From assembly GCA_946188165.1 (NCBI GenBank), contig CAMHTW010000005.1, positions 1-64,000 of the forward strand: a DNA stretch of 64,000 bases, in the 5' to 3' direction. Below are positions 1 through 64,000 of this stretch, one piece after another. The notes under the pieces were generated by a model. That model had not been told where the DNA came from and made no database searches. It saw only the letters and a list, made by a program, of their open reading frames with translations. The position numbers and the translations under genes are program-made. Numbering within the stretch: position 1 is the first letter of the stretch; each line of letters starts with the position of its first letter. Origin of the DNA: an uncultured Prevotella sp. GTDB taxonomy: Bacteria > Bacteroidota > Bacteroidia > Bacteroidales > Bacteroidaceae.

Positions 1-180
1 TTTTACCGCAGATTACGTTCTTTATTTACCGCAGATTACGCAGATTATACAGATTTTTTATCTATCGGTGCAGAGTGTAGGCGCAGCTATAATCTGTGAA
101 ATCTGCGTAATCTGCGGTTAATTATTAGGTGCAGAGTGTGGCGCAGCTATAATCTGTATAATCTGCGGAATCTGCGGTAA
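1..180. repeat. Palindromic CGCAGATTA-type intergenic repeat cluster
   Basis: Seen directly: one block starting GTGCAGAGTGT occurs twice, at about 68-118 and 129-179. Both copies run into AATCTGC(G)-type words. The reverse complement of those words (accgcagattacgcagatt) lies at about 28-46, so the region can fold as a long hairpin. It sits just downstream of the HU-like gene, which ends at 187. It may act as a terminator or be a miniature repeat; nothing coding is seen in it. Confidence 0.7.
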
Positions 181-186
181 ATTCAA

Positions 187-789
187 TCAGTTTTCATTAG
201 GAATGTCGTCGCCGCCGCCGTTGTTACCTCCGCCGTTACCATTCCCCTCACCTGTAGGAGAGGGGTCGGGGGTGAGGCCGTTAGGGGTGAGGCCTCCACT
301 TGGTGCATTCGTGCTTCCACCCTTTGCTGCAGCAATCTGGTCGGCAGCCTTGTCAGTCCAGCTCAGACGACCATCCTTGTTCAGTTCTTCACGAGTATAG
401 TCACCAGTAGCCTGTGCCAGCAACTTCAGCGACTCCACAGCAGGACCTGTCTTGTCGGTCTTCTTCATCACACCGATGCTGGCCGAGATGGTCTTGTCTG
501 CGTCGGCATCGTAGAGTTTGGTACAACCATTGCCGATACAGCTTACCTTGAAGATGGCCAGGTTGTCAACCTTCACAGTGTTGCCCATCAGAGTCTGCTC
601 ACGGGTACATTTCACGAAGTCACGCAGGATACCTTCGATGGTGCCTTCTGAGAACGGCGTGTTGTGCTCCGCCATGTGGACGGCCATGTCGTGGATGTTC
701 AGCGTCTCCTTGTAGCTGACACGGGGATAGTACTTGCCGAAAGTAGGACTGTTCGGCACATTGTTCTGAGTCAAATACAGTTCAATCAT
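187..789 (-). CDS. HU-like (histone-like) DNA-binding protein, Bacteroidetes type
   Basis: About 200 aa. The N-terminal part (MIELYLTQNN, KYYPRVSYKET, IHDMAVHMAEHNTPFS, TIEGILRDFV) has the pattern of the HU-related family common in Bacteroidetes, with an IHF/HU-like core at about residues 1-125. These proteins bind and bend DNA and are often found beside VirE and DUF4248 genes, as here. I chose ATG 789 because the core starts there; the ORF opens upstream at GTG 861 with an unrelated leader. The C-terminal 60 residues are Gly/Pro/Asn-rich and low complexity. They include LTPNGLTPDPSPTGEG, which is encoded by a GC-rich palindromic element (244-298). The tail ends GGGDDIPNEN. A promoter box lies about 100 nt upstream. 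The family is fairly sure; the biological role is unknown. Confidence 0.8.
   Translation of the reverse strand: MIELYLTQNNVPNSPTFGKYYPRVSYKETLNIHDMAVHMAEHNTPFSEGTIEGILRDFVKCTREQTLMGNTVKVDNLAIFKVSCIGNGCTKLYDADADKTISASIGVMKKTDKTGPAVESLKLLAQATGDYTREELNKDGRLSWTDKAADQIAAAKGGSTNAPSGGLTPNGLTPDPSPTGEGNGNGGGNNGGGDDIPNEN
244..298. repeat. GC-rich palindromic element inside the HU-like gene
   Basis: Seen: CCCCTCACCTGTAGGAGAGGGG followed by two GGGGTGAGGCC words. Translated on the minus strand it gives GGLTPNGLTPDPSPTGEG in frame with the HU-like protein. It resembles the elements at 3261, 4238, 13855 and 25138. It is probably an inserted REP/MITE-like element tolerated in a flexible tail. Confidence 0.6.
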
Positions 790-885
790 AATTGTTTTGT
801 TGTTTCTTTGTAAACTAAAATACTTTTCACATTTGTCGCCATTCAACATCGGCCTGCGCACTGCCGTCGTTTCCTTTTAACAATA

Positions 886-893
886 CAAAGGTA
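886..893 (-). promoter_or_regulatory. Minus-7 promoter box (TACCTTTG) of the HU-like gene
   Basis: CAAAGGTA on the plus strand reads TACCTTTG on the minus strand, the Bacteroidetes TAnnTTTG consensus. It would give a leader of about 90 nt before ATG 789. Confidence 0.6.
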
Positions 894-913
894 CAATATT
901 TTAAGGCGTTTTA

Positions 914-971
914 CAAGTGTTTTCAAAGAGTCATGTCACTTGCAAAAACTCCTGATTTGTTAATGTCACTT
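914..971. promoter_or_regulatory. Possible operator: ATGTCACTT direct repeat between divergent promoters
   Basis: ATGTCACTT occurs at 933-941 and 963-971, 30 bp apart (about three helical turns). CAAGTG at 914-919 is the inverse of CACTTG at 937-942. The repeats lie between the HU-like and DUF4248 promoters and could bind a shared regulator; this is inference from position. Confidence 0.35.
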
Positions 972-1020
972 ATGGTAACATTTTTCATGCAAAAGACTTG
1001 TGTTTCTCATCTTTTTTTCG

Positions 1021-1028
1021 TACCTTTG
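1021..1028 (+). promoter_or_regulatory. Minus-7 promoter box (TACCTTTG) of the DUF4248 gene
   Basis: A perfect TAnnTTTG box ending 28 nt before ATG 1057. It makes the ORF-track start at 1000 unlikely, because that start would lie upstream of the promoter. Confidence 0.65.
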
Positions 1029-1056
1029 TGTCTATAAAACCAATATTTATAGCACA

Positions 1057-1269
1057 ATGGATGAACTGAACCCTACTTATGGTCGTATGGAGCTGGCACA
1101 GCTCTACTTCCCGCATATCTGCGGACGTGCAGCGTGGCGAAAACTAAAAGACGTCATGATTGACGATCCTGCATTGAGCCCGTTGCTTACCACTGGTCGA
1201 CGCACATTCCTCCCTATCGAGGTAAGTCGCATATTCAAAGTCTGTGGCCGTCCCGCCTCACTGCGCTGA
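1057..1269 (+). CDS. DUF4248-like small protein
   Basis: 70 aa, starting MDELNPTYGRMELAQLYFPH. The pattern 'LAQLYFPHI-x-AWRKLK-x-L-LTTGRRTFLP-EV-IF' fits the small DUF4248 family of Bacteroidetes, which is found next to VirE-type and HU-like genes. No function is established. I place the start at 1057 because the promoter box at 1021 precedes it and the conserved part begins there; the 19 extra residues of the ORF track are probably untranslated leader. It is transcribed away from the HU-like gene, with a hairpin at 1325-1364 downstream. Basic C-terminal residues (GRRTFLP, VCGRPASLR) could contact nucleic acid, but that is speculation. Confidence 0.7.
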   Translation: MDELNPTYGRMELAQLYFPHICGRAAWRKLKDVMIDDPALSPLLTTGRRTFLPIEVSRIFKVCGRPASLR

Positions 1270-1324
1270 GACCGCTTGCTGTCAACAAGTGGTACTTATC
1301 CGTAAATAAGCGTGGAGTATTAAA

Positions 1325-1364
1325 AAATAAGCGTGCTTTATTTTGCAATAAGGCACGCTTATTT
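1325..1364. terminator. Perfect 12-bp hairpin, probable bidirectional terminator
   Basis: AAATAAGCGTGC pairs with GCACGCTTATTT across a 16-nt loop. Its arms end in A/T runs, so it could stop DUF4248 on the plus strand and the MNT/Rpn remnant on the minus strand. A partial extra copy of the left arm (AAATAAGCGTGG) lies at about 1304-1315. Confidence 0.6.
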
Positions 1365-1388
1365 AATGGGTGAAAAATTAGATATCAA

Positions 1389-1493
1389 TTAGAGTGTTTC
1401 GATCTCGTCTCGGTTCAGCCCTGTAATTTTGCAAATCTCATTAATATCGTAGCCATGTTGCTTCATGCGACTGGCGGTCTCTAACAGGCTCTC
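1389..1493 (-). pseudogene. C-terminal remnant of an Rpn-family PD-(D/E)XK nuclease
   Basis: Translating the minus strand in the frame ending at TAA 1389-1391 gives ESLLETASRMKQHGYDIN followed by EICKITGLNRDEIETL. This is the characteristic C-terminal helix-turn-helix-like tail (ARxMKxxGxxIxxIxxxTGLxxEEIExL) of Rpn/PDDEXK transposase-related nucleases. The frame is closed by a stop immediately upstream, so only about 34 residues survive. The upstream part has been replaced by the MNT gene, whose last codons overlap this remnant. It is not in the ORF track. Confidence 0.6.
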
Positions 1494-1789
1494 TCATATA
1501 TCAGTTTCTTATCTTGATCAATACTTTCTCTTACTCTCGGACGTAATGTCTTTTCTGGTACGATGTCAACGGGGCGGTCGAGAATCTTCTCTAGATCGCA
1601 AATCATGGCAGCGTGTTTCAGCAAACTCACACCATCCTCATCGAACTGCACGAGGATGTCAACGTCGCTGATGGGAGTCTCCTCGCCACGAGCAAAAGAG
1701 CCGAAGAGCCATGCCTTCACGACGGGCTGCGTCTTGAAGTAATCAGCAATAACTTGGTTCATTGTTTGCGTGCTCATAAGCGGAATCAT
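1481..1789 (-). CDS. MNT-type nucleotidyltransferase (MntA-like antitoxin fold)
   Basis: 102 aa. The motif GSFARGEETPISDVDILV (about residues 30-47) is the GSxxxG...SDxDL signature of minimal nucleotidyltransferases. In HEPN-MNT systems such a protein (MntA) blocks a HEPN RNase, in characterised cases by AMPylation. No HEPN gene is seen on either side, so it is an orphan, or it belongs to the group that acts alone. The promoter box CAAAGATA (1804-1811) lies 14 nt before ATG 1789; ATG 1777 and 1762 are alternatives. Its 3' end overlaps the Rpn remnant out of frame, and the final residues YERAC come from that junction, so the natural C-terminus may be altered. Confidence 0.75.
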   Translation of the reverse strand: MIPLMSTQTMNQVIADYFKTQPVVKAWLFGSFARGEETPISDVDILVQFDEDGVSLLKHAAMICDLEKILDRPVDIVPEKTLRPRVRESIDQDKKLIYERAC

Positions 1790-1803
1790 TTTGTTTTCTG
1801 CTG

Positions 1804-1811
1804 CAAAGATA
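1804..1811 (-). promoter_or_regulatory. Minus-7 promoter box (TATCTTTG) of the MNT gene
   Basis: CAAAGATA on the plus strand, 14 nt upstream of ATG 1789. It matches the TAnnTTTG consensus. Confidence 0.55.
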
Positions 1812-1861
1812 GCAATAATTTCTTATAATAATCGAAAAAACAATTTTTTTTTAATGATTAA

Positions 1862-1969
1862 TGACACAGATAACAGATGTAACAGTAGAAAATGATAATC
1901 TCTTCGCGTACCGCATATGCGCGCACGGTACGCGAGGCTTCTTAGAAAACATCTGTTCCATCTGTGTCA
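1862..1969. repeat. Long imperfect hairpin overlapping the 3' end of the virE-like gene
   Basis: Three nested perfect stems are visible: TGACACAGA/TCTGTGTCA (1862-1870 with 1961-1969), AACAGATGT/ACATCTGTT (1872-1880 with 1949-1957) and TCGCGTACCG/CGGTACGCGA (1904-1913 with 1926-1935). The right arm encodes the last residues (TDDTDGTDVF) and the stop of the VirE-like protein. It may serve as a terminator or be a mobile palindromic repeat. Confidence 0.65.
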
Positions 1970-3339
1970 TCTGTGTTTGTCTGACTCTGTTTCATTGCAT
2001 CGTAGGCCAGCGCTACGGCACGCTGCTTGCGCTCCTCAGGCGGAATGCGCACCACATAGTAGCCGCGATTGTGATTGATGGTGGCTGCCTTAAACCCCAG
2101 ATGCGTAAAGGCACGGCCCAAGGCGACGGTAGTGAGATGCATGCCTGGCGAACTCAACAGTTGCTTGGCAACCGCCGTTCGCATAAACTCACCTGTCTCG
2201 GCACCACGGGGCTGACGGAAGTACTCTGCCACCAGGTCCTCTTCGTCATTCGATGTAGTATACGCCTCATTATGCTGTTGCAGCCGTTCTATCTCGGACC
2301 TGTCGAACCAGTACTGGAAGCCCTGCTGGTACAGCGTGTAGGCTTGCGCGTAGATGCCGTCGTAGTCGAAGGGCGACGTCAGGGGCGACTCGATGCTTTT
2401 CACCTCGAAGGGCAGCCAGCGGCGCGTGCCCGTCGTGTCCGACAGGAACTGCACGTTGTTGCCCGTGCCGCAGAACGACGCCAGGTGCGGCAGCGACTCG
2501 TGGTAGCGGCCGTAGGCCTTGCGCTCGTTGATGGACGGCATGGTCATCGTACCCTTCATCTTGTTCAGCTCCTTGGGCAGCATCGAGTCCAGCTCCTCCC
2601 AGCACATCAGACCGTATTGCGCCAGCACCAGCCGGTCGTCCTTCGTCAGCATGGCGGAGTCGGTCTTCGTGTAGAAGTAGTCGCGCAGCTGGGGCGGCAG
2701 CAGGTTGGCGAACCATGTCGTCTTGTACGTGCCCTGCTCGCCTATCAGGATGAGCATCACGTTGTTCACTACCTTCGCATCGACCCACGACGCCACCATA
2801 CCCACCAGCCATTTCTTCAGGTACTGGTAGAACAGGATCTGCTCGTCAGCGTCGCCCTTGACGATCACCGTCAGCGAGAGTCTAAGGATATGGTCGCCCT
2901 GTTTGGGCGTCCATGGTGACAAATGCTCCAGATAGTCGCGGAACGGATGATACTTCGGCACATAGTCCGACTCGACGACATTCAAGAGGTGCTGCTTGAT
3001 GACGGCCTTCTCCTGACACAGCTCCATCCAGAGCGTGTTGATGTCGCGGTCGGTGAGGTTCGTGTAGCCGTCCGTAGCACACTCGTCGCCGCCGAAGATG
3101 GTCAGCAGGCCTCGCTCGTCGGCCCTGATGACGGGACCCTTCGACAGCCAGTGAATCTCCGGACGCCCTCTGACCTCATTATACCGCAGCCACACGCGAC
3201 TGTCCAGCATCGCCTTAATCTCCTCTGGCGTGGCATACGTCTCCTGCCACGACTTCTTGTGGGCCCCATTCTGGGCCCCTCCCTGGGACCCACCCCGGCC
3301 CTCCCTGCTCAGGGAGGGGGTATTATTATTCTTTTTCAT
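1942..3339 (-). CDS. VirE/VapE-type P-loop ATPase
   Basis: 465 aa from ATG 3339. It belongs to the virulence-associated E (VirE, PF05272-like) group. The Walker A motif GEQGTYKTT is at about residues 200-208; an acidic CWEELD strand (Walker B-like), a C-GTGNNVQFL motif and the arginine-rich GTRRWLPFEV follow in the usual order. These proteins resemble replication helicases and occur in mobile regions; the Bacteroidetes versions sit beside HU-like and DUF4248 genes, as here. The primase-like N-terminal domain seen in longer relatives is missing. I chose ATG 3339 because the promoter box TACCTTTG (3363-3370) lies inside the longer TTG-start ORF. Residues 6-28 (NTPSLSREGRGG and following) come from a GC-rich palindromic element, and the C-terminus comes from a hairpin repeat, so both ends are repeat-derived. 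The substrate is unknown. Confidence 0.85.
   Translation of the reverse strand: MKKNNNTPSLSREGRGGSQGGAQNGAHKKSWQETYATPEEIKAMLDSRVWLRYNEVRGRPEIHWLSKGPVIRADERGLLTIFGGDECATDGYTNLTDRDINTLWMELCQEKAVIKQHLLNVVESDYVPKYHPFRDYLEHLSPWTPKQGDHILRLSLTVIVKGDADEQILFYQYLKKWLVGMVASWVDAKVVNNVMLILIGEQGTYKTTWFANLLPPQLRDYFYTKTDSAMLTKDDRLVLAQYGLMCWEELDSMLPKELNKMKGTMTMPSINERKAYGRYHESLPHLASFCGTGNNVQFLSDTTGTRRWLPFEVKSIESPLTSPFDYDGIYAQAYTLYQQGFQYWFDRSEIERLQQHNEAYTTSNDEEDLVAEYFRQPRGAETGEFMRTAVAKQLLSSPGMHLTTVALGRAFTHLGFKAATINHNRGYYVVRIPPEERKQRAVALAYDAMKQSQTNTDDTDGTDVF
3261..3322. repeat. GC-rich palindromic element at the N-terminus of the VirE-like gene
   Basis: GGGCCCC and CCTCCCTG...CAGGGAGG words form nested palindromes. 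The element reads through in frame as PSLSREGRGGSQGGAQNGA. It shares the CTCCCT/AGGGAG core with the element at 4238. Confidence 0.55.
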
Positions 3340-3362
3340 ATACCAAAATTTGCTTTTGGCTG

Positions 3363-3370
3363 CAAAGGTA
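3363..3370 (-). promoter_or_regulatory. Minus-7 promoter box (TACCTTTG) of the VirE-like gene
   Basis: CAAAGGTA on the plus strand; it gives a short leader of about 20 nt before ATG 3339 and settles the start codon. Confidence 0.6.
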
Positions 3371-3388
3371 CGAAAAACCAAAAACAAT

Positions 3389-3421
3389 TACCCCCAATAT
3401 GGTGGGTACATATTGGGGGTA
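3389..3421 (-). terminator. Intrinsic terminator after the DUF2442-HTH gene
   Basis: A perfect 12-bp stem, TACCCCCAATAT/ATATTGGGGGTA, with a 9-nt loop. On the minus strand it is followed by AATTGTTTTT. It lies 24 nt after the stop of the gene at 3445. It also sits just upstream of the VirE promoter box, so it could double as an operator. Confidence 0.65.
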
Positions 3422-3444
3422 TATTGGTTGTAGAAAAAGTTCCT

Positions 3445-3852
3445 TTAAATGCAGATACTCTGGAGTTCAGATGCTATGTTAGATATCTCGTTCATTATCA
3501 TGCGTTCCCTTTCCTTGGAAGGCTTCTTGGTGCCATTAATATATTGCGCCATCAAGCTTTGACTGATACCTAACCGTCGCCCAACGGCAGCAGCATTAAG
3601 TTCCGGATGGGATAGGAACACTAAAGAAACACCCGTCGGCTCGGGATTATCGTATTCAAAACTCTCAAAAGAGACATCTTCATCAAGTTTATACCAGTGT
3701 ATTCCCTCGTCGTCCATTTCATAGTCTTCGCGTTGTTCGGGCGTAGCGTGTTGCAGCCGTCTGTAATAAAGCAACGACTGCCACAATGTGCGTCCGTCAT
3801 CAGTCAGACCATAAATGCGGTTGTTGTCGAACCAAATCTTAGAAATCTTCAT
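3445..3852 (-). CDS. DUF2442 protein with C-terminal helix-turn-helix
   Basis: 135 aa. The N-terminal half (MKISKIWFDNNRIYGLTDDGRT, then LLYYRRLQHATPEQREDYE, GIHWYKLDEDVSFESF) fits the DUF2442 fold. DUF2442 proteins are usually the antitoxin-like partner of DUF4160 or RelE-type toxins. The C-terminal part (LNAAAVGRRLGISQSLMAQYINGTKKPS) is a Cro/C1-type HTH. Such proteins normally bind their own promoter. No DUF4160 gene is visible nearby, so this may be an orphan antitoxin-like regulator. A promoter box lies at 3898-3905 and an intrinsic terminator at 3389-3421, so it is probably monocistronic. Confidence 0.75.
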   Translation of the reverse strand: MKISKIWFDNNRIYGLTDDGRTLWQSLLYYRRLQHATPEQREDYEMDDEGIHWYKLDEDVSFESFEYDNPEPTGVSLVFLSHPELNAAAVGRRLGISQSLMAQYINGTKKPSKERERMIMNEISNIASELQSICI

Positions 3853-3897
3853 CTTTCACACTGTATCTCTGGCATAATTGTTTTTTGAATTACGTTG

Positions 3898-3905
3898 CAA
3901 AGATA
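3898..3905 (-). promoter_or_regulatory. Minus-7 promoter box (TATCTTTG) of the DUF2442 gene
   Basis: CAAAGATA on the plus strand, 45 nt before ATG 3852. Confidence 0.5.
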
Positions 3906-3948
3906 GGTAATTTTTTCATTACCTCCAAACTTTTTTACTGAAAAACTA

Positions 3949-4449
3949 TCAACGGAATAGTTTTTTTATTTCATCTTGGAATTCCAATGACTTCTTTTGA
4001 TTAAGTGCTTCATAATAATCACGGTACATATTCTTCCTGTTCCACAACGTCTCAAACACCTTCCACTTCTCCTTGATACCTAATCGCTCGGCCATCGCAT
4101 CAGCCAACAGTGCCGCCTGCGTCCGCGAGAGCAGGGGCTGGTAGTTGTCATCAATCCACCCTGCTGCCTGCACCTTCTGCCAGAGCGCTATGGCTGCTTC
4201 GGTAGCGAGAACTTCGGACAAGATACCCGATTCTTTCTCCCTCCCTACACAGGGAGGGTCGGGGTGGGTCTCCGGGTCCAGGTGGGTCTTCTCCGTTCCA
4301 CCGAATACCTGGGTATCGATATGGTTAACATACTGTGCCCCTGGGGCGACGAATACTACATTTTCTATTTTGCCGATGCCTGCCTGATGAACTTGTTCAA
4401 GCAGGCGATTTAGTAAGCCGAGGGCTTCCTCCTCGTTGTTAATGTTCAT
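3949..4449 (-). CDS. Hypothetical protein, accessory region
   Basis: 166 aa from ATG 4449 (MNINNEEEALGLLNRLLEQ). I do not recognise a family. It has an N-terminal helical start, a VVFVAPGAQYVNH segment, and a C-terminal helical half rich in charged and aromatic residues (LLADAMAERLGIKEKWKVFETLW, then RDYYEALNQKK). The C-terminal half looks like a small conserved helical domain. There is no signal peptide or membrane segment. The ORF is open upstream to 4662 through a strongly folded leader; I prefer 4449 because the upstream residues come from that structure. The middle (about residues 47-65, HLDPETHPDPPCVGREKESG) comes from a GC-rich palindromic repeat at 4238-4290, so the family-like part is probably split by it. 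Confidence 0.6.
   Translation of the reverse strand: MNINNEEEALGLLNRLLEQVHQAGIGKIENVVFVAPGAQYVNHIDTQVFGGTEKTHLDPETHPDPPCVGREKESGILSEVLATEAAIALWQKVQAAGWIDDNYQPLLSRTQAALLADAMAERLGIKEKWKVFETLWNRKNMYRDYYEALNQKKSLEFQDEIKKLFR
4238..4290. repeat. GC-rich palindromic element inside the hypothetical gene
   Basis: CTCCCTCCCTACACAGGGAGGG is a near-perfect hairpin, followed by TCGGGGTGGGTC and GGTGGGTC words. It reads in frame as HPDPPCVGREKE. It shares the core with the element at 3261. Confidence 0.6.
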
Positions 4450-4526
4450 TTCTTCGTTTTCTAATAAAAAAATTATAAAGTGGTGGAAAACGGAGACGTG
4501 GGGAATCGGGTAAGTAATACAACAAT

Positions 4527-4656
4527 GTCTCTCGGGTTTAGCTACGACCCATGAACGATTTGCTGATACTGCCAATGCCCACGCCTCCGTATGGGGGACG
4601 TGAGCAGGCAGCCGTATTGCTTCGTTCATGTCTTTTGAGTAGCTAATTCGAGAGAC
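4527..4656 (-). promoter_or_regulatory. Long structured 5' leader or cruciform element
   Basis: Four nested stems span 130 bp: GTCTCTCG/CGAGAGAC (4527-4534 with 4649-4656), TAGCTAC/GTAGCTA (4539-4545 with 4639-4645), CATGAACGA/TCGTTCATG (4550-4558 with 4622-4630), and a terminal hairpin CACGCCTCC-GTAT-GGGGGACGTG with extra CTGCC/GGCAG pairing. On the minus strand it lies between the promoter box at 4702 and ATG 4449, so it would be transcribed as a leader. It could be a cis-regulatory RNA or the remains of a palindromic mobile element. I do not recognise a known RNA family. Confidence 0.55.
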
Positions 4657-4701
4657 TAACAAAAAGCTGCGGTTGCTTCGTCTTCTTATATGTCTTCGGG
4701 T

Positions 4702-4709
4702 GCAAAATT
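4702..4709 (-). promoter_or_regulatory. Minus-7 promoter box (TAATTTTG) upstream of the structured leader
   Basis: CAAAATTA on the plus strand. It would give a leader of about 250 nt before ATG 4449. Apart from the leader structure I see nothing else in 4450-4780. Confidence 0.45.
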
Positions 4710-4780
4710 ACTTGAATTTTATCACACTCCCAAACTTTTCGTGATTTATTTTATGGACTCATACCAATTTCAGGAATTAC

Positions 4781-5656
4781 TTATTCAGACAGTTCGTCTA
4801 TTTCCTGCTTCAGTTCCTGGATGGAGCGGATGACAAGGGGCACCATCTCAAGATAGTTCACGGATAGATAGCCGTCCTGCCCCTCCAGTACCAGGTCAGG
4901 ATAGACCTTCTGTAGTTCGTGGGCATCCACACCGAAATGGCGACGGGAGGTCTTCTCTTGTTCTTCCTTCTTCAGGAACTCCAGTTCTCTTCTGAGTTTC
5001 TCGGCCTTTTCTGGATCGACATTCTCGGATACCTCTTCTAATTGCCGCTCCTTCAGATTGTATTCCACAATATTCATGTTCAGCAGGTTTTCCAATGTTG
5101 TTGTTCCGCTTCTCTTGCTTTGGCTCAAGGAAACGATGTTGTCGCAGAGTCTGCGATCCGCAATCGTATACTGACTGTGAACTATGAGACTGTCTGAAAC
5201 ATGCACGTTCCCAACAAAATAGCCAGCGTATGCACCTCCTAAACTATGCGGAAAAGTATAGCAATAATCACAATCAACGGCATAGATACCCGCACCGCCG
5301 GAAGATGTAGAGGGGTCAATCATGCCGCAAAGACCATAATTCCTGCCATGATTTGCATTCGATTCCACAATACCAAGTACACCAAAATTACTGTCTTGGG
5401 AATAATTAGGATTAAGCCAAAAGCCTCCAAACACTCCAATGTTTTTTCCATTAAGCGCATAAGGAGCACTACCGGTTCCGATACATGTATCTTCACCTTC
5501 TATGAAAAACCAATCATTGTTAACCATTAGTAAAGGTACAAAGGCTCCCGTTTCGGGACCAATAAAGAACTTTTTGTTCCAGTTCATAGTTAATTGGGCA
5601 TTGACAGAAATACTTATGAACAACAACAGACTGGATATATAAATAAACTTCTTCAT
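4781..5656 (-). CDS. Secreted S74-like (endosialidase chaperone-type) protein without sorting tail
   Basis: 291 aa. A signal peptide (MKKFIYISSLLLFISISVNAQ) is followed by a Gly-rich head with repeated 'GVFGG / GVLGI / GLCGMI / GAGIYA' steps, like the trimeric heads of tail-fibre-type proteins. The C-terminal half (DRRLCDNIVSL, a charged helical segment, HFGVDAHELQKVYPDLV, DGYLSVNYLEMVPLVIRSIQEL) matches the intramolecular chaperone S74 family. In active members an SDxRxKxNI-type motif supports self-cleavage. Here it reads ADRRLCDNI, so the Ser and Lys positions are both changed and cleavage is probably lost. It is the last gene of the four-gene operon, 20 nt after the propeptide-like gene, and unlike its paralogue at 7771 it lacks a T9SS domain. 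Confidence 0.75.
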   Translation of the reverse strand: MKKFIYISSLLLFISISVNAQLTMNWNKKFFIGPETGAFVPLLMVNNDWFFIEGEDTCIGTGSAPYALNGKNIGVFGGFWLNPNYSQDSNFGVLGIVESNANHGRNYGLCGMIDPSTSSGGAGIYAVDCDYCYTFPHSLGGAYAGYFVGNVHVSDSLIVHSQYTIADRRLCDNIVSLSQSKRSGTTTLENLLNMNIVEYNLKERQLEEVSENVDPEKAEKLRRELEFLKKEEQEKTSRRHFGVDAHELQKVYPDLVLEGQDGYLSVNYLEMVPLVIRSIQELKQEIDELSE

Positions 5657-5676
5657 GATTCTTGTCTTATAGTGTT

Positions 5677-6429
5677 TTATCGTGATTCAACGAATTTCTT
5701 CTTTCCTTGTTGAATGTATATGCCCTTTGCAGGCTTTGAGGTTAGTTTGCGGCCTTGCAGATCGTAAATCTCTGAGGATGTCTCTGTTGGTGAAGAGGTT
5801 ATACTCGGAATATCAATCGAATCATAACCTCCCCAGCGGGGTAGACCAGTGTCTGGATATGAATATTTGAAATTTCCACTTTCGAAAATTTCATTTGCAC
5901 ATTCAATCGTGCCTATTTCACTATCCATAGTGAGGCGCAGAATATATGAAACAGTGTTGTCCCATGGCCATTCAAATATCCTATCAATTATAAGATTATA
6001 TTTTTCTATATACGAAGTCAGCAAGTCTATGTCCGCTGCTTTATATAATGTTACCAGTATTCGAGGGTAAAATATTATTTCAGTACTATCGCCCTCTTTA
6101 AAAAGGCCAGGAGTCACTATGACAGACTTTGCGTCTTCTTCCCAGAAATTCAGTGAAGTCAGTTTCTCGTAATCTTTCCGAGAAATATAAACCGAGAAGA
6201 GATCTTGCTCAGAAGCTTTGAACAGAGGTTGGACATTTGCAAGAATCCTCTTGGTTATTTCCTGCCAATTATCAGAATCTGTTAAAACATTGACAAGAAA
6301 TCTGTCTTCATTGAGGGTTATATTAATTTTTTTAGCATAACTGTCATAATAATAAGTTTGTGCTGTCGCATGTGTTGAACACATGATGAAAAGCAATAAC
6401 GATAAAAACAATTCTTTTTTCATAATCAT
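5677..6429 (-). CDS. Stand-alone S8-propeptide-like secreted protein
   Basis: 250 aa with a signal peptide (MIMKKELFLSLLLFIMCSTHATAQ; ATG 6423 is an alternative start). The body (YAKKINITLNEDRFLV, ILANVQPLF, DYEKLTSLNFWEEDAKSVIV, DIDLLTSYIEKY, GTIECANEIFESGNFKYSYPD) resembles, as I recall the family, the N-terminal region that precedes the catalytic domain in Prevotella/Bacteroides S8 peptidases. Here it stands alone, directly after an S8 gene that lacks it. The C-terminus (IYDLQGRKLTSKPAKGIYIQQGKKKFVES) is the short tail seen on many Prevotella secreted proteins and resembles a reduced sorting domain. The inferred role is a folding helper or inhibitor supplied in trans to the subtilase. Its signal peptide and upstream DNA recur at 28938-29031. 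Confidence 0.65.
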   Translation of the reverse strand: MIMKKELFLSLLLFIMCSTHATAQTYYYDSYAKKINITLNEDRFLVNVLTDSDNWQEITKRILANVQPLFKASEQDLFSVYISRKDYEKLTSLNFWEEDAKSVIVTPGLFKEGDSTEIIFYPRILVTLYKAADIDLLTSYIEKYNLIIDRIFEWPWDNTVSYILRLTMDSEIGTIECANEIFESGNFKYSYPDTGLPRWGGYDSIDIPSITSSPTETSSEIYDLQGRKLTSKPAKGIYIQQGKKKFVESR

Positions 6430-6481
6430 AGTAATTTAATAGATGATAAATTATAGCTTAGCTACTTAAAAATATTCTCCG

Positions 6482-7774
6482 TCACTCTTCTATTGTTAGT
6501 GTTGTGCCTAACGGCACTGTAGTCGAATTCTTAATTTTAACATATCGTCCCTGTAACATAATATTACCTTGACCAAGAACCACACTTCCGTATGGTTTAT
6601 CGTTGGTTACATTCTTTCCGATATATATTTTTTCTCCGGAAATGACCCTTGATCCTGTGATAGTATCATTTTGGATATATACATTTTCTGGAGTATAATA
6701 AACTGATTTATATGCGTCAACAAGGCCGTATCCATATTCGTTATTCCATGTTCCATAAGGCTTTATTTCAAAATTATAATTATTGCTGGTAATTCTTTTT
6801 GCATTTCTGCAAATAATATCATGAACTTGACTTACTGTCAATTCTGAATTACGTTGCAGGATTAATGCCGCGACTCCGGCAACATGAGGACAAGCCATGG
6901 ATGTACCACTTTTAGAGGCTGTTGTGTCATTAGGGATTGTTGAAATAATGCCAACTCCAGGGGCGACTAAATCAAGCTGTTCTCCATAGTTTGAATTCGG
7001 CCATCTTTTTCCATCATTTTTGATTGCGCCTACTGTAAGAATCATGTCATTGCAATTTGCAGGATATGACACATAGCTATTACCTTCATTCCCTGCAGCA
7101 AAGACAATAACACATCCTTTTCCATGACGCCCATTTGTGAGTGCATATTGTATGGCTGTATCTAAATTATTATTGATAACAGCACCCCAGGAACATGAAA
7201 TAACGTCAACGCCATGGTCGCAAGCCCATCTGATACCTTTTGCCAATTTCCAAGAGTTGATCTCATCCAGAGTCAATGAATTACTTATCGAAACGATTTT
7301 TGCATTAGGTGCAACCCCCGCAATATGAATGCCATTGTCCTTCACAGCTGCTGCAATCCCAGCACAATGTGTACCATGGGCATAATTATCATCAAAATAG
7401 TTGATGCAGCTAGGCTGTCCTGTTCTTGTATCATAACTGATACTATCAATATTAGCTGACAAATCTATATGATTCATATCTACGCCAGTATCAATAATTG
7501 CAATTTTTATATTTTTCCCTGTGAAATAATTCCATCTATTAGAATTCCATATAGGGCTCATATTAATGTCTTTTCCTGGATAAAGACTATTATAAAGTCC
7601 CCATTGCTGATAAAATAATGGGTCCGATGGGACAGAACGTGTTAAGTTGTTAACGCACAAGTCAGATTCTGATGCTATAACTTTTCCACAATAGTTAAAA
7701 TCCTTTTGCGCTATCGTATGTATTGAACATGAGATGATAAACAATATCATCAAATAATATTTCTTGCTCATCAT
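6482..7774 (-). CDS. Secreted S8 family serine peptidase (subtilase)
   Basis: 430 aa. Signal peptide to about residue 23, then a short linker. The catalytic triad is complete: Asp95 in AIIDTGVD, His133 in YAHGTHCAG, Ser292 in SGTSMACPHVAG, with the oxyanion Asn in AAGNEGN (about 228). The roughly 60 residues between signal peptide and catalytic domain are too short for a normal propeptide; the sequence goes almost straight to the PLFYQQWGLYN motif. After the catalytic domain comes a beta-rich stretch (IYIGKNVTNDKPYGSVVLGQG, then VPLGTTLTIEE), like Bacteroidetes coat-hanger repeats, without a T9SS tail. ATG 7774 overlaps the TGA of the upstream S74 gene (ATGA), so translation is probably coupled. 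The likely substrate is surface or host protein; unknown. Confidence 0.9.
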   Translation of the reverse strand: MMSKKYYLMILFIISCSIHTIAQKDFNYCGKVIASESDLCVNNLTRSVPSDPLFYQQWGLYNSLYPGKDINMSPIWNSNRWNYFTGKNIKIAIIDTGVDMNHIDLSANIDSISYDTRTGQPSCINYFDDNYAHGTHCAGIAAAVKDNGIHIAGVAPNAKIVSISNSLTLDEINSWKLAKGIRWACDHGVDVISCSWGAVINNNLDTAIQYALTNGRHGKGCVIVFAAGNEGNSYVSYPANCNDMILTVGAIKNDGKRWPNSNYGEQLDLVAPGVGIISTIPNDTTASKSGTSMACPHVAGVAALILQRNSELTVSQVHDIICRNAKRITSNNYNFEIKPYGTWNNEYGYGLVDAYKSVYYTPENVYIQNDTITGSRVISGEKIYIGKNVTNDKPYGSVVLGQGNIMLQGRYVKIKNSTTVPLGTTLTIEE

Positions 7775-8937
7775 TGTATCACCATTTTCTTTGTATCAAT
7801 TTCCTGACCGTTGACAATCAGAGAATAGAGGAACATACCCTCACCAAGTTCATATCCGCCTATGGAAACGCTTTCCATTCCCGCAGAAATGGAAAACTTC
7901 TTTAAGAGCTTACCTGTCATATTGAAAATACAGATAGAAGCATCCTTTACATCTTCTGCAAGTTTAAACCTTATAATGGTTTGTTCCTTGAACGGATTGG
8001 GAGTATTCTGATAGAGAATATTCCCATTGCTTGTTACAGATGAATCAATTTTTGTTGAGGCTCTACGTGCATTTGACTTCGATTTGACTTCGTCCAGTTC
8101 CTGTTTCAAGACTTGGATGGAACGAATGAGAAGAGGCACCAACTCGGAATAGTTCACTGAAAGATAACCATCCTGACCCTCCATCACCAAATCGGGATAA
8201 AGCTTTTGCAATTCTTCAGCATCCACTCCAAAGTGGCGTCTGGAAGCCATCTTTTCCTCTTGATTTTTCAGGTATTCATAGGACTTTCTTACTCTCTCTG
8301 CCTTCTCAGGCGCAATGTCTGTTGGCATTTCACCTAACCTGCTTTTCAGGTTGTACTCCACGACATTCAAGTTGAGCACGTTTTCCAGAGTTGCTTTCCC
8401 GCTATTGTCCCTCTCACCCAGCGATGTGAGGTTGTCACTGAATCTGGTATCAGAAAATGTAAAATAATTAGGAGCAGTCAAAGTTCCAGTTACGCACACA
8501 GGTCCATCAAAATAGCCGGCATACAAACCTTGAATATTGGTCGGATATGAATCATAATACGAGGAATTGGCACCATAAACCCCTGCACCATTACAAGTAT
8601 TAGTATAGCCGAGTCCAAGCATGCCGCTAACACCATAGTTCCTGCCATGAGAATTATTCTGCAAAGTAATAATTCCTAATACGCCATAGTTCGTGCCTGT
8701 TGTAGTAATTGTATCAGACACCGCTCCAACAACGCCAATATTGTGAGTGTTTAAAACTTTGGGGGAACTGTATATTCCAACACTGGCATTTCCTACATTA
8801 TTAGACCCAACATTCAAATAGCTATTGCTACTTGGTTGGGTTCCGATACCAACATTTCCACTGGCGCTCACCCGTAACTGTGCACTTGCAGAGATTGCTA
8901 TGAGCAAATATAATGATAATAATATGTTCCTTCTCAT
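7771..8937 (-). CDS. Secreted S74-like protein with T9SS type A sorting domain
   Basis: 388 aa. Signal peptide (MRRNILLSLYLLIAISASAQ), then a Gly/Asn-rich head with 'NVGIGTQPSSN', 'GVVGAV', 'GVLGII' and 'GVSGML' steps, then the S74-like chaperone domain (FSDTRFSDNLTSL, a helical charged segment, HFGVDAEELQKLYPDLV, GYLSVNYSELVPLLIRSIQVL). The C-terminal ~80 residues (NTPNPFKEQTIIRFKL, ICIFNMTGKLLKKF, GMFLYSLIVNGQEIDTKKMVI) are a type A sorting domain for the type IX secretion system, so it is exported and probably anchored at the surface. It is the first gene of the operon, with a promoter box at 9023-9030. The Lys expected in the S74 self-cleavage motif is Ser here. Despite the 'tail fibre' family name there are no phage genes nearby. 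Confidence 0.85.
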   Translation of the reverse strand: MRRNILLSLYLLIAISASAQLRVSASGNVGIGTQPSSNSYLNVGSNNVGNASVGIYSSPKVLNTHNIGVVGAVSDTITTTGTNYGVLGIITLQNNSHGRNYGVSGMLGLGYTNTCNGAGVYGANSSYYDSYPTNIQGLYAGYFDGPVCVTGTLTAPNYFTFSDTRFSDNLTSLGERDNSGKATLENVLNLNVVEYNLKSRLGEMPTDIAPEKAERVRKSYEYLKNQEEKMASRRHFGVDAEELQKLYPDLVMEGQDGYLSVNYSELVPLLIRSIQVLKQELDEVKSKSNARRASTKIDSSVTSNGNILYQNTPNPFKEQTIIRFKLAEDVKDASICIFNMTGKLLKKFSISAGMESVSIGGYELGEGMFLYSLIVNGQEIDTKKMVIQ

Positions 8938-8976
8938 AATAAATACTATTTTGTATCTCTATAATTATAAGGTAAT

Positions 8977-9108
8977 GTGCTCACACGGGGACAGATCTGT
9001 AAGTAGGCCCTCTATATGAATGCAAAAATAGTGAATAATAATGGTTTCTCCAAATAAATACAAGAAATTATAATAATAACCGATAAATTTACAGACTAAT
9101 CCATCCCG
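8977..9108. repeat. Promoter/leader segment duplicated at 29035-29166
   Basis: This 132-bp stretch is the same as 29035-29166 apart from about five substitutions. It contains the promoter box of the secreted operon and the last codons of the DUF3244 gene (GWISL stop). The second copy lies in front of a short secreted paralogue. Confidence 0.85.
9023..9030 (-). promoter_or_regulatory. Minus-7 promoter box (TATTTTTG) of the S74-S8 operon
   Basis: CAAAAATA on the plus strand, about 85 nt before ATG 8937. The duplicated copy carries TAATTTTG at the same place, so the element has been kept. Confidence 0.55.
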
Positions 9109-9442
9109 TAAACAGCCAGTTACCCATAACGAGGTTGACCTCATAGTCGCCAGAGAGAGTAGATGGCAGGATGACCTCGATGTCCGTGGAGAATACAGTA
9201 GTGGTGTAGACTACTGTGCCATCCTCAGCCTTAATAATAAGGGTGTAGTCGGGATGGTAGAACTCGAACGAGAGTGTGTAGTCCTCAATGTAGACTAATG
9301 GCACCTCTATTGGTGATCTGGGATTACCATTAGTTCCAGGTTGTTCATCTTCATAATGGACTGTGAAGGGGATAACTTCCTTCGCAAACAAACTTGTGCT
9401 TAATACAAAAGCACCAGCAATCATTAATAATAGTTTCTTCAT
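9089..9442 (-). CDS. DUF3244-like secreted protein
   Basis: 117 aa from ATG 9442 (MKKLLLMIAGAFVLSTSLFA signal peptide). The mature part (IPFTVHYEDEQ, RSPIEVPLVYIEDYTLSF, HPDYTLIIKAEDGTVVYTT, LPSTLSGDYEVNLV) fits the small DUF3244 beta-sandwich family of Bacteroidetes. These proteins often lie next to TPR-HTH regulators, as here. The function is unknown. The ORF track starts 20 residues upstream, but the promoter box at 9473-9480 lies inside that extension, so I use 9442. It lies between the regulator gene and the secreted operon, all on the same strand, but each has its own promoter box. Confidence 0.8.
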   Translation of the reverse strand: MKKLLLMIAGAFVLSTSLFAKEVIPFTVHYEDEQPGTNGNPRSPIEVPLVYIEDYTLSFEFYHPDYTLIIKAEDGTVVYTTTVFSTDIEVILPSTLSGDYEVNLVMGNWLFTGWISL

Positions 9443-9472
9443 AATTCTGCTTTGTTTTAAAGTTTTCAAATG

Positions 9473-9480
9473 CAAAATTA
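9473..9480 (-). promoter_or_regulatory. Minus-7 promoter box (TAATTTTG) of the DUF3244 gene
   Basis: CAAAATTA on the plus strand, 30 nt before ATG 9442. Confidence 0.5.
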
Positions 9481-9529
9481 TGAAGAGTTCAAATGCTGAC
9501 AATGAAAAATGACGAATAAGACTTTAGCT

Positions 9530-9553
9530 AAATTTTAGTTTTTGCTAAAAGTC
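9530..9553 (-). terminator. Possible terminator of the TPR-HTH regulator gene
   Basis: GACTTTAGC pairs with GCTAAAAGTC with one bulge, about 40 nt after the stop at 9596. The T-tract is weak. Confidence 0.35.
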
Positions 9554-9595
9554 CCTCATAATAAATGGATTACAAAAAAGTTTCAAAAACGTGCT

Positions 9596-11224
9596 TTAGT
9601 ACAATTCGTAAAGAATTTCTGTTAATTCTGCTACTCCGCCCTTGTCTTTCTTGAAGACATCATGAAGGAGTTTGGAGCAGATTTGTGATACCCTGCCTTG
9701 GGTTATGTCCAGCATATTGCTTACTTCCTTTGATTTAAAACCCAAACGGAACAACATACAAACGTTGAAGTCCTTCACGCTGATTTTGTATTGTTTGGAT
9801 ATGAGCAAATTATTAAACTCTGGCAGAGCCTCAAGTACTAACTTTCGACAATCTTGTAGTTCTTGAACAGTTAGCTTCTGCCCAAACTGTTTTTTCTGCA
9901 GACACTGATAAATTGCTGATTCCTTGATATGTTTCTCTTTAGCTGCATGGTCTTGCAGTGATTTCTTTTGCTGTTCTTGAAGTTTCAAACTCTGTTCTTT
10001 AAGAAGACTTTCTTTTTTAGCTATTAATTCTTCGTATTCTTCGGCATGAACTCTAAGTTGAAGGACTTCGGTCTGTGTTTGTTCCAATTCCTCAAGGTTT
10101 TGGAGATACTGTGCTTGCTTCTTTTTCTTTTCCTCGTACATGGTGTAAATAATACGGGAAGCTACTATTACAATCAGAACCAGCAATGCTATGGTAAACT
10201 GGCGCTTTGACTTCTCGTCAGAAGCTCTTTCTTTTTCCTGTTGGGCGATTTTCTGATGACGTGTGTAGTCATACATCGCCTGCATACGCTCCACTTCTTT
10301 TGTTGTCCTTTGGGCATAGAGAGAATCAAGCATAGTATAAGCATAAAGGGCATATTTGGCGGAAGAATCAGGCAGATTGAGATGTTGGTAGAACTCTGAC
10401 AATCCTGTTGCAGCAGCATTTTGATTGTTATAGTCCTTACCATCATGCAACTCTTTACGGAAATAGTATTCTGCAGTGTCCAATACGTTTGTATGTAGAA
10501 AATATAGTCCTTTTATTTTATAATAGATTTCACGCCCTTTTTGTATGTTCCCAAGAGAATCAAAGTATCCGGATTCAGATTCATAGATTTGCATATTTTG
10601 TTTTGCCTTGCCAAATTCCTGGCGATGAATAAGAGTACTAAGAGTACTATATAGTGCAATAGCTGCATAGTGGGGATAGCCGTAATTGCGATAAAGTTGG
10701 GAAACATGTTCACATATATATAATAATGAGTCTGGCATATTAAGGTTACGGTATGCCTGACTTTCCTGTTCATAGCTCATCAATGCCGCAAGTGTATCCT
10801 TACCTATCCACGCATATTTTGAGGATAATCGTTGGTAAACCAATTGTTCTCTATAAAGTCCTTGTTCGTAGAAAACCTGTGCCATTTGGGCAAATACTCG
10901 ACAAAGTTGGGCATAGTTGCAGTCGGCGGCGGTGGTGTCTGCACAGTCGGCGGCATCCTGATAGCACTGGAGGGCCATAGGTGCCTCGCCGTGGTCGTAG
11001 TAGGCAAGGCCAAGGAGGTAGTGGGCCAGCAGGCGGTCGTTGGGCGTGCCGTGCTCATCGAAGAACTCGACATAAGGCTGTACGTCTTTGACGGTGAAGG
11101 GCTGCCCCGATTGGTTGCGCCCGTTGATGCTGTCGAGAGCAGCACGCATACGGTTGCGGTCAGCCTCGGTAGTGCAACAGGTAAGCGCCAACAGAAGGAC
11201 GAAGATGGTCAGCAGATGTTTCAT
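9596..11224 (-). CDS. Membrane-anchored TPR regulator with C-terminal HTH
   Basis: 542 aa. The lipoprotein-type start (MKHLLTIFVLLLALTCCTTE) is followed by tetratricopeptide-like helices at about 30-320 (for example LLAHYLLGLAYYDHGEAPMALQCYQDA), one membrane helix at about 344-362 (FTIALLVLIVIVASRIIYTMY), a long charged coiled coil (about 365-440) and a C-terminal LuxR-like HTH (FNVCMLFRLGFKSKEVSNMLDITQGRVSQICSKLL). This architecture is common in Bacteroidetes and is thought to link periplasmic sensing to transcription. The DUF3244 gene downstream is a likely partner or target. The promoter box at 11233-11240 lies only 8 nt before the ATG, so the leader would be about 4 nt. Confidence 0.85.
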   Translation of the reverse strand: MKHLLTIFVLLLALTCCTTEADRNRMRAALDSINGRNQSGQPFTVKDVQPYVEFFDEHGTPNDRLLAHYLLGLAYYDHGEAPMALQCYQDAADCADTTAADCNYAQLCRVFAQMAQVFYEQGLYREQLVYQRLSSKYAWIGKDTLAALMSYEQESQAYRNLNMPDSLLYICEHVSQLYRNYGYPHYAAIALYSTLSTLIHRQEFGKAKQNMQIYESESGYFDSLGNIQKGREIYYKIKGLYFLHTNVLDTAEYYFRKELHDGKDYNNQNAAATGLSEFYQHLNLPDSSAKYALYAYTMLDSLYAQRTTKEVERMQAMYDYTRHQKIAQQEKERASDEKSKRQFTIALLVLIVIVASRIIYTMYEEKKKKQAQYLQNLEELEQTQTEVLQLRVHAEEYEELIAKKESLLKEQSLKLQEQQKKSLQDHAAKEKHIKESAIYQCLQKKQFGQKLTVQELQDCRKLVLEALPEFNNLLISKQYKISVKDFNVCMLFRLGFKSKEVSNMLDITQGRVSQICSKLLHDVFKKDKGGVAELTEILYELY

Positions 11225-11232
11225 AGCAAGTG

Positions 11233-11240
11233 CAAAGATA
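11233..11240 (-). promoter_or_regulatory. Minus-7 promoter box (TATCTTTG) of the TPR-HTH gene
   Basis: CAAAGATA on the plus strand, 8 nt before ATG 11224; near-leaderless transcript expected. Confidence 0.55.
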
Positions 11241-11250
11241 CAAAATTAAT

Positions 11251-11280
11251 TAAGAATTAAGAGTTAAGAATTAAGAATTA
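11251..11280. repeat. TTAAGAATTAAGAG low-complexity repeat between divergent promoters
   Basis: TTAAGAATTAAGAGTTAAGA and TTAAGAATTA words fill the whole space between the two divergent promoter boxes at 11233 and 11286. It belongs to the set of short-period repeats seen throughout the window. Confidence 0.7.
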
Positions 11281-11285
11281 TTTCG

Positions 11286-11293
11286 TATCTTTG
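11286..11293 (+). promoter_or_regulatory. Minus-7 promoter box (TATCTTTG) of the LOG gene
   Basis: The box ends 8 nt before ATG 11302, so the transcript would have a leader of only about 4 nt. Confidence 0.55.
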
Positions 11294-11301
11294 CAATAGT
11301 T

Positions 11302-11832
11302 ATGAAGATATGTGTATTTTGCTCTGCCAACGAGCAGATTGACCCCGACTTCTTCCGTGAGACGGAAGCCTTGGGGACGTGGGCTGCAAAAAACGGCCAT
11401 TCCATCGTGTATGGAGGTGTGAATTGCGGACTGATGGAGTGTGTGGCTAAAGCTGCTTATCAGGCTGGTGGACATACGGTTGGTGTCATTCCACGGATTA
11501 TTGAGAAGAACGGGCGCATCTCTGAGTATGTCAGCGAAAAAATCATGTGCGACAACCTGAGTGAGCGTAAGCAACTCATGCAAGACGAGAGCGACGTGTT
11601 TATCGCTCTACCCGGAGGCATCGGTACCATTGACGAGGTGTTTACCATCGCTGCCTCAGCCACCATCGGCTATCACCACAAGCGTGTCATCTTGTATAAC
11701 ATGAAGGGCTTCTGGAACAGTATGATTGCCATGTTAGACGACCTGCAGGCGCGTGGCGTCATTCGCCGGCAATGGCAGGACTGGATAGCTGTAGCCAATT
11801 CGTTGGAAGATATCGAGCGCCTATTGGCCTAA
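11302..11832 (+). CDS. LOG family protein (nucleoside 5'-monophosphate phosphoribohydrolase)
   Basis: 176 aa, the normal family length. It carries the LOG signature PGGIGTIDE (residues 104-112) and the GGVNCGLM segment near 38-45. Family members cut the N-glycosidic bond of nucleoside monophosphates such as AMP or cytokinin riboside monophosphate, releasing the base. It is cytosolic, with no signal peptide. It is transcribed divergently from the TPR regulator and ends 3 nt before the 3' end of pgeF, which faces it. Confidence 0.9.
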   Translation: MKICVFCSANEQIDPDFFRETEALGTWAAKNGHSIVYGGVNCGLMECVAKAAYQAGGHTVGVIPRIIEKNGRISEYVSEKIMCDNLSERKQLMQDESDVFIALPGGIGTIDEVFTIAASATIGYHHKRVILYNMKGFWNSMIAMLDDLQARGVIRRQWQDWIAVANSLEDIERLLA

Positions 11833-11835
11833 AAA

Positions 11836-12618
11836 CTACGATTTCATCATAATAGCCGTAAAGATACGACCAGAATTGATGCCAAGACGACGGGCCGAGA
11901 AAAAGGTGTCGTGCGCCTTGTAGGTACAGACACCTGACATGCGGACGTTTTCTGGTTTGACCCCCGTCGCTAACAACTGTAACTTGTTGCAGGCTGGCAA
12001 GTCGATGTGCCACTTTGAGCGACGTTCGCTGATGGATGCCATCTCGAAGCCTGCCTCGGCAAATGCGTCATAGACCTCGTCGCCCACCTCGAAGCTGTCG
12101 AGACCGATGCCTGGTCCAATCTGTGCCACAATATCAGAAGGAACGGTGCCGTATGTCTCTGTCATTGTCCTCACGGCTTTCTCAACAATACGCTGCTGGG
12201 TGCCTCGCCAACCGGCATGGATGGCACAGACGGCACGACGGACGCTGTCGTACAGCAAGACCGGAATACAGTCAGCCGTCGAAACGCCGATGCACACCCT
12301 TATTCTATCAGTCATGATGGCATCAACGCCCTCAAGACATTGCCGTCGCTCACTATCATCAAGACGTAAAAAGGCATTGTCAATTACAGCAACCTCCGTC
12401 AGATGCACTTGATGGGGCATCAGCAGGCAGCGGTCATCAATCTGTAGCAATTGGCACAATGCCTGGCGGTTCTGTGTGATAGCCTCAGCACTGTCCCCAC
12501 AATAACGGTTGATATTAAACTGTCCATAGTTACCTTCGCTATAGCCACCTTGTCGCGTTGTGCTGAAAGCAATCACATTCTGGCCGAAATCATAAGAATG
12601 GAGTACCGGTTTTATCAT
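11836..12618 (-). CDS. pgeF: Peptidoglycan editing factor PgeF (laccase-domain, YfiH family)
   Basis: 260 aa from ATG 12618. The metal-binding motifs are present in order: MPHQVH, STADCIPV and HAGWRGT, then SGVCTYKAHDTFFSARR near the end. Characterised members act on purine nucleosides and/or help keep the right amino acid in the peptidoglycan stem peptide. The ORF track extends 68 residues upstream, but the promoter box at 12637-12644 falls in that extension and similarity starts at MIKPVLHSYDF, so I use 12618. It is cytosolic and transcribed divergently from the MscS gene across a repeat-filled spacer. Confidence 0.9.
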   Translation of the reverse strand: MIKPVLHSYDFGQNVIAFSTTRQGGYSEGNYGQFNINRYCGDSAEAITQNRQALCQLLQIDDRCLLMPHQVHLTEVAVIDNAFLRLDDSERRQCLEGVDAIMTDRIRVCIGVSTADCIPVLLYDSVRRAVCAIHAGWRGTQQRIVEKAVRTMTETYGTVPSDIVAQIGPGIGLDSFEVGDEVYDAFAEAGFEMASISERRSKWHIDLPACNKLQLLATGVKPENVRMSGVCTYKAHDTFFSARRLGINSGRIFTAIMMKS

Positions 12619-12636
12619 GTTCTTACTATTTTTGTA

Positions 12637-12644
12637 CAAAGATA
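12637..12644 (-). promoter_or_regulatory. Minus-7 promoter box (TATCTTTG) of pgeF
   Basis: CAAAGATA on the plus strand, 18 nt before ATG 12618. Confidence 0.55.
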
Positions 12645-12653
12645 CAAAAAAAA

Positions 12654-12712
12654 CGAGAATTGAGAATTCTTTTTTAAAAAAAGTGTGGCGTAGCATTGAG
12701 AATTGAGAATTA
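12654..12712. repeat. GAGAATTGAGAATT repeat pair between divergent promoters
   Basis: GAGAATTGAGAATTC at about 12655-12669 and ATTGAGAATTGAGAATT at about 12695-12711 flank CTTTTTTAAAAAAAG and GTGTGGCG. They fill the upstream region of both the pgeF and MscS promoters. Confidence 0.65.
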
Positions 12713-12717
12713 TTTCT

Positions 12718-12725
12718 TATTTTTG
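12718..12725 (+). promoter_or_regulatory. Minus-7 promoter box (TATTTTTG) of the MscS gene
   Basis: The box ends 16 nt before ATG 12742; the longer ORF start at 12703 would precede the promoter. Confidence 0.5.
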
Positions 12726-12741
12726 CAGCAAATATACTATT

Positions 12742-13893
12742 ATGGAAGAGATTCAGATTTGGATTGAACAACTGGTAGAGACATGTGGCGTGACTGGCGA
12801 CACTGTCAACTTTGTAACCCATACCATTTTGGTATTATTAGCCTTTGCATTGGCCTTCCTGGCTGGTTGGCTATGCAGTAAACTGCTGATTCCCATTGTA
12901 CTGAGACTGACCAAGAAAACAGAAACCAAGTGGGACGATGTGATGTTCAACGAACGCGTGTTGAAGTCGGCTTGTAGCATCGTGCCCGCCATTGTTATAT
13001 GGCAGTTGCTGCCTTGGACGTTCTTCGACTTCCCTACTGTTCGTGAGGTGTTGACGCGTCTGACAGGCATCTACATTACCATCATGTCGGCACGTACCCT
13101 CATTGTATTCAGCGACTCCATGAAGCAGTTGGAGTCTAATACACAACGGTCTGCCCGTCAACAATATATGCACTCACTATGTGGGGTACTGAAGATTATC
13201 ATCATCTTCATTGCTGTCATCGTGGTGGTAGCCATCATCATCGACAAGAATCCTGCTACGCTCTTTGCTGGACTGGGTGCAGCGTCAGCCATCTTGATGC
13301 TGGCCTTTCAAGACACCATCAAAGGACTGGTGGCTGGCATTCGTCTGACATCCAACGACATGCTGCATGTAGGCGACTGGATTACCGTTGCCTCGGCTGG
13401 TGCCAATGGTCGTGTAGAGGATATCACGCTGACAACTGTCAAGGTACGCAACTTCGACAACACCATCGTCACAGTATCCCCCCAAACTTTGGTTGACGGT
13501 TCATTCCAAAACTGGATTGGCATGGAACAGAACGAGGGACGTAAGCAATCGCGCCGTATCTTCTTTGACTTCCGCTCTATCCATCTGGATGACGACGGTG
13601 TGGCCAATATTACCAAATTCCGCACGCATCTGGAACAATGGCTGCGTGAGAATCCTAAGGTTATGGGCGACAAAAATCCGTTGGTACGACATGCTGAGGC
13701 CTCGCAAGGTGGCTGTTGTATGGAGCTGACCTTCTGGCTGCATGCGCAGGCATGGAATGACTTCGAACACGACACGGCAGACATCATGGAATATGTTTTT
13801 GCTGCTGCCAACGAATATGGTCTGCGTATCTACCAGCAGTTCCCTGATCAAAAGCCCACCCTCTGCCCCTCCCGAGCGGGAGGGGAGTTATAA
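12742..13893 (+). CDS. MscS-family mechanosensitive channel
   Basis: 383 aa. Membrane helices are visible at about 24-50 (ILVLLAFALAFLAGWLCSKLL), 72-95, 100-120 and 150-172 (IIIIFIAVIVVVAIII). They are followed by the pore helix region FAGLGAASAILMLAFQDTIKGLVAGI and the beta domain (LHVGDWITV, GRVEDITLTTVKVRNFDNTIVTVSP). This is the layout of the MscS/YbdG group, which opens on membrane tension to release solutes after osmotic downshift. Start 12742 follows the promoter box. The last 13 residues (KPTLCPSRAGGEL) and the stop are encoded by the first unit of a 64-bp palindromic tandem repeat, so the original C-terminus has probably been replaced. Confidence 0.9.
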   Translation: MEEIQIWIEQLVETCGVTGDTVNFVTHTILVLLAFALAFLAGWLCSKLLIPIVLRLTKKTETKWDDVMFNERVLKSACSIVPAIVIWQLLPWTFFDFPTVREVLTRLTGIYITIMSARTLIVFSDSMKQLESNTQRSARQQYMHSLCGVLKIIIIFIAVIVVVAIIIDKNPATLFAGLGAASAILMLAFQDTIKGLVAGIRLTSNDMLHVGDWITVASAGANGRVEDITLTTVKVRNFDNTIVTVSPQTLVDGSFQNWIGMEQNEGRKQSRRIFFDFRSIHLDDDGVANITKFRTHLEQWLRENPKVMGDKNPLVRHAEASQGGCCMELTFWLHAQAWNDFEHDTADIMEYVFAAANEYGLRIYQQFPDQKPTLCPSRAGGEL

Positions 13894-13979
13894 GGGAAAA
13901 GTGAAAAATGTAAAAAAACCCACCCCCTGCCCCTCCCGAGCGGGAGGGGAGTTATAAGGGAAAAGTGAAAAATGTAAAA
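13855..13979. repeat. Two 64-bp units with a CCCCTCCCG/CGGGAGGGG hairpin
   Basis: Units at 13855-13918 and 13919-13979 are nearly identical. Each has a GC-rich hairpin followed by GTTATAAGGGAAAAGTGAAAA. The first unit supplies the C-terminus and stop of the MscS gene; the second lies before the endonuclease gene. The hairpins could also act as terminators. Confidence 0.8.
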
Positions 13980-13990
13980 TTGTGAATAAT

Positions 13991-15010
13991 ATGACAAACC
14001 GAAAACTATTCTTTACAGCATGGCTGCTCGCAATGACAGCAACGGGTTGGGCTCAGGGTCCCAACGATTCAGGCACATACTATCAGGCTGCCGACGGCAA
14101 GAAAGGGGCAGAACTGAAAACGGCACTGTGTGGTGTGGTTTATAACCGTGAAGAGGGTGGTGACCTCAATACTGCCTATAAAGCGCTCTGGACGCACTTC
14201 CGTACTACTGACGCTAAGCCTAATGGCAAGGTATGGGACATGTACTCGAACAAAGTAGAATTTGAATTTGGTACCAACCAGGATACTGGCAGCGGCAACC
14301 AGGAGGGACAATATTACAATCGTGAGCACTCAATGCCCAACAGTTGGTTTGGCGGCAAGGTGATGCCCATGTACACCGACCTGCATCACATGTACCCTAC
14401 CGACAAGATTGTCAACAACAAACGCTCCAACTTCCCGTTTGGAGAGACCAATGGTGAGAGCTATAAGTCGGCTAACGACTTCAGCAAGTTGGGCAAATGT
14501 ACCTTCGAGGGTTATAACGGCACCGTCTTTGAACCCAACGACGAGTACAAGGGAGACTTCGCCCGCACCTATTTTTATATGGTGACCTGCTATGAAGAAC
14601 AGATTCCGACCTGGTACACCAGTTTCGCCGACGCTCAGCCCACCCTCGACGGTAACAAGTATCCTGGCCTGAGTGCGTGGCAGCTGAAGATGCTGATGAA
14701 ATGGGCAAAAAACGACCCTGTCAGCGAGAAGGAAATCAATCGCAACAATGCCGTCTATAATATTCAGAAGAACCGTAACCCCTTCATTGACTATCCTGGT
14801 CTGGAGGAATACATCTGGGGCGACAAGAAAGACGTGGCTTTCAGCTATGACAACTATGCAACAAGTATTCAAGACATCACGACCTCAGGTGTGCAGGACG
14901 TTAAACAGGACATCTATGGTGCAGATGGTCAGCTGCGTCGCACGTATCAGCGCGGTTTGAATATCGTGAAACAGGAAAATGGTCGCACGTACAAGATAAT
15001 CCGCCGATGA
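13991..15010 (+). CDS. Secreted endonuclease I family DNase
   Basis: 339 aa from ATG 13991 (GTG 13982 is an alternative). After the signal peptide (MTNRKLFFTAWLLAMTATGWAQ) the conserved EndA/NucM core is clear: YNREHSMPNSWFGG, DLHHMYPTD, NNKRSNFPFGE and a C-terminal RNPFIDYPGLEEYIW. Family members are periplasmic or extracellular DNases that degrade double-stranded DNA with a metal ion held near the His/Asn cluster. The C-terminus (IYGADGQLRRTYQRGLNIVKQENGRTYKI) is a short Prevotella-type sorting-like tail. Its stop overlaps the ATG of the heparinase-like gene (ATGA), so the two are co-translated. Confidence 0.9.
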   Translation: MTNRKLFFTAWLLAMTATGWAQGPNDSGTYYQAADGKKGAELKTALCGVVYNREEGGDLNTAYKALWTHFRTTDAKPNGKVWDMYSNKVEFEFGTNQDTGSGNQEGQYYNREHSMPNSWFGGKVMPMYTDLHHMYPTDKIVNNKRSNFPFGETNGESYKSANDFSKLGKCTFEGYNGTVFEPNDEYKGDFARTYFYMVTCYEEQIPTWYTSFADAQPTLDGNKYPGLSAWQLKMLMKWAKNDPVSEKEINRNNAVYNIQKNRNPFIDYPGLEEYIWGDKKDVAFSYDNYATSIQDITTSGVQDVKQDIYGADGQLRRTYQRGLNIVKQENGRTYKIIRR

Positions 15011-16812
15011 AACGAGCGTTTTTACTACTGTCCGTCCTCTTTACAGTCCTCGCTGCAAGAGCTGTTCAGCTGTTACCACAATGGGGTGACTCGTTCTGGC
15101 GCGACTCCATACCCGAGACCATGCGCCAAAGCTATATCGCCTTTGGCGAACAATATCTTAAAAAAGACTGGTACAGCCTGCCTGCCAGTGCCTTTGCTGA
15201 ATTTAAGAAGACGGGCAACCGCACACATTACGAAAGCCTGATGTTCGAAAAGCGCCGCCAGTTGGCTGCCCTCGTGATGGCTGAACTGATGGAAGGCCAA
15301 TACCGCTTCACGCCCGATATCGTCAACGGACTACAGAGTACATTAGAAGAGACCTGGTGGGGACTGCCTGCCCACTACAAGACAGAAGTGCCTCGAACTG
15401 AAGACCAGACCGTCGATTTGTTTAATGCAGAGACGGCGGCACTCGTAGCCTACACACGATACGTATTATCCGATGAAATCGGACATTTTTCGTCCTTACT
15501 GGTTCAACGCATCGATCAGGAAATCGGTCGCCGCATACTGCAGCCTGCCCTGACAACCAAATACTGGTGGAAGACTGCTGGCATGAACTGGAATCCTTGG
15601 ATATGCTCGAACTGGCTGGCCTGCGTCCTGTTCTGTGAACATGACGACCAGCGTCGCCAAGCATCACTCGACCAAATAGTAAAGGCCTGCGAAGCCTTTA
15701 TGGCGGCCTACCCTGCTGATGGTGGTTGCGATGAAGGACCACACTATTGGGACCGTGCCGCTGCCTCACTCTTCGAGACGTTGTATTTGTTGCAAGCCAA
15801 CACCCAACATCCGGCACCAAGCACCCAACATCCCAAGCTCCTCGCCATGGAGTCGTACATCTACAAGATGTATATAGGCAATGGCTATGCCGTCAACTTT
15901 GCCGATGCCCACGGCAACCGCGCCATGCTTAACATCAACATTGGCTATCCTTTTGGACTGATGACAAGCGACAAGACTATGTGTCAATACGCAGCATGGG
16001 TGGGACAACAAGAAGATGTCCTGCATCAGGCTGCGCAACTCTACAACAAGAGTGGTAACTGGCCTTCGCTGGGGCGTGAGCTCATCTTCCTCAAACATAT
16101 CCAGGCCTTCTTACGTGAAGAACCTCGCGAACCGCACCTCAACGAGGTTTGGTTGCCCGACTTGCAGATTATGACCACACGCGAACCCTTCGTGGCTGTG
16201 AAGGGTGGCCATAACGGCGAGAGTCATAACCACAACGATGTAGGTTCCTTTATTGTCTATCCAAATGGCACACCGCTGCTGATAGACCCCGGTGTAGGCG
16301 AATATACGTCAAAGACTTTTTCTGGGCAGCGTTACGACATCTGGACCATGCAGTCCGACTATCATAATCTGCCACGTATCAATGGCTACAGCCAGCATGA
16401 CGGCAAGCAGTATAAGGCACATGTCATCAGTCACAAGACTGGCCAGCTGACGCTCGATATCAGCAGCGCCTATCCTGCTGAAGCCCAGATACAACAATGG
16501 CTGCGTACCGTTAAAGTGCAAAAAGGCAAAAGCGTAGAAATAACTGAAGACTTTGCCTTAAAGGCCTATCAAGCCCCCACCCAACTGATGCTTATCACCA
16601 CCATTGAGCCCCAACTAACCAAGGCTGGCATCATGACGCTGGGTAGCCATACCATCAACTACAATGCCAAACAACTTACACCTGAGGTAGAAGACCTAAC
16701 CCCTCTTCTTGACCCTACTCTCCGTCAAATGTGGGGCACGCATCTCTACCGTATCAAGATGACACTCTGCTCCCACAATCTGAAGCAAAGCATCCGATAT
16801 GTCATTAAATGA
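15007..16812 (+). CDS. Heparinase II/III-like polysaccharide lyase
   Basis: 601 aa. Signal peptide (MKRAFLLLSVLFTVLAARA), an alpha/alpha-toroid N-terminal half (WWKTAGMNWNPWICSNWLA, DGGCDEGPHYWDRAA), and a C-terminal beta-sandwich beginning near residue 385 with KGGHNGESHNHNDVGSFIVY, the Heparinase II/III signature with catalytic-type His/Asn. The family cleaves uronic-acid glycans by beta-elimination; the substrate is not evident here. It overlaps the endonuclease gene by 4 nt. Residues about 264-275 (NTQHPAPSTQHP) come from a small tandem repeat (ACCCAACATCC twice) inserted in a loop. A hairpin terminator follows. Confidence 0.85.
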   Translation: MKRAFLLLSVLFTVLAARAVQLLPQWGDSFWRDSIPETMRQSYIAFGEQYLKKDWYSLPASAFAEFKKTGNRTHYESLMFEKRRQLAALVMAELMEGQYRFTPDIVNGLQSTLEETWWGLPAHYKTEVPRTEDQTVDLFNAETAALVAYTRYVLSDEIGHFSSLLVQRIDQEIGRRILQPALTTKYWWKTAGMNWNPWICSNWLACVLFCEHDDQRRQASLDQIVKACEAFMAAYPADGGCDEGPHYWDRAAASLFETLYLLQANTQHPAPSTQHPKLLAMESYIYKMYIGNGYAVNFADAHGNRAMLNINIGYPFGLMTSDKTMCQYAAWVGQQEDVLHQAAQLYNKSGNWPSLGRELIFLKHIQAFLREEPREPHLNEVWLPDLQIMTTREPFVAVKGGHNGESHNHNDVGSFIVYPNGTPLLIDPGVGEYTSKTFSGQRYDIWTMQSDYHNLPRINGYSQHDGKQYKAHVISHKTGQLTLDISSAYPAEAQIQQWLRTVKVQKGKSVEITEDFALKAYQAPTQLMLITTIEPQLTKAGIMTLGSHTINYNAKQLTPEVEDLTPLLDPTLRQMWGTHLYRIKMTLCSHNLKQSIRYVIK

Positions 16813-16821
16813 GAGGATATC

Positions 16822-16861
16822 GAACGGGCTGCCTCCGTCTCATCGGATAGGCAGCCCGTTC
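16822..16861 (+). terminator. 13-bp perfect hairpin after the heparinase-like gene
   Basis: GAACGGGCTGCCT pairs with AGGCAGCCCGTTC across a 14-nt loop, 9 nt after the stop codon. No long T-tract follows, but position and stem strength suggest a terminator. Confidence 0.6.
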
Positions 16862-17009
16862 ACCGTTAGTATGTTATGAAAAATTTGAGAGAAATCGACC
16901 GCTTCTATTATCATTTGTCTGGGTCGAGTTTTGAGGTAATTGGCTTCACAGCTAAAACCCCCCGTGTTTTACTAAACATGATGTTAATATAGAGAAAGCA
17001 TAGAAAAAT

Positions 17010-17477
17010 CTAATCCTTGGGCTGAGCAGCCTGCATCACGCCAGTACTGTCGGATGCCGTTGCGCTGATGTTTTCAGCCTGCACAGGGATGACATTCATC
17101 GTGTCAACCTGCTGGATGGCGGCATAGTCTTCAGGCGTATTCCATGTACTATCCCAGGGAGCCTGCAGGGCACCACCCAATGTAAGGATGATGGCAACAA
17201 CAGCAGCAGCCTTGAAGAGTGGCATCAGACGCTGGGTAAGTGACACCTCACGAGCCTTAACGACCTGCTCAGTACCAATGGCCTGCATGATGCGTGCATC
17301 AAAGTCATCATCCAACGTCTCACCAACGGCCTCGTCGATAAACAAGGGGCGCAGATGCTCCATCTCAGCCGGAATATCCTTCTGACTGAAGAAGGTACGC
17401 AGGATGCTTTCCTCTTCAAGAGAGGTTTCAGCGTTCCAATAGCGCTCCAAGAGTTGTTCGATGTACTTGTAATCCAT
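17010..17477 (-). CDS. Anti-sigma-like single-pass membrane protein
   Basis: 155 aa from ATG 17477. The N-terminal cytosolic part (MDYKYIEQLLERYWNAETSLEEESILRTFF, a ZAS-like helical pattern; FDARIMQAI) is followed by one membrane helix (about 105-125, LFKAAAVVAIILTLGGAL) and a short periplasmic tail. It lies 107 nt downstream of an ECF sigma factor on the same strand and probably holds it at the membrane. Relatives are sometimes misnamed 'pyruvate ferredoxin oxidoreductase' in databases; nothing here supports that. The ORF-track start upstream of 17477 is not supported. Confidence 0.7.
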   Translation of the reverse strand: MDYKYIEQLLERYWNAETSLEEESILRTFFSQKDIPAEMEHLRPLFIDEAVGETLDDDFDARIMQAIGTEQVVKAREVSLTQRLMPLFKAAAVVAIILTLGGALQAPWDSTWNTPEDYAAIQQVDTMNVIPVQAENISATASDSTGVMQAAQPKD

Positions 17478-17558
17478 ACCTAATTTTTTGTTGTCTCTAT
17501 ACCGAAGACGTTTGTAAAACAAGAAAGTTACAGGAAAAACCAAAAAAATCTCTCATTT

Positions 17559-17610
17559 TCTCATTATCTCAATTTCTCATTGTCTCAATTTCTCAATTTC
17601 TCAATCTTCA
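17559..17610. repeat. TCTCAATT/TCTCATT low-complexity repeat overlapping the sigma gene end
   Basis: Repeated TCTCATT(T) and TCTCAATT words fill the space between the sigma and anti-sigma genes. On the minus strand they encode the last residues (KIEKLRN) and the TGA stop of the sigma factor. Confidence 0.7.
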
Positions 17611-18100
17611 AATATTGTTCCCTGACAGCTTGACGGGCACGGAAAATATTAACCTTAACCTGCTGTTCAGTAATGTCGAGAATGGTGGCAATGTCGCGAT
17701 AACTCTTGCCCTCTATATCACGTAACTGCATACAAGTGCGCAGGCGCTCAGGCAGTTTACTAATCAATTGCCGTACCATCTGTGTACGCTCGTTTTGGAT
17801 CGTTACCTGTTCAGGATTGGAGCCATGACTATGGTCGGTAGGGTCAATATCGTCTCCCAGGCTCTGCACTTGATTATCCATACGTCGCAACTTGTCGAGT
17901 GCCAGATTACGGCAGATGGTTAGACAAAAAGCCTCTATCGATTCCAACTGTGCCCACTGTTCACGTCGGTTCCAGACTTTAATCATCGTTTCCTGTACGA
18001 CGTCCTCAGCCTCCTCGCGATTCTGCGTGATGCGAAGGGCCATGCGGAAGAGTTCATTCTTCAGCGGCAGGATGTCGGATTGGAAACTGATGGTCTTCAT
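17585..18100 (-). CDS. ECF RNA polymerase sigma factor
   Basis: 171 aa. Region 2 is seen in LFRMALRITQNREEAEDVVQETMIKVWNRREQW and AFCLTICRNLALDKLRR, and region 4 in LPERLRTCMQLRDIEGKSYRDIATILDITEQQVKVNIFRARQAVREQY. It is the usual extracytoplasmic-function layout; it recruits RNA polymerase to a dedicated promoter set. It is followed by its likely membrane anti-sigma partner. The last residues are encoded by a low-complexity repeat, so the natural end may once have been different. Confidence 0.92.
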   Translation of the reverse strand: MKTISFQSDILPLKNELFRMALRITQNREEAEDVVQETMIKVWNRREQWAQLESIEAFCLTICRNLALDKLRRMDNQVQSLGDDIDPTDHSHGSNPEQVTIQNERTQMVRQLISKLPERLRTCMQLRDIEGKSYRDIATILDITEQQVKVNIFRARQAVREQYLKIEKLRN

Positions 18101-18113
18101 CTTTTTAAATTAC

Positions 18114-18235
18114 GAATTGAGAATTGAGAATTGAAAATTATGATTACTAAAGAACTATGAACACTGAACTTTGACCTTCGATCTCATAACCTCTTAAACT
18201 TTTAAACTCTTAAACTATAAACTATGAACTATCGT
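18114..18235. repeat. AATTGAGAATTG and AAACTCTTAAAC low-complexity block
   Basis: Two repeat families lie side by side: GAATTGAGAATTGAGAATTG near the sigma gene, and CTTAAACTTTTAAACTCTTA with ACTATAAACTATGAACTAT near argB. The latter encodes the last codons (IVHSL) and the TAG stop of argB. Confidence 0.65.
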
Positions 18236-18997
18236 GGTGCCGTGTTGTCCGTCAATGGCCGTAGCCAACGTGATAATCACTCGACTAACGCCTGCCTCTA
18301 CAGCAGCTAACGCATTCTCAATCTTCGGTAGCATACCACCAGAAATGGTGCCGTCAGCCTTATACTTATTAAATAATGTGCGCGTGATAGTAGGGATCAC
18401 ACTCTCGTCATCGTCAGGATTCGACAGCACCCCTTTCTTCTCGAACGAGAAAATCAGCGTCACGTCGTATATCGCAGCAAGAGCCTTGGCTGTCTCAGAA
18501 GCAATGGTATCGGCATTGGTGTTCAGGATGTTTCCCTCGCCATCGTGAGTCAGCGGAGCCATCACGGGTGTAATGCCAGCCTCAATAAGCCGACTCAGCA
18601 TGTTACCATCAGCAGCGTCCACGTCGCCCACCCAGCCATAGTCAATACCGTCCTTTAGGGGACGCTTGTGACTACGGATAGCATTGGCGTCGGCTCCCGT
18701 CAGTCCAAGGGCATTGACACCATTGGCTTGCAGGCGAGCCACCAAATTTTTGTTGACCAGTCCACCATACACCATCGTCACCACCTCCAGCATATCACTA
18801 TCGGTAATACGACGACCATTTACCATCTGCGTCTCAATACCCAGACGTTCCGCCATCTTCGTAGCCTTACGGCCACCACCATGCACTAATACCTTACGAC
18901 CTTCAATAGCAGAAAAGTCGCGTAACAACTGAGAGAGCTGCAGTTCGTCCTCGACCACAGCTCCTCCCACCTTTACTATCGTTAGTTTTTCTTTCAT
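18215..18997 (-). CDS. argB: Acetylglutamate kinase
   Basis: 260 aa. KVGGAVVEDE at the N-terminus, VHGGGRKAT (about 38-46), GLTGADANAIRSHKR, NTNADTIASETAKALAA and GVLSNPDDD mark the amino acid kinase fold of ArgB. It phosphorylates N-acetylglutamate in the second step of arginine synthesis, in the cytosol. It lies 34 nt downstream of speA on the same strand, which couples arginine supply with arginine decarboxylation. The last few codons come from a repeat and differ from the usual family end; activity should be unaffected. Confidence 0.95.
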   Translation of the reverse strand: MKEKLTIVKVGGAVVEDELQLSQLLRDFSAIEGRKVLVHGGGRKATKMAERLGIETQMVNGRRITDSDMLEVVTMVYGGLVNKNLVARLQANGVNALGLTGADANAIRSHKRPLKDGIDYGWVGDVDAADGNMLSRLIEAGITPVMAPLTHDGEGNILNTNADTIASETAKALAAIYDVTLIFSFEKKGVLSNPDDDESVIPTITRTLFNKYKADGTISGGMLPKIENALAAVEAGVSRVIITLATAIDGQHGTTIVHSL

Positions 18998-19031
18998 ACC
19001 ATTTTCGTTATAACGTTATATCGTAATGACG

Positions 19032-20924
19032 TTATTCGAGATAAGTGTAACCATAGAGCCCTGAGCGGTAGTTGGAGAGGAATTCCTTACCCTCTTCCAA
19101 GGTAATCTTGCCTTGCTTGACACTCTTGGCCACCCAGATTTCCAGCTGGCGAACCAGTTTCTTAGGATTATACTGCACATATTCCAGCACTTCTTCCACC
19201 GTCTCACCATCGAATATCTGGTCGATATGATACTGACCATCCTTCACAGAGATGTGGACAGCAGTAGTGTCGCCAAACAGGTTGTGCATATCGCCTAAGA
19301 TTTCCTGATAGGCACCTACCAGGAATACACCCAGATAATAGTTCTCATTCTTCTTCAACGTGTGAACGGGCAATGAGTGGGAGTTATGACGATTGGTAGC
19401 GAAGTTTGCTATCTTACCGTCCGAGTCACAGGTAATGTCCTGAATGGTGGCATTACGGGTAGGACGCTCATTGAGTCGCTGGATGGGCATAATCGGGAAT
19501 ATCTGGTCGATGGCCCATGAGTCGGGCAACGACTGGAACAGCGAGAAGTTGCAGAAATACTTATCAGCCAACAGTTTGTCGATGTTCATCAGTTCCTCAG
19601 GCACATGCTTCAGGTTCTTTGACAAGGCATGAATCTCATGACATACACTCCAATACATAGCCTCAATCTCAGCACGTGTCTTCAAATCGACGATACCATG
19701 AGCAAACAAGTCGAGCACCTCTTCACGAATCTGCTCGGCATCGTGCCAGTCTTCCAACACATTACGAGGCGACAGGTTATCCCATATCTCATAGAGATCC
19801 TTTACCAGCTGATGTGAGTTCTCATCCGGCTCGAATTCCTCTGGCATCTCAGGCAACGAAGCTGTTTCCAGCACGTCAATTACCAAGACGGAATGGTGAG
19901 CAGCCAGCGAACGACCACTCTCCGTTATCAGGTTGGGATGGGGAATCTCGTTACGATTGGCAGCATCGACGAAGGTATAGATACAGTCGTTGACATACTC
20001 CTGAATAGAATAGTTGACACTACTCTCACTCGAAGGAGAACGGGTTCCGTCGTAGTCAACACCCAGTCCACCACCGCAATCCACAAAGTCAACATTATAA
20101 CCCATCTTATGCAGCTGCACATAGAACTGAGAAGCCTCGCGCAGAGCCGTCTGAATGCGACGAATCTTCGTTATCTGGCTACCAATATGGAAATGAATCA
20201 GGCGCAGGCAGTCGCGCATATCCTTCTTATCCAACATGTCCAATGCTTCCAACAATTCGGCACTGGTCAGTCCGAATTTCGAGGCATCGCCACCACTTTC
20301 TTCCCATTTGCCACTTCCGCTGGAAGCCAACTTGATACGAATACCGATATTGGGCTTAACACCCAACTTCTTAGCTTCCTTGGCAATGATTTCCAGTTCG
20401 TTCAGCTTCTCCACTACAATGAAGATACGCTTACCCATCTTCTGTGCCAACAGGGCCAGCTCAATATATGACTGGTCCTTATAGCCATTACAGATGATGA
20501 TGGAATCGCTCTGGCACTGTACGGCTATCACGGCATGCAACTCAGGTTTAGAACCAGCCTCGATGCCAAGATTAAACTTAGCGCCGTGTGAGATAATCTC
20601 TTCGACCACGGGCTGCATCTGGTTGACCTTAATGGGGAACACCACATAGTTCTCAGCCTTATATTCATACTCCTCAGCAGCCTTCTTAAAGCAGCTCCAC
20701 GTCTTCTCGATACGATTGTCGAGGATATCGGGGAAGCGCAGCAGCACAGGCGACTGTACATCGCGCAATGCCAACTCATCCATCACATCACGGATATCAA
20801 TCTGCGTGTTGTCCTTACAGGGCGTCACATAGACATTTCCTTGTTCGTTGATGCCAAAGTAGCTGGTACCCCAGCCGTTGATGTTGTACAACTCCTTAGA
20901 GTCATCGATGGTCCATTTCTTCAT
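19032..20924 (-). CDS. speA: Biosynthetic arginine decarboxylase
   Basis: 630 aa, full family length. It has YFGINEQGNVYVTP, the PLP-lysine region VVFPIKVNQMQPVVEEI, NLGIEAGSKPELHAV, CNGYKDQSYIELALLA, FHIGSQI, VDCGGGLGVDYDG and a C-terminal VGAYQEILGDMHNLFGD. It converts arginine to agmatine for polyamine synthesis using pyridoxal phosphate. It follows aroK after a 68-nt gap filled by a 9-bp tandem repeat and precedes argB, all on the same strand. Confidence 0.96.
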   Translation of the reverse strand: MKKWTIDDSKELYNINGWGTSYFGINEQGNVYVTPCKDNTQIDIRDVMDELALRDVQSPVLLRFPDILDNRIEKTWSCFKKAAEEYEYKAENYVVFPIKVNQMQPVVEEIISHGAKFNLGIEAGSKPELHAVIAVQCQSDSIIICNGYKDQSYIELALLAQKMGKRIFIVVEKLNELEIIAKEAKKLGVKPNIGIRIKLASSGSGKWEESGGDASKFGLTSAELLEALDMLDKKDMRDCLRLIHFHIGSQITKIRRIQTALREASQFYVQLHKMGYNVDFVDCGGGLGVDYDGTRSPSSESSVNYSIQEYVNDCIYTFVDAANRNEIPHPNLITESGRSLAAHHSVLVIDVLETASLPEMPEEFEPDENSHQLVKDLYEIWDNLSPRNVLEDWHDAEQIREEVLDLFAHGIVDLKTRAEIEAMYWSVCHEIHALSKNLKHVPEELMNIDKLLADKYFCNFSLFQSLPDSWAIDQIFPIMPIQRLNERPTRNATIQDITCDSDGKIANFATNRHNSHSLPVHTLKKNENYYLGVFLVGAYQEILGDMHNLFGDTTAVHISVKDGQYHIDQIFDGETVEEVLEYVQYNPKKLVRQLEIWVAKSVKQGKITLEEGKEFLSNYRSGLYGYTYLE

Positions 20925-20946
20925 TTTATTTTCTGTTTTTTTATGG

Positions 20947-20991
20947 GGCCTATAGGGCCTATGGGGCTTATAGGACTTATGAGACTTATGG
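20947..20991. repeat. Five-unit 9-bp tandem repeat (GGCCTATAG type)
   Basis: Units GGCCTATAG, GGCCTATGG, GGCTTATAG, GACTTATGA, GACTTATGG lie in direct succession between aroK and speA. The plus-strand reading gives a collagen-like Gly pattern (GPIGPMGLIGLM), which I regard as chance. Confidence 0.8.
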
Positions 20992-20992
20992 G

Positions 20993-21520
20993 TTATATTG
21001 ATAACATTTCGCGCAGGGATGCTACGCTGCCTTGGATTTTATCGTATTCGTCCAGCACGTTGACATCTAAGATATGACGAGCTTTCTCATAGAACGGAGA
21101 GCGCTCCTTCAGGTGTTCTGTGATATAGGCTATCAGCTCCTCAGCACTCTTGCCTTTCAACAACGGACGTTCAATCTTAGCCATCAGCAGATGCTTGTAA
21201 AGTGTCTCAGGTGTTGCCTTCAGATAGATTACATCACCCTGCTGGTTCAAATAGTCCATATTGTCGAAGAAGCAGGGCGTGCCACCGCCACAACTGATGA
21301 TGACATCCTCGAATTCAGCCACCTCGTGCAACATGTTATATTCTATCTTTCGAAAGCCTTCCTCGCCACGTTCAGCAAAAATCTGCGACACTGATTTGCG
21401 CATACGGCTTTCAATATACCAGTCGAGGTCGTAGAACATCATGCCCGTCTCCTTGGAGAGAGCCTTGCCCACAGTGGTCTTCCCTGAGCCCATGTAACCA
21501 ACAAGGATGATACGCCTCAT
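20993..21520 (-). CDS. aroK: Shikimate kinase
   Basis: 175 aa from ATG 21520. The P-loop GYMGSGKTT (8-16), the FYDLDWYIE substrate segment, FRKIEYNMLHEV, the CGGGTP motif and the lid RPLLKG are all present. It phosphorylates shikimate in aromatic amino acid synthesis. The ORF track adds 10 residues; ATG 21520 overlaps the TGA stop of topA (ATGA) and puts the P-loop at its usual place. Confidence 0.95.
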   Translation of the reverse strand: MRRIILVGYMGSGKTTVGKALSKETGMMFYDLDWYIESRMRKSVSQIFAERGEEGFRKIEYNMLHEVAEFEDVIISCGGGTPCFFDNMDYLNQQGDVIYLKATPETLYKHLLMAKIERPLLKGKSAEELIAYITEHLKERSPFYEKARHILDVNVLDEYDKIQGSVASLREMLSI

Positions 21521-23820
21521 TTCTTCTGCTTTTCGATGATAGCCATACACTCGTCGTAGGTCAGGTCGGCAGCCTTAGCCTGCTGTGACTTAAGCAGACG
21601 ATAGTTTTTGCCGTCGTATGCCAGATAAGGGCCATAACGACCATTCAGCACCTCCAGCTTCGAATCCTCTTCGAATGTCTTCATGTGCTTCTGACTTTCC
21701 TGCAGGCGCTTCTCCAGAATCAGGCGGATAGACTCGTCGAGTGTAATAGTCATAGGATCAGCATCCTTAGGCATTGAGGTATATTTCCTCTGATGCAGAA
21801 TGTAGGGACCAAAACGGCCTGCGCCTATCACGACAGCTGAACCCTCAAAGTCGCCCAGTGTACGAGGCAGTTTAAAGAGTTCCAAAGCCTCATCGATGGT
21901 AATGGTTTCCATGCTCTTGTCAGCAGGCAGCTGGGCAAACTGAGGCTTTTCGGCATCTTCGGCAGAACCAATCTGCACAACAGGTCCAAAACGGCCTATC
22001 TTAACATATACCGGCTTGCCAGTCTTAGGATCCTTGCCCAACAGACGCTCACCAGCCTTACGTTCCTGACGATCATTCATCGTATTCTCCACCGTAGGTT
22101 CAAAGTCACGATAAAAGGTCTTCATCATCTGAGTCCACTGCTCATCGCCCTCAGCAATCTTATCGAAATCCTGCTCGACTTTGGCAGTGAAGTTATAGTC
22201 CATTATCTCCGTGAAGTGCTTCATCAGGAAATCGTTGACCACCACACCGACATCCGTTGGCAACAGCTTACCCTTATCAGAGCCAACCATCTCCTTACGT
22301 TCCTTTTGGGTAATGACCTTACCCTTCAGAATGTCTACCGTATAGCTGCGCTCTTCGCCCTTCTGGTCGCCCTTGTGAACATATTCACGCTGCTGGATGG
22401 TAGAGATAGTGGGAGCATAAGTTGACGGACGGCCGATACCCAGTTCCTCAAGCTTGTGAACCAGCGAAGCTTCCGTATAGCGCTGGGGAGCCTGACTGAA
22501 ACGCTCGGTAGCCTGAATCTCACGACGCGTCAGTTCCATACCTTTCTTCAATGGGGGCAGCAAGTGGCTTTCTTCCTCCTGCTGGTCTTCGTCATCATAA
22601 CTCTCACGATAGACTTTGATGAAACCGTCAAACTTCACAACCTCGCCCTGAGCCACAAACTGCTCTTCTGCACCACTGATGGAAATATTCACAGTGGTAC
22701 GCTCCATAACGGCATCAGCCATCTGACTGGCAATGGTACGCTTCCAAATCAGCTCATAGAGTTTGCGCTCCTGGACAGTTCCCTCAATGGTCTGCTTGTC
22801 CATATAGGTCGGGCGGATGGCTTCGTGAGCCTCTTGGGCGCCCTTTGAACTGGTGTGATATTTGCGAACCTTTGAATATTCTTCGCCATAGAGTTTGTTG
22901 ATTTCCTCCTTGGCAGCATTGATACACAGACTTGAAAGGTTCACAGAGTCAGTACGCATATAGGTAATCTGTCCATGCTCGTACAAGTGTTGAGCCACCA
23001 TCATGGTCTGCGACACCGTAAAGCCCAACTTACGGGCGGCCTCCTGCTGTAAGGTGGAAGTCGTGAAAGGAGGTGCTGGCATACGCTTCATGGGTTTCTT
23101 GCTGACGTTGTCAACTGTATATTTAGCATCTATGCACTTCTTCAAGAACTGCTCCACCTCTTCATGGGTCTTCAGGCGCTGCGCCAAAGTCGCTCTGACC
23201 TCTGTCTGAGAACCATCAGCATTGGTAATGGCAAAAATACCCGTCACGCTATAGAACGGCTCACTCTGGAACGACTGTATTTCACGTTCGCGCTCGACTA
23301 TCAGACGAACGGCCACGCTTTGAACACGACCAGCAGAGAGAGCGGGCTTTACCTTGCGCCACAAAACGGGTGACAACTTAAAGCCTACCAAACGGTCGAG
23401 CACACGACGGGCCTGCTGGGCATTGACCAGATTCATGTCCAAATGACGAGGATGCTCGATAGCTTCAAGGATGGCGGGTTTTGTAATTTCGTGGAATACG
23501 ATACGATTGGTCTTCTTCTCGTCCAATCCCAACACCTCACACAGATGCCATGAGATGGCTTCTCCCTCACGGTCCTCATCGGATGCGAGCCATACCTTAT
23601 CGGCCTTCTCAGCATTCTGCTTCAGTTCCTTTACCAACTTCATCTTCTCCTCAGGAATCTCATATTCTGGTTGAAGCGTATTGGTATCGATACTCATCTC
23701 TTTCTTCTTTAAGTCGCGAATATGTCCATAGCTCGACATGACCTTATAGTCCTTGCCAAGAAATTTTTCAATGGTCTTTGCCTTTGCAGGCGACTCTACA
23801 ATCACTAAGTTCTTTTGCAT
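21517..23820 (-). CDS. topA: DNA topoisomerase I
   Basis: 767 aa. The TOPRIM domain is seen in VIVESPAKAKTIEKFLG and WLASDEDREGEAISWHLCE, the catalytic tyrosine in QITYMRTDSVNLS (around residue 290), and the DNA-gate signatures in RRVLDRLVGFKLSPVLW and SAGRVQSVAVRLIVERE. The C-terminus carries repeated 'GRFGPVVQIG / GRFGPYILH / GRYGPYLAYDG' modules in place of Cys4 zinc ribbons, as usual in Bacteroidetes. It relaxes negative supercoils behind polymerases. It is translationally coupled to aroK through a 4-nt overlap. Confidence 0.97.
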   Translation of the reverse strand: MQKNLVIVESPAKAKTIEKFLGKDYKVMSSYGHIRDLKKKEMSIDTNTLQPEYEIPEEKMKLVKELKQNAEKADKVWLASDEDREGEAISWHLCEVLGLDEKKTNRIVFHEITKPAILEAIEHPRHLDMNLVNAQQARRVLDRLVGFKLSPVLWRKVKPALSAGRVQSVAVRLIVEREREIQSFQSEPFYSVTGIFAITNADGSQTEVRATLAQRLKTHEEVEQFLKKCIDAKYTVDNVSKKPMKRMPAPPFTTSTLQQEAARKLGFTVSQTMMVAQHLYEHGQITYMRTDSVNLSSLCINAAKEEINKLYGEEYSKVRKYHTSSKGAQEAHEAIRPTYMDKQTIEGTVQERKLYELIWKRTIASQMADAVMERTTVNISISGAEEQFVAQGEVVKFDGFIKVYRESYDDEDQQEEESHLLPPLKKGMELTRREIQATERFSQAPQRYTEASLVHKLEELGIGRPSTYAPTISTIQQREYVHKGDQKGEERSYTVDILKGKVITQKERKEMVGSDKGKLLPTDVGVVVNDFLMKHFTEIMDYNFTAKVEQDFDKIAEGDEQWTQMMKTFYRDFEPTVENTMNDRQERKAGERLLGKDPKTGKPVYVKIGRFGPVVQIGSAEDAEKPQFAQLPADKSMETITIDEALELFKLPRTLGDFEGSAVVIGAGRFGPYILHQRKYTSMPKDADPMTITLDESIRLILEKRLQESQKHMKTFEEDSKLEVLNGRYGPYLAYDGKNYRLLKSQQAKAADLTYDECMAIIEKQKK

Positions 23821-23961
23821 ATTTATATTGTTTCTTTTTTACTTCCACTCTAACGAAAAGAAGACTCAAGTCAACTTACGGGCTGCAAAAGTATGCAAAA
23901 GTTTTGGTTACACCTTATATATATAGCAGTTTTTTTATTTTCTTAACGTTTCGGAGCAAAA

Positions 23962-24000
23962 ACTCTTCACTTTTCACTCTTCACTTTTCACTTTTTATTC
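23962..24000. repeat. CTCTTCACTTTTCA repeat upstream of the GH3 promoter
   Basis: CTCTTCACTTTTCACTCTTC is repeated about two and a half times and runs up to the TACCTTTG box at 24002, so it occupies the upstream promoter region. Confidence 0.65.
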
Positions 24001-24001
24001 G

Positions 24002-24009
24002 TACCTTTG
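24002..24009 (+). promoter_or_regulatory. Minus-7 promoter box (TACCTTTG) of the GH3 gene
   Basis: A consensus box ending 23 nt before ATG 24033. It shows that the ORF-track start at 23778 is too early. Confidence 0.65.
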
Positions 24010-24032
24010 CAGAAATTCTAACTAATTATTCT

Positions 24033-26432
24033 ATGAAGAAATTAATGACTACTGCCCTACTGGCAATGTTGACAATGACAACAATGAATGGACAAATTAA
24101 ACTGAAGGCCAATAATATCGATGATGTGATAAAGGCCATGACCCTGGAAGAGAAGGCGAAACTTCTTGTGGGAGGTGCTAACAATTTCTTTAATGCTGGC
24201 GCAGTAGTCGGTGGCGAGGCCGATTTGGTTGCAGGTGCTGCTGGTACCTCTCCTGCTATTCCCCGTTTGGGAATTCCTGCTACCGTACTGACGGACGGCC
24301 CTGCCGGTGTACGTATCGACCCCACTCGCAAAGGTACTGACAAAACCTATTATGCTACTGCTTTCCCTATTGGCTCTTGCTTGGCATCAACATGGAATAC
24401 AGAGTTGGTAAGTCAGGTTGGTCAGGCCATTGGTAATGAGACCAAGGAATACCGTTGCGACGTCATTCTGGGTCCTGGCATGAACCTGCATCGCAATCCC
24501 CTCTGTGGTCGTAATTTCGAGTACTACTCTGAGGACCCTCTGCTGACGGGTAAGATTGCTGCTGCCTATATTCGGGGTGTGCAGCAGGAGGGCGTTGGCG
24601 TATCTGCCAAGCACTTTGCCGTCAACTCGCAGGAGACCGATCGTACCAGCGTCGACGAACGTGTCAGCCAGCGTGCAGCACGTGAGATATACCTGCGTGG
24701 CTTTGAGATTGCCGTCCGCGAGAGTGACCCTTGGACCATTATGGCTTCGTACAATAAGATTAATGGCCAGTTCTCGATGGGCAACCACGACCTGCTGACC
24801 AAGATACTACGCGACGACTGGGGCTTTAAGGGTATCGTGATGACTGACTGGATTGGTATTCGCGATGGGCTGCCAACAATTACTGAGGTACACGCTGGCA
24901 ACGACCTCATGGAGCCAGGTCAACCTGCTCAGGTTCAGGAGATTATTGCTGGTGTCAAGAATGGCAAACTCAGCATAGCCGATGTGGACCGCAACGTACG
25001 CCGTATGCTGGAATACATTGTCAAGACACCCAGCTTCCGTCAGTATCCCGCTTCTAACAATCCTGACTTCAAGGCCCATGCTGCCATTACCCGCCAGAGT
25101 GCTGCCGAGGGTATCGTCCTGCTGAAGAACAATGGATGCCTCCCCCTAACCCCCTCCAATAAGAGGGGGGATTCCGAGGCTACCTCTCTACTTGGAGAGG
25201 GCGGGGGGAGAGGCTATACCGTCGCCCTCTTTGGCGAAAACTCCTACGACTTCCTCAGCGGTGGTACGGGTTCTGGTTGTGTGCATCCACCCTACGTGGT
25301 CGACATGCTCGAAGGCCTGAAAAATGCTGGTATCAAATCTTCGCCTACGCTGACCAATATCTATCGCAAGTATATCGAATATGCTAAGGTAAAGTTCCAG
25401 GCTGAGCGCCATCCTGCCAAGTGGTACCAGATGGAGCAGTTCGGACAGCAGAAATATCCTGAGATTGCCATTGACCCCATCTGCATCAATAATGAGGTAA
25501 AGGGTGCCGATGCAGCCATCATTACCATCGGCCGTCAGGCTGGTGAGGGTGTCGATCGCGATATCGCTACTGAGTTCAACCTCGTTCCCGAGGAACAGGC
25601 CCTTATCAAGGATGTCTGCAATGCTTTCCACGCTGTTGGTAAACCCGTCATCGTCATCATCAACTCCGGAAGTGTCATCGAGACGGCCTCTTGGAGCGGC
25701 TACCCCGATGCCATTCTCTGCGCTTGGCAGCCAGGTATGGAAGGCGGTAATTCAATTGCCGACCTGCTCACTGGCAAGGTCAATCCTTCTGGCAAACTGA
25801 CCATGACTTGGCCCATTGCCGCTACCGATCATGCCTCAACGAAGAACTTCCCAGGCAATCTCGACAACTACTCGCTGATGCAGATGGTGGGCAGCAACCG
25901 TCCTATTCCTGGTCATGCCTACACCAACCACGAGGAGGACATCTACGTGGGCTATCGCTTCTTCGACACCTTCAACCGCGAGGTGGCCTACCCCTTCGGC
26001 TATGGTCTCAGCTATACCACCTTCGAGATGTCGAAACCCGTCGTTAAGGCTAAGGGTAAGGACGCTGTCGAGGTAAGCATCACTGTTAAGAATACAGGTG
26101 CTGTCAGTGGTAAGGAGGTGGCTCAGGTCTATGTCCAGGCACCCAAGGGTAAATTGGAGAAACCTGCACAGGAACTGAAAGCCTTCGCCAAGACACGCGA
26201 GTTGAAACCCGGTGAGAGCCAGACGCTCACGATGACTATTCCAGTACGCGACCTGGCCAGCTTCGACGAGGCTGGGTCACAGTGGCTGACAGAGGCAGGT
26301 GTCTATACTTTCCACATCGGCGCCTCAAGTCGTGACATCAAGGCTTCTGCCCAACTGAAAATTGCGGAATACACAGAGAAGACTACCAACGCCCTTGCTC
26401 CCAAGCAGAAACTGAACCTCTTGAAACAATAA
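24033..26432 (+). CDS. GH3 beta-glucosidase-type glycoside hydrolase
   Basis: 799 aa from ATG 24033, with signal peptide MKKLMTTALLAMLTMTTMNG. The GH3 barrel carries LTDGPAGVRID, GPGMNLHRNPLCGRNFEYYSEDP, AKHFAVNSQETDR and the nucleophile Asp at about residue 272 in GIVMTDWIG. The C-terminal alpha/beta domain starts near GIVLLKNNG, and a fibronectin-like domain ends the protein (FSYGLSYTTFE-type segment, then VSITVKNTGAVSGKEVAQVYV). It removes terminal beta-linked glucose or xylose from oligosaccharides, probably in the periplasm. At the barrel/C-domain junction a 77-bp palindromic element adds about 26 residues (CLPLTPSNKRGDSEATS...) in frame. Confidence 0.93.
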   Translation: MKKLMTTALLAMLTMTTMNGQIKLKANNIDDVIKAMTLEEKAKLLVGGANNFFNAGAVVGGEADLVAGAAGTSPAIPRLGIPATVLTDGPAGVRIDPTRKGTDKTYYATAFPIGSCLASTWNTELVSQVGQAIGNETKEYRCDVILGPGMNLHRNPLCGRNFEYYSEDPLLTGKIAAAYIRGVQQEGVGVSAKHFAVNSQETDRTSVDERVSQRAAREIYLRGFEIAVRESDPWTIMASYNKINGQFSMGNHDLLTKILRDDWGFKGIVMTDWIGIRDGLPTITEVHAGNDLMEPGQPAQVQEIIAGVKNGKLSIADVDRNVRRMLEYIVKTPSFRQYPASNNPDFKAHAAITRQSAAEGIVLLKNNGCLPLTPSNKRGDSEATSLLGEGGGRGYTVALFGENSYDFLSGGTGSGCVHPPYVVDMLEGLKNAGIKSSPTLTNIYRKYIEYAKVKFQAERHPAKWYQMEQFGQQKYPEIAIDPICINNEVKGADAAIITIGRQAGEGVDRDIATEFNLVPEEQALIKDVCNAFHAVGKPVIVIINSGSVIETASWSGYPDAILCAWQPGMEGGNSIADLLTGKVNPSGKLTMTWPIAATDHASTKNFPGNLDNYSLMQMVGSNRPIPGHAYTNHEEDIYVGYRFFDTFNREVAYPFGYGLSYTTFEMSKPVVKAKGKDAVEVSITVKNTGAVSGKEVAQVYVQAPKGKLEKPAQELKAFAKTRELKPGESQTLTMTIPVRDLASFDEAGSQWLTEAGVYTFHIGASSRDIKASAQLKIAEYTEKTTNALAPKQKLNLLKQ
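25138..25214. repeat. 77-bp palindromic element inserted in frame in the GH3 gene
   Basis: Ends GCCTCCCCC... and ...GGGGGAGAGGC are inverted. Inside are two hairpins, CCCCCTC-CAATA-AGAGGGGG and CCTCTC-TACTT-GGAGAGG. The element reads as LPLTPSNKRGDSEATSLLGE and onward without a stop. It interrupts the normal step from the LLKNNG motif to the VALFGENS motif. Confidence 0.75.
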
Positions 26433-26469
26433 TAGGGTTTGCATTTGGCTGCAAGAAACGCTAACCCCA

Positions 26470-26573
26470 TCACCCTACACTCAATGTGGCTGAAAGACCG
26501 ATGCACAAAGGGCTTGAGGTCAGTGTAGGGTGCTCTTGACCCTACACTGACCCTTACCTCACCCTACACTCAG
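26470..26573. repeat. ACCCTACACT repeat cluster with 14-bp hairpin
   Basis: (T)CACCCTACACTCA occurs at about 26470 and 26559. Between them GGTCAGTGTAGGGT (26518-26531) pairs perfectly with ACCCTACACTGACC (26539-26552) over a 7-nt loop. It may terminate the GH3 transcript. No gene is seen in 26433-26930. Confidence 0.65.
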
Positions 26574-26747
26574 ACATCATTACTACAGGTAAGCCGAATA
26601 CTGAAAGGAAGCTAACGGACAGGGAAACTACAGCTAGCTGTTTTTCCGTAGGGAGCAAACTCTGATTCCGTAGGCTGCGAACTGGCAGTCCGTCGGGACG
26701 GACTAATCTCTTTTGCTAAACATCGTTTCTCTTGGAGAGAAAGGCCA

Positions 26748-26787
26748 TTTCTCTGGTAGTAAAACAATGTTTCTCTGGTAGTAAAAC
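26748..26787. repeat. TTTCTCTGGTAGTAAAAC direct repeat
   Basis: Two copies (26748-26765 and 26770-26787) are followed by GCCGTTTTACT. The AAACGCCGTTT word and GAGAAA words also occur in the insertion within the GH106-like gene at 36083. Confidence 0.6.
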
Positions 26788-26907
26788 GCCGTTTTACTCA
26801 TGCGATACCCACACAGCCGACGAGCGATAAGCAGCACTCCTTAGTTTCGAGTTGCAACTTCACAAGGATTGTGAAATCTATATTTTTTGAAATTTCTTTC
26901 TCAAAAA

Positions 26908-26939
26908 TTTGGAATCTTCAGAATAAGTTTGTATCTTTG
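26908..26939 (+). promoter_or_regulatory. Full-consensus promoter of a candidate small RNA
   Basis: TTTG at 26908-26911, a 20-nt spacer, and TATCTTTG at 26932-26939 match the Bacteroidetes TTTG-N19-TAnnTTTG consensus. No plus-strand ORF follows before the terminator at 27020. Confidence 0.65.
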
Positions 26940-26943
26940 CACC

Positions 26944-27056
26944 GTCAGAATGTCGTCAGAGGGCGCGAAACAATTGTTTTCATAGCAATATTCAAGCTGG
27001 ACCTTTCTGACCGCTATACGAGGACATAGCCCACAAGGTTATGTCCTCAGCTTTTC
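26944..27056 (+). ncRNA. Candidate independent small RNA
   Basis: About 110 nt between a strong promoter and an intrinsic terminator, without a convincing ORF. GTCAGAA (26944-26950) pairs with TTCTGAC (27005-27011), closing the body, and the terminator hairpin follows. I do not match it to a known RNA family. A 66-aa ORF lies convergently on the other strand and overlaps the terminator. Confidence 0.5.
27020..27048 (+). terminator. Intrinsic terminator of the candidate small RNA
   Basis: GAGGACATA pairs with TATGTCCTC over an 11-nt loop, followed by AGCTTTTCT. Confidence 0.65.
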
Positions 27057-27239
27057 TATCACGTCGTTGATGATCTGTTTGATGGATTCCTTGATAATTA
27101 TGAACATCTCGTCAAAGCAACTTAGCAGTACATGTGCCACACGGATATTATCGTTCAGCTCTGTTTGGTCTGCCCTTTTGCTGATAAGCAGGCGCTGACC
27201 GTATATTTCGTCTATAAGAAAATCGTTGTTCTCAATCAT
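27039..27239 (-). CDS. Small hypothetical protein (66 aa)
   Basis: MIENNDFLIDEIYGQRLLIS at the start and a helical hydrophobic C-terminal half (CFDEMFIIIKESIKQIINDV). No family is recognised. The support is a promoter box (27244-27251) just 4 nt from the ATG, which would give a leaderless transcript, and convergent placement against the small RNA, whose terminator encodes its last codons. It could be a chance ORF. Confidence 0.4.
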   Translation of the reverse strand: MIENNDFLIDEIYGQRLLISKRADQTELNDNIRVAHVLLSCFDEMFIIIKESIKQIINDVIEKLRT

Positions 27240-27243
27240 AGTG

Positions 27244-27251
27244 CAAAGGTA
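27244..27251 (-). promoter_or_regulatory. Minus-7 box (TACCTTTG) abutting the 66-aa ORF
   Basis: CAAAGGTA on the plus strand with a 4-nt gap to ATG 27239. Confidence 0.45.
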
Positions 27252-27315
27252 ATGAAATTATGCATAATAACAAAGAAAAAACAACCTAAAAGTTGTGTAA
27301 TTCGAATAAATTGTT

Positions 27316-27323
27316 TAACTTTG
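27316..27323 (+). promoter_or_regulatory. Minus-7 box (TAACTTTG) of the TA-like pair
   Basis: The box ends 19 nt before ATG 27343. Confidence 0.5.
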
Positions 27324-27342
27324 CCCCCAAAAGGAAGTGATT

Positions 27343-27894
27343 ATGACTTATGATAGCATAACTGAGGACGGAAGGCTTTGGGCAGTCAAATACGATGATT
27401 GTCCTGATAATGCGCTCTACATGCTCTTTGAACAGTGGAATGATGTGGCATGGCTCTACCAATTCTTTAAGGAGAATATGGCAGACTTAATGTCGTATTT
27501 TAAGATCACAGATGTCAACGAGGCTATTTACGATACTATAGAGGACAGTGAACGACTGCAATGTCTGATTATGGACATCTCGCCAGAGGCGGACTTGGAC
27601 AAACTATTCAGGCCCTTAGAGAATAGTCGTTTTGCTGATATGCTGCTTGGCAAGGAAAAAGCTCGGTTGAAGGATGTTTCTAAGCATGCCTCATGGCTAA
27701 GAATATACGCTATCAAGCTGGAACCAGGAATCTATGTCATTACGGGTGGAGCCATTAAGCTTACCCGTACCATGCAGGAACGAGAACATACGCTTCGTGA
27801 GTTGGCTAAGATGGAGAAAGTGCGCTCCCATCTATTGACTAATAATATAGTTGATAAGGATTCCTTTGATGATTACATGAGTGAATTAATTTGA
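27343..27894 (+). CDS. Putative toxin-like partner of an HTH gene
   Basis: 183 aa from ATG 27343 (GTG 27337 possible). No formal family is recalled, but the pattern (MTYDSITEDGRLWAVKYD, LFEQWNDVAWLYQFFKENM, YFKITDVNEAIYDTIEDS, WLRIYAIKLEPGIYVITGGAIKL, REHTLRELAKMEKVRSHLL) recalls Bacteroidetes proteins encoded just before an XRE-family gene. The IYAIKLEPGIYVITGGAIKLT segment resembles the end of the RelE/HigB-like fold. The gene is 19 nt ahead of the HTH gene, toxin-first as in higBA systems. Its role as a toxin is inference. Confidence 0.65.
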   Translation: MTYDSITEDGRLWAVKYDDCPDNALYMLFEQWNDVAWLYQFFKENMADLMSYFKITDVNEAIYDTIEDSERLQCLIMDISPEADLDKLFRPLENSRFADMLLGKEKARLKDVSKHASWLRIYAIKLEPGIYVITGGAIKLTRTMQEREHTLRELAKMEKVRSHLLTNNIVDKDSFDDYMSELI

Positions 27895-27913
27895 TATAGA
27901 AAAGGAGGTTAAT

Positions 27914-28222
27914 ATGAAAGAAGTAATCGCACGACTGAAAGAACATCAGTCACCGACTCCTTCAAAATGGAGGGAAAGGGCAGAGTGGAGGCAGCAGAAC
28001 AAATCGTGGTTGCGGCACTCCCAGCGTATTGCAGTGAAAATGCTTGAGAAGATGGATGAACTGGGATTAACTCAGAAACAATTGGCAGAACTGATGGGAT
28101 GTAGCCAGCAATACGTTTCAAAGGTTCTGAAAGGTCAGGAGAATCTTTCTCTCGAAACCATGTCGAAGATAGAAGACTGTCTGCACATTTCTATTCTCAA
28201 AGAAGAGTTGGAGATGGCATAA
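27914..28222 (+). CDS. XRE-family HTH protein, probable antitoxin
   Basis: 102 aa. The HTH is at about residues 44-95 (KMLEKMDELGLTQKQLAEL, MGCSQQYVSKVLKGQENLS, LETMSKIEDCL). The basic N-terminal half (PSKWRERAEWRQQNKSWLR) would sit against the partner protein. It probably binds the operon promoter at 27316 and neutralises the upstream gene product. An AGGAGG-like AAAGGAGGT at 27901-27909 lies 5 nt before the ATG; this is one of the few clear Shine-Dalgarno sites in the window. Confidence 0.8.
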   Translation: MKEVIARLKEHQSPTPSKWRERAEWRQQNKSWLRHSQRIAVKMLEKMDELGLTQKQLAELMGCSQQYVSKVLKGQENLSLETMSKIEDCLHISILKEELEMA

Positions 28223-28260
28223 GTAACCATAACCTTAAGGGAAAGGAATATGATTATGAA

Positions 28261-28429
28261 CATTCGGAACCATAAAGCCTCGTAATGTTTAACCGAGACG
28301 GCATGAGACATCAATCCGTGTCGCCTCATAACATTTACGAGACAATGAGCAGAAGTAGAAAGCGAATGCCAGGCAGCACATGGTGTTGCTGCAAGTCGCA
28401 AAAAAAAGAAACGGGGTCGGTTCCGAATG
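28261..28429. repeat. MITE-like segment with 11-bp terminal inverted repeats
   Basis: CATTCGGAACC (28261-28271) and GGTTCCGAATG (28419-28429) are perfect inverted repeats. Inside, CTCGTAATGTT and AACATTTACGAG form a second stem. No target-site duplication was found. It lies just after the TA-like pair. Confidence 0.45.
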
Positions 28430-28539
28430 ATCTGGAACATTATACACTCTTAGTAATGAGAAGTATTTATTTCTTAAACTATCTTTCTGCTCTTTTAATC
28501 TGTTTTATTTTGCTACATATTCACCAATACCGTGGTTAG
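28345..28539 (+). pseudogene. Small basic protein, probably truncated
   Basis: The ORF from ATG 28345 begins MSRSRKRMPGSTWCCCKSQK, which recalls small Arg/Cys-rich proteins of Bacteroides and their phages. After KKETGS the sequence changes to an unrelated hydrophobic tail that runs antisense into the 28505 gene. I infer truncation. It could equally be a chance ORF. Confidence 0.3.
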
Positions 28540-28783
28540 AACCTTTTCGATAAGAATATATCCATAAATGATTATAAAAACAAAAAACAATATAACCAGA
28601 CTTCTCCTGATTCTTGTATATGAAAGGCCATTTTAATACAAAGTAGTTGGTATCGTTAAAATGTACAAAATCTGAAATACGCCCTCCACCATTGCTTTTC
28701 CAATAATATTGCTTTATGTGTATTGGGGTATTGAAATACAAAATTAGGATAATCGGTATGATTGCTAAATATTTTTTTTTCAT
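28505..28783 (-). CDS. Small membrane or secreted hypothetical protein
   Basis: 92 aa from ATG 28783 (MKKKYLAIIPIILILYFNTPI, one hydrophobic N-terminal helix or signal anchor). The rest is aromatic-rich (VLKWPFIYKNQEKSGYIVFCFYNHLWIYSY). No family is recognised. It starts 1 nt after the stop of the 28785 gene, so the two are one transcription unit from the duplicated promoter at 29081. Confidence 0.5.
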   Translation of the reverse strand: MKKKYLAIIPIILILYFNTPIHIKQYYWKSNGGGRISDFVHFNDTNYFVLKWPFIYKNQEKSGYIVFCFYNHLWIYSYRKGSNHGIGEYVAK

Positions 28784-28784
28784 T

Positions 28785-29012
28785 TTAGTATCTTTTCCCG
28801 GGTTGATAATAGTTTCCAAGATATCCACGTCCATTATAGCTTCTTCTCATTGAAGGAGTGGGAATTCCATGATAGAATGCTTGCAATCCTTCTCCTTTAT
28901 TACCTCCGACCATATTTCCATTATAGTAATAATAATAAGTTTGTGCTGTCGCATGTATTGAACACATGATGAAAAACATCAACGATAAAAACAATTCTTT
29001 TTTCATAATCAT
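28785..29012 (-). CDS. Short secreted paralogue of the propeptide-like protein
   Basis: 75 aa (ATG 29012, or 29006). The signal peptide MIMKKELFLSLMFFIMCSIH is nearly the same as that of the 5677-6429 protein, and the mature protein starts QTYYYYYNG like that protein's QTYYYDSY. It then diverges into a short Gly/Tyr-rich tail (RRSYNGRGYLGNYYQPGKRY) in place of the propeptide fold. It is a truncated or recombined copy. It has its own copy of the operon promoter and leader. Confidence 0.55.
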   Translation of the reverse strand: MIMKKELFLSLMFFIMCSIHATAQTYYYYYNGNMVGGNKGEGLQAFYHGIPTPSMRRSYNGRGYLGNYYQPGKRY

Positions 29013-29166
29013 AGTAATTTAATAGATGATAAATGTGCTCACACGTGGACAGATCTGTAAGTAGGCCCTCTATATGAATGCAAAATTAGTGAATAATAAT
29101 GGTTTCTCCAAATAAATAAAAGAAATTATAATAATAACCGATAAATTTATAGATTAATCCATCCCG
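28938..29166. repeat. Duplicated signal-peptide, leader and promoter segment
   Basis: 28938-29031 matches about 6344-6450 (signal peptide and upstream of the propeptide-like gene) and 29035-29166 matches 8977-9108 (promoter plus the end of the DUF3244 gene, here read as GWINL stop). The two source blocks are 2.5 kb apart at the first locus but adjacent here. Confidence 0.8.
29081..29088 (-). promoter_or_regulatory. Minus-7 promoter box (TAATTTTG), duplicated copy
   Basis: CAAAATTA on the plus strand, equivalent to 9023-9030. Confidence 0.5.
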
Positions 29167-29250
29167 AAAAAACGCGGGACTCCGGTGATCCGCTTTTTAA
29201 GTTCACTATCCTCGTAAACGACAGGTAGAAGATACCTATTAGGTTCTTAT

Positions 29251-29338
29251 GGAAAGTGACGTTGATACGAGTGAAAGGTGACGATGATACAGGGGGAAAG
29301 TGACTCGCTTACAGGGAGTAAGTGACGTTTGGGCAGGG
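29251..29338. repeat. Four 22-bp degenerate tandem units
   Basis: Units start at 29251, 29273, 29295 and 29317, each of the form (g)gaaAGTGAC...AcAGGG. Further GC-rich words (GCAGCG, GGCGTGTCT) follow to about 29440. No gene is seen in 29167-29600. Confidence 0.7.
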
Positions 29339-29600
29339 AGAGAGTCAATCTCTTGCGCGAAAGCAGCGAGCGTGTCTTTAATCAGCAGCGGGCGCTGCTG
29401 ATATCGGCGGCGGGCGTGTCTAAAGTCGGCAGCGTTCGCTGCGTACCAGTTTTTATGTGAGAGTTACTTTCAACATGGCGAACTCATGGCTTTGGAGATA
29501 GGGCTCGCCTAGAGAGGTCTATGAGAAGTCCATGAGAGGTCCATAAGCAAGGTTTGAGGAATTATTTCGTAATTTACACGCTAAATTAATAAAAAATGTG

Positions 29601-29608
29601 TATCTTTG
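29601..29608 (+). promoter_or_regulatory. Minus-7 promoter box (TATCTTTG) of the GH67 gene
   Basis: The box ends 22 nt before ATG 29631. Confidence 0.6.
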
Positions 29609-29630
29609 CGCCATAGAACTTATAAACGTT

Positions 29631-31526
29631 ATGAAGAAACTGATATTATCATTGTTTGTTGCCTGCCTCGCACTGACAGCCAGTGCTGAGGACGGACACC
29701 AGTTATGGCTGCGTTTTCAGCCTGTGAACAAAGCCAAGGTTACCACACCCAAGCAGACGCCCGTCATCAATACGGCTCAGAAGGAGTTGGAGACATACTA
29801 TCAAGGCGGGAGTGTTACCTTGAAGTTGGATACCTCGCTGCCTGACGGTGACGGTTTCAGCATTGAAATCAAAGGGGGCAATACCACTATTACGGCTTAT
29901 CAGGAAAGTGGTTTGCTATATGGGGCATACACCCTGTTGCGCCAACAAGCCATAAACCCTGTGGCCAACTATAAAGTCCATAGCGACCCTGCCTTTGCCC
30001 TGCGCCTGTTGAACCATTGGGACAACCCAGATGGCAGTATTGAACGAGGCTATGCCGGCAAGAGCATCTTCGAGTGGTTTAACCTGGACGAGCAACTGAT
30101 TAAGGAATATGCCCGTGCCAATGCGTCGATAGGCATCAACGGCTCTGTGCTGAACAATGTGAATGCTTCGCCTAAGATGCTGACGACGGAATACCTGAAA
30201 GAGGTAAAGAAGATTGCCGACATCCTGCGTCCATATAATATCAAGGTGTACCTGAGTATCAACTTCGCCTCGCCAATGGCGCTTAAAGAGACAAAGACTG
30301 CCGACCCGCTGGACAAGAGCGTCGTGAAATGGTGGCAGAAGAAAGCCAAGGAAATCTATAAGCTCATTCCTGACTTTGGCGGATTCCTGGTCAAAGCCAA
30401 CAGCGAGGGACAGCCTGGTCCTGGCGACTATCATCGTACACATGCTGAGGGTGCCAACATGCTGGCTGACGCTTTGAAGCCCTACAAGGGTATCGTTATG
30501 TGGCGCTGCTTTGTATATGGTGCCAACCATAAGGGCGAGGATCGTGTGAAGCAGGCCGTATCGGAATTCAAGCCCCTCGACGGACAGTTCCGCGACAATG
30601 TCATTCTGCAAACCAAGAACGGTCCGCTCGACTTCCAGCCTCGCGAGCCATACAGCCCTATCTTCGACCAAATCAAGCAGACGCCTAACATGGTGGAACT
30701 GCAAATCACACAAGAGTATTTAGGACAGAGCCGCCATCTGGTATATCTCGCTCCGATGTGGCAGGAATTCTTCTCGTTTGTAAATCCCTCATCCCTAAAA
30801 GGTATCGCTGGTGTAGCAAACATTGGATTGGACCGTAACTGGTGCGGACACCATTTCTCGCAGGCCAACTGGTATGCCTTCGGTCGTCTGGCGTGGAACC
30901 CGCATCTGCTATCGTTAGACATCGCCAAAGAGTGGCTGGCACAGACCTTCAGCACCGATAAGACATTCATCAACGACATGGCTACCTGGATGGAAACCAG
31001 CCGCGAAGCCTGCGTCAACTACATGATGCCGCTGGGTCTGCACCACATCTTCAAGTTCGACCACCACTACGGTCCAGAACCCGACGGCTTCAAGGCCTCG
31101 TATCCGCTGGAGTGGTGCCCCGTCTATTACCACAAAGCCGATAAGAACGGCGTAGGCTTCGACCGCTCGAGCAAGGGCACCGATGCCGTCAGCCAGTACC
31201 GGGGACACCTCGCACGCACCTATAACAATATAGAGACCTGCCCCGAGGAACTGTTGCTGTGGTTCCATCATGTGCCTTGGGACTATAAGATGAAGGATGG
31301 CTCCACGTTGTGGGAGTCGTTGCAGTATCACTATAACAACGGCGTCATTTGGACGGAGTCGTTGCAGAACGACTGGCACAACAAGATGCGCCACTACATC
31401 GACGAGCAGCGTTGGCGTGAAGTTGACGAGCGCCTACAGCACCAGGTAGAGAACGCCCGCGAATGGCGCGACGTCTGCCTGAAGTACTTCGGAAGTTTTG
31501 CTGAAAAGAGTACAACGACCAAATAA
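29631..31526 (+). CDS. GH67 alpha-glucuronidase
   Basis: 631 aa from ATG 29631, with signal peptide MKKLILSLFVACLALTASAE. GH67 motifs are clear: LLNHWDNPDGSIERGYAGKS, the acid Glu in KANSEGQPGPGDYHRTH (about residue 259), the Asp in LQTKNGPLDFQPREP, the base Glu in VELQITQEYLGQ, then a helical C-terminal domain (MPLGLHHIF, HYGPEPDG). GH67 enzymes remove (4-O-methyl-)glucuronic acid from the non-reducing end of short glucurono-xylooligosaccharides, typically in the periplasm. It faces the PUL operon, 29 nt from the end of the GH2 gene, and has its own promoter. Confidence 0.95.
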   Translation: MKKLILSLFVACLALTASAEDGHQLWLRFQPVNKAKVTTPKQTPVINTAQKELETYYQGGSVTLKLDTSLPDGDGFSIEIKGGNTTITAYQESGLLYGAYTLLRQQAINPVANYKVHSDPAFALRLLNHWDNPDGSIERGYAGKSIFEWFNLDEQLIKEYARANASIGINGSVLNNVNASPKMLTTEYLKEVKKIADILRPYNIKVYLSINFASPMALKETKTADPLDKSVVKWWQKKAKEIYKLIPDFGGFLVKANSEGQPGPGDYHRTHAEGANMLADALKPYKGIVMWRCFVYGANHKGEDRVKQAVSEFKPLDGQFRDNVILQTKNGPLDFQPREPYSPIFDQIKQTPNMVELQITQEYLGQSRHLVYLAPMWQEFFSFVNPSSLKGIAGVANIGLDRNWCGHHFSQANWYAFGRLAWNPHLLSLDIAKEWLAQTFSTDKTFINDMATWMETSREACVNYMMPLGLHHIFKFDHHYGPEPDGFKASYPLEWCPVYYHKADKNGVGFDRSSKGTDAVSQYRGHLARTYNNIETCPEELLLWFHHVPWDYKMKDGSTLWESLQYHYNNGVIWTESLQNDWHNKMRHYIDEQRWREVDERLQHQVENAREWRDVCLKYFGSFAEKSTTTK

Positions 31527-31555
31527 GACGTATGATACTTTCTGACAAGAGATAA

Positions 31556-34162
31556 TTATTGGATACCAAAGTCTGCCTGCTGAGCCTCTACCTCTTGTAG
31601 CAGCTTGGCTTTTTCTTCGTCAGAAAGGGTGGATGATGGCTGATGCCCAATGGATGATGTATGATGACGGACAGCTGTCTCACTAACGTTGTAACACATG
31701 GGCAGGTCGTAGGGAATGCTTTCTATCTCCAATTCAGCAGGTGTGGGAGCATGAGTACCAGGGAACTGCACCTCAGCCTTAATCTTGATTTTACCTGCCT
31801 GACGGGTGCTACGAACGAGTATAGGCGCACTACCCCACTCTACGGCACGGGGATTGGCATTGATGCTGGCATCACCAATGATTTCGCCTTCACCCTCGAC
31901 AGTAAAGCGAATCTGGTCTTTCGCTAAACGACGGACGTGGCCCAAATCATCTGTCACCTCACAGACGACGACAACGAAGTCAGATCCGTCAGCCACGAGT
32001 TGCTTGCCCATCTCATCAACATAAAGACGGAGCTTGGTGCTACGACGTGAAGGCATCTTTTCTTCCTTGCACACGACCTTGCCATCAATAATACCTTCGG
32101 CCACCATCTTAACACTTTGCCACGACTTCTGCGTATAGCTATGATTACGAGCTTCGAAAAAATCCCAGGCATCCCTGAAGACCACAAGCCCCTTCTCTAC
32201 CGGTTGCACCCAACAATGCTCGCCATCGTACATGGTCAGGCGAACACTGTCGCAATTCGAGAAGATGGTAATGTCCTTCTCTGAGAACTGCGTCATCTCA
32301 TGGGCAATCGCTACGATAGCTTGTTCAGTAGGTTGCTGTAGCACAGCAGCAAACATATCAAAGGCTGTCTTTTTCTGGCGGAAGGCATCATAAATGCCAC
32401 CCCAATAGGGGTCAGGATGATAACCTCGCTGGTGGTCGAAGGGGTGCCACTGACAGCCACCTATGAACTGACCTGTTGTATGGAAGAGCTCTTGCGTAGA
32501 ACGATAGAGGCTCATAGCCTGCGTCAGCATGGGACGCTCGCCCCACGAACGCGAGGCACGATTCAAGTTGTTGTGGGCATACCAGTCGTCAACCAGTTCG
32601 CCAAACTCGCGTGTGAAAATGCACTGCTGGGGTGAACCATTGACCGCTGACCATTGACCATTGCGTATTTTGAAGTCGTCACCTGGCCACCCATAGACGA
32701 CATCGTAATGTTCAGCCACACCAGCACTATGTACATCAGCAGCAGCTACAGGACGATAAGGGTAAGGATATTCGTCTTTTGTTATTTGTAGTGCCTGCAA
32801 GGCAAACTCCTCAGGATAACGCGTCTCGTTCAAGATGGGTTCCCACATCAGCACGCAAGGATGATTGCGGTCGCGACGAATGATGTTACGCGTGTTCTCG
32901 TGAACCTTCTCATCCCAACCTTTGTCTTTGTTCCAATACTGCCAACCTGGTGTTGCCACAATGATAAACAAGCCTAATTCGTCGCAGGCATCCATGAACG
33001 AAGGGTCTTGTGGATAGTGAGCCGTACGGATAATGGTAAAGCCTGCATCACGCAGTCGTTTGGCATCACGCCACTGCTGACTATTGGGCAAGGCATTGCC
33101 TACGTAGGCGAAGTCCTGATGACGATTGGCACCCACCAACTGGTGGTAACGCTTGCCATTGAGCCAAAAGCCTTCCTTGCCCTTGAACTCGAAGGAACGG
33201 ATGCCAATGCGAGTGACACCACCGTCAAGCGACGACTTACCATCCTTGATGCGGGTGGTAATATGATATAGATAAGGTGTTTCTGGACTCCATAGTTTAG
33301 GGCTCTTGACTATAAAACGCTGGGTAATGGTGCGTGCTTCGCCAGGCTGGAGCTTCAGTTTGGTTTGTTGCGACTGAATCGCAACACACTCTGAAAGGGT
33401 GTTTTCAACGGTAATGGTGCGAGGGCGAGTGTCGCTGTTGCGCACTTCCGTATTGACATAGACCTCAGCGCTTTTTTCGCTGATGTTGGCATAATGTACG
33501 AAGATGCCACCACCAGCAACTTTGTTTTCTTCAAGGGCATCCGTGATGGCCACCTTGTTTTTGGCAATAAGCCATACGTCGCGATAGATGCCGCCATGAT
33601 AGGCAAAGTCGAGCTGCGCCTGTTTTTTGCCTGGGGGGTAGGTCTTGTCGTCGCTGTTATCGGCTTTGATAGCGACGACCATGTCGTCGCCCACAGTTGT
33701 AGGCAGGGTGATGGTAATAGGTAGATAGCCACCCTCGTGCTCTTTTACCTTCTGACCATTCATGTAGATGGTCTGTTTACCCATAATGGCCTCGAAATGC
33801 AGGGTAACGTCGCGTCCTGCACACTCCTTGGGCAACTTAAAATGTTTACGATACCATGCAACACCTTGATAATTGCGACAACCACTGGCCTCAGCAGGCA
33901 TCAGTTGGACAGTATGAGGCGTCGACACCACTTCCCACGACTTATCATTATAATCTTTGACCTCAGCACCTGCCACATCGCCCAAATGGAAGCGCCATCC
34001 TGCATTGAAGTTCCATACCAAGCGACCACTATTCTCCAATGGGAATAGGCCTGCAACGGAAGTGTGCGCTTGTAAAGGTAAAAGGGTAAAAAGGTAAAAA
34101 GGTAAAAAAAATAATACCGCCCTATATACCAACTTATTATTCATTATTATTGTTCTCTTCAT
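31556..34162 (-). CDS. GH2 family glycoside hydrolase (beta-galactosidase/glucuronidase type)
   Basis: 868 aa. A jelly-roll domain (WNFNAGWRFHLGD, YRKHFKLP, YHGGIYRDVWL), an immunoglobulin-like domain, then the barrel with the acid/base Glu in MWEPILNETRYPEEF and the nucleophile region FTREFGELVDDW, and C-terminal beta domains (FEAR..., VCEVTDDLGHVRRL). The sugar specificity cannot be read. The signal peptide core (LFFLPFYLFTLLPLQA) is encoded by a TTTTTACC tandem repeat. Two loops also contain repeat-coded stretches: NGQWSAVNGSPQQ (32637-32663) and HHTSSIGHQPSSTLSD (31630-31669). It is the last gene of the PUL operon, 16 nt after the esterase gene. Confidence 0.9.
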   Translation of the reverse strand: MKRTIIMNNKLVYRAVLFFLPFYLFTLLPLQAHTSVAGLFPLENSGRLVWNFNAGWRFHLGDVAGAEVKDYNDKSWEVVSTPHTVQLMPAEASGCRNYQGVAWYRKHFKLPKECAGRDVTLHFEAIMGKQTIYMNGQKVKEHEGGYLPITITLPTTVGDDMVVAIKADNSDDKTYPPGKKQAQLDFAYHGGIYRDVWLIAKNKVAITDALEENKVAGGGIFVHYANISEKSAEVYVNTEVRNSDTRPRTITVENTLSECVAIQSQQTKLKLQPGEARTITQRFIVKSPKLWSPETPYLYHITTRIKDGKSSLDGGVTRIGIRSFEFKGKEGFWLNGKRYHQLVGANRHQDFAYVGNALPNSQQWRDAKRLRDAGFTIIRTAHYPQDPSFMDACDELGLFIIVATPGWQYWNKDKGWDEKVHENTRNIIRRDRNHPCVLMWEPILNETRYPEEFALQALQITKDEYPYPYRPVAAADVHSAGVAEHYDVVYGWPGDDFKIRNGQWSAVNGSPQQCIFTREFGELVDDWYAHNNLNRASRSWGERPMLTQAMSLYRSTQELFHTTGQFIGGCQWHPFDHQRGYHPDPYWGGIYDAFRQKKTAFDMFAAVLQQPTEQAIVAIAHEMTQFSEKDITIFSNCDSVRLTMYDGEHCWVQPVEKGLVVFRDAWDFFEARNHSYTQKSWQSVKMVAEGIIDGKVVCKEEKMPSRRSTKLRLYVDEMGKQLVADGSDFVVVVCEVTDDLGHVRRLAKDQIRFTVEGEGEIIGDASINANPRAVEWGSAPILVRSTRQAGKIKIKAEVQFPGTHAPTPAELEIESIPYDLPMCYNVSETAVRHHTSSIGHQPSSTLSDEEKAKLLQEVEAQQADFGIQ
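31630..31669. repeat. GGATGATGG-type repeat inside the GH2 C-terminus
   Basis: GGATGATGGCTGATGCCCA and GGATGATGTATGATGACGG words. They encode HHTSSIGHQPSST near the end of the protein and share the GATGGCTGATG word (on one strand or the other) with 61794-61826. Confidence 0.5.
32637..32663. repeat. CCATTGACCGCTGACCATTG repeat inside the GH2 barrel region
   Basis: CCATTGACC, GCTGACC and CCATTGACC words encode NGQWSAVNGS. They resemble other low-complexity intergenic words of the window. Confidence 0.45.
34073..34110. repeat. GGTAAAAA tandem repeat encoding a signal-peptide core
   Basis: Four to five GGTAAAA(A) units. Read on the minus strand as TTTTTACC they give FFLPFYLFTLLP, the hydrophobic region of the GH2 signal peptide. 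Confidence 0.7.
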
Positions 34163-34178
34163 TTACTTTCTTACCTTT

Positions 34179-35603
34179 TCATTTTTCCCAGTTGTCTGTC
34201 CTGAAAGAAGAAACAGGCAATCCATCGTGCATCAGGTCGCCTACCGCCCAATCCTTAAAGGCATAACGGACGGCATAAGGCTGCTTGACATCGTCGCAAA
34301 CGACATAGACACGATTGCGATTGACCCATACCTTCGTGGCAGGATGAAACACGCGATCAGAGCCTGCAACCTCAAAGTTTTTCGACGTTGTTCCATGCTC
34401 GAAATAGACCCACTCCTTCGAGCGGTCGAAACTGACGACAGCCGTATCGTTCTGGAAGGTTACCTCCTTATATTTGGCAAAGTCGGGCAGATTCTTGACG
34501 CCATAGGTATTGCTGAGTGCCAAGAGTGCCAAGCGCTCGCCTGCCAAGTATTTCTTACGAGGATGGATGCAGTCCTTGAGACCTGAATCCATCAGTACAG
34601 CCATGCGACAGTTGGGAACCATCGATTCCACCTTCTCCTGTTGTTCACGCAGCAAGGCACTATTATAGAGCGCCCAATCTGTCTCGTCGTATGCAAAGGG
34701 AGCTATCTGACAGTAGTAGAAGGGGAAATCGCCCTGGTGCCACTCCTCGCGCCACCCCTGAATCATACGGGCAAACAAGGGCGCATAGAAGTCATAGCGT
34801 GGCACATTGTCTTCGCCTTGATACCAGATGGCACCACGAATACCATAATGTACTCCATCGTAGATAAGTGGCTTGAGTTGTCCGTTATAGAGCGCTGTAG
34901 GACAACGCTGCTCCAGTTTCTTGACATCTGCTTCCGTTATCGTCTGCTGTACCTTGGGGAAGGCTCTCAACCAGTCAGCCTTCATCCATGCCTCACAGGC
35001 AGAACCGCCATAGGCCGTACATATCAGCCCCACAGGCACTCCCAGCATCTTCCGCAGTGCCTTACCAAAGTAATAGGCTGTGGCAGAGAACTCGCGAACG
35101 CTGCCCAAATTCGCAGGCTGCCATGAACCTGCAAGGTCTTGCTGGGGCTCTAAGGATGCGAATCGCTTGCCATAGAACAATCGCAGTCCGTCATCGTTAC
35201 AGGAGAACAGTTCATCAGCAGCCACCTCTACTGGCTGTGCCTTATAACCCTTCATGGGCATCTCCATGTTCGACTGTCCGCTGCATATCCACACCTCGCC
35301 AATCATTATGTTATTCAAAATAACAGGGTCGCCATCCTTGAAGGTGACAGAATAAGGTCCGCCTGCTTGGGGCGTTTTCACCGTCACGTCAAAGCGTCCA
35401 TCCTTACGGGCTGTCACTCTGTAAGACTTCTTATCCCATGAGGTCGTTACCTGGACCTTTTTGCCTGGCTCCGTCCATCCCCAAAGGTTACACTCTGCCT
35501 GTTGTTGCAGCACCATATTATCGCTGAAGAACTGAGGCAACCTGACCTTAGCACTGGCAGTGATGCCCATCAGCGCAACGATGACACAAATAAGTTTTCT
35601 CAT
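34179..35603 (-). CDS. SASA-type carbohydrate esterase (sialate O-acetylesterase/acetylxylan esterase-like)
   Basis: 474 aa with signal peptide MRKLICVIVALMGITASA. The SGNH features are present: the nucleophile Ser in GEVWICSGQSNMEMPM, ATAYYFGKAL, AYGGSACEAWM, IRGAIWYQGEDN, and the catalytic His in DCIHPRKK. An N-terminal beta domain (LPQFFSDNMVLQQQAECNLWGW) is typical of this family. It removes O-acetyl groups from plant glycans (xylan or pectin) or sialic acid; the PUL setting favours plant glycans. It starts 1 nt after the GH106-like gene, so translation is coupled. Confidence 0.88.
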   Translation of the reverse strand: MRKLICVIVALMGITASAKVRLPQFFSDNMVLQQQAECNLWGWTEPGKKVQVTTSWDKKSYRVTARKDGRFDVTVKTPQAGGPYSVTFKDGDPVILNNIMIGEVWICSGQSNMEMPMKGYKAQPVEVAADELFSCNDDGLRLFYGKRFASLEPQQDLAGSWQPANLGSVREFSATAYYFGKALRKMLGVPVGLICTAYGGSACEAWMKADWLRAFPKVQQTITEADVKKLEQRCPTALYNGQLKPLIYDGVHYGIRGAIWYQGEDNVPRYDFYAPLFARMIQGWREEWHQGDFPFYYCQIAPFAYDETDWALYNSALLREQQEKVESMVPNCRMAVLMDSGLKDCIHPRKKYLAGERLALLALSNTYGVKNLPDFAKYKEVTFQNDTAVVSFDRSKEWVYFEHGTTSKNFEVAGSDRVFHPATKVWVNRNRVYVVCDDVKQPYAVRYAFKDWAVGDLMHDGLPVSSFRTDNWEK

Positions 35604-35604
35604 A

Positions 35605-38600
35605 TTATTGTTCTATTTTAAGTATTGGCGCTTCTATCAGGCCTGCAGGCAACAAACCATCGCCTGTAGTGCGATATTTGGCGTTGGTCCAGATGCCATT
35701 GTAAGGTGCCTTGCCTTTATCAGCTCCACGCAGGGCATTGTGCCACGTGTTTACCACTTCGATTTCTATCGTGTTCTTACCTTTCTTCAAGGCGCCTGTT
35801 ATCTCCACCTCGTAGGGTGCTGTCCAGGCAATACCACAATCCTTACCATTAATCCATACGTGGACGATATCCTTCACATTGGGGAACGAAAGCCATACAC
35901 GACCCATGGGTACCTCCTTCTTCTTCAGTTTCCACATTGCCGAATAACGAGCATGACCACTGAAGTAGCGAATCTTCTCATTCTCATGCTTGCTCCAGTC
36001 GAAGAACTGCTGGACATCCATCGTCAAACCAGACTCACGGAAGGAGACGGTCCAAGGCTTCTTCATGAATCCCTCTGGGTGAATCGTTGTTTCTCTCTGA
36101 GCGAAACGGCTTTTCTCTACCTGAGAAACGGCGTTTTGCCCAAAGCAGACAAACAGCGAGCCATAAGGTGGTAACGTGATGGTGTCGTCATACGCTGTCC
36201 ACTGGTCCTTAACAGGATTGTATATCAGTGCCGATTCTTTCTTCTGACGGAAGATAGGTGTAAATGTCTGCTCCTTGTCCGTCTGGTTCGAGAGGAAATA
36301 GATGTCGAAGTCGTCGCCAGTACGATGGGTAAAGGCGATACCTTCTGGCAGGACGGCATCAGGGGCTATCGTGTTGAAAACGGTTCCTGTATAGGGCTTC
36401 TCTATAACCTCTACGCCTTGGCTACGCAACTGATCTATACGCTGTATGGCTGTTGAGTAAGGCAATTCCGGATCGTCAGGAACCACCAATACCTTATAAT
36501 TTCCAAACTGAGTCAGCAGGGCATCCTTGTTCATTGAGTCGTAGTGATAGCCATGCAGGGGATTAATCCAGTCCTTCATGTCGATGATGCCAGCAGAGTG
36601 ATTGACACCAACGGGCGATTCAACCATAGGCTGTCCGACGTTAGCCAAACGCTTCTGTTCTGAGGCCACACGCTCAGTTCCAAACAGGCCTGGCAGCCAT
36701 TTTACCAATTTATCAGGCGTCAAGGCTCGACGTGGCAGATCCTCGCCAGTGTACACAGCGATGTCCACAACGGGCTTACCTTTTTGCAAAAGTGTCTGAC
36801 AACGTGTGATATAGTCGACGAAACCCTTTGCCTCAGGGAACCACGTCTGGTCGCGCTGGAAGAAAAGGCCGATACCATCAAGCGTCATGCCAGGTTTCTT
36901 GTCGAGCCAAGGGTTGTGGGTGTTCACGTGGAAGAAGAGACGATTCATGCCCAAGGCAAAGTTACGGTCCAGAAGAGGCTTGATACTGGCGGGTGTCTCG
37001 TCCCATACGCCACGAACCTCTGTGAATCCCTCAGCCTGTACGATGTTCTTGCCATATACGTGAGCAGCACTAATGGCATCCAGCATGTCGTTAGGCTTGT
37101 CGTGGGTGGGGGAGTTCAACCAGAATTCTCCCATCGGTATGTCGACATACTTATAATGTCCCATTCCATCGGAAGTCATCGTGGGTGCTACGCTCTCTGC
37201 CGACACCTGTATGCCACAATCTCTGGCACACTGGCTGACAGTACGGAAGAATACCTCGTTTTTCAGTTCCTCGATGGTCTGGCGAACATCCCTCAGCACT
37301 TGTTCACTCTTGTCAAGGCTTCTCATGGGAATACCTGCCATTATAGGCAACCAAGGCAGGAGGTCATAGCCCCTGCGCCTCTGGAACTCTGCTGGGAAGT
37401 TCTTGGTCCAGTTCTGTGAGCCACACTCCCACGAGTCTACATGCAGATATTTCACCACATTGGCATGAGGACGCTTCAGGAATTGGCCAAACCAGTTATT
37501 GACCTGCTTGGCCACTGCTGCTTCTGAGAACTTGTCACATTCCAAGCCCTTACCTCCGCCTGCTGTAGCGTTGGTCTGGCCTGTTGACGTATAACCCATA
37601 CGCAGAATACGATAGGTACCACCAATCAGGTCGATATTCACCATATCACCCTTCATCGTGCTTTGCACCATGTCTGGGACGTAGGCACAATTCGGCTTGC
37701 TCAAGTCTTCAGCTGGGGTGCTGGGAGCGCAGCGCCAGACATAGCCAGCCTTGCCTTCCCAATTGTCAAGAGCAGGCAAAGTGCAGATTCGCAGGTCTTT
37801 CATTCGGAACACAGGCTTCCACTTGGCAGCATCAAGGTCTTCTGCACCAGGCTCAGAACCTTCTGGCGTCCACTCGAAACGGAAAATCTTGGCTTTTGTC
37901 GGTGGGAAACTGAAAGTGGTATTGAAACCTGTATTCTGCCAACCCTGACGTGGTGGTGTCAGCTGCTTCAACGTTTTGAAGGTAACCCCATCGTCTGAAG
38001 CCTTTATAAGCAGTCGCTGACACTGGATATTGGTGCCAGATGGCTCTATCTCAACATTGAACACCAACGTTGGCTCCTTGAATTCGTACTGGAACCAACA
38101 GGGACTGTCTGCACAATAAACCCCTTTGTCGTTAATCGTTATGCCAGACGAAAGAGTTGTTGCGTTCCCATCTTTTATAGAGTATGACTCTTTAATATCT
38201 GCATACCTGAATCCGAATTTCTCCACATTCAGGTCACCTACAGAAATAGCATAAACGGCAATATCCTCATAATAGTCACCGTAGTGCTTGGGCTTGGGCA
38301 TCAGGAACTCGTGATGACCTCCACGGACGATGGTATCACAGAAGACTATCTTCTTCATCGACTCTTCTGGCGTAATCCAAGGACCGCCTGCCAAGGCAAA
38401 GCCGTCGCAAACGTGAATGCCCATCTCCAACCCAAGAGAGTCTGCTTGTGCCAGCGCTATATCAACCATCTTCCAGAAATTCGGTGTCAAGGCATCAGCC
38501 TGTCCCTTGAAGTCCGGTTGTTCTTTTGACCCACGAATGGGCATCAGATAACAACCGCCAAGTCCCACATCTTTCATGGCTTTAAGGTCTGCCTTGATAC

Positions 38601-38718
38601 CTTCCTCAGATACGGCACCATACATCCAATACCAGAACGTCCAAGGCTTAGTGGTGTCAGCCAAACTGACACTCATCGAAAAACAAGCAATAAGTAATGA
38701 ACAATAAAGTCTCTTCAT
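35605..38718 (-). CDS. GH106-like glycoside hydrolase (alpha-L-rhamnosidase-like)
   Basis: 1037 aa from ATG 38718 (signal peptide MKRLYCSLLIACFSMSVSLA; ATG 38730 and 38733 are alternatives). The barrel begins PWTFWYWMYGAVSEEGIKADL and continues with GLEMGIHVCDGFALAGGPW and YLHVDSWECGSQNWT, then VSAESVAPTM, VQAEGFTEVRGVWDE and a C-terminal carbohydrate-binding-like domain (RVWLSFPNVKDIVHVWINGKDCGIAWTAPYEVEI). This is the layout of GH106-related proteins, which include rhamnosidases of pectin PULs. An insertion of about 20 residues (AVSQVEKSRFAQRETT) at the domain boundary is encoded by palindromic GAGAAACGGCGTTT-type DNA. The substrate is uncertain. Confidence 0.85.
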   Translation of the reverse strand: MKRLYCSLLIACFSMSVSLADTTKPWTFWYWMYGAVSEEGIKADLKAMKDVGLGGCYLMPIRGSKEQPDFKGQADALTPNFWKMVDIALAQADSLGLEMGIHVCDGFALAGGPWITPEESMKKIVFCDTIVRGGHHEFLMPKPKHYGDYYEDIAVYAISVGDLNVEKFGFRYADIKESYSIKDGNATTLSSGITINDKGVYCADSPCWFQYEFKEPTLVFNVEIEPSGTNIQCQRLLIKASDDGVTFKTLKQLTPPRQGWQNTGFNTTFSFPPTKAKIFRFEWTPEGSEPGAEDLDAAKWKPVFRMKDLRICTLPALDNWEGKAGYVWRCAPSTPAEDLSKPNCAYVPDMVQSTMKGDMVNIDLIGGTYRILRMGYTSTGQTNATAGGGKGLECDKFSEAAVAKQVNNWFGQFLKRPHANVVKYLHVDSWECGSQNWTKNFPAEFQRRRGYDLLPWLPIMAGIPMRSLDKSEQVLRDVRQTIEELKNEVFFRTVSQCARDCGIQVSAESVAPTMTSDGMGHYKYVDIPMGEFWLNSPTHDKPNDMLDAISAAHVYGKNIVQAEGFTEVRGVWDETPASIKPLLDRNFALGMNRLFFHVNTHNPWLDKKPGMTLDGIGLFFQRDQTWFPEAKGFVDYITRCQTLLQKGKPVVDIAVYTGEDLPRRALTPDKLVKWLPGLFGTERVASEQKRLANVGQPMVESPVGVNHSAGIIDMKDWINPLHGYHYDSMNKDALLTQFGNYKVLVVPDDPELPYSTAIQRIDQLRSQGVEVIEKPYTGTVFNTIAPDAVLPEGIAFTHRTGDDFDIYFLSNQTDKEQTFTPIFRQKKESALIYNPVKDQWTAYDDTITLPPYGSLFVCFGQNAVSQVEKSRFAQRETTIHPEGFMKKPWTVSFRESGLTMDVQQFFDWSKHENEKIRYFSGHARYSAMWKLKKKEVPMGRVWLSFPNVKDIVHVWINGKDCGIAWTAPYEVEITGALKKGKNTIEIEVVNTWHNALRGADKGKAPYNGIWTNAKYRTTGDGLLPAGLIEAPILKIEQ
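36083..36140. repeat. Palindromic CGTTTCTC/GAGAAACG insertion in the GH106-like gene
   Basis: TCGTTGTTTCTCTCTGAGCG, GAAACGGCTTTTCTCTACC and TGAGAAACGGCGTTTTGCCC words form overlapping inverted repeats. They are in frame with the gene and share AAACG(C)CGTTT and GAGAAA words with 26720-26800. Confidence 0.5.
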
Positions 38719-38758
38719 AACATTTGTCATCATATAATATAATTTGTTATATTTATCA

Positions 38759-41590
38759 TCATTCAAAATGTAGGATGGCATTGATACGACCTTGCCCCTT
38801 TGACCAATAGGGCTGAGCGGAAGGGCCATTGAGATCTGTCGTATTTACCTTGTTGCGAACGGCAGGAATAGCCTTCAGGATAGAAATACCTGTCTCTGGC
38901 AAGGTGTAGAGAATGTGGTCACGTCCATCACGAGGCGTATAAACACCCACTTTACCACTGATTAGTTCTATGCCGAACTTACCTTCGGTTGTTTGTAATT
39001 GCATCCATGAAACATTAGCGAAATAGCCCTTGAATTCCGGATACTCGAATGTCTCGCCAGGAATGGGGTCGTTATAGTCGTTCTGCCACAATCCATACTG
39101 AGGACCCTCCATACGATTCTGCCAGACACGATAGGGGCCCTTGCCTACCCACTGCTTCGACTTGACCAACTTCTCAGGATAGTCGAAACTGATGCCCATC
39201 AAGTCAACGACACCGTTAAAGTAGTAATCAACGTTCATATATACACCACCGTCAGCAAGGAAACGCCAAGTAACCTTCTCTATCGAGCCATGCTGATAGG
39301 TGGCAACTAACGTACTGTCACTAAACGTAAAGCCTGCAAACTTGCCTTGATCAGCATACTCAGTATATTGCGTCTTCTTCTGGAAAGCCTGCTTGTCGTC
39401 GTGGTTATAGAATCCATCCTGCGAACGGTCAGCACGCTTGGCAGCAATGAAACGAGGACCATTGCCAAACGATATCTTTCTGCCATCTATGGTAACACCC
39501 TCTAACCGGCCTGTCTTCTTGCTGAAAGAAAATTGGCGACTGCCATTCTGGACCAGCACTTGGTTGGCATCATCTGTATACGAAAACTTCAGAACTTTAT
39601 CAAGCAGACGTTTTCCCTGTATGTTATTGACTGTCCGTAACTTGTAGCTCCATGTAATTATCTCATGCCCGTATGGGTCTATGGCTGTCACTTCTACCAC
39701 GTCAGCATCCAACTTTTTATTATTTAGGTCAATGTTCAACTTACCGGTTTGGCCTGGTGCAACATCAGGCGAAGCGAGCTTGCCTTTCCTGACAACTTTG
39801 ACATCCTTCTCGCCATAAGCAGGCATATCCAACAGTTTGTAGCTGAACTGACAGTCCCTAAGATTGATGAAGTCATAACAATTCCTGACACTTATACCTG
39901 TCAGGCTTCGTGAAAACTGCACAGGACTCCACACCTCACGGATGGTATAGAACGAGCCTTCCTTCTCCATGTGAGGCCCAACGATACCATCGCTGCCGAA
40001 GTTGCCCATACAGTCAATGACATTATTCTTATCTGTACGTACAACGCCCTGATCCATCAAGTCCCACAGGAAGCCACCCGCACAACGCGGATTCGACATC
40101 ATCAACTTCCAATAGTCCTTCAAGCCAGCTCCGTGTCCTCCGTCATATAATCCATGCAGGAATTCCGTAGGCATAAAGATTTCCTTCTGGCGCATATAGT
40201 CAGCCGTCTCGCCCCATGAACGATAGTGCTTGGTCTCGAAACCATTACGGTTTGCCCAAGGATAAAGCACCACACGCTGCTGGGGGTCCAGTTTCTTGAA
40301 GACAGGCTCCAATTCGTAGTTAAAGCCTCCCTCGTTACCATTGCTCCAAAAAATGATACTGGGATGGTTGACGTCGCGCGTTACCATCTCCTCTACAATC
40401 TGTGACCCCACGATAGTCTCATGGGCATTGTGCCAACCAGGCTGTTCACACTCCACATAAAGACCCAGCGAGTCGCAGGCATCCAAGAACTCCGGGTCTG
40501 CAGGATAGTGACTGAGGCGGACAGCATTCATATTCATGCTCTTGATGAGCAACACATCCTCAATATTCTTCTGCTTTGATAGCGTGCGACCAGTCTCAGG
40601 ACGGAAAGAATGACGATTCACACCCTTAAAGATGACCTTCTGACCATTGATGAATACACCATCTTCCTTGTCGCCAGCGTATGTGTGACGATACTCGATG
40701 GTGCGGAAGCCAAACTTCTGACGCTCTATGTGGAGCGTGTTGCCCTCTGCATCCTTCAACGTAAAGACAGCTGTATAGAGGTTGGGCTGTTCTGCATTCC
40801 AAGCCTTTATATTCTTGGTACTGAAATCGACTTTGACTTGGTCACTGAAAATGGAGAAGGACGGGCTGGTTGCCACCTTCTTGCCTTTAGTGTCAATGAC
40901 ATCGACACTTACACTATAACCTGGCACCGCCTGATTCAAATAGACATCAGCCATAAAACGACCATCTGCCTTAGCGTCAATCGCTACACGCTGAATATTA
41001 TGTACAGGCTTGGCAATGATAAATACTGGACGCCAGATGCCTCCAAAGTTCCAGTAGTCAGCCCTGCGCTCAGCGAGGTTCACTTGCGGATTCGTGCTTT
41101 CTTTTAACACCTCGACTTCCAGACGATTTTTCTTTGAGCCAAAGAATACGCGATCGCTAACATCAATGGTATGACGGGTAAAACCACCCTGATAAATGCC
41201 GTTGCCTGCTTTACGTCCATTAATCTGGACATTAATCTCCGTAAAAGCAGCCTCGAACACAAGTTGTATCTGACGGCCAGCCCACTCTTTAGGCAAGCTA
41301 AACTCCGTCTTATATTGGCCCTTCTCGTCAGCTATGCCCTCTGGTGTGGCCTTGCCATAAAAGCGCATACCATATTGATAAGTGCCAAAGCCCTGTAGTT
41401 CCCAGCATGAGGGAACGCCTATCTTCGTCCAACTACCACTATTACGACCATCTGAGCATAAAAAGTCCCACTGCACCATATCGTCACAACCATGACCACT
41501 TAGATATTGCCGCTGGGTTTCATACCATGACTGGGCTTGCACTGCCGAAAAAGCAAGTCCAAGCAATGCCAAAAGAAAAGTTCGTCTCAT
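38759..41590 (-). CDS. GH2 beta-galactosidase (LacZ-like)
   Basis: 943 aa. Signal peptide MRRTFLLALLGLAFSAVQAQ; jelly-roll domain with GSWTKIGVPSCWELQGFGTYQYG and RADYWNFGGIWRPVFI; barrel with FKGVNRHSFRPETGRTLS, AVRLSHYPADPEFLDACDSLGLYVECEQPGW, the acid/base Glu in FWSNGNEGGFNYE and the likely nucleophile Glu in MPTEFLHGLYDGG; then a large C-terminal beta domain. It cleaves terminal beta-galactose or a related sugar from oligosaccharides after import. It follows SusD by 51 nt and precedes the GH106-like gene by 40 nt. Confidence 0.9.
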   Translation of the reverse strand: MRRTFLLALLGLAFSAVQAQSWYETQRQYLSGHGCDDMVQWDFLCSDGRNSGSWTKIGVPSCWELQGFGTYQYGMRFYGKATPEGIADEKGQYKTEFSLPKEWAGRQIQLVFEAAFTEINVQINGRKAGNGIYQGGFTRHTIDVSDRVFFGSKKNRLEVEVLKESTNPQVNLAERRADYWNFGGIWRPVFIIAKPVHNIQRVAIDAKADGRFMADVYLNQAVPGYSVSVDVIDTKGKKVATSPSFSIFSDQVKVDFSTKNIKAWNAEQPNLYTAVFTLKDAEGNTLHIERQKFGFRTIEYRHTYAGDKEDGVFINGQKVIFKGVNRHSFRPETGRTLSKQKNIEDVLLIKSMNMNAVRLSHYPADPEFLDACDSLGLYVECEQPGWHNAHETIVGSQIVEEMVTRDVNHPSIIFWSNGNEGGFNYELEPVFKKLDPQQRVVLYPWANRNGFETKHYRSWGETADYMRQKEIFMPTEFLHGLYDGGHGAGLKDYWKLMMSNPRCAGGFLWDLMDQGVVRTDKNNVIDCMGNFGSDGIVGPHMEKEGSFYTIREVWSPVQFSRSLTGISVRNCYDFINLRDCQFSYKLLDMPAYGEKDVKVVRKGKLASPDVAPGQTGKLNIDLNNKKLDADVVEVTAIDPYGHEIITWSYKLRTVNNIQGKRLLDKVLKFSYTDDANQVLVQNGSRQFSFSKKTGRLEGVTIDGRKISFGNGPRFIAAKRADRSQDGFYNHDDKQAFQKKTQYTEYADQGKFAGFTFSDSTLVATYQHGSIEKVTWRFLADGGVYMNVDYYFNGVVDLMGISFDYPEKLVKSKQWVGKGPYRVWQNRMEGPQYGLWQNDYNDPIPGETFEYPEFKGYFANVSWMQLQTTEGKFGIELISGKVGVYTPRDGRDHILYTLPETGISILKAIPAVRNKVNTTDLNGPSAQPYWSKGQGRINAILHFE

Positions 41591-41641
41591 ATACGTATAT
41601 TTATATATAAGACGAACTTTTCAAAGAATTGTCACTAAATA

Positions 41642-43918
41642 CTACTTGCCGTATTGTGTATCAATGACCAACTTAGCAGGATCTGTTTCCAACGGGTCGT
41701 AACGACCATCACCGCCATGAGAATAATCTTCCCAACCGATAGTTTGTATCAATGCTGCATCATTATACATGGCAGAATAGCAGAGTCCAAGGAAGTAATA
41801 GAATGGTTGGAAGGTCGGCACCTTATCAGTATTGTTATCTTCCAAACGATCTTTACGTTCAAGATTATTGGTATAGAAGTCTATCAATGCCTGCTCACCA
41901 TCAGCACGCTTCGACAGGTCGAGAGGAGACGGACGATTGATGCCTGCTGCCAATATCGGGTCTGAACCATTATCCTCATCCTTTGCAGCGAGTTCCTTTG
42001 CATACATCTCAATGATATGGTTTTTGCCATACTTATTTGGTCTGTCAGCATCTTTATAGCCAAGGAATGTCCACGTATCACCACCATAGCCTTTTACTTC
42101 CCATGTTGGACTGAGAGCTGCCTGACCAACACCACCATCAAAAAGCAACCAGCGACGCATGTCTTCGAAACGTTTTCCTTCATAAGCCAACTCTATCTGA
42201 CGTTCATAAAGCACCTGTTCAATATTCTCTGCACGACTGCCGTTAATCAAGCCATAGTCTGCATCTACGGTTGTTGGATCATAGACGCGAGAACGAATTC
42301 GCTTGAGCAAATCAAGAGCCTCCTGACCGCGATTAGTGGCAGCAGCACATTCTGCCAAGTTCAGCAACACTTCTGCAAAGCGCATCTCCATATAAGGAGC
42401 ACCTGACTGGCTAAAGCTGCACTTTCCATTGTTGTCTACATAAATATACATAGGACTACCTGCGTTAAGCTGTGAATCATCACTGCGTTTACGAACATAT
42501 ACAGAACGACGTGAGTCAGCCAAAGCATCGGCATACCAGCCAGAACTCGTCTCACTGTCCTGCTTAGTAGCATCCTTATACCAAGCATAACTCCACAACA
42601 CATAATCAGCACCATTGTAAGGGTAACCATCCTTAAGAGTTATGTTGGGATAGACCAAATCATTCAACTGTGCCGTTAACAGATCTTTGGGATTACCATC
42701 GAACGTCCATTTCACGCCAGGGAAGGCAAACGTACGATAGAAACGTGGGTCACGATTCGCAAAGAATGCCTTCTTGTCGTAGTTATATGTTGTTGAAGCA
42801 CCTGGTCTTTTACCATCAGCCATCGGGAAGAGGTCTACAATCTCAGCCGTTGCACTCTTACCGCCACCACCAGACGCAGTCTTAGGACGAATACCATGCT
42901 CCCAACCATTGTTCTTCTCTGAATTGTCGCTCTGCTTGCTCAAGTTGTTATAGAGGGTTACAAAGACTGCTTCGTTGACATTACCATCAGAACCCTGTAC
43001 GTTGAGGAACATTTTTCCCCAGTTGGCAGCACTCTCAGTGGCAGCACCAGGGTTGTTCTCATAAGCCAAACCATAGCCGCTTTCCTCCAATACCTTGCGA
43101 GCAGTTTCATTAGCCTGATAGGCGGCCTCCCAACGTGCTGGTTCATCACTACGATTGAACAAGGGACTTGCCCATAACAGTAATACACGACCTTTCAGTG
43201 CCAAAGCTGTACCCTTGGTAACACGACCCCAATTGCTGGCAACACGGCCCCATTGTGCCGGTAGCAACTCAGCTGCCTTGTCCAAGTCTTCGCAAATGAA
43301 GTCAATACACTCCTTTGTCGTAGAGCGATGAACGATGAGGCTACCATCCATGCTCTTGCTATAGAGAGCATTCTGTACCTCTTTGATGATAGGCACACCG
43401 CCATACCATCGGACCATTGTGAAGTAACGCCAAGCACGGAAGAAGTAAGCCTGACCCAACAACTCGTTTTTCTCATTTTCCGACAGCGTAGAATGGTTCT
43501 GGAGTCCATCGATAGCATCATTGATATTGCGTATCTGTCCATAAGGACTATTCTCCTTGAATTCTACATAAAGATGATCCCACTTCTTGCTGTTCAGAAT
43601 TTGATAGTCCAAAATGTTAGTATTGTCCTCCCAAGCTGAGACACCAGCATATTCTTCAGTACTGCAAGCATCATCATCATTTGAACCCGTGCTGACAATA
43701 TCTGCATACATGCCATCGCCTTCTTTCTGACCAGGCAACAATTGATAATAGAAATTATCGATACGATTTTGAGCTGTCTCATAATTATTGTAGACTGTCG
43801 CATCGCTATACTTGCCATACAGTTTTTTCTCCTCCAGGAATTTATCGGAGCAAGCTGCTAGACCGACGACTGTCACTGCTAATGCAAGTTTTCCTGCCTT
43901 GATTATATATTTGTTCAT
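41642..43918 (-). CDS. SusD/RagB-family glycan-binding lipoprotein
   Basis: 758 aa, large for the family (usually 500-650). The lipobox VGLAAC is at about residues 18-23, followed by SDKFLEEKKLYG. TPR-like helices carry ELLGQAYFFRAWRYFTMVRWYGGVPII, RFAEVLLNLAECAAATNRGQEALDLLKRIRSR and LYERQIELAYEGKRFEDMRRWLL, all SusD hallmarks. It sits on the cell surface as the lid of the SusC transporter and captures oligosaccharides. It starts 12 nt after SusC. Confidence 0.96.
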   Translation of the reverse strand: MNKYIIKAGKLALAVTVVGLAACSDKFLEEKKLYGKYSDATVYNNYETAQNRIDNFYYQLLPGQKEGDGMYADIVSTGSNDDDACSTEEYAGVSAWEDNTNILDYQILNSKKWDHLYVEFKENSPYGQIRNINDAIDGLQNHSTLSENEKNELLGQAYFFRAWRYFTMVRWYGGVPIIKEVQNALYSKSMDGSLIVHRSTTKECIDFICEDLDKAAELLPAQWGRVASNWGRVTKGTALALKGRVLLLWASPLFNRSDEPARWEAAYQANETARKVLEESGYGLAYENNPGAATESAANWGKMFLNVQGSDGNVNEAVFVTLYNNLSKQSDNSEKNNGWEHGIRPKTASGGGGKSATAEIVDLFPMADGKRPGASTTYNYDKKAFFANRDPRFYRTFAFPGVKWTFDGNPKDLLTAQLNDLVYPNITLKDGYPYNGADYVLWSYAWYKDATKQDSETSSGWYADALADSRRSVYVRKRSDDSQLNAGSPMYIYVDNNGKCSFSQSGAPYMEMRFAEVLLNLAECAAATNRGQEALDLLKRIRSRVYDPTTVDADYGLINGSRAENIEQVLYERQIELAYEGKRFEDMRRWLLFDGGVGQAALSPTWEVKGYGGDTWTFLGYKDADRPNKYGKNHIIEMYAKELAAKDEDNGSDPILAAGINRPSPLDLSKRADGEQALIDFYTNNLERKDRLEDNNTDKVPTFQPFYYFLGLCYSAMYNDAALIQTIGWEDYSHGGDGRYDPLETDPAKLVIDTQYGK

Positions 43919-43930
43919 AGTGTTTTTGAT

Positions 43931-46900
43931 TTAGAATGAAACGTTTACACCTACTGTAAATTTACGCAGTTGTGGATAGTAGCCATAGTTGCCGCCCCAG
44001 CTGTCCCAAGCGTCACCATAGTTTGGTGAAAGGAAGTTCATCGCATTCTGGCAAGTTACGTTTATACGTGCACTACTTACTCCCAATGGATTAATCCATT
44101 TCTTTGGGAATTCATAGGCAACAGCTATCTGTGTCAGTGATATTGTAGCCATATTGACACGCCAGAAAGTTGAAGGCTGAGCATTCACACTGTTGTAACG
44201 CATATTGGGCACAGAGCCGTCACGATTGGCAGATGCAATGACCTTGCCAGTAGCATCCAATACGTCTTCATAAACATACATATCCTTCCAGAATGAAGGA
44301 ATATTATAGTACTCCATATTGGCAGCAGACTTCTGTACTGTACCAGGAACAAAACCATAGGCACCCCAGCTAGCCCCAAGCTGTGCAGAGAACGAGAAGC
44401 TCTTATAAGCACCGCCAAAGTTCAGTGTCATACCATAGGGATTCTGACTGAACTCGGAAATTTGAACCATATCACATTCATCAACCTTATAATCGGGCTC
44501 AGGGTTATAGGCCTGCTTTTCAGTATCCCATGCACCATTGATATCGCGATAGATGAGCATACCAGGATGTACACCGTCTTTAGTCAGTCCAAGATAAGTA
44601 CCGTAAGAACCGTCAGGCTTCTTCAGGTAACGGTCAAAATACTCCTCAACATCTTGATAGCTACGGAACATGCCGATGCAGGAATATCCCCATTGGCCCA
44701 TATCTTTGCGATGGCCTACACGAATATCATCGCGATCGGGATTAGCAATATTTGCTGCTTTTTTTACCTCGTTATCGGTATAGCCCGTAGACAGCTTTGC
44801 CCAATATGAGAAATTCTTACCTATACGATCCTTCCAACCCAAAGAGAGTTCGAAGCCCCAAGTATCTAATTCGGCAAAGTTCTCAGGAACAGGCTTCACA
44901 CCAACAGTGAACGGATAACCGGCCTCACCCTGATAGGTAGAGAAGATTTCACGGCCACGGTCCTTATATAAATCGAAGTTAATGGACAACTTGTTCTGGA
45001 TGATACGCATATCAATACCGACATTGGTCTTATAGGTTTTATCCCAATGTGCCTCACGGTTAGCACCCCCCTGCTCGATAGTCATACCATAGCTTTCATG
45101 GTTGCCGATACTTGTACCAAACACTGCACCTCGAGCAGCATCACGACCATAACGGGTCTGCCAGATAAAAGCATTGATGTTGTCACGACCCATAAGACCC
45201 CAGCTGGCACGCAGTTTCAGATAACCAATACCTGTCTTCTCCTTTGGGAACCAGGGCTCTTCAGAGATGACCCAACCAGCAGAAACAGAGGGAAAGGTGC
45301 CCCAATAGTTATCGGGATGGAATTTTGTAGATGCATCTGAACGAATTAAGAACTGGAAAAGATAGCGATCATCGTAAGCATAATTCAGACGACCGATATA
45401 TGACATACGTCCAGACTCAGAACGACTCCATTCCGAATCAGTCATGTCACCATTCTCGTCCCCAGTCATCGAATTACTTTGTCCATCAGTAAAGGGTAAC
45501 GGGTTCTTACCAGTACCGACAAGGTCTCGACTTTCGCTCTCACCTTTCTCAATAGAGAAAAGTGCGCTAATGTCATGCTTGCCAAATTTACGGGCATAGT
45601 TCAGAATGAAGTTCATCTGATAGCTCTCACTACGAGTCATCGTACGACGCACCTGATTGCCATTGTCCATTGTCAGTTCTGGAAAATTTTCTTCAGCCAA
45701 GCTAATATCCTCACCAGTATATAGGTGTCCTGCAGAGCCGCCACGAGCCTTCATACGATAGACATTCATCTTGGTCGCAATCATATCACTCTCGCTATTA
45801 GAGAAACTCTTCGAATAAGTGAACTTTGCAGAAAGACCTTTCAAAGGTTTAATCCAGCTAAAGTCATATTCCAATGCTGCCTGGGCCTGAAAACTGTTGC
45901 TGGTATTCTGAGTATAGTCAGGAGAGTTTTGAATAGCTGAATAGTTGTACATATTGGTGTACGTCGTCGCATCAGCGTTTTGCATGCCAGAGTGTATAAT
46001 AGGCAGGCCATTAATGGTCTCAGGGATGAAGGGCAGATGCTGCAACAACAAAGCATAGTCACCATCGTCGGTATTACCCAAATTACCCGTATAGCGGTTG
46101 CGTGGGGTTGTTTTGTCGCTATAGTTACCTGATACTTGTAATGATGCTTTCAGCCATTTGCTGATGTTGGCATTTACACCAGCACGATAGTTCCAACGCT
46201 TATAGTCCAACTTACCCAAATTACCATCTTGTGTATTGTAGGTAATACCTGCAAAATAGGTCGCTTTCTCAGTACCTCCATTCACATTGACACTATGACG
46301 ATAGGTGCCTGCTATCTTCCAATAGTCATCCAACAAATCGTAGTTGACATTCTTGAGCGCTTCCAATTCGTCATACTGGAAATAATCACGCATACGGGTC
46401 TCGTCCTGAGCATCGGTAGCTGTACCCATATAGGCATTCCAAGTACGTGCATAGTCATAAGAACTCATCATTTTGGGCTTAAACAAACGACCTGTAAAAC
46501 CATACTGTCCGCTATAGCTTACTTTTGGTGTACCTTGTTTACCACGCTTTGTCTTTACCAGCACAACACCATAGGCACCCTGTGCACCATAAATGGCAGC
46601 AGCAGCATCCTTCAGGACAGAGATGCTCTCTACCTCACTCATATCAAGGTTGTTGAAAGCACTCTCTGAAGAGATAAAGTCATCGATAACATAAAGAGGT
46701 GTATCGTCCTGTTCAGAGAACTTAGCATTAATGCTACCCCAATTCTTAGCCAACTGTGAACTTTGACGGATTGTCAGGTGTGCAGCAGAACCTGGTGTAC
46801 TGGACGAGGTACTTACATGCAGTCCATTCACCATACCGCGAAGGGCTTCACCAAGACTGGTGACATTAAGGTCTTTCAATTCTTCAGCATTGATACTCTC

Positions 46901-47251
46901 AATGGCACCTGTAACGTTCTTCATTTTCTGAGAACCGTAACCCGTTACCACTACCTCTTCCAGTGACTGACGGTCTTCAAGCAGTTTGACATTAGAGCCT
47001 GCCACAACCGTCTGGGGAAGGTATCCAATATAGGTAATAGTCACTTTGGTGTTCTTGGGAACCATAATGGTATAGTTTCCATCCAGGTCGGTAATAACAC
47101 CTTTCGACTTATCGCCTGCAGGTGCAACGGTGGCTCCAATGATAGGTTCGCCCTGTTCGTCGACCACCTGTCCCTTATATGTCTGGTTCTGTGCGATAGC
47201 TGTCACTGCAAACAGGAAGCCAAGGCACAAGATCATAATCGATTTTTTCAT
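43931..47251 (-). CDS. SusC/RagA-family TonB-dependent outer membrane transporter
   Basis: 1106 aa. Signal peptide MKKSIMILCLGFLFAVTAIAQ; carboxypeptidase-D-like domain (YKGQVVDEQGEPIIGATVA, GVITDLDGNYTI); SusC motif LEEVVVTGYGSQKMKNVTGAI; plug domain (SLGEALRGMVNGLHV, VESISVLKDAAAAIYGAQGAYGVVLVKTKRG); a long beta-barrel ending PQLRKFTVGVNVSF. It imports glycans across the outer membrane using TonB energy, paired with the downstream SusD. It lies 27 nt after the DUF4957/DUF5123-like gene. Confidence 0.97.
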   Translation of the reverse strand: MKKSIMILCLGFLFAVTAIAQNQTYKGQVVDEQGEPIIGATVAPAGDKSKGVITDLDGNYTIMVPKNTKVTITYIGYLPQTVVAGSNVKLLEDRQSLEEVVVTGYGSQKMKNVTGAIESINAEELKDLNVTSLGEALRGMVNGLHVSTSSSTPGSAAHLTIRQSSQLAKNWGSINAKFSEQDDTPLYVIDDFISSESAFNNLDMSEVESISVLKDAAAAIYGAQGAYGVVLVKTKRGKQGTPKVSYSGQYGFTGRLFKPKMMSSYDYARTWNAYMGTATDAQDETRMRDYFQYDELEALKNVNYDLLDDYWKIAGTYRHSVNVNGGTEKATYFAGITYNTQDGNLGKLDYKRWNYRAGVNANISKWLKASLQVSGNYSDKTTPRNRYTGNLGNTDDGDYALLLQHLPFIPETINGLPIIHSGMQNADATTYTNMYNYSAIQNSPDYTQNTSNSFQAQAALEYDFSWIKPLKGLSAKFTYSKSFSNSESDMIATKMNVYRMKARGGSAGHLYTGEDISLAEENFPELTMDNGNQVRRTMTRSESYQMNFILNYARKFGKHDISALFSIEKGESESRDLVGTGKNPLPFTDGQSNSMTGDENGDMTDSEWSRSESGRMSYIGRLNYAYDDRYLFQFLIRSDASTKFHPDNYWGTFPSVSAGWVISEEPWFPKEKTGIGYLKLRASWGLMGRDNINAFIWQTRYGRDAARGAVFGTSIGNHESYGMTIEQGGANREAHWDKTYKTNVGIDMRIIQNKLSINFDLYKDRGREIFSTYQGEAGYPFTVGVKPVPENFAELDTWGFELSLGWKDRIGKNFSYWAKLSTGYTDNEVKKAANIANPDRDDIRVGHRKDMGQWGYSCIGMFRSYQDVEEYFDRYLKKPDGSYGTYLGLTKDGVHPGMLIYRDINGAWDTEKQAYNPEPDYKVDECDMVQISEFSQNPYGMTLNFGGAYKSFSFSAQLGASWGAYGFVPGTVQKSAANMEYYNIPSFWKDMYVYEDVLDATGKVIASANRDGSVPNMRYNSVNAQPSTFWRVNMATISLTQIAVAYEFPKKWINPLGVSSARINVTCQNAMNFLSPNYGDAWDSWGGNYGYYPQLRKFTVGVNVSF

Positions 47252-47278
47252 ACTTTAATTTGTTTGGGGTTCCGTAAT

Positions 47279-48745
47279 TTATTTATCTGCATTGTACCAG
47301 CGTGGATCACCTGTCTGGTTGAGAATCTGGTCTTCACCTTGCGGAGTAAGGTCATCATCAGCGGGATCCAAGAAAGCCGGATCTGTATCAAGAGCTGTTC
47401 CTGAGCGGTCGCCACCATCACAGACCTGTGAGTCCTTGACATTCTCGCCATTCCACCAATAAGTGTTCTTATAATAGCTTACTGTGGGGTTTGTTGACAA
47501 CTGACGGATAAAACTATTAATAAAGTTCTTCTTACCGCAGTCTACGATGATACACTTCTCGACTGTGAAATAGTTGGACTTCTGTCCCTGAGTACGCGTA
47601 TCACCACGGAAATTAGTGCCGTAAGAGAGGTTATATAGCGTTGAGCTAACAAAGGAAATCTTCTGCAACTCTGATTCATCGTTCAATTCCTTCGGACGTC
47701 CATTGTAGGTCAGGAAGGGAGCGTTCGTGAGTCGTATTTTAGAGTAGATGGTAGAATTCTTCACCAAGAAGTCAGTAACATAAGATGACTTCTTCAGATT
47801 AATGATTGGATTGGCCCAGTTTGGAGTACTACTGTCGCGAACGATTTGCACAATACAATCATTCAGCGTCAGTGCACGAACGACATATTTTGCTGCATCA
47901 GAAATAACATACGACTCAAGATTCTGGATATTGCACGATTGGAAGACAATAGGATCTTCAATAAAGAAGTAATCTGAAGTTCCTACATGATTCTTAAGAG
48001 AATCGTCTGGAGTTTCGCTAAGTTCTACTATTGCTTTTGACGTATTGCTACAGTCTATATCCATATACTTCATATAGAACGAACCGAAGGTAACAAACTT
48101 AGCTCCAGCAGCAAGTTTAAGCTTGGCATGTGAGTTTTTATTGTTACCACGGATGGTAATGTAACGTCCACCAAAATCAATATCGCCAGACAAGGTGTAC
48201 TCTTTGCCACCTTCCAAATCGATGCATAGCATACCTGTAGTATCAGTACGCAACGGATTCTCATCAAAGTATGTCTTCAAGTCAGTATATTTATCGTGTT
48301 CGATGGTACAGTAGGTAGGCGAGAAGGTGGAAAACTTCTTTTCTGCGGCTTCAGCCTTTTCAACATTGCCTAATTTCGGGTTATTCAATCCACGCACCGT
48401 CACCATGTAGTTGGTGTCGTCCTCACGTGGCATATCCACATGACAAGCATCCACCGTGTCGGCTTTTACAAGAACAGGATTGTCTGGGTCGCTGACGTTA
48501 AAGAGCTTCACCTCATATCCTCCTGCCCCATGGATCACTGGCCATTCAAAGGTAAATTTTGAGCCATCAGTGCTCGACTTACAAGTGATGTCGTCAGGCG
48601 ACAAGGTCGAGAGTGTGGAACTTTGGACAAGCGACTCAAAGCCCGGATCCAAATCGTAGCCTTTCGTACATGCTGTCACCAACACGCCCACAACCATCAG
48701 CCAAGCTATCTGCCTGTGAGCTCTTGTTAATTGTTTCATCTTCAT
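47279..48745 (-). CDS. Surface lipoprotein of DUF4957/DUF5123 type (SusE-position)
   Basis: 488 aa. A basic N-terminus and lipobox (MVVGVLVTAC) are followed by a fibronectin-like domain (FEWPVIHGAGGYEVKLFNV, YMVTVRGLN), then a parallel beta-helix-like region (DIDFGGRYITIRGNN, MKYMDIDCSNTSKAIVEL, SCNIQNLESYVI, VKNSTIYSKIRL, FVSSTLYNLSYGTNF). This resembles the DUF4957/DUF5123 lipoproteins encoded beside SusCD in pectin and hemicellulose PULs. The role is probably surface glycan binding. It is upstream of susC in the same operon; ATG 48739 is an alternative start. Confidence 0.75.
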   Translation of the reverse strand: MKMKQLTRAHRQIAWLMVVGVLVTACTKGYDLDPGFESLVQSSTLSTLSPDDITCKSSTDGSKFTFEWPVIHGAGGYEVKLFNVSDPDNPVLVKADTVDACHVDMPREDDTNYMVTVRGLNNPKLGNVEKAEAAEKKFSTFSPTYCTIEHDKYTDLKTYFDENPLRTDTTGMLCIDLEGGKEYTLSGDIDFGGRYITIRGNNKNSHAKLKLAAGAKFVTFGSFYMKYMDIDCSNTSKAIVELSETPDDSLKNHVGTSDYFFIEDPIVFQSCNIQNLESYVISDAAKYVVRALTLNDCIVQIVRDSSTPNWANPIINLKKSSYVTDFLVKNSTIYSKIRLTNAPFLTYNGRPKELNDESELQKISFVSSTLYNLSYGTNFRGDTRTQGQKSNYFTVEKCIIVDCGKKNFINSFIRQLSTNPTVSYYKNTYWWNGENVKDSQVCDGGDRSGTALDTDPAFLDPADDDLTPQGEDQILNQTGDPRWYNADK

Positions 48746-48772
48746 AAGCTATTAGTTTTTAATTGATATTAT

Positions 48773-48814
48773 ATTCACTATTCACTTTTTCACTATTCAC
48801 TATTCACTATTCAT
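48773..48814. repeat. TATTCACTATTCAC tandem repeat
   Basis: CACTATTCA units repeat about four times in the 68-nt gap between the two upstream PUL genes and touch the stop codon of the TIM-barrel gene. Confidence 0.7.
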
Positions 48815-49701
48815 TAGGGCCTCCCCGCCTGAAATATCTTTTTCAGATAGGCAACGTTGCGGCCATAGTTGCCTTTCACGTTCTTGACATCCTTGGCATT
48901 GCGCGAACGCTCAATCACAAGCCAGCCGCTCCAGTTCATATCATCGAGTGTCTTCTTCACGCGATACATATCTATACGTGGGTCTTCGTCAAGGGTGACA
49001 CTGTCTGTCAGCGAGGCATGAATCTGGGCTACTCGCTTTGCTCCTAACTTCTTCAGTTCCTTGGCAGGGTCGCGTCCGTTGTCTACGGCATCTTGTAGAT
49101 TATAGTATATCTTGATGCCTTCACTATCGATTTCCTTCAACAGCTTCTTGTCGCCCTTGGCATCCAACTGCGTACGGATAGCGATAATTTTGCCAGCAAG
49201 ACGGGCCATCTCGCCCACTTCATGCAGACGACGCACCAACTCTGTACGAGCTATGCCATTTTCTTTCCATTCGTGTCCGCTGCCACCTAAGGGCAGGAAG
49301 GCTATCTTCGAGCCCATCACATCCATCGACTGTAAGCAGTCGTTAATCAAGTCACGATAGTTGTCGCGCTTCAAAAAGTTCTGTGCAAAGAAACCTGACA
49401 TAGCCAGTGACGGTACTTTGACCCCTATGGAGTCGGCCGTATGGCGGAACAACTGTTGGAAATGCTCATCACGCAGTTTGTTCTCGAACAGGACGCGCTG
49501 TCCCAGCGGTCCCATATCCATCTCAATGCCGTCGGCACCTATCTCTCTGGCCAACTTGAATTCGCCAATCTTCTGGCGTTTCAGCATCATCCAGTCACAG
49601 GCAGCCACACGATAGCGCTGTGCCATTAAATCTATTGGCCATGCGGCGAGCATCGCTATCACCCCTATTGCGAGGCTTTTTCGGCATGTCATCCAGTTCA
49701 T
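48814..49701 (-). CDS. Sugar phosphate isomerase/epimerase-like TIM-barrel protein
   Basis: 295 aa. An N-terminal hydrophobic segment (LAIGVIAMLAAWPIDLMA) suggests export. The barrel is of the xylose isomerase-like/AP endonuclease 2 type: IGADGIEMDMGPLG, VPSLAMSGFFAQNF, DVMGSKIAFLPLGGSG, KIYYNLQDAVDNG, VAQIHASLTD, WSGWLVIERSRN. Members of this broad family isomerise or epimerise sugars or polyols with a metal ion. In this operon it may process a released sugar, but the substrate is not known. The C-terminus touches a tandem repeat. Confidence 0.78.
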   Translation of the reverse strand: MNWMTCRKSLAIGVIAMLAAWPIDLMAQRYRVAACDWMMLKRQKIGEFKLAREIGADGIEMDMGPLGQRVLFENKLRDEHFQQLFRHTADSIGVKVPSLAMSGFFAQNFLKRDNYRDLINDCLQSMDVMGSKIAFLPLGGSGHEWKENGIARTELVRRLHEVGEMARLAGKIIAIRTQLDAKGDKKLLKEIDSEGIKIYYNLQDAVDNGRDPAKELKKLGAKRVAQIHASLTDSVTLDEDPRIDMYRVKKTLDDMNWSGWLVIERSRNAKDVKNVKGNYGRNVAYLKKIFQAGRP

Positions 49702-49813
49702 TTTTGTTTTGTAGACTACATAGTTTTACATCATTTAAGACGATTTAGCATTCAATATGTCATCAATACGCCTGGAAAGTTTTTTCTGGCCTCACAGTAG
49801 GTTATAATATAAT

Positions 49814-49845
49814 AAGGTGACCCCGCATCATTGCGAGGTCACCTT
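49814..49845 (-). terminator. Intrinsic terminator after the small lipoprotein gene
   Basis: AAGGTGACC pairs with GGTCACCTT (with inner GCA/TGC pairs), followed on the minus strand by ATTATATTATA. It is 22 nt after the stop at 49868 and separates this gene from the PUL operon. Confidence 0.65.
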
Positions 49846-49867
49846 AAAAGATTATCAATTACTTCTC

Positions 49868-50443
49868 TTACTTTTCAACAACCATGCTGGTAACAGTGGT
49901 GTTTGCCCAGTTAGCACCCTTAATAGCATGCAGGTGAGCATAACCTTTCTCTTTAACCATGAGAGCCAAATCAACAGTCCATATTACTGAACCGTCAATT
50001 TCATTCTTCTCAGAAGAGAAATACCTTTCAGACCAACCACCCTTGTTGGGGTAATCAATTAAATGAGAACCTGCTTCATCAACAGGATCCTGCTGACCTT
50101 CAGCCACATCACGGTTAAAGCAGAAACGTGGCTGTCCCGCAGTTGCTACAACTATCAGCTTGCTGTACTCAGAAAGATCGGAAAAATTATTAACGCTTCC
50201 GTCACCATAAGGCTGACCTGTTGATTCGTTAACAACCCATGCAAAACCAGCGGTTTTCTCCTTTTTAGCGTCTTTTCCGAAAGTTCCCTCACAATCATAG
50301 AAAGGAATGTCCTGCAAAGAAACCTGTTCGACAACGTACTGTAGAGGATCAGGATTGGGGTTGTCTTCTACTGAACACGATGTCATACCGAAAGTGCTTA
50401 CCAAGGCAATGGCAGCAGCATAAAAGAAATTAGTTTTCTTCAT
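49868..50443 (-). CDS. Small lipoprotein with carbohydrate-binding-like beta-sandwich
   Basis: 191 aa from ATG 50443 (50449 possible). Lipobox GMTSCSVEDNP. The mature domain has aromatic-rich strands (FYDCEGTFGKDAKKEKTAGFAWVV, GQPYGDGSVNNFSDLSEYSKLIVVA, PRFCFNRDV, HLIDYPNKGGWSERYF, HLHAIKGANWANTTVTSMVVE). As I recall, similar modules are attached to Prevotella xylan- and pectin-active enzymes, so a surface glycan-binding role is likely. It stands alone, with its own promoter box at 50498 and a terminator at 49814, just upstream of the PUL. Confidence 0.65.
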   Translation of the reverse strand: MKKTNFFYAAAIALVSTFGMTSCSVEDNPNPDPLQYVVEQVSLQDIPFYDCEGTFGKDAKKEKTAGFAWVVNESTGQPYGDGSVNNFSDLSEYSKLIVVATAGQPRFCFNRDVAEGQQDPVDEAGSHLIDYPNKGGWSERYFSSEKNEIDGSVIWTVDLALMVKEKGYAHLHAIKGANWANTTVTSMVVEK

Positions 50444-50497
50444 AATCATTTTTGTTTTTTTAGTTAATAATGTTACTAAGTTATTCGAATTATGGTG

Positions 50498-50505
50498 CAA
50501 ATATA
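50498..50505 (-). promoter_or_regulatory. Minus-7 promoter box (TATATTTG) of the small lipoprotein gene
   Basis: CAAATATA on the plus strand, about 54 nt before ATG 50443. Confidence 0.5.
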
Positions 50506-50569
50506 CAACTTATTTCTTTAATAACGAAAGAAAAACGTCTATTTTTTTTGCCATTTCGGAAAATACGCA

Positions 50570-50577
50570 TACCTTTG
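50570..50577 (+). promoter_or_regulatory. Minus-7 box (TACCTTTG) abutting ATG 50582
   Basis: Only 4 nt separate the box from the ATG, so the transcript should be leaderless or nearly so. Confidence 0.6.
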
Positions 50578-50581
50578 CAAC

Positions 50582-51028
50582 ATGATAAAAGCATTAAGAT
50601 ACATATTCATACTGACTTCCATTACCTTCATGGCAAGTTTATTAACAGGATGTGACAAGTTAAGTGATGATGACGATGCTGTAGCAGAATTACTACCAGG
50701 CACCTGGACCTTCAGCTACGAATTACAAAGTGAAGAGGAGACAGGCCTTAGTTTCAACTACGACCATGTGATATTCCGAACGGATAGTACTGTCACTATA
50801 ACTTATCCTGGTGGACAACTGGACGGCAAATATCGTGCGGGTAGTGCTGAGATACGTATTGAGGGTAAGTTAGCAGATGGTCAGGACCGCTTGATGCACT
50901 GGGTCATCCAGACATTCTCTAACAAACAAATCAAGGCTGAATACAAATTCGAATATAACGAGCAGTCCGTAACAGCTTTAGTTACACTCGACCGTACAGA
51001 CGACATGGAAGTGAAGAGTGAAAAGTGA
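50582..51028 (+). CDS. Lipocalin-like small lipoprotein
   Basis: 148 aa. A signal peptide with lipobox (FMASLLTGC) is followed by an acidic linker and a beta-strand-rich domain (LLPGTWTFSYELQSE, HVIFRTDSTVTITYPGG, YRAGSAEIRIEG, KAEYKFEYNEQSVTALVTLDR). The pattern fits the lipocalin-like DUF families of Bacteroidetes, though no specific one is certain. The last residues (EVKSEK) and the stop come from a GTGAAGAGTGAAAAG repeat. It converges with the DUF4249 gene, only 4 nt from its end. Confidence 0.65.
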   Translation: MIKALRYIFILTSITFMASLLTGCDKLSDDDDAVAELLPGTWTFSYELQSEEETGLSFNYDHVIFRTDSTVTITYPGGQLDGKYRAGSAEIRIEGKLADGQDRLMHWVIQTFSNKQIKAEYKFEYNEQSVTALVTLDRTDDMEVKSEK

Positions 51029-51031
51029 AGA
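51008..51031. repeat. GTGAAGAGTGAAAAGTGAAG repeat at a stop codon
   Basis: The repeat encodes the C-terminal EVKSEK and contains the TGA stop. Its words are the reverse complement of those at 23962-24000. Confidence 0.7.
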
Positions 51032-51032
51032 G

Positions 51033-51884
51033 TTATTCCGTCTCGACGTCAGCACGACGGAACGTGGTGTCGTAAGTGACGATGTTACAAGCAGAGAAAT
51101 AACCCAAGCAACCACCCGTGAAGTTCTGGACAGGATTGGTGCCAGAATTCTGCATTACCTGCATAGAATAGAAATAGTCATACGTACGACGATCTATTGA
51201 ACGTATCTCCAGGTGTATCTTGTCACCATCCTTGAGAGCGTTGTCATCGTTCTTGTCGAGATTGCGCTCTGTGGTGCAGCTGAACAATTGTTGCAATTCA
51301 CCACCAGGATTGTGTGAGTCGTCCATCACAGCCCAACGATATCCTATCCCATTGCGATAGATATGCATAAAGTAATAGTTGTTCTGCCCACTGATGTCAT
51401 CTATCTTCAAATCGCCAAACAAGAGACGCTCAGAGAGCACATCCTTCCACACAAAACGGAAGGACGCGAACTGTGGTTCTGCCTGCATCACTGATGATGA
51501 CTGGAAATGGTTGCCATCGAGATAGATGTCAATAGTATATTGACTACCCTCATATCCCTGACAATCGGAGATATAATAGCCATTGCGCCAATAACGCAGC
51601 GTATCAAGCACATAGCCGTCTTCAGACAATACAACGGTAGCGCCTGTCAGATTGTGACTGTTCGAGACATTGTCTGTCATATCCTGTGTGGTGGTCAGGC
51701 GGACATAAGTGGGCTTGTTGGTACGATTCGTCGAACCACTCTGCGTCACAAGACCTTCAGCCACATAGAGCTGATCTACCTGATGGTAGTCGATATCTAT
51801 CTCTTTCTCACAAGAAGTAAGAAGTAAGAGGTAAGAGGTAAGAGGTAAGAGGTAAGAAAATACCTTATATATATTCTGTTTCAT
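51033..51884 (-). CDS. DUF4249 lipoprotein, partner of a TonB-dependent receptor
   Basis: 283 aa. The mature part (EKEIDIDYHQVDQLYVAEGLVTQ, VVLSEDGYVLDTLRY, YTIDIYLDGNHFQSSSVMQ, ACNIVTYDTTF) fits DUF4249, a surface lipoprotein family encoded next to TonB receptors of unknown substrate. The signal peptide and lipobox (SYLLPLTSYLLLLTSC) are encoded almost entirely by six 7-bp tandem repeats (51814-51855). It starts 5 nt after the receptor gene, so the two form one operon. Confidence 0.85.
   Translation of the reverse strand: MKQNIYKVFSYLLPLTSYLLLLTSCEKEIDIDYHQVDQLYVAEGLVTQSGSTNRTNKPTYVRLTTTQDMTDNVSNSHNLTGATVVLSEDGYVLDTLRYWRNGYYISDCQGYEGSQYTIDIYLDGNHFQSSSVMQAEPQFASFRFVWKDVLSERLLFGDLKIDDISGQNNYYFMHIYRNGIGYRWAVMDDSHNPGGELQQLFSCTTERNLDKNDDNALKDGDKIHLEIRSIDRRTYDYFYSMQVMQNSGTNPVQNFTGGCLGYFSACNIVTYDTTFRRADVETE
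51814..51855. repeat. Six 7-bp tandem repeats (GAGGTAA) encoding a lipoprotein signal peptide
   Basis: GAAGTAA twice and GAGGTAA four times in direct succession. On the minus strand (TTACCTC) three units make seven codons, giving the SYLLPLTSYLLLLTS hydrophobic core. The same word occurs between genes at 61431-61460. Confidence 0.85.
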
Positions 51885-51889
51885 AACAC

Positions 51890-53965
51890 TCAGAATTTAA
51901 TGTTGAATGATACTGAAGGTACTATACCAAAGAGACTGTACTGCTTGGCTTTAGTACGATGTCCGCTCTTCGAGTCCTCGAAATTAATCAAGTAGGGATT
52001 GTAGCGATTGTAGAGGTTATAGATGCCAAACACCCACTCACGCGTCATTCGTCCACCTTTGATTTTCTTGGTCCACGTGGCACTGACGTCCAGGTGATGA
52101 TAGTCAGGCGCACGATAGCCATTGCGCTCTGCATAATAATAGATGTAGTTGTCGATAATCTCGTATTTTGCACTGGGTGCCGTAAAGGCTTGACCAGAAT
52201 TATACACCCAGACTGCACTCAGCAACCAACGAGGCGACAACTGATAGCTGGCCACGATATTAATATCATGCCGACGGTCGTTATTGGCATCGTACCAACG
52301 ACCTTGGTTAATACCTTCAATCTGCGTCTGACTCCACGACAGCGTATAGCTGAGCCAACCCGTCAGCCGACCTTTATTCTTTCTGGCACACAACTCAGCA
52401 CCATAGCCTCGTCCCTTACCAGCCAACACCAGTCGCTCAATCTCGATAGCAGACGAAAAGCTGATACCGTCGCGATAATCGAGCACATTGTCTACATGGC
52501 GATAATAACCCTCAAGCGAGAAATCATAGTCTTGTGACGGTGTCATCGCAAAGAAACCCAAGCTGACCTGATCGGCTATCTCTGGCTTCACGATATTTGA
52601 ACTCATCGTATAGCGGTCAAAAGGTGTTGATGTGCTCTGATTGCGCAGGGCATGCAAATTCTGACTGGTACGGCTATAGCCTGCCTTGATGCTAAGAATT
52701 GGCGAGGCCTTCCACACCATACTGAGACGGGGCTCCAGCGTGACATGTGTCTTGACGGGGCGATTCTCCTTACGACGGTACATCCACGTTATCTGTCCTG
52801 CCTCGTTAATATCATAATAGAACGGACCGCCTAAGGCAGAGAAAGCTGTCAGTCGCAGACCTGCAGAGAAAGCAAGACGTTCTGACACCTCGTATTGCCA
52901 GTTGGCCCACAAGGCATTGTCCCAAGCCTTACGTTGCTCCTTCTCATGATTGGTAACACGTTGCCACTCGGCAGACTTCACATCAGTCAACATAGTCTGC
53001 AAACCAGCATTGATTTCGTGACGACCCGTCAGAATACGGAAGTTCTGGCGCAGCCCGACGTGACGGATATGACCTAAATAAGCAATATTGGTACCCAATA
53101 GCCAGATACCGTTATCTGTATCATACGATGATGCCAACAACGTCGTCTGACTGGTAGAATGCTGTCCTAAGTAACTCAACCACGACAGCGACCCTGCAAT
53201 ATTAGTCCAACGGATGTCCACCATATCCTCGATAGCTGTACGGTCGTGACTGGCAAAGAAGGAGAGGAATAACTGGTTGCGGTCGTTTACCTGATAGTCG
53301 AGTTTCAGATTGGTATCGTAGAAATACAAAGTGTTGCCCCTAAAGTCGTCACTCAGTTTCAGGAACATATCGGCATACGAACGACGGACATTAAACAATA
53401 CACCTAATTTATTTTTTACGATTGGACCCTCAACAGAAGCCTTTGCAGCCAATAATCCCACTGTTGCAGAACCATGCCACTGCTGACGATTACCTGTACG
53501 GGTAGCAATATCGAAAACGGCTGATGAAGCACCACCGTACTGGGCAGGAATCAGTCCCTTATAGAGTGTGGCTGTTGCCAAAGCATCGTCATTGAAAGCA
53601 GAAAAGAGTCCTGCCAAATGGCCGACATTATAGACGGGAGCGTCATCATAAAGAATTGTGTTCTGTGCTGATGTACCGCCTCGCACCTGGAAACTGCTGG
53701 AGGCATCGCTCTCTGCTTTCACGCCTGGCAGCAACTGCACAGAACGCATAATATCTGCCTCGCCAAACAATACGGGTTTGCTGGTAAGTTCCTTGACCTG
53801 AATCTGCTCGGCGCCAATCTGCACAGTACTCAGACGACGTTGTGCATTGTTGGCATTGACAACAATCTCCTCCAGTTGCTCGCCTTTCACCGTCGTAGTA
53901 TCGGTTTGGGCGACAGCAAATGTTGTCGTCAGCAAGGCCACCAATAGCATGTTTAGTCTATTCAT
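51890..53965 (-). CDS. TonB-dependent receptor
   Basis: 691 aa from ATG 53965, with signal peptide MNRLNMLLVALLTTTFAVAQ. A plug domain (EQLEEIVVNANNAQRRLSTVQIG, EADIMRSVQLLPGVKAESDAS, FQVRGGTSAQNTILYDDAPVYN) is followed by a barrel ending in a terminal Phe (GIVPSVSFNIKF). The N-terminal carboxypeptidase-D-like domain found in many relatives is missing, so it is shorter than usual. It pairs with the DUF4249 lipoprotein downstream. The promoter box at 53971-53978 lies 5 nt before the ATG, which argues against the upstream ORF start at 54001. Substrate unknown. Confidence 0.9.
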   Translation of the reverse strand: MNRLNMLLVALLTTTFAVAQTDTTTVKGEQLEEIVVNANNAQRRLSTVQIGAEQIQVKELTSKPVLFGEADIMRSVQLLPGVKAESDASSSFQVRGGTSAQNTILYDDAPVYNVGHLAGLFSAFNDDALATATLYKGLIPAQYGGASSAVFDIATRTGNRQQWHGSATVGLLAAKASVEGPIVKNKLGVLFNVRRSYADMFLKLSDDFRGNTLYFYDTNLKLDYQVNDRNQLFLSFFASHDRTAIEDMVDIRWTNIAGSLSWLSYLGQHSTSQTTLLASSYDTDNGIWLLGTNIAYLGHIRHVGLRQNFRILTGRHEINAGLQTMLTDVKSAEWQRVTNHEKEQRKAWDNALWANWQYEVSERLAFSAGLRLTAFSALGGPFYYDINEAGQITWMYRRKENRPVKTHVTLEPRLSMVWKASPILSIKAGYSRTSQNLHALRNQSTSTPFDRYTMSSNIVKPEIADQVSLGFFAMTPSQDYDFSLEGYYRHVDNVLDYRDGISFSSAIEIERLVLAGKGRGYGAELCARKNKGRLTGWLSYTLSWSQTQIEGINQGRWYDANNDRRHDINIVASYQLSPRWLLSAVWVYNSGQAFTAPSAKYEIIDNYIYYYAERNGYRAPDYHHLDVSATWTKKIKGGRMTREWVFGIYNLYNRYNPYLINFEDSKSGHRTKAKQYSLFGIVPSVSFNIKF

Positions 53966-53970
53966 GCCTG

Positions 53971-53978
53971 CAAAGGTA
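53971..53978 (-). promoter_or_regulatory. Minus-7 box (TACCTTTG) abutting the TonB receptor gene
   Basis: CAAAGGTA on the plus strand; a 5-nt gap to ATG 53965 predicts a leaderless or near-leaderless mRNA. Confidence 0.6.
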
Positions 53979-54084
53979 GTGCAAATCGAGCGAAACACCA
54001 AATTTATTTGGATTTTTCCGAGGTATAGCCTATCCCCTATCCTCTCCTTACCTTCTCCAACATTTTAAAATGTCATTTTTGGGG

Positions 54085-54144
54085 TTCAATATCATTATCT
54101 CTGTAAACTACTGAACAGCTGTTTGTTACAAGAATGATATTGAA
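54085..54144. promoter_or_regulatory. 12-bp inverted repeat between divergent genes, possible operator
   Basis: TTCAATATCATT (54085-54096) and AATGATATTGAA (54133-54144) are perfect inverted repeats, with a third AATATCATA at 54151 and the palindrome AACAGCTGTT between them. It lies between the receptor promoter (53971) and the nuclease promoter (54252). Nothing coding is seen in 53979-54227. Confidence 0.4.
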
Positions 54145-54227
54145 AGATTTAATATCATAGCTATTTCATACAGTACTGTCTATTGTGCTAAAAAAGCAAG
54201 CTTTTTTGTGCATTCGCTGCTCAAAAA

Positions 54228-54259
54228 TTTGGTTTTTCGTTTGCTTTGCACTATCTTTG
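54228..54259 (+). promoter_or_regulatory. Full-consensus promoter of the secreted nuclease gene
   Basis: TTTG at 54228-54231, a 20-nt spacer and TATCTTTG at 54252-54259, ending 8 nt before ATG 54268. The TCAAAAATTTGG around the minus-33 box is identical to that of the small RNA promoter at 26901. Confidence 0.65.
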
Positions 54260-54267
54260 CTGCAGTT

Positions 54268-55146
54268 ATGAATAATATGAAGAATTATATTGGGATATGT
54301 GCCTTGGCGATTGCGGTGTTATCATGCAAGGGCAAGGCGAATGATACACAGACGGAACAAGTAAATGGTCTGTATAGTGCCGTTTTGGCAAATAGTCAGC
54401 AGGCGGAAGCCAGACAGCAAGGAAAGAAAGCGCAGGTTGTCAGGTTGTTTGAGATTCCAGCACCACTCAAAGACCGGCCTGAACAGATACTGCATCGGAG
54501 AGGCTATACAACATCGTATAATCAGACGACGAAGACGCCCAACTGGGTGGCGTGGCACCTGACAGCTGCCCATACAAAGGGGCGCATCAATCGTGAACAG
54601 GAGGTATTCACGGAGGACGAGGATGTTGCAAAAGGACAGCGTGCCACTGACAACGACTACTATAACTCACGCTACGATAGAGGACACATGTGTCCTGCTG
54701 GCGACAACAAATGGGACCAGCAAGCCATGACGCAGTCGTTCCTCTTTACTAACATCTGTCCGCAGAATCATGGTCTGAACAAATACGAATGGAACGACCT
54801 GGAAATGCTTTGTCGTGAATGGGCACGAAAGTATGGTGCAGTGGACATTGTCTGTGGTCCACTATTTACCACCAGTGGCGAACAGAAGACCATCGGGCAA
54901 AACAAGGTCTGGGTGCCTGATGCATTCTTCAAGGTTGTGCTCTGTCGTCAGGGCTCGCCAAAAGCCATTGGCTTCGTCTATCAGAATGTAGGCAAGAAGC
55001 AGGCTATGGCAAATGCCGTTCGCAGCGTGGACGAGATAGAACGGTTGACAAAGATGGACTTCTTTCCAGAACTTGACGATAAGACTGAAACAAGGATAGA
55101 GGCCAAGGCCGAATTGTCTGATTGGTATATCCCTCGCAAACCATAG
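54268..55146 (+). CDS. DNA/RNA non-specific endonuclease (lipoprotein)
   Basis: 292 aa from ATG 54268. The lipobox is AIAVLSC (about residues 13-19). The catalytic DRGH motif is in SRYDRGHMCPAGDNKWD, with the metal-binding Asn region FLFTNICPQNHGLNKYEWNDLE and the C-terminal VWVPDAFFKVVLC. The enzyme degrades nucleic acid outside the cytoplasm, probably for nutrient use. The start follows the promoter box at 54252; the ORF-track start at 54208 is upstream of it. Confidence 0.92.
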   Translation: MNNMKNYIGICALAIAVLSCKGKANDTQTEQVNGLYSAVLANSQQAEARQQGKKAQVVRLFEIPAPLKDRPEQILHRRGYTTSYNQTTKTPNWVAWHLTAAHTKGRINREQEVFTEDEDVAKGQRATDNDYYNSRYDRGHMCPAGDNKWDQQAMTQSFLFTNICPQNHGLNKYEWNDLEMLCREWARKYGAVDIVCGPLFTTSGEQKTIGQNKVWVPDAFFKVVLCRQGSPKAIGFVYQNVGKKQAMANAVRSVDEIERLTKMDFFPELDDKTETRIEAKAELSDWYIPRKP

Positions 55147-55221
55147 GCATGATGACAAACTGCAAGTAAAAACGTCATATTATAAATTTAAAAAAACTAA
55201 GCAGAACTAAAACATTTCGAA

Positions 55222-56991
55222 ATGAAGAAAGTATTGTTGATGACAATGGCCGGCCTGATGAGTTTGAGTGCCAGCGCACAGTATCCTGACCTGACTGATG
55301 AGGCTAAGAAACTCATCGCCGAACAGAAAGAACAATGGAAGGCACATGCCGACTCCGCTTGGGAGGTGGCATTCCCCATAGTGGTTAAAGAAGCTAAAGA
55401 GGGGCGTCCCTACGTGCCCTGGGCCTTTCGCCCTTACGACCTGCGCCAAGCCAAGATACCCGCATTTCCTGGTGCCGAAGGTGGTGGCATGTTTACCTTT
55501 GGCGGACGTGGTGGCAAGGTGCTCACCGTTACCAACCTGAACGATGACGGCCCTGGCTCGTTCCGTTGGGCCTGTGAACAAGGTGGTGCACGTATTGTGG
55601 TGTTCAACGTCAGTGGTATCATCCGCCTGAAGTCGCCCATCTATGTGCGTGCTCCTTATATCACGATAGCCGGGCAGACGGCTCCTGGCGAGGGCGTGAT
55701 TATTGCTGGGGAGTCGTTCCAGGTAGATACGCACGACGTCATTGTTCGTCACATGCGCTTCCGTCGTGGCGAGACGCTGGTAACCAACCGTGAGGACTCG
55801 TTTGGTGGTAATCCTGTGGGTAACATCATGATTGACCACTGTTCGTGCGAGTGGGGTTTGGATGAAAATATCTCGTTCTATCGCCACATGTTCGATATGC
55901 ACGATGGCAAGCCCAATCGTAAGGAGCCTACCGTCAACGTAACGATTCAGAACACCATCAGTGCCAAAGCCCTCGATACTTGGAACCATGCCTTTGGCTC
56001 TACCATTGGTGGCGAGAACACCACGTTTATGCGTAACCTCTGGGCCGACAATACGGGTCGTAACCCAAGTATTGGCTGGGGTGGTGTGTTCAACTTCGTC
56101 AACAACATTGTTTATAACTGGGTACACCGTACTGCTGACGGCGGTGAGTTCTCAACGATGTCGAACTTCATCAACAACTACTATAAGCCAGGTCCCCTCA
56201 CACCTAAGGACACACCCGTCGGACACCGTATCGTCAAGTCTGAGAGCCGTTCGCAGGGACTGTTCCCCTACAAGCAGTTTGGTCGCGTCTATGCAGTCGG
56301 CAACATCATGGAGGGTTATCCTGAGATTACTAAAGACAACTGGAACGGTGGTATTCAGACAGCCGATAAGGATGGCGAGATGGATGCTACAGAATTGGCA
56401 CTGATGCGTTCGAACGAGCCATTTGAAATGCCCTACCTGAAGATTATGGGTACTGAGCAGGCTTTCGAATGGGTGCTCCAGAATGTTGGTGCCACCATTC
56501 CCTGTCGCGATATCGTTGACCAGCGCATCTGCGAAGAAGTTCGTACAGGTCAGGCTTACTACGTGAAGGACTACGAGAAAGAGTTGGCTAAGATAGAGAA
56601 GAAGACGGGTGTCAAGCAGAATCCTTATGGTGACATGTGGGGCCTGCACAAGAAGTCGCAGAACGAACAGGGCTTCTTTAAGTATCGTCGTCTGCCGCAG
56701 GACTCTTACAAGCAGGGCATCATCACCGACCCTCGTCAGATGGGCGGCTATCCTGAATACAAGGCCTGGGAGCCCTACGTGGATACAGATGGCGACGGTA
56801 TGCCTGACGAGTGGGAGAAGCAATATGGCCTGAATCCAAACGATGCCTCTGATGCTGTGAAGGATTGCAATGGTGACGGTTATACCAATATTGAGAAGTA
56901 TATCAACGGCATCAATCCGCAGTCCAAGACGGACTGGCGCAATCTGAACAACAACTACGATACGTTGGCTGCCAAAGGTAAACTAATGTAG
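55222..56991 (+). CDS. PL1-type pectate lyase with C-terminal calcium-binding repeat
   Basis: 589 aa, with signal peptide MKKVLLMTMAGLMSLSASAQ. The parallel beta-helix shows FPGAEGGGMFTFGGRGGKVLTVTNL, GARIVVFNVSGIIRL, YITIAGQTAPGEGVII, VIVRHMRFRRGE and IMIDHCSCEWGLDENISFY, as in PL1 pectate lyases of Bacteroidetes. The C-terminus (DTDGDGMPDEWEKQYGLNPND, DCNGDGYTNIEKYINGI) has two EF-hand-like DxDxDG loops. It cleaves galacturonan by beta-elimination. It leads a three-gene pectin-type group with 57040 and 57698. Confidence 0.9.
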   Translation: MKKVLLMTMAGLMSLSASAQYPDLTDEAKKLIAEQKEQWKAHADSAWEVAFPIVVKEAKEGRPYVPWAFRPYDLRQAKIPAFPGAEGGGMFTFGGRGGKVLTVTNLNDDGPGSFRWACEQGGARIVVFNVSGIIRLKSPIYVRAPYITIAGQTAPGEGVIIAGESFQVDTHDVIVRHMRFRRGETLVTNREDSFGGNPVGNIMIDHCSCEWGLDENISFYRHMFDMHDGKPNRKEPTVNVTIQNTISAKALDTWNHAFGSTIGGENTTFMRNLWADNTGRNPSIGWGGVFNFVNNIVYNWVHRTADGGEFSTMSNFINNYYKPGPLTPKDTPVGHRIVKSESRSQGLFPYKQFGRVYAVGNIMEGYPEITKDNWNGGIQTADKDGEMDATELALMRSNEPFEMPYLKIMGTEQAFEWVLQNVGATIPCRDIVDQRICEEVRTGQAYYVKDYEKELAKIEKKTGVKQNPYGDMWGLHKKSQNEQGFFKYRRLPQDSYKQGIITDPRQMGGYPEYKAWEPYVDTDGDGMPDEWEKQYGLNPNDASDAVKDCNGDGYTNIEKYINGINPQSKTDWRNLNNNYDTLAAKGKLM

Positions 56992-57039
56992 TGCGGGCGA
57001 CACCCTAAATATAAAATAATAAATAAAAAAGTAGAGTAT

Positions 57040-57651
57040 ATGGAAACGAAAAAGGCACTTATATTTTTTCTTTTATATTTTATATTTAGCCCTGTAGGGG
57101 CGCAGACGGTTGCCCTCAAGACTGAAGGGCAGGACCCTCAATACGTAGAAACCATCAAGGGACGTGCCCAGAAAATTGTTGACGGTCTGCAATTAACTGA
57201 TGCCAAGAAGGCAGAAAACGTGCGCAACATCATTGCCAACCGCTACTTTCTGCTCAACGACATCCATGCCAAGTATGATAAAAACCAACAGGATGCACGC
57301 GATGCCGAACTCTACAAGCATCACTTCGAATTGGCCTCGGCCTTGGCACTCTATCTGAATGAAGAGCAGATTGATGCTGTAAAGGATGGTATGACGTACG
57401 GACGACTGAAGCGCGACTATCAGGCTCAGCTGGAAATGATTCCAACATTGACAGACGAGGAAAAGGCGCAAATCCTTATCTGGCTCAAGGAAGCCCGCGA
57501 ATACGCCATGGATGCTGCCGACTCCAAAGGTAAACACTTCTGGTTCGACAAATATCGTGGACGCACTAATAACTGGCTTTCGGCTCGTGGCTATGACTTG
57601 AAGAAGGAGCGCGACGCTTGGATGAAACGTAGTGCGGCTTCGCCTAAATAA
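57040..57651 (+). CDS. DUF3826 secreted protein
   Basis: 203 aa. The signal peptide (LIFFLLYFIFSPVGAQTVA) is followed by an all-helical domain (IKGRAQKIVDGLQLTDAKKAENVRNI, RYFLLNDIH, LYLNEEQIDAVKDGMTYGRLKRDY, LTDEEKAQILIWLKEAREYAMDA, WFDKYRGRTNNWLSARGYDL), which fits DUF3826, a family recurrent in pectin PULs next to PL1 enzymes. Function unknown. The signal-peptide DNA resembles that of the next gene. Confidence 0.82.
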   Translation: METKKALIFFLLYFIFSPVGAQTVALKTEGQDPQYVETIKGRAQKIVDGLQLTDAKKAENVRNIIANRYFLLNDIHAKYDKNQQDARDAELYKHHFELASALALYLNEEQIDAVKDGMTYGRLKRDYQAQLEMIPTLTDEEKAQILIWLKEAREYAMDAADSKGKHFWFDKYRGRTNNWLSARGYDLKKERDAWMKRSAASPK

Positions 57652-57697
57652 AAGATATAAAATAAATAATAAGAAAATCTTACTTGAAAGGACTATT

Positions 57698-60600
57698 ATG
57701 AATTTACACCGAAATATAAGCCCAACGGTATTATTCTTCTTTATTTTTTATTTTATATTAAGTCCTGTAAAGGCGCAAACGGTGCCAATGGATTATTCCT
57801 ATTGTGGCTACCATTGTTCTGAACAACCCATTCCTTCAACAAAGGTCGCTGCCTATATACAACCAACTGGTCAAGATGATGCAGCTTTGATACAGCAGGC
57901 TATAGACTGGGTAAGTCAGCAAAAGCCAGACAAGCAGACGGGCTTTCGTGGGGCCGTATTGTTGGGTGAAGGAACTTTTACGATTAACGAGTCCCTACGC
58001 ATTCGTACCAGTGGTGTTGTGCTGCGTGGCGCAGGACGTGGGAAAACTATTCTGCGCAAGACTGGGTATGATCGTGGTGCTGCTATATATATAGAAGGTA
58101 CGCGCGATGTTGTGACCAAGGGCACTTTTGACGTGGCTGACGTCAAACCTGGTGCACTTAGCATTTCTCTCACCGCTCATCTCTCACCGCTCATCGCTCA
58201 TGACAGAGTCATGATATGCCGTCCATCTACCCAAGAATGGATAGACTATTTAGATTGCGCCTCGTTTGGTGGTGGTAAGCGTATGGGCTATTGGGCATGG
58301 CATCCTGGCGATATCGACCTGCGTTGGAACCGTCAGATAACAGCAGTCAATGGCAACCAAATTACCCTGAACGCACCTATTACTTGTAGTATTGAACAAC
58401 GCTGGGGTGGTGCAAAGGCCATCGTCTATGAAAACAAAGGTCTGATTTCTGAATGTGGTATAGAGAATCTGTCGTTGGAATCTGATTACGACCATGCCCG
58501 GCCTTTGGACGAAGACCATTGTTGGGACGGTATCTACGTGGCTGAGGCAGAAAACTGCTGGGTACGTATGGTTAACTTCCAGCATTTCGCAGGCTCGGCA
58601 GTTGTTCTCCAAAAATCTGCCCAACAGATTACCGTAGAAGACTGTATTTCGCAGCATCCTGTCTCTGAGATTGGTGGTTACCGTCGCCGCACTTTTCTGA
58701 CATTTGGCGAGATGACACTCTTCCAACGTTGTTACTCTGCTTACGGTATTAACGACTTTGCCGTAGGTCATACGGCTGCTGGTCCTAATGCTTTCGTGCA
58801 GTGCGAGAGCTATGAGAGTTATGGTCCCAGTGGTGCCATCTCTTCATGGGCACCAGGTATCTTGTTTGATATCGTCAATATCGATGGTAATGACATCGTC
58901 TTCAAAAACTGGGAACTGGAAAAGTTTGGTGCTGGTTGGAGCACTGCCAATAGCACCATGTGGCAGAGTACGGCATCAGGACTGTTCTGCTATTCGCCCG
59001 ATTCGCTGAATCGCAATTATTCTCGTGGCTGTTGGGGACAAATACAAGGTAATGGCGAATATACTGAGATGAACGAGCATGTCAAGCCCTATTCGCTTTT
59101 CGCCTCACAACTGGAAAAGCGCCTTGGACATGATGTCTCGCAACAGTGTCGTGTGCTGGAACGTGACCTTAATGGTAGCAGTTCGCCTACCATTGATGAA
59201 GCAAGAATCATGGCTGAAGAGGCCTTGAAGCCTCGCCAGACCTTGCTGCAATGGATAGAGGTTGCCCGGCTGGATGTGGCCAGTGAAGCTGGGGGGGCTA
59301 GCAAAACTAGTGGAATTAGTGGAACTAGTAGAACTAGTAAAACTAGTCAGGCCCGCTATTCTGTCGCTAATGGCTGGCTCACGAAAGACGGTGTCTTGCT
59401 CGTTGGTGGCAAGCACCAAACGCCTTGGTGGAACGGAAAGGCCATCGATGCTTCAATGGCAAAAGCAAAACCAGCATTGACGCGTTTCGTTCCTGGTCAG
59501 GAAGGTACGGGTGGCACTGACCGTATTGATAGCGTGGTAGCAGATATGCAGCGCACTCATACCCTATTGTTCAGTCAGAACTACGGTCTCTGGACGGATC
59601 GTCGTCGTGACGACCATGAACGCATCCGTCGTAAGGATGGTGATGCCTGGGCACCTTTCTACGAACAGCCCTTCGCCCGTACGGGGGCTGTCACTGCTCA
59701 GAACAAAGCTTGGGACGGTATGTCAAAATACGACCTCACCACTCTCAACAAATGGTATTTCTGGCGCTTGCAGCAATTCGCCAAGAAAACGGAGCCTATT
59801 GGTATGATGCTGAAAAACCAGCATTATTTCCAGCATAATATCTTAGAGGCTGGTGCCCATTGGGTGGATTGCCCGTGGCGTACAGCTAACAACGTGAACA
59901 ACACACCATTCTTGGAGCCTGTCAACTTTACTGGCGACAAGCGTATCTTTACGGCTACGCTGTTCTATGATACCACTAATCCAACCCTGCGTGAACTACA
60001 CCGTCAGTACATTCGCCAGTCACTGGATGCTTTCAAGGGACTGCCTAACGTCATCCATTCCATAGGCGAAGAGTTCACGGGTCCTTTGCACTTCGTCCAG
60101 TTTTGGCTCGACGTGATTGCTGAATGGGAACAGGAAAACGGAAAAGTTTTAGTCGATTTGGCTGTTAACAAGGATGTGCAAGACGCTATTCTGAAAGACC
60201 CCAAGCGTTCAAAGGTCGTTGATATCATCGACATCGAGCAGTGGTTCTACCATAACAAAGGCGAGTATGCACCTCCTGGCGGCGTCAATATGGCCCAACG
60301 TCAGTATATGCGTAAGATACGCACAGGCAGTGCCCGCTTTGAGGATGTCTATCGTGCTGTGTCCGAATATCGCATACAGTATCCTGACAAGGCTGTTGTC
60401 TATTCTGCCCAGAAAGCACCCGAAATGGCTTGGGCCTCGCTGATGGCTGGTGGGTCGTGTACTGCTATCCCCGTTAAGGACGAAGCACTCCTGAAGGCCA
60501 TAGCCACTATGCAGGTTGATAACTCGCAGACCTCAAAAGGCATCTATCGCCTCTATGGTTCGCAGAACGAGCTTATCTATAATGATAGTGACAACACTTT

Positions 60601-60718
60601 ACCTGTCGACAAAAAGCTGAAAATAGTAAAAATCGACATGAGAAGCGGTAAGTTAAGTCCACAAAAACATCAAGGCAACTTATCCGAAAAGGGCTTATTC
60701 TGGCTCAGGCAGAAATAA
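57698..60718 (+). CDS. Beta-helix protein fused to a TIM-barrel-like domain (pectin PUL-associated)
   Basis: 1006 aa from ATG 57698 (signal peptide ending LFFFIFYFILSPVKAQ). The N-terminal half is a pectate-lyase-like right-handed beta-helix (ALIQQAIDWVSQQ, VLLGEGTFTINESLRIRTSGVVLRGAGRGKTIL, DGIYVAEAENCWVRMVNFQHFAGSAVVLQ). After about residue 520 there is a Ser/Thr linker made of 9-bp repeats (59297-59350), then a barrel-like domain (TLLFSQNYGLWTDRRRDDHERI, MLKNQHYFQHNILEAGAHWVDCPWR, NVIHSIGEEFTGPLHFVQFWLD, VDIIDIEQWFYH). As I recall, this combination corresponds to a DUF6298-like family. Acidic residues in GEEFTG and DIEQW could be catalytic. Role in pectin breakdown inferred from neighbours. 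Confidence 0.75.
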   Translation: MNLHRNISPTVLFFFIFYFILSPVKAQTVPMDYSYCGYHCSEQPIPSTKVAAYIQPTGQDDAALIQQAIDWVSQQKPDKQTGFRGAVLLGEGTFTINESLRIRTSGVVLRGAGRGKTILRKTGYDRGAAIYIEGTRDVVTKGTFDVADVKPGALSISLTAHLSPLIAHDRVMICRPSTQEWIDYLDCASFGGGKRMGYWAWHPGDIDLRWNRQITAVNGNQITLNAPITCSIEQRWGGAKAIVYENKGLISECGIENLSLESDYDHARPLDEDHCWDGIYVAEAENCWVRMVNFQHFAGSAVVLQKSAQQITVEDCISQHPVSEIGGYRRRTFLTFGEMTLFQRCYSAYGINDFAVGHTAAGPNAFVQCESYESYGPSGAISSWAPGILFDIVNIDGNDIVFKNWELEKFGAGWSTANSTMWQSTASGLFCYSPDSLNRNYSRGCWGQIQGNGEYTEMNEHVKPYSLFASQLEKRLGHDVSQQCRVLERDLNGSSSPTIDEARIMAEEALKPRQTLLQWIEVARLDVASEAGGASKTSGISGTSRTSKTSQARYSVANGWLTKDGVLLVGGKHQTPWWNGKAIDASMAKAKPALTRFVPGQEGTGGTDRIDSVVADMQRTHTLLFSQNYGLWTDRRRDDHERIRRKDGDAWAPFYEQPFARTGAVTAQNKAWDGMSKYDLTTLNKWYFWRLQQFAKKTEPIGMMLKNQHYFQHNILEAGAHWVDCPWRTANNVNNTPFLEPVNFTGDKRIFTATLFYDTTNPTLRELHRQYIRQSLDAFKGLPNVIHSIGEEFTGPLHFVQFWLDVIAEWEQENGKVLVDLAVNKDVQDAILKDPKRSKVVDIIDIEQWFYHNKGEYAPPGGVNMAQRQYMRKIRTGSARFEDVYRAVSEYRIQYPDKAVVYSAQKAPEMAWASLMAGGSCTAIPVKDEALLKAIATMQVDNSQTSKGIYRLYGSQNELIYNDSDNTLPVDKKLKIVKIDMRSGKLSPQKHQGNLSEKGLFWLRQK
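58165..58200. repeat. CTCACCGCTCAT repeat in the beta-helix gene
   Basis: CTCTCACCGCTCAT occurs twice followed by CGCTCAT. It encodes LTAHLSPLIAH in frame, probably as a loop insertion in the helix. Confidence 0.55.
59297..59350. repeat. Six 9-bp ACTAGTxxx tandem repeats forming an interdomain linker
   Basis: Six units of the form (a/g)(c/t)TAG(t/c)nnn encode TSx triplets (ASK TSG ISG TSR TSK TSQ) between the beta-helix and the barrel domain. The unit count could vary between strains without a frameshift. Confidence 0.8.
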
Positions 60719-60798
60719 TTAAGAAAAGGAAAAGCGACTATTTTGTTCGTTTTTCATTTTTTAATACTTTTTTTTGCTGCTATTTCTATTTTTTCCTT

Positions 60799-60806
60799 TA
60801 TCTTTG
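60799..60806 (+). promoter_or_regulatory. Minus-7 promoter box (TATCTTTG) of the ECF sigma gene
   Basis: The box ends 30 nt before ATG 60837. Confidence 0.6.
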
Positions 60807-60836
60807 CAATCAAAACAAAACTACTACTTAATTTTG

Positions 60837-61433
60837 ATGATGGAAACTAATCGTCGGCAACAAGTTGCTTTGACCTCAGAACAAAAATGCCTGAGAGAAA
60901 GAGCCAAGCAGTTAGCAGCAGAATTTTGTGCTGGTAACGACCATGCTTTTTCAGAATTATATGACCTTTATGTGCAAAGTCTGTACAATTACGGCATGAA
61001 GCTAACCCAGAATCAGGAATTACTAAAAGACTGTATTCATGACGTGTTTGTCAAGGTATACACAAAAAGAAATGAAAAACATACCATCAATAATCTGAGT
61101 TCATATCTCCTCATCTCGCTAAAGAACCGACTACTTGACGAATTCCGTCGCAACACCTTTATGGACGATGGCGAAGTGGAGTGTTACGATTATCGACGCG
61201 CTTCGGAAGATGTGGAATACGATTATCTCAATACAGAGCGTGAACTGATGCAGACGGCTCAGGTTGCCCACCTGATGAACCATCTCACACGTCGCCAGCG
61301 CCAAGCCATTACGCTCTACTATCTGGAAGAGCGCAAATACGACGAGATTTGTGACATCATGAAAATGAACTATCATTCTGTACGTAATCTGATGCACCGA
61401 GGCATGCTGAAACTCAGAGAAGCGGCGATGTAG
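60837..61433 (+). CDS. ECF RNA polymerase sigma factor (FecI-like)
   Basis: 198 aa from ATG 60837 (60840 equally possible). Region 2: DHAFSELYDLYVQSLYNYGMKLTQNQELLKDCIHDVFVKVY and NNLSSYLLISLKNRLLDEFRR. Region 4: TRRQRQAITLYYLEERKYDEICDIMKMNYHSVRNLMHRGMLKLREA. It belongs to the Bacteroidetes ECF group that works with FecR-type anti-sigma factors. It follows the pectin-type group by about 120 nt with its own promoter and is followed by a tiny FecR-like protein. It might control this group, but that is inference. Confidence 0.93.
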   Translation: MMETNRRQQVALTSEQKCLRERAKQLAAEFCAGNDHAFSELYDLYVQSLYNYGMKLTQNQELLKDCIHDVFVKVYTKRNEKHTINNLSSYLLISLKNRLLDEFRRNTFMDDGEVECYDYRRASEDVEYDYLNTERELMQTAQVAHLMNHLTRRQRQAITLYYLEERKYDEICDIMKMNYHSVRNLMHRGMLKLREAAM

Positions 61434-61460
61434 AGGTAAGAAGTAAGAGGAAAGAGGTGA
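61431..61460. repeat. GAGGTAAGAAGTAAGAGG repeat
   Basis: The same 7-bp words as the signal-peptide repeat at 51814; here intergenic, starting at the stop codon of the sigma gene. Confidence 0.65.
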
Positions 61461-61524
61461 TGACATTTTAGCATGTGTTCCGTCTTTATAACAGCTATCA
61501 GTAAGCTATTTAACGACGAGGTAC

Positions 61525-61779
61525 ATGAAACAAACCATCTATACAAAGGTCGAGCAATTCTTGTGTGACGATGACTTCATCCGTTACGTGATGGATTGCG
61601 TACCAGATAAGGAATCCTACTGGACTTCCTATCTGTCTGCTGCACCTCAGATTCGCTCAGCTTATCTGAAAGCTTACGATATCCTCATGCATTTAGACGA
61701 CTGCGACATGCTGACACCCGAACAGGCAGAAAACCTGAAACGTCGTGTCTTCAATTCGTTGCGTGCCACTGTGAATTAA
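61525..61779 (+). CDS. Short FecR-like anti-sigma N-terminal domain protein
   Basis: 84 aa (VEQFLCDDDFIRYVMDCVPDKESYWTSYLSAAPQI, AYDILMHLDD). The pattern matches the cytosolic N-terminal domain of FecR-type anti-sigma factors (DxxFIxWV...W), which grips the sigma factor. The membrane helix and periplasmic FecR domain are absent, and there is a normal stop, with no sign of a downstream frame carrying them. It lies 91 nt after the sigma gene. It may be a soluble anti-sigma factor or a truncated relic. Confidence 0.6.
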   Translation: MKQTIYTKVEQFLCDDDFIRYVMDCVPDKESYWTSYLSAAPQIRSAYLKAYDILMHLDDCDMLTPEQAENLKRRVFNSLRATVN

Positions 61780-61793
61780 CCCTTCCCTCTTCC

Positions 61794-61826
61794 TTCTTAC
61801 ATCAGCCATCTTACATCAGCCATCAA
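61794..61826. repeat. TTACATCAGCCATC repeat at the end of rnhB
   Basis: TTACATCAGCCATC occurs twice in tandem (CTTACATCAGCCAT twice). The second copy overlaps the TGA stop and last codon of rnhB. Confidence 0.65.
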
Positions 61827-62424
61827 ACTTCAGCGATAGCTGACCGTCTCCCAGCATATTAAACGTTTTACGATGATAAGGCGTGATGCCGTACTGACGG
61901 ATGGCTTCACGATGCTTCTTTGTCGGGTAGCCCTTATTTGACAGCCAGTCATACTGTGGATATTCCTCTGCCAAACGGTTCATATAATCGTCACGATAGG
62001 TCTTAGCCAGAATCGAAGCTGCAGCTATAGAAAGATATTTGCCGTCGCCCTTGACAATGGTGGTGTGGGGCAAATCCTTGTATTTCTTAAAACGGTTGCC
62101 GTCCACGATGACTGCCTCTGGGCGCACCTTCAGTTGATCCAAGGCACGATGCATAGCAAGAATGGAAGCATTCAGGATATTCATCTTATCGATTTCTTCT
62201 GGTGTGACAACACCCACAGCCCAAGCCACAGCGTCGCGTTCGATGATTTCCCGTAACTGATAGCGCTTTTTCTCTGTCAGTTGCTTTGAATCGTTCAACA
62301 ATTCGTTTTGATAATCCTCTGGCAATATCACAGCAGCAGCATACACACTACCAGCCAGACAGCCACGACCAGCCTCATCACAGCCTGCTTCTACCTTTCC
62401 TTTATAATAACAGCTTTCTAACAT
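61816..62424 (-). CDS. rnhB: Ribonuclease HII
   Basis: 202 aa. The catalytic motif [13 protein letters not shown] (Asp and Glu at about 16-17), the [22 protein letters not shown] segment, [28 protein letters not shown] and [12 protein letters not shown] are all typical. It cuts the RNA strand of RNA-DNA hybrids and single ribonucleotides in DNA. Its own promoter box (CAAAGGTA at 62464) lies 39 nt upstream. The gene end is in a repeat. Confidence 0.96.
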
Positions 62425-62463
62425 TAGCAGATTTATTTAATGAGTTATTAGAATAACTGCGTA

Positions 62464-62471
62464 CAAAGGTA
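62464..62471 (-). promoter_or_regulatory. Minus-7 promoter box (TACCTTTG) of rnhB
   Basis: CAAAGGTA on the plus strand, 39 nt before ATG 62424. Confidence 0.5.
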
Positions 62472-62622
62472 ATACTTTTTTTTCAAAACACAAATAAAAG
62501 GCGTTCATTACAGCAGATTTTCTGGTTGATATAGATTGTAAAAAATAGTTAAATATTTTGATTTCCATACAAGATTTTCAAGTTTCTGTGTTTTATTTGC
62601 AGAAACATTTATCAAATAAGCG

Positions 62623-63222
62623 ATGAAACGATTAAAAAAAACTATCATTTTGATGCTGGCTGTATGTCTCTTTTCGGCTTGCGACAGTGAAAATAGCGAT
62701 GATCTTTTTTGGGATATTACGCCCGTTGAGTTTTACATTATCATAACGGACAGCGAGGGCCACGACCTGCTCGACTCCACTTTTCAGAACAATCTTATCA
62801 AAGACATTACCGTCAGCTATCAAGGCAAAACGTATCCTGTAGTTACAGAATACGAATACTACGAGAGGCTGTATGGCAAGGCTCAGACTAGGTTATATAT
62901 GCCAAACTTCTATGGTCTGGTTCTGCGAAAATACTGTGAGGTTCACAAGAACTATGAGTTGGTGTTTGGAGAATTTGACGGTATGGAGAACATTGACAAG
63001 CGTGAAATCACCCTTAACTTGCCAGATGACCATCAAGCTGTACTTTCTTATAAGAATAGCTTTGAGTGGAAGTCCAATGGCGAACCAAATAAAAACACCG
63101 TCTTCTATCTTGATGGTCAGGAACTGAAGGACAATGCCGGCAAATGCGGCACTTACAATTTCCTGTATTCCGACAACGAAGGACTCAAATACATTCCAAG
63201 TAAACCCATATTATTAATGTAG
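62623..63222 (+). CDS. Hypothetical lipoprotein
   Basis: 199 aa with lipobox (MLAVCLFSACDSENSDD). The mature part is beta-rich (VEFYIIITDSEGHDLLDSTFQ, ITVSYQGKTYPVV, YYERLYGKAQTRLY, KREITLNLPDDHQAVLSYKNSFEW, NTVFYLDGQELKDN). It resembles small Bacteroidetes lipoproteins encoded ahead of ECF sigma/anti-sigma pairs; I cannot name the family. It lies 15 nt before the sigma gene, so the three genes at the window end form one operon. Confidence 0.7.
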   Translation: MKRLKKTIILMLAVCLFSACDSENSDDLFWDITPVEFYIIITDSEGHDLLDSTFQNNLIKDITVSYQGKTYPVVTEYEYYERLYGKAQTRLYMPNFYGLVLRKYCEVHKNYELVFGEFDGMENIDKREITLNLPDDHQAVLSYKNSFEWKSNGEPNKNTVFYLDGQELKDNAGKCGTYNFLYSDNEGLKYIPSKPILLM

Positions 63223-63237
63223 ACGCGAGGATTATAA

Positions 63238-63780
63238 ATGGTCGGACAACTCGTTGAACGCATACGAAAAAAAGACCAACGAGCGATGAACCAGCTCTAT
63301 CAGATGTATGTCGAGGAGCTTTCATCGGTCTGCTATCGTTATGTGCCTGACGAAAACGACGCAAAGGATGTGCTGCAGAATAGTTTTATCAAGATATTCA
63401 CATCAGTCACCACTATGGATTATCGAAGCGAAAAGGCCTTCAAGGGGTGGATGATGAAGATTGTGGCAAACGAGGCATTATCATTTCTAAAGAACAGAAA
63501 GAAAGTGCTTCTTGTTGAGCAGGACATAAGGGTGAATGAAGAAGAGCAGCAGGAGGATCCAGACCTAGAGCAGATTTCGCCTGATGAACTGCATCGGCTC
63601 ATCAGCGAACTGCCTATTGGCTATCGGATGGTGGTAAACCTCTATGTCTTCGAGGATTATTCGCATAGACAAATAGCAGAACTGCTCAGTATCAGCGAGC
63701 GCACATCTGCCTCGCAATTCTATTATGCCAAAAGGCTGTTAGCAAGGAAAATCAAGGAATTAACGAAGGACAAGCGATGA
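63238..63780 (+). CDS. ECF RNA polymerase sigma factor
   Basis: 180 aa. Region 2: AMNQLYQMYVEELSSVCYRYVPDENDAKDVLQNSFIKIFTSV and FKGWMMKIVANEALSFLKN. Region 4: LPIGYRMVVNLYVFEDYSHRQIAELLSISERTSASQFYYAKRLLARKI. The stop overlaps the start of the next gene (ATGA), so sigma factor and anti-sigma are co-translated. Confidence 0.92.
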   Translation: MVGQLVERIRKKDQRAMNQLYQMYVEELSSVCYRYVPDENDAKDVLQNSFIKIFTSVTTMDYRSEKAFKGWMMKIVANEALSFLKNRKKVLLVEQDIRVNEEEQQEDPDLEQISPDELHRLISELPIGYRMVVNLYVFEDYSHRQIAELLSISERTSASQFYYAKRLLARKIKELTKDKR

Positions 63781-64000
63781 AAGGAAACTGGACAAACAGC
63801 ATGAAGCAGAAACTGGAGGGGCATCAGATGACTCCACCTACAGGGCTGTGGGAAGGCATCAGCAGTGAGATGGGCTTCCAGAAAGAGTCTGTCACCAGAA
63901 CTGTCACTATCAAGCGGTGGTTAGGGGCTGTTGCCGCTATAGCCATAACCCTCGTAGGATTCTTTGCTTTATATCAGAATGACCAAAGCGAACCTCTCCC
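63777..64000 (+). CDS. Anti-sigma-like membrane protein (5' part, cut by the window end)
   Basis: Starts at ATG 63777, overlapping the sigma stop. The visible 74 residues read MKGNWTNSMKQKLEGHQMTP, then PTGLWEGISSEMGF, a basic stretch (TIKRW) and a membrane helix (LGAVAAIAITLVGFFALY). This is the usual layout of the inner-membrane regulator that follows Bacteroidetes ECF sigma genes. The rest lies outside the window. It is not in the ORF track. Confidence 0.75.
   Translation, partial: MKGNWTNSMKQKLEGHQMTPPTGLWEGISSEMGFQKESVTRTVTIKRWLGAVAAIAITLVGFFALYQNDQSEPL

Follow-up and report, generated by a model that had tools for sequence, protein, structure and literature searches.

Signal peptides coded by short tandem repeats in Prevotella, probably parts of an interchangeable leader-plus-signal-peptide module

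Introduction

Signal peptides (SPs) are usually viewed as sequences that drift fast and are inherited vertically. Dispersed repeats located in frame in many unrelated genes are exemplified by the Rickettsia palindromic elements, which occupy varied positions in the encoded proteins. In the opa genes of Neisseria, CTCTT pentamer repeats belong to the leader-peptide code and vary in number, which switches expression within one gene family (PMC3960869). Heptamer direct repeats with the unit TAACTGA are found just 5' of start codons in Beggiatoaceae, Cyanobacteria and some Bacteroidetes, and have been proposed to act in translational regulation (PMC4679880). For the GDF/BMP proteins, turnover of the SP sequence has been attributed to an accumulation of point changes, both neutral and compensatory (PMC2717928).

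Here we analyze a stretch of 64,000 nucleotides from an uncultured Prevotella sp. (assembly GCA_946188165.1, contig CAMHTW010000005.1, positions 1 to 64,000; hereinafter the window), in which the SP of a glycoside hydrolase is coded by a tandem repeat. As in opa, the SP of an exported surface protein is coded in part by short non-triplet tandem repeats; unlike those of opa, the Prevotella arrays are constant in length and frame, occur in about 25 unrelated families and come with an inverted array before the start codon. The Prevotella leader arrays resemble the TAACTGA repeats in being tandem arrays of 7-8 bp units, in a single, sense orientation, located 5' of and near the start codon, and patchily distributed among relatives, but only one unit is involved there, whereas Prevotella employs many units whose reverse complements code for SPs. 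The TAACTGA unit itself is absent from the array units found here, namely GGTAAAAA, AAATAAA, GTGAATA and others. As in the GDF/BMP proteins, the SP is replaced while the function and the mature protein are kept, although through repeat arrays and the copying of blocks from gene to gene rather than through point changes. With the Rickettsia elements, the Prevotella repeat shares its dispersal in frame across many unrelated genes; however, the former are palindromic elements of their own, whereas the latter is restricted to the SP and linked to the leader. The opa repeats, heptamer arrays and SP turnover are known; repeat-coded, exchangeable SP modules common to unrelated genes appear to be unreported, given that no report was found in the open-licence literature.

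The Prevotella SPs look like exchangeable parts supplied by simple repeats: an unrelated protein has received a copy of at least one leader-plus-SP block, and sister species carry different SP types on orthologous proteins. Such repeat-coded modules would provide a concrete, testable route for the replacement, and perhaps the birth, of export signals. On the genomes compared, repeat-coded, swappable export tags seem to belong to some rumen-type Prevotella.

Materials and methods

Tandem arrays were identified with TRF and counted when they scored at least 40 and overlapped the first 35 codons. The own-genome sample comprised 864 kb (the window and 40 stretches); ORFs of at least 120 aa were considered, and SPs were recognized by a simple n/h/c rule. 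SP and gene calls throughout follow simple rules, and most of the genomes are MAGs. The SP pattern of the window glycoside hydrolase was judged by eye and by a simple rule. The pattern GTAAA-N-ATG-N-TTTTTACCTTTTTACC was searched in 100 genomes, together with a reversed control. A maximum-likelihood tree was built from 48 mature GH2 domains, with SP types labeled by pattern and by eye.

Results and discussion

The GH2 glycoside hydrolase gene occupies positions 31556..34162 on the minus strand and encodes an 868-aa protein with the Pfam domains Glyco_hydro_2_N, _2, _2_C and C5 (PF02836, PF00703, PF02837 and PF18565). Its translation begins with MKRTIIMNNKLVYRAVLFFLPFYLFTLLPLQAHTSVAGLFPL..., and the SP-coding part (34067..34162, minus strand) reads MKRTIIMNNKLVYRAVLFFLPFYLFTLLPLQA, the cleavage site being predicted from the n/h/c pattern and the N-termini of orthologues. 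TRF detected a single array at this site (34074..34108, minus strand; hereinafter T1), with a period of 8, 4.4 copies, 92% matches and the unit AAAGGTAA. Seen on the forward strand, it is a 4.4-copy (GGTAAAAA)n array; the coding read is TTTTTACC, in the order TTTTTTTTACC TTTTTACC TTTTTACC CTTTTACC TTT, and encodes the hydrophobic core FFLPFYLFTLLP. The array covers codons ~19-29, and the h-region FFLPFYLFTLLPL residues 18-30 of the enzyme. The N-terminus shows the pattern of a Sec signal peptide, with a charged n-region, a core and small residues at the cleavage site, the predicted layout being a positive n-region (MKRTIIMNNK..R), the hydrophobic core AVLFFLPFYLFTLLPL and QA. The preliminary description had reported that a repeat at 34073-34110 codes for the GH2 SP core, which TRF bears out to within 2 bases at the ends; that account left out the dispersed-module nature of the SP and an inverted array before the ATG. 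The latter, a GGTAAAAA-type leader element reading AAAAGGTAAGAAAGTAA on the minus strand (34163..34179), is a degenerate reverse complement of the SP repeat, lies immediately 5' of the ATG and overlaps the end of the upstream gene. This neighbor (34179..35603, minus strand) encodes a SASA-type acetylesterase (PF03629, neighbor comparison) with the non-repeat SP MRKLICVIVALMGITASAK.

Two further SPs in the window are coded by repeats. In the DUF4249 gene (51033-51884, PF14054), an array of the ACCTCTT unit (51812..51857, minus strand) codes for YLLPLTSYLLLLTSC; this was the first case of the preliminary description, and TRF recovers it with a unit different from that of GH2. The leader test found no inverted partner of this array. 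An SP similar to that of GH2 is present in the DUF3826 gene (57040-57651), where a TTATATT array with the tail AGCCCTGTAGGGGCGCAG (57059..57104, plus strand; T2) codes for ..FIFSPVGAQ. Its inverse partner is an AAATAAA array in the leader (57007..57030, plus strand), and the complementarity between the two exceeds the 98th percentile of the background. Other units present in SPs include TTATTTT, TTTATCA, TTGGCTG and TTTATTG. The carriers of repeat-coded SPs are members of exported families by Pfam and blastp, and the repeat-coded N-termini presumably act as working SPs.

The search for GTAAA-N-ATG-N-TTTTTACCTTTTTACC yielded matches in 15 of the 100 genomes, all of this genus, and none for the reversed control. 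All 33 genes read from these 15 genomes encode LPFYLFTFLP(L) or near variants after a mostly K/V/G-rich n-region. According to blastp analysis of the mature parts, this LPFYLFTFLPL-type T1 SP is found on approximately 25 unrelated exported families. By Pfam, the carriers include PorV, FGE-sulfatase, PPIC rotamase, LptE, peptidases C69, S9 and M6, an esterase, PorZ, SusD, GHL10, GldN, DUF4249, BspA LRR, OmpH, SPOR, GH97 and CBM26 proteins, with OEP, LacZ-type GH2, TPR and DUF386 proteins as further carriers in the own genome. An independent count placed the last T1 unit in one frame in 27 of 31 genes, and the number of units is 3-4 in 27 of the 31. A PorV query matched unrelated proteins through the SP alone, with E values down to 3.5e-11, so similarity searches that include the SP give rise to false homology in these genomes. 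No occurrence of LPFYLFTFLP was found in the open-licence literature.

The orientation of the arrays is strongly biased. In the own-genome sample, GGTAAAAA arrays in leaders are sense in 10 cases and antisense in none, those in spacers are sense relative to the flanking co-directional genes, and the 6 arrays of this type in N-termini are antisense, all in SP genes. Across all unit families, A-rich arrays cluster at -60..0 and T-rich arrays at 0..+105 of SP genes, with 19 T-rich arrays at 0..+105 in SP genes vs 1 in non-SP genes. In G007, G018 and the own genome, each of the 24 exact double-unit T1 SPs has a reverse-complement GGTAAAAA array in the mRNA leader; because the search pattern itself demands GTAAA upstream, this set combines the pattern-found genes with all remaining SP-coding exact double-unit sites of these three genomes. 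Several other exact double-unit sites in the same genomes are leaders of cytosolic genes. In a looser own-genome set, 2 of the 6 T1 SPs (L094 and L114) have no leader array, and among SP genes without arrays the complementarity between leader and SP shows nothing. Inverted coupling was also detected in 7 of the 32 genes with other units (p 0.008), the pairs being GTGATAA/ACTTATC, GTGAATA/TATTCAC and AAATAAA/TTTATTT, suggesting repeated origins of the leader-to-SP inversion.

Leader arrays were also observed in other settings. GGTAAAAA arrays precede housekeeping-like genes (EF-G, S10, chorismate synthase and CobT, by eye; L284, L287, L288, L293 and L294), so the leader array is not restricted to exported genes. 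Near position 1790 of L296, an array adjoins the GTG start of a lipoprotein-like gene (GGTGAAACG), and the last unit therefore seems to provide the start codon. At L032:1400-1440, the leader array also codes for the final residues of the upstream gene (VIKVKR, stop), so that C-terminus, spacer and leader coincide in a single array.

The most direct evidence of copying comes from Prevotella sp. Tb.RUG.460 (L032), in which the GH2 gene, with its ATG at 3001, and an unrelated acetylesterase gene next to it (ORF start 1441; named SASA by orthology to the window gene 34179..35603) share a 144-nt block encompassing leader, ATG and SP, with 128 of the 144 positions identical. The block starts inside the GGTAAAAA leader and ends sharply at the SP cleavage site. 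The probable donor is GH2, because GH2 orthologues in other species carry the n-region of this block and their acetylesterases mostly have MRKLIC-type SPs. This is the sole long, clean copy event found; distant genes otherwise share mostly the repeat itself. In L028, the two neighbors have a shorter T2 SP in common. Over 30 loci, the SPs of neighboring GH2 and acetylesterase genes are more alike than those of swapped pairs (p 0.003), largely due to L032 and L028. T2 SPs of unrelated GH88 and GH106 genes (L116) share the non-repeat tail AGCCCCGTAGGGGCGCAG, from which the tail of the DUF3826 SP in the window differs by one change.

Replacement of SPs is also apparent among orthologues. Mapping five SP types onto the GH2 tree requires 17 changes, and T1 alone, present in 8 rows, requires 8 changes, at least 5 of which are forced by well-supported branches. 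The closest row to the window GH2 (L013), at 90% identity, carries an unrelated SP. The array aligns without gaps among the GH2 T1 orthologues. Because five T1 rows share a GH2-specific n-region, orthologues may have exchanged their 5' ends, which would account for part of the scatter of SP types without copying from one gene to a different one. Similarly, PorV has a T1 SP in G007 and, at 86% identity, an SP containing a GC-rich palindrome in the own genome.

Such GC-rich REP-like palindromes (CCCCTCCC..GGGAGGGG) are present in spacers and in frame at N-termini (L299; window positions 1942-3387 and 13850-13979). In the own-genome PorV (L299), the palindrome codes for the SP/c-region LAPLPWWGGVGVGYAQ, and palindromes of this kind are likewise contained in the GH2 SPs of L013, L031, L034, L037, L042, L045 and L046. 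We rejected the possibility that they are SP-specific, as they also occur at the N-termini of non-exported proteins.

We consider it probable that the h-region repeat is part of a leader-plus-SP module that is interchangeable between genes. Under this scenario, the spacers and mRNA leaders 5' of starts in some Prevotella species would contain repeats of the slippage type with 7-8 bp units (GGTAAAAA in the present case), with the A-rich strand as sense, and the reverse complement TTTTTACC would code for the hydrophobic SP core, because T in the second codon position specifies Phe or Leu and every frame of this non-triplet T-rich repeat is hydrophobic. The module would consist, in order, of the leader array, the ATG, a Lys-rich n-region, 3-4 copies of TTTTTACC and the cleavage region, and would be copied among unrelated exported genes, replacing their SPs and retaining the mature proteins. 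The arrays would probably prime this copying, through ectopic recombination or gene conversion. The persistence of the module would reflect tolerance rather than benefit, since an SP requires just charge and hydrophobicity. Weighing against module copying are the single long copy, in L032, the lack of SP arrays in G019, a genome of the same genus, and the missing leader arrays of L114 and L094.

A more far-reaching version, which we regard as doubtful, holds that SPs are born by fold-back copying, with inverted repeats acting as a general generator of SPs that later spread between genes. An A-rich leader array running through the start codon would yield a Lys/Val/Gly-rich n-region, and template switching at a short palindrome, such as GGTAAAGGTTTTACC where the n- and h-regions meet, would write the reverse complement downstream; since Lys codons have Phe codons as their complements, an inverted repeat would supply n-region and hydrophobic core at once. 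Fold-back template switching could conceivably produce the leader-to-SP inversions.

Alternatively, each SP could have grown its own array in place by slippage, with selection for hydrophobicity and length accounting for the likeness. The hydrophobicity of all TTTTTACC frames and the many other units in SPs fit a general tolerance to slippage, and the DUF4249 array at 51812-51857 looks like such a case. Independent growth is nevertheless an unlikely explanation of T1, in which most genes have 3-4 units in one frame, the inverted leader array accompanies 24 of 24 exact SPs, and non-repeat tails and n-regions are held in common; moreover, the 144-nt block of L032 asks for common descent.

It could also be proposed that the leader and SP arrays pair around the start codon in the mRNA and control translation of exported proteins. 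The near-obligate coupling in T1, 24 of 24, and the inverted coupling with other units would fit such a hairpin, and the T1 leader-plus-SP segments fold stably as a class (z -2.45 vs -0.77 for control SP genes), in a set partly selected for GTAAA in the leader. However, within T1 the own leader pairs no better than swapped leaders (p 0.93 and 0.22 in two tests), the window GH2 fold is ordinary (z -0.79), and pairing of the start region is 0.53 vs 0.51 in controls. Hairpin regulation, with strong class folds but pairing that is not gene-specific and a window hairpin that is not significant, is therefore not supported and appears rather improbable. Because the pairing lacks gene specificity and the start is hidden no more than in controls, we read the coupling between leader and SP as pointing to a shared origin and to block copying, not to regulation.

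Loss or gain of 7-8 bp units in the SP code would shift the reading frame, and this holds for the non-triplet, 8-bp GH2 unit; the close parallel with Opa (PMC3960869) raises the prospect of phase variation that switches the protein on and off. Such a role is disfavored to the point of being highly improbable because array length and frame stay constant between species, across T1 orthologues and unrelated families; furthermore, the arrays are short, and many carriers are envelope housekeeping parts (PorV, LptE and GldN).

The 3.41-Mb genome contains 12 copies of the perfect dimer GGTAAAAAGGTAAAAA (reversed control 0). This dimer is patchy within the genus and nearly absent elsewhere; of the 40 relatives counted, 11 have it, including one from outside the genus. 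In the own-genome sample, a 7-16 bp tandem array overlaps codons 1-35 in 21 of the 255 SP-type genes (non-triplet units in 18), compared with 6 of 296 non-SP genes, 75 of 5785 internal segments and 3 of 294 internal transmembrane (TM) segments. Codon permutation and synonymous shuffling gave means of ~0.9 and ~2.0 vs the 21 observed, with a maximum of 6 over all runs. A chance product of T-rich hydrophobic codons is virtually excluded as the source of these arrays in the own genome because, although SPs are T-rich (29% T), the TM segments are more so (31%) and yet yielded only those 3 arrays, 1 of them non-triplet, and within-SP and synonymous codon shuffles gave about 0.3-1.0 non-triplet arrays vs 18. 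The comparison of SP regions with controls that the preliminary description proposed thus shows a clear excess in the own genome (non-triplet units, SP regions vs internal segments of 35 codons: odds ratio 10, p 2.6e-11).

The enrichment is real and lineage-specific, because G007, another species of the same genus, repeats it and G019 and other samples do not. In G007, arrays are present in 10 of the 129 SP genes (shuffles 0.2-0.65) and non-triplet arrays in 8 of the 129 (shuffles 0.05-0.25), whereas in 400 kb of G019 only 1 of 121 SP genes has an array and none of the 121 a non-triplet one. In four more samples of the genus, each of ~100 kb, and in 183 kb of outgroups, all of them small, there are nearly no SP arrays. 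Intergenic arrays in G019 reach 1.7/kb, more than in the genome of the window, and intergenic repeats therefore do not automatically feed SPs. G019 thus offers a natural contrast for the factor that admits arrays into SPs. As a separate observation, G019 (L141-L160) has ~100 TTTTTACC-type matches genome-wide.

These results qualify the earlier suggestion that T-rich intergenic repeats are a source of new SPs. The enrichment in SPs agrees with it, but only in certain lineages, as G019 illustrates. With respect to strand, the intergenic GGTAAAAA arrays of leaders and spacers present their A-rich strand in the direction of the genes, and the SP copy alone is the reverse complement. As for newness, what is best documented is replacement and copying of SPs on already exported proteins (L032 and the GH2 tree), not birth on a protein that lacked an SP.

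Finally, a 9-bp unit close to AATCTGTGG, possibly representing a further unit family, is intergenic at window positions 1-183, and a unit near AATCTGTGG codes for the SP LICIICAICGLNAIAQ in the GH2 orthologues of L020, L021, L024, L035 and L047.
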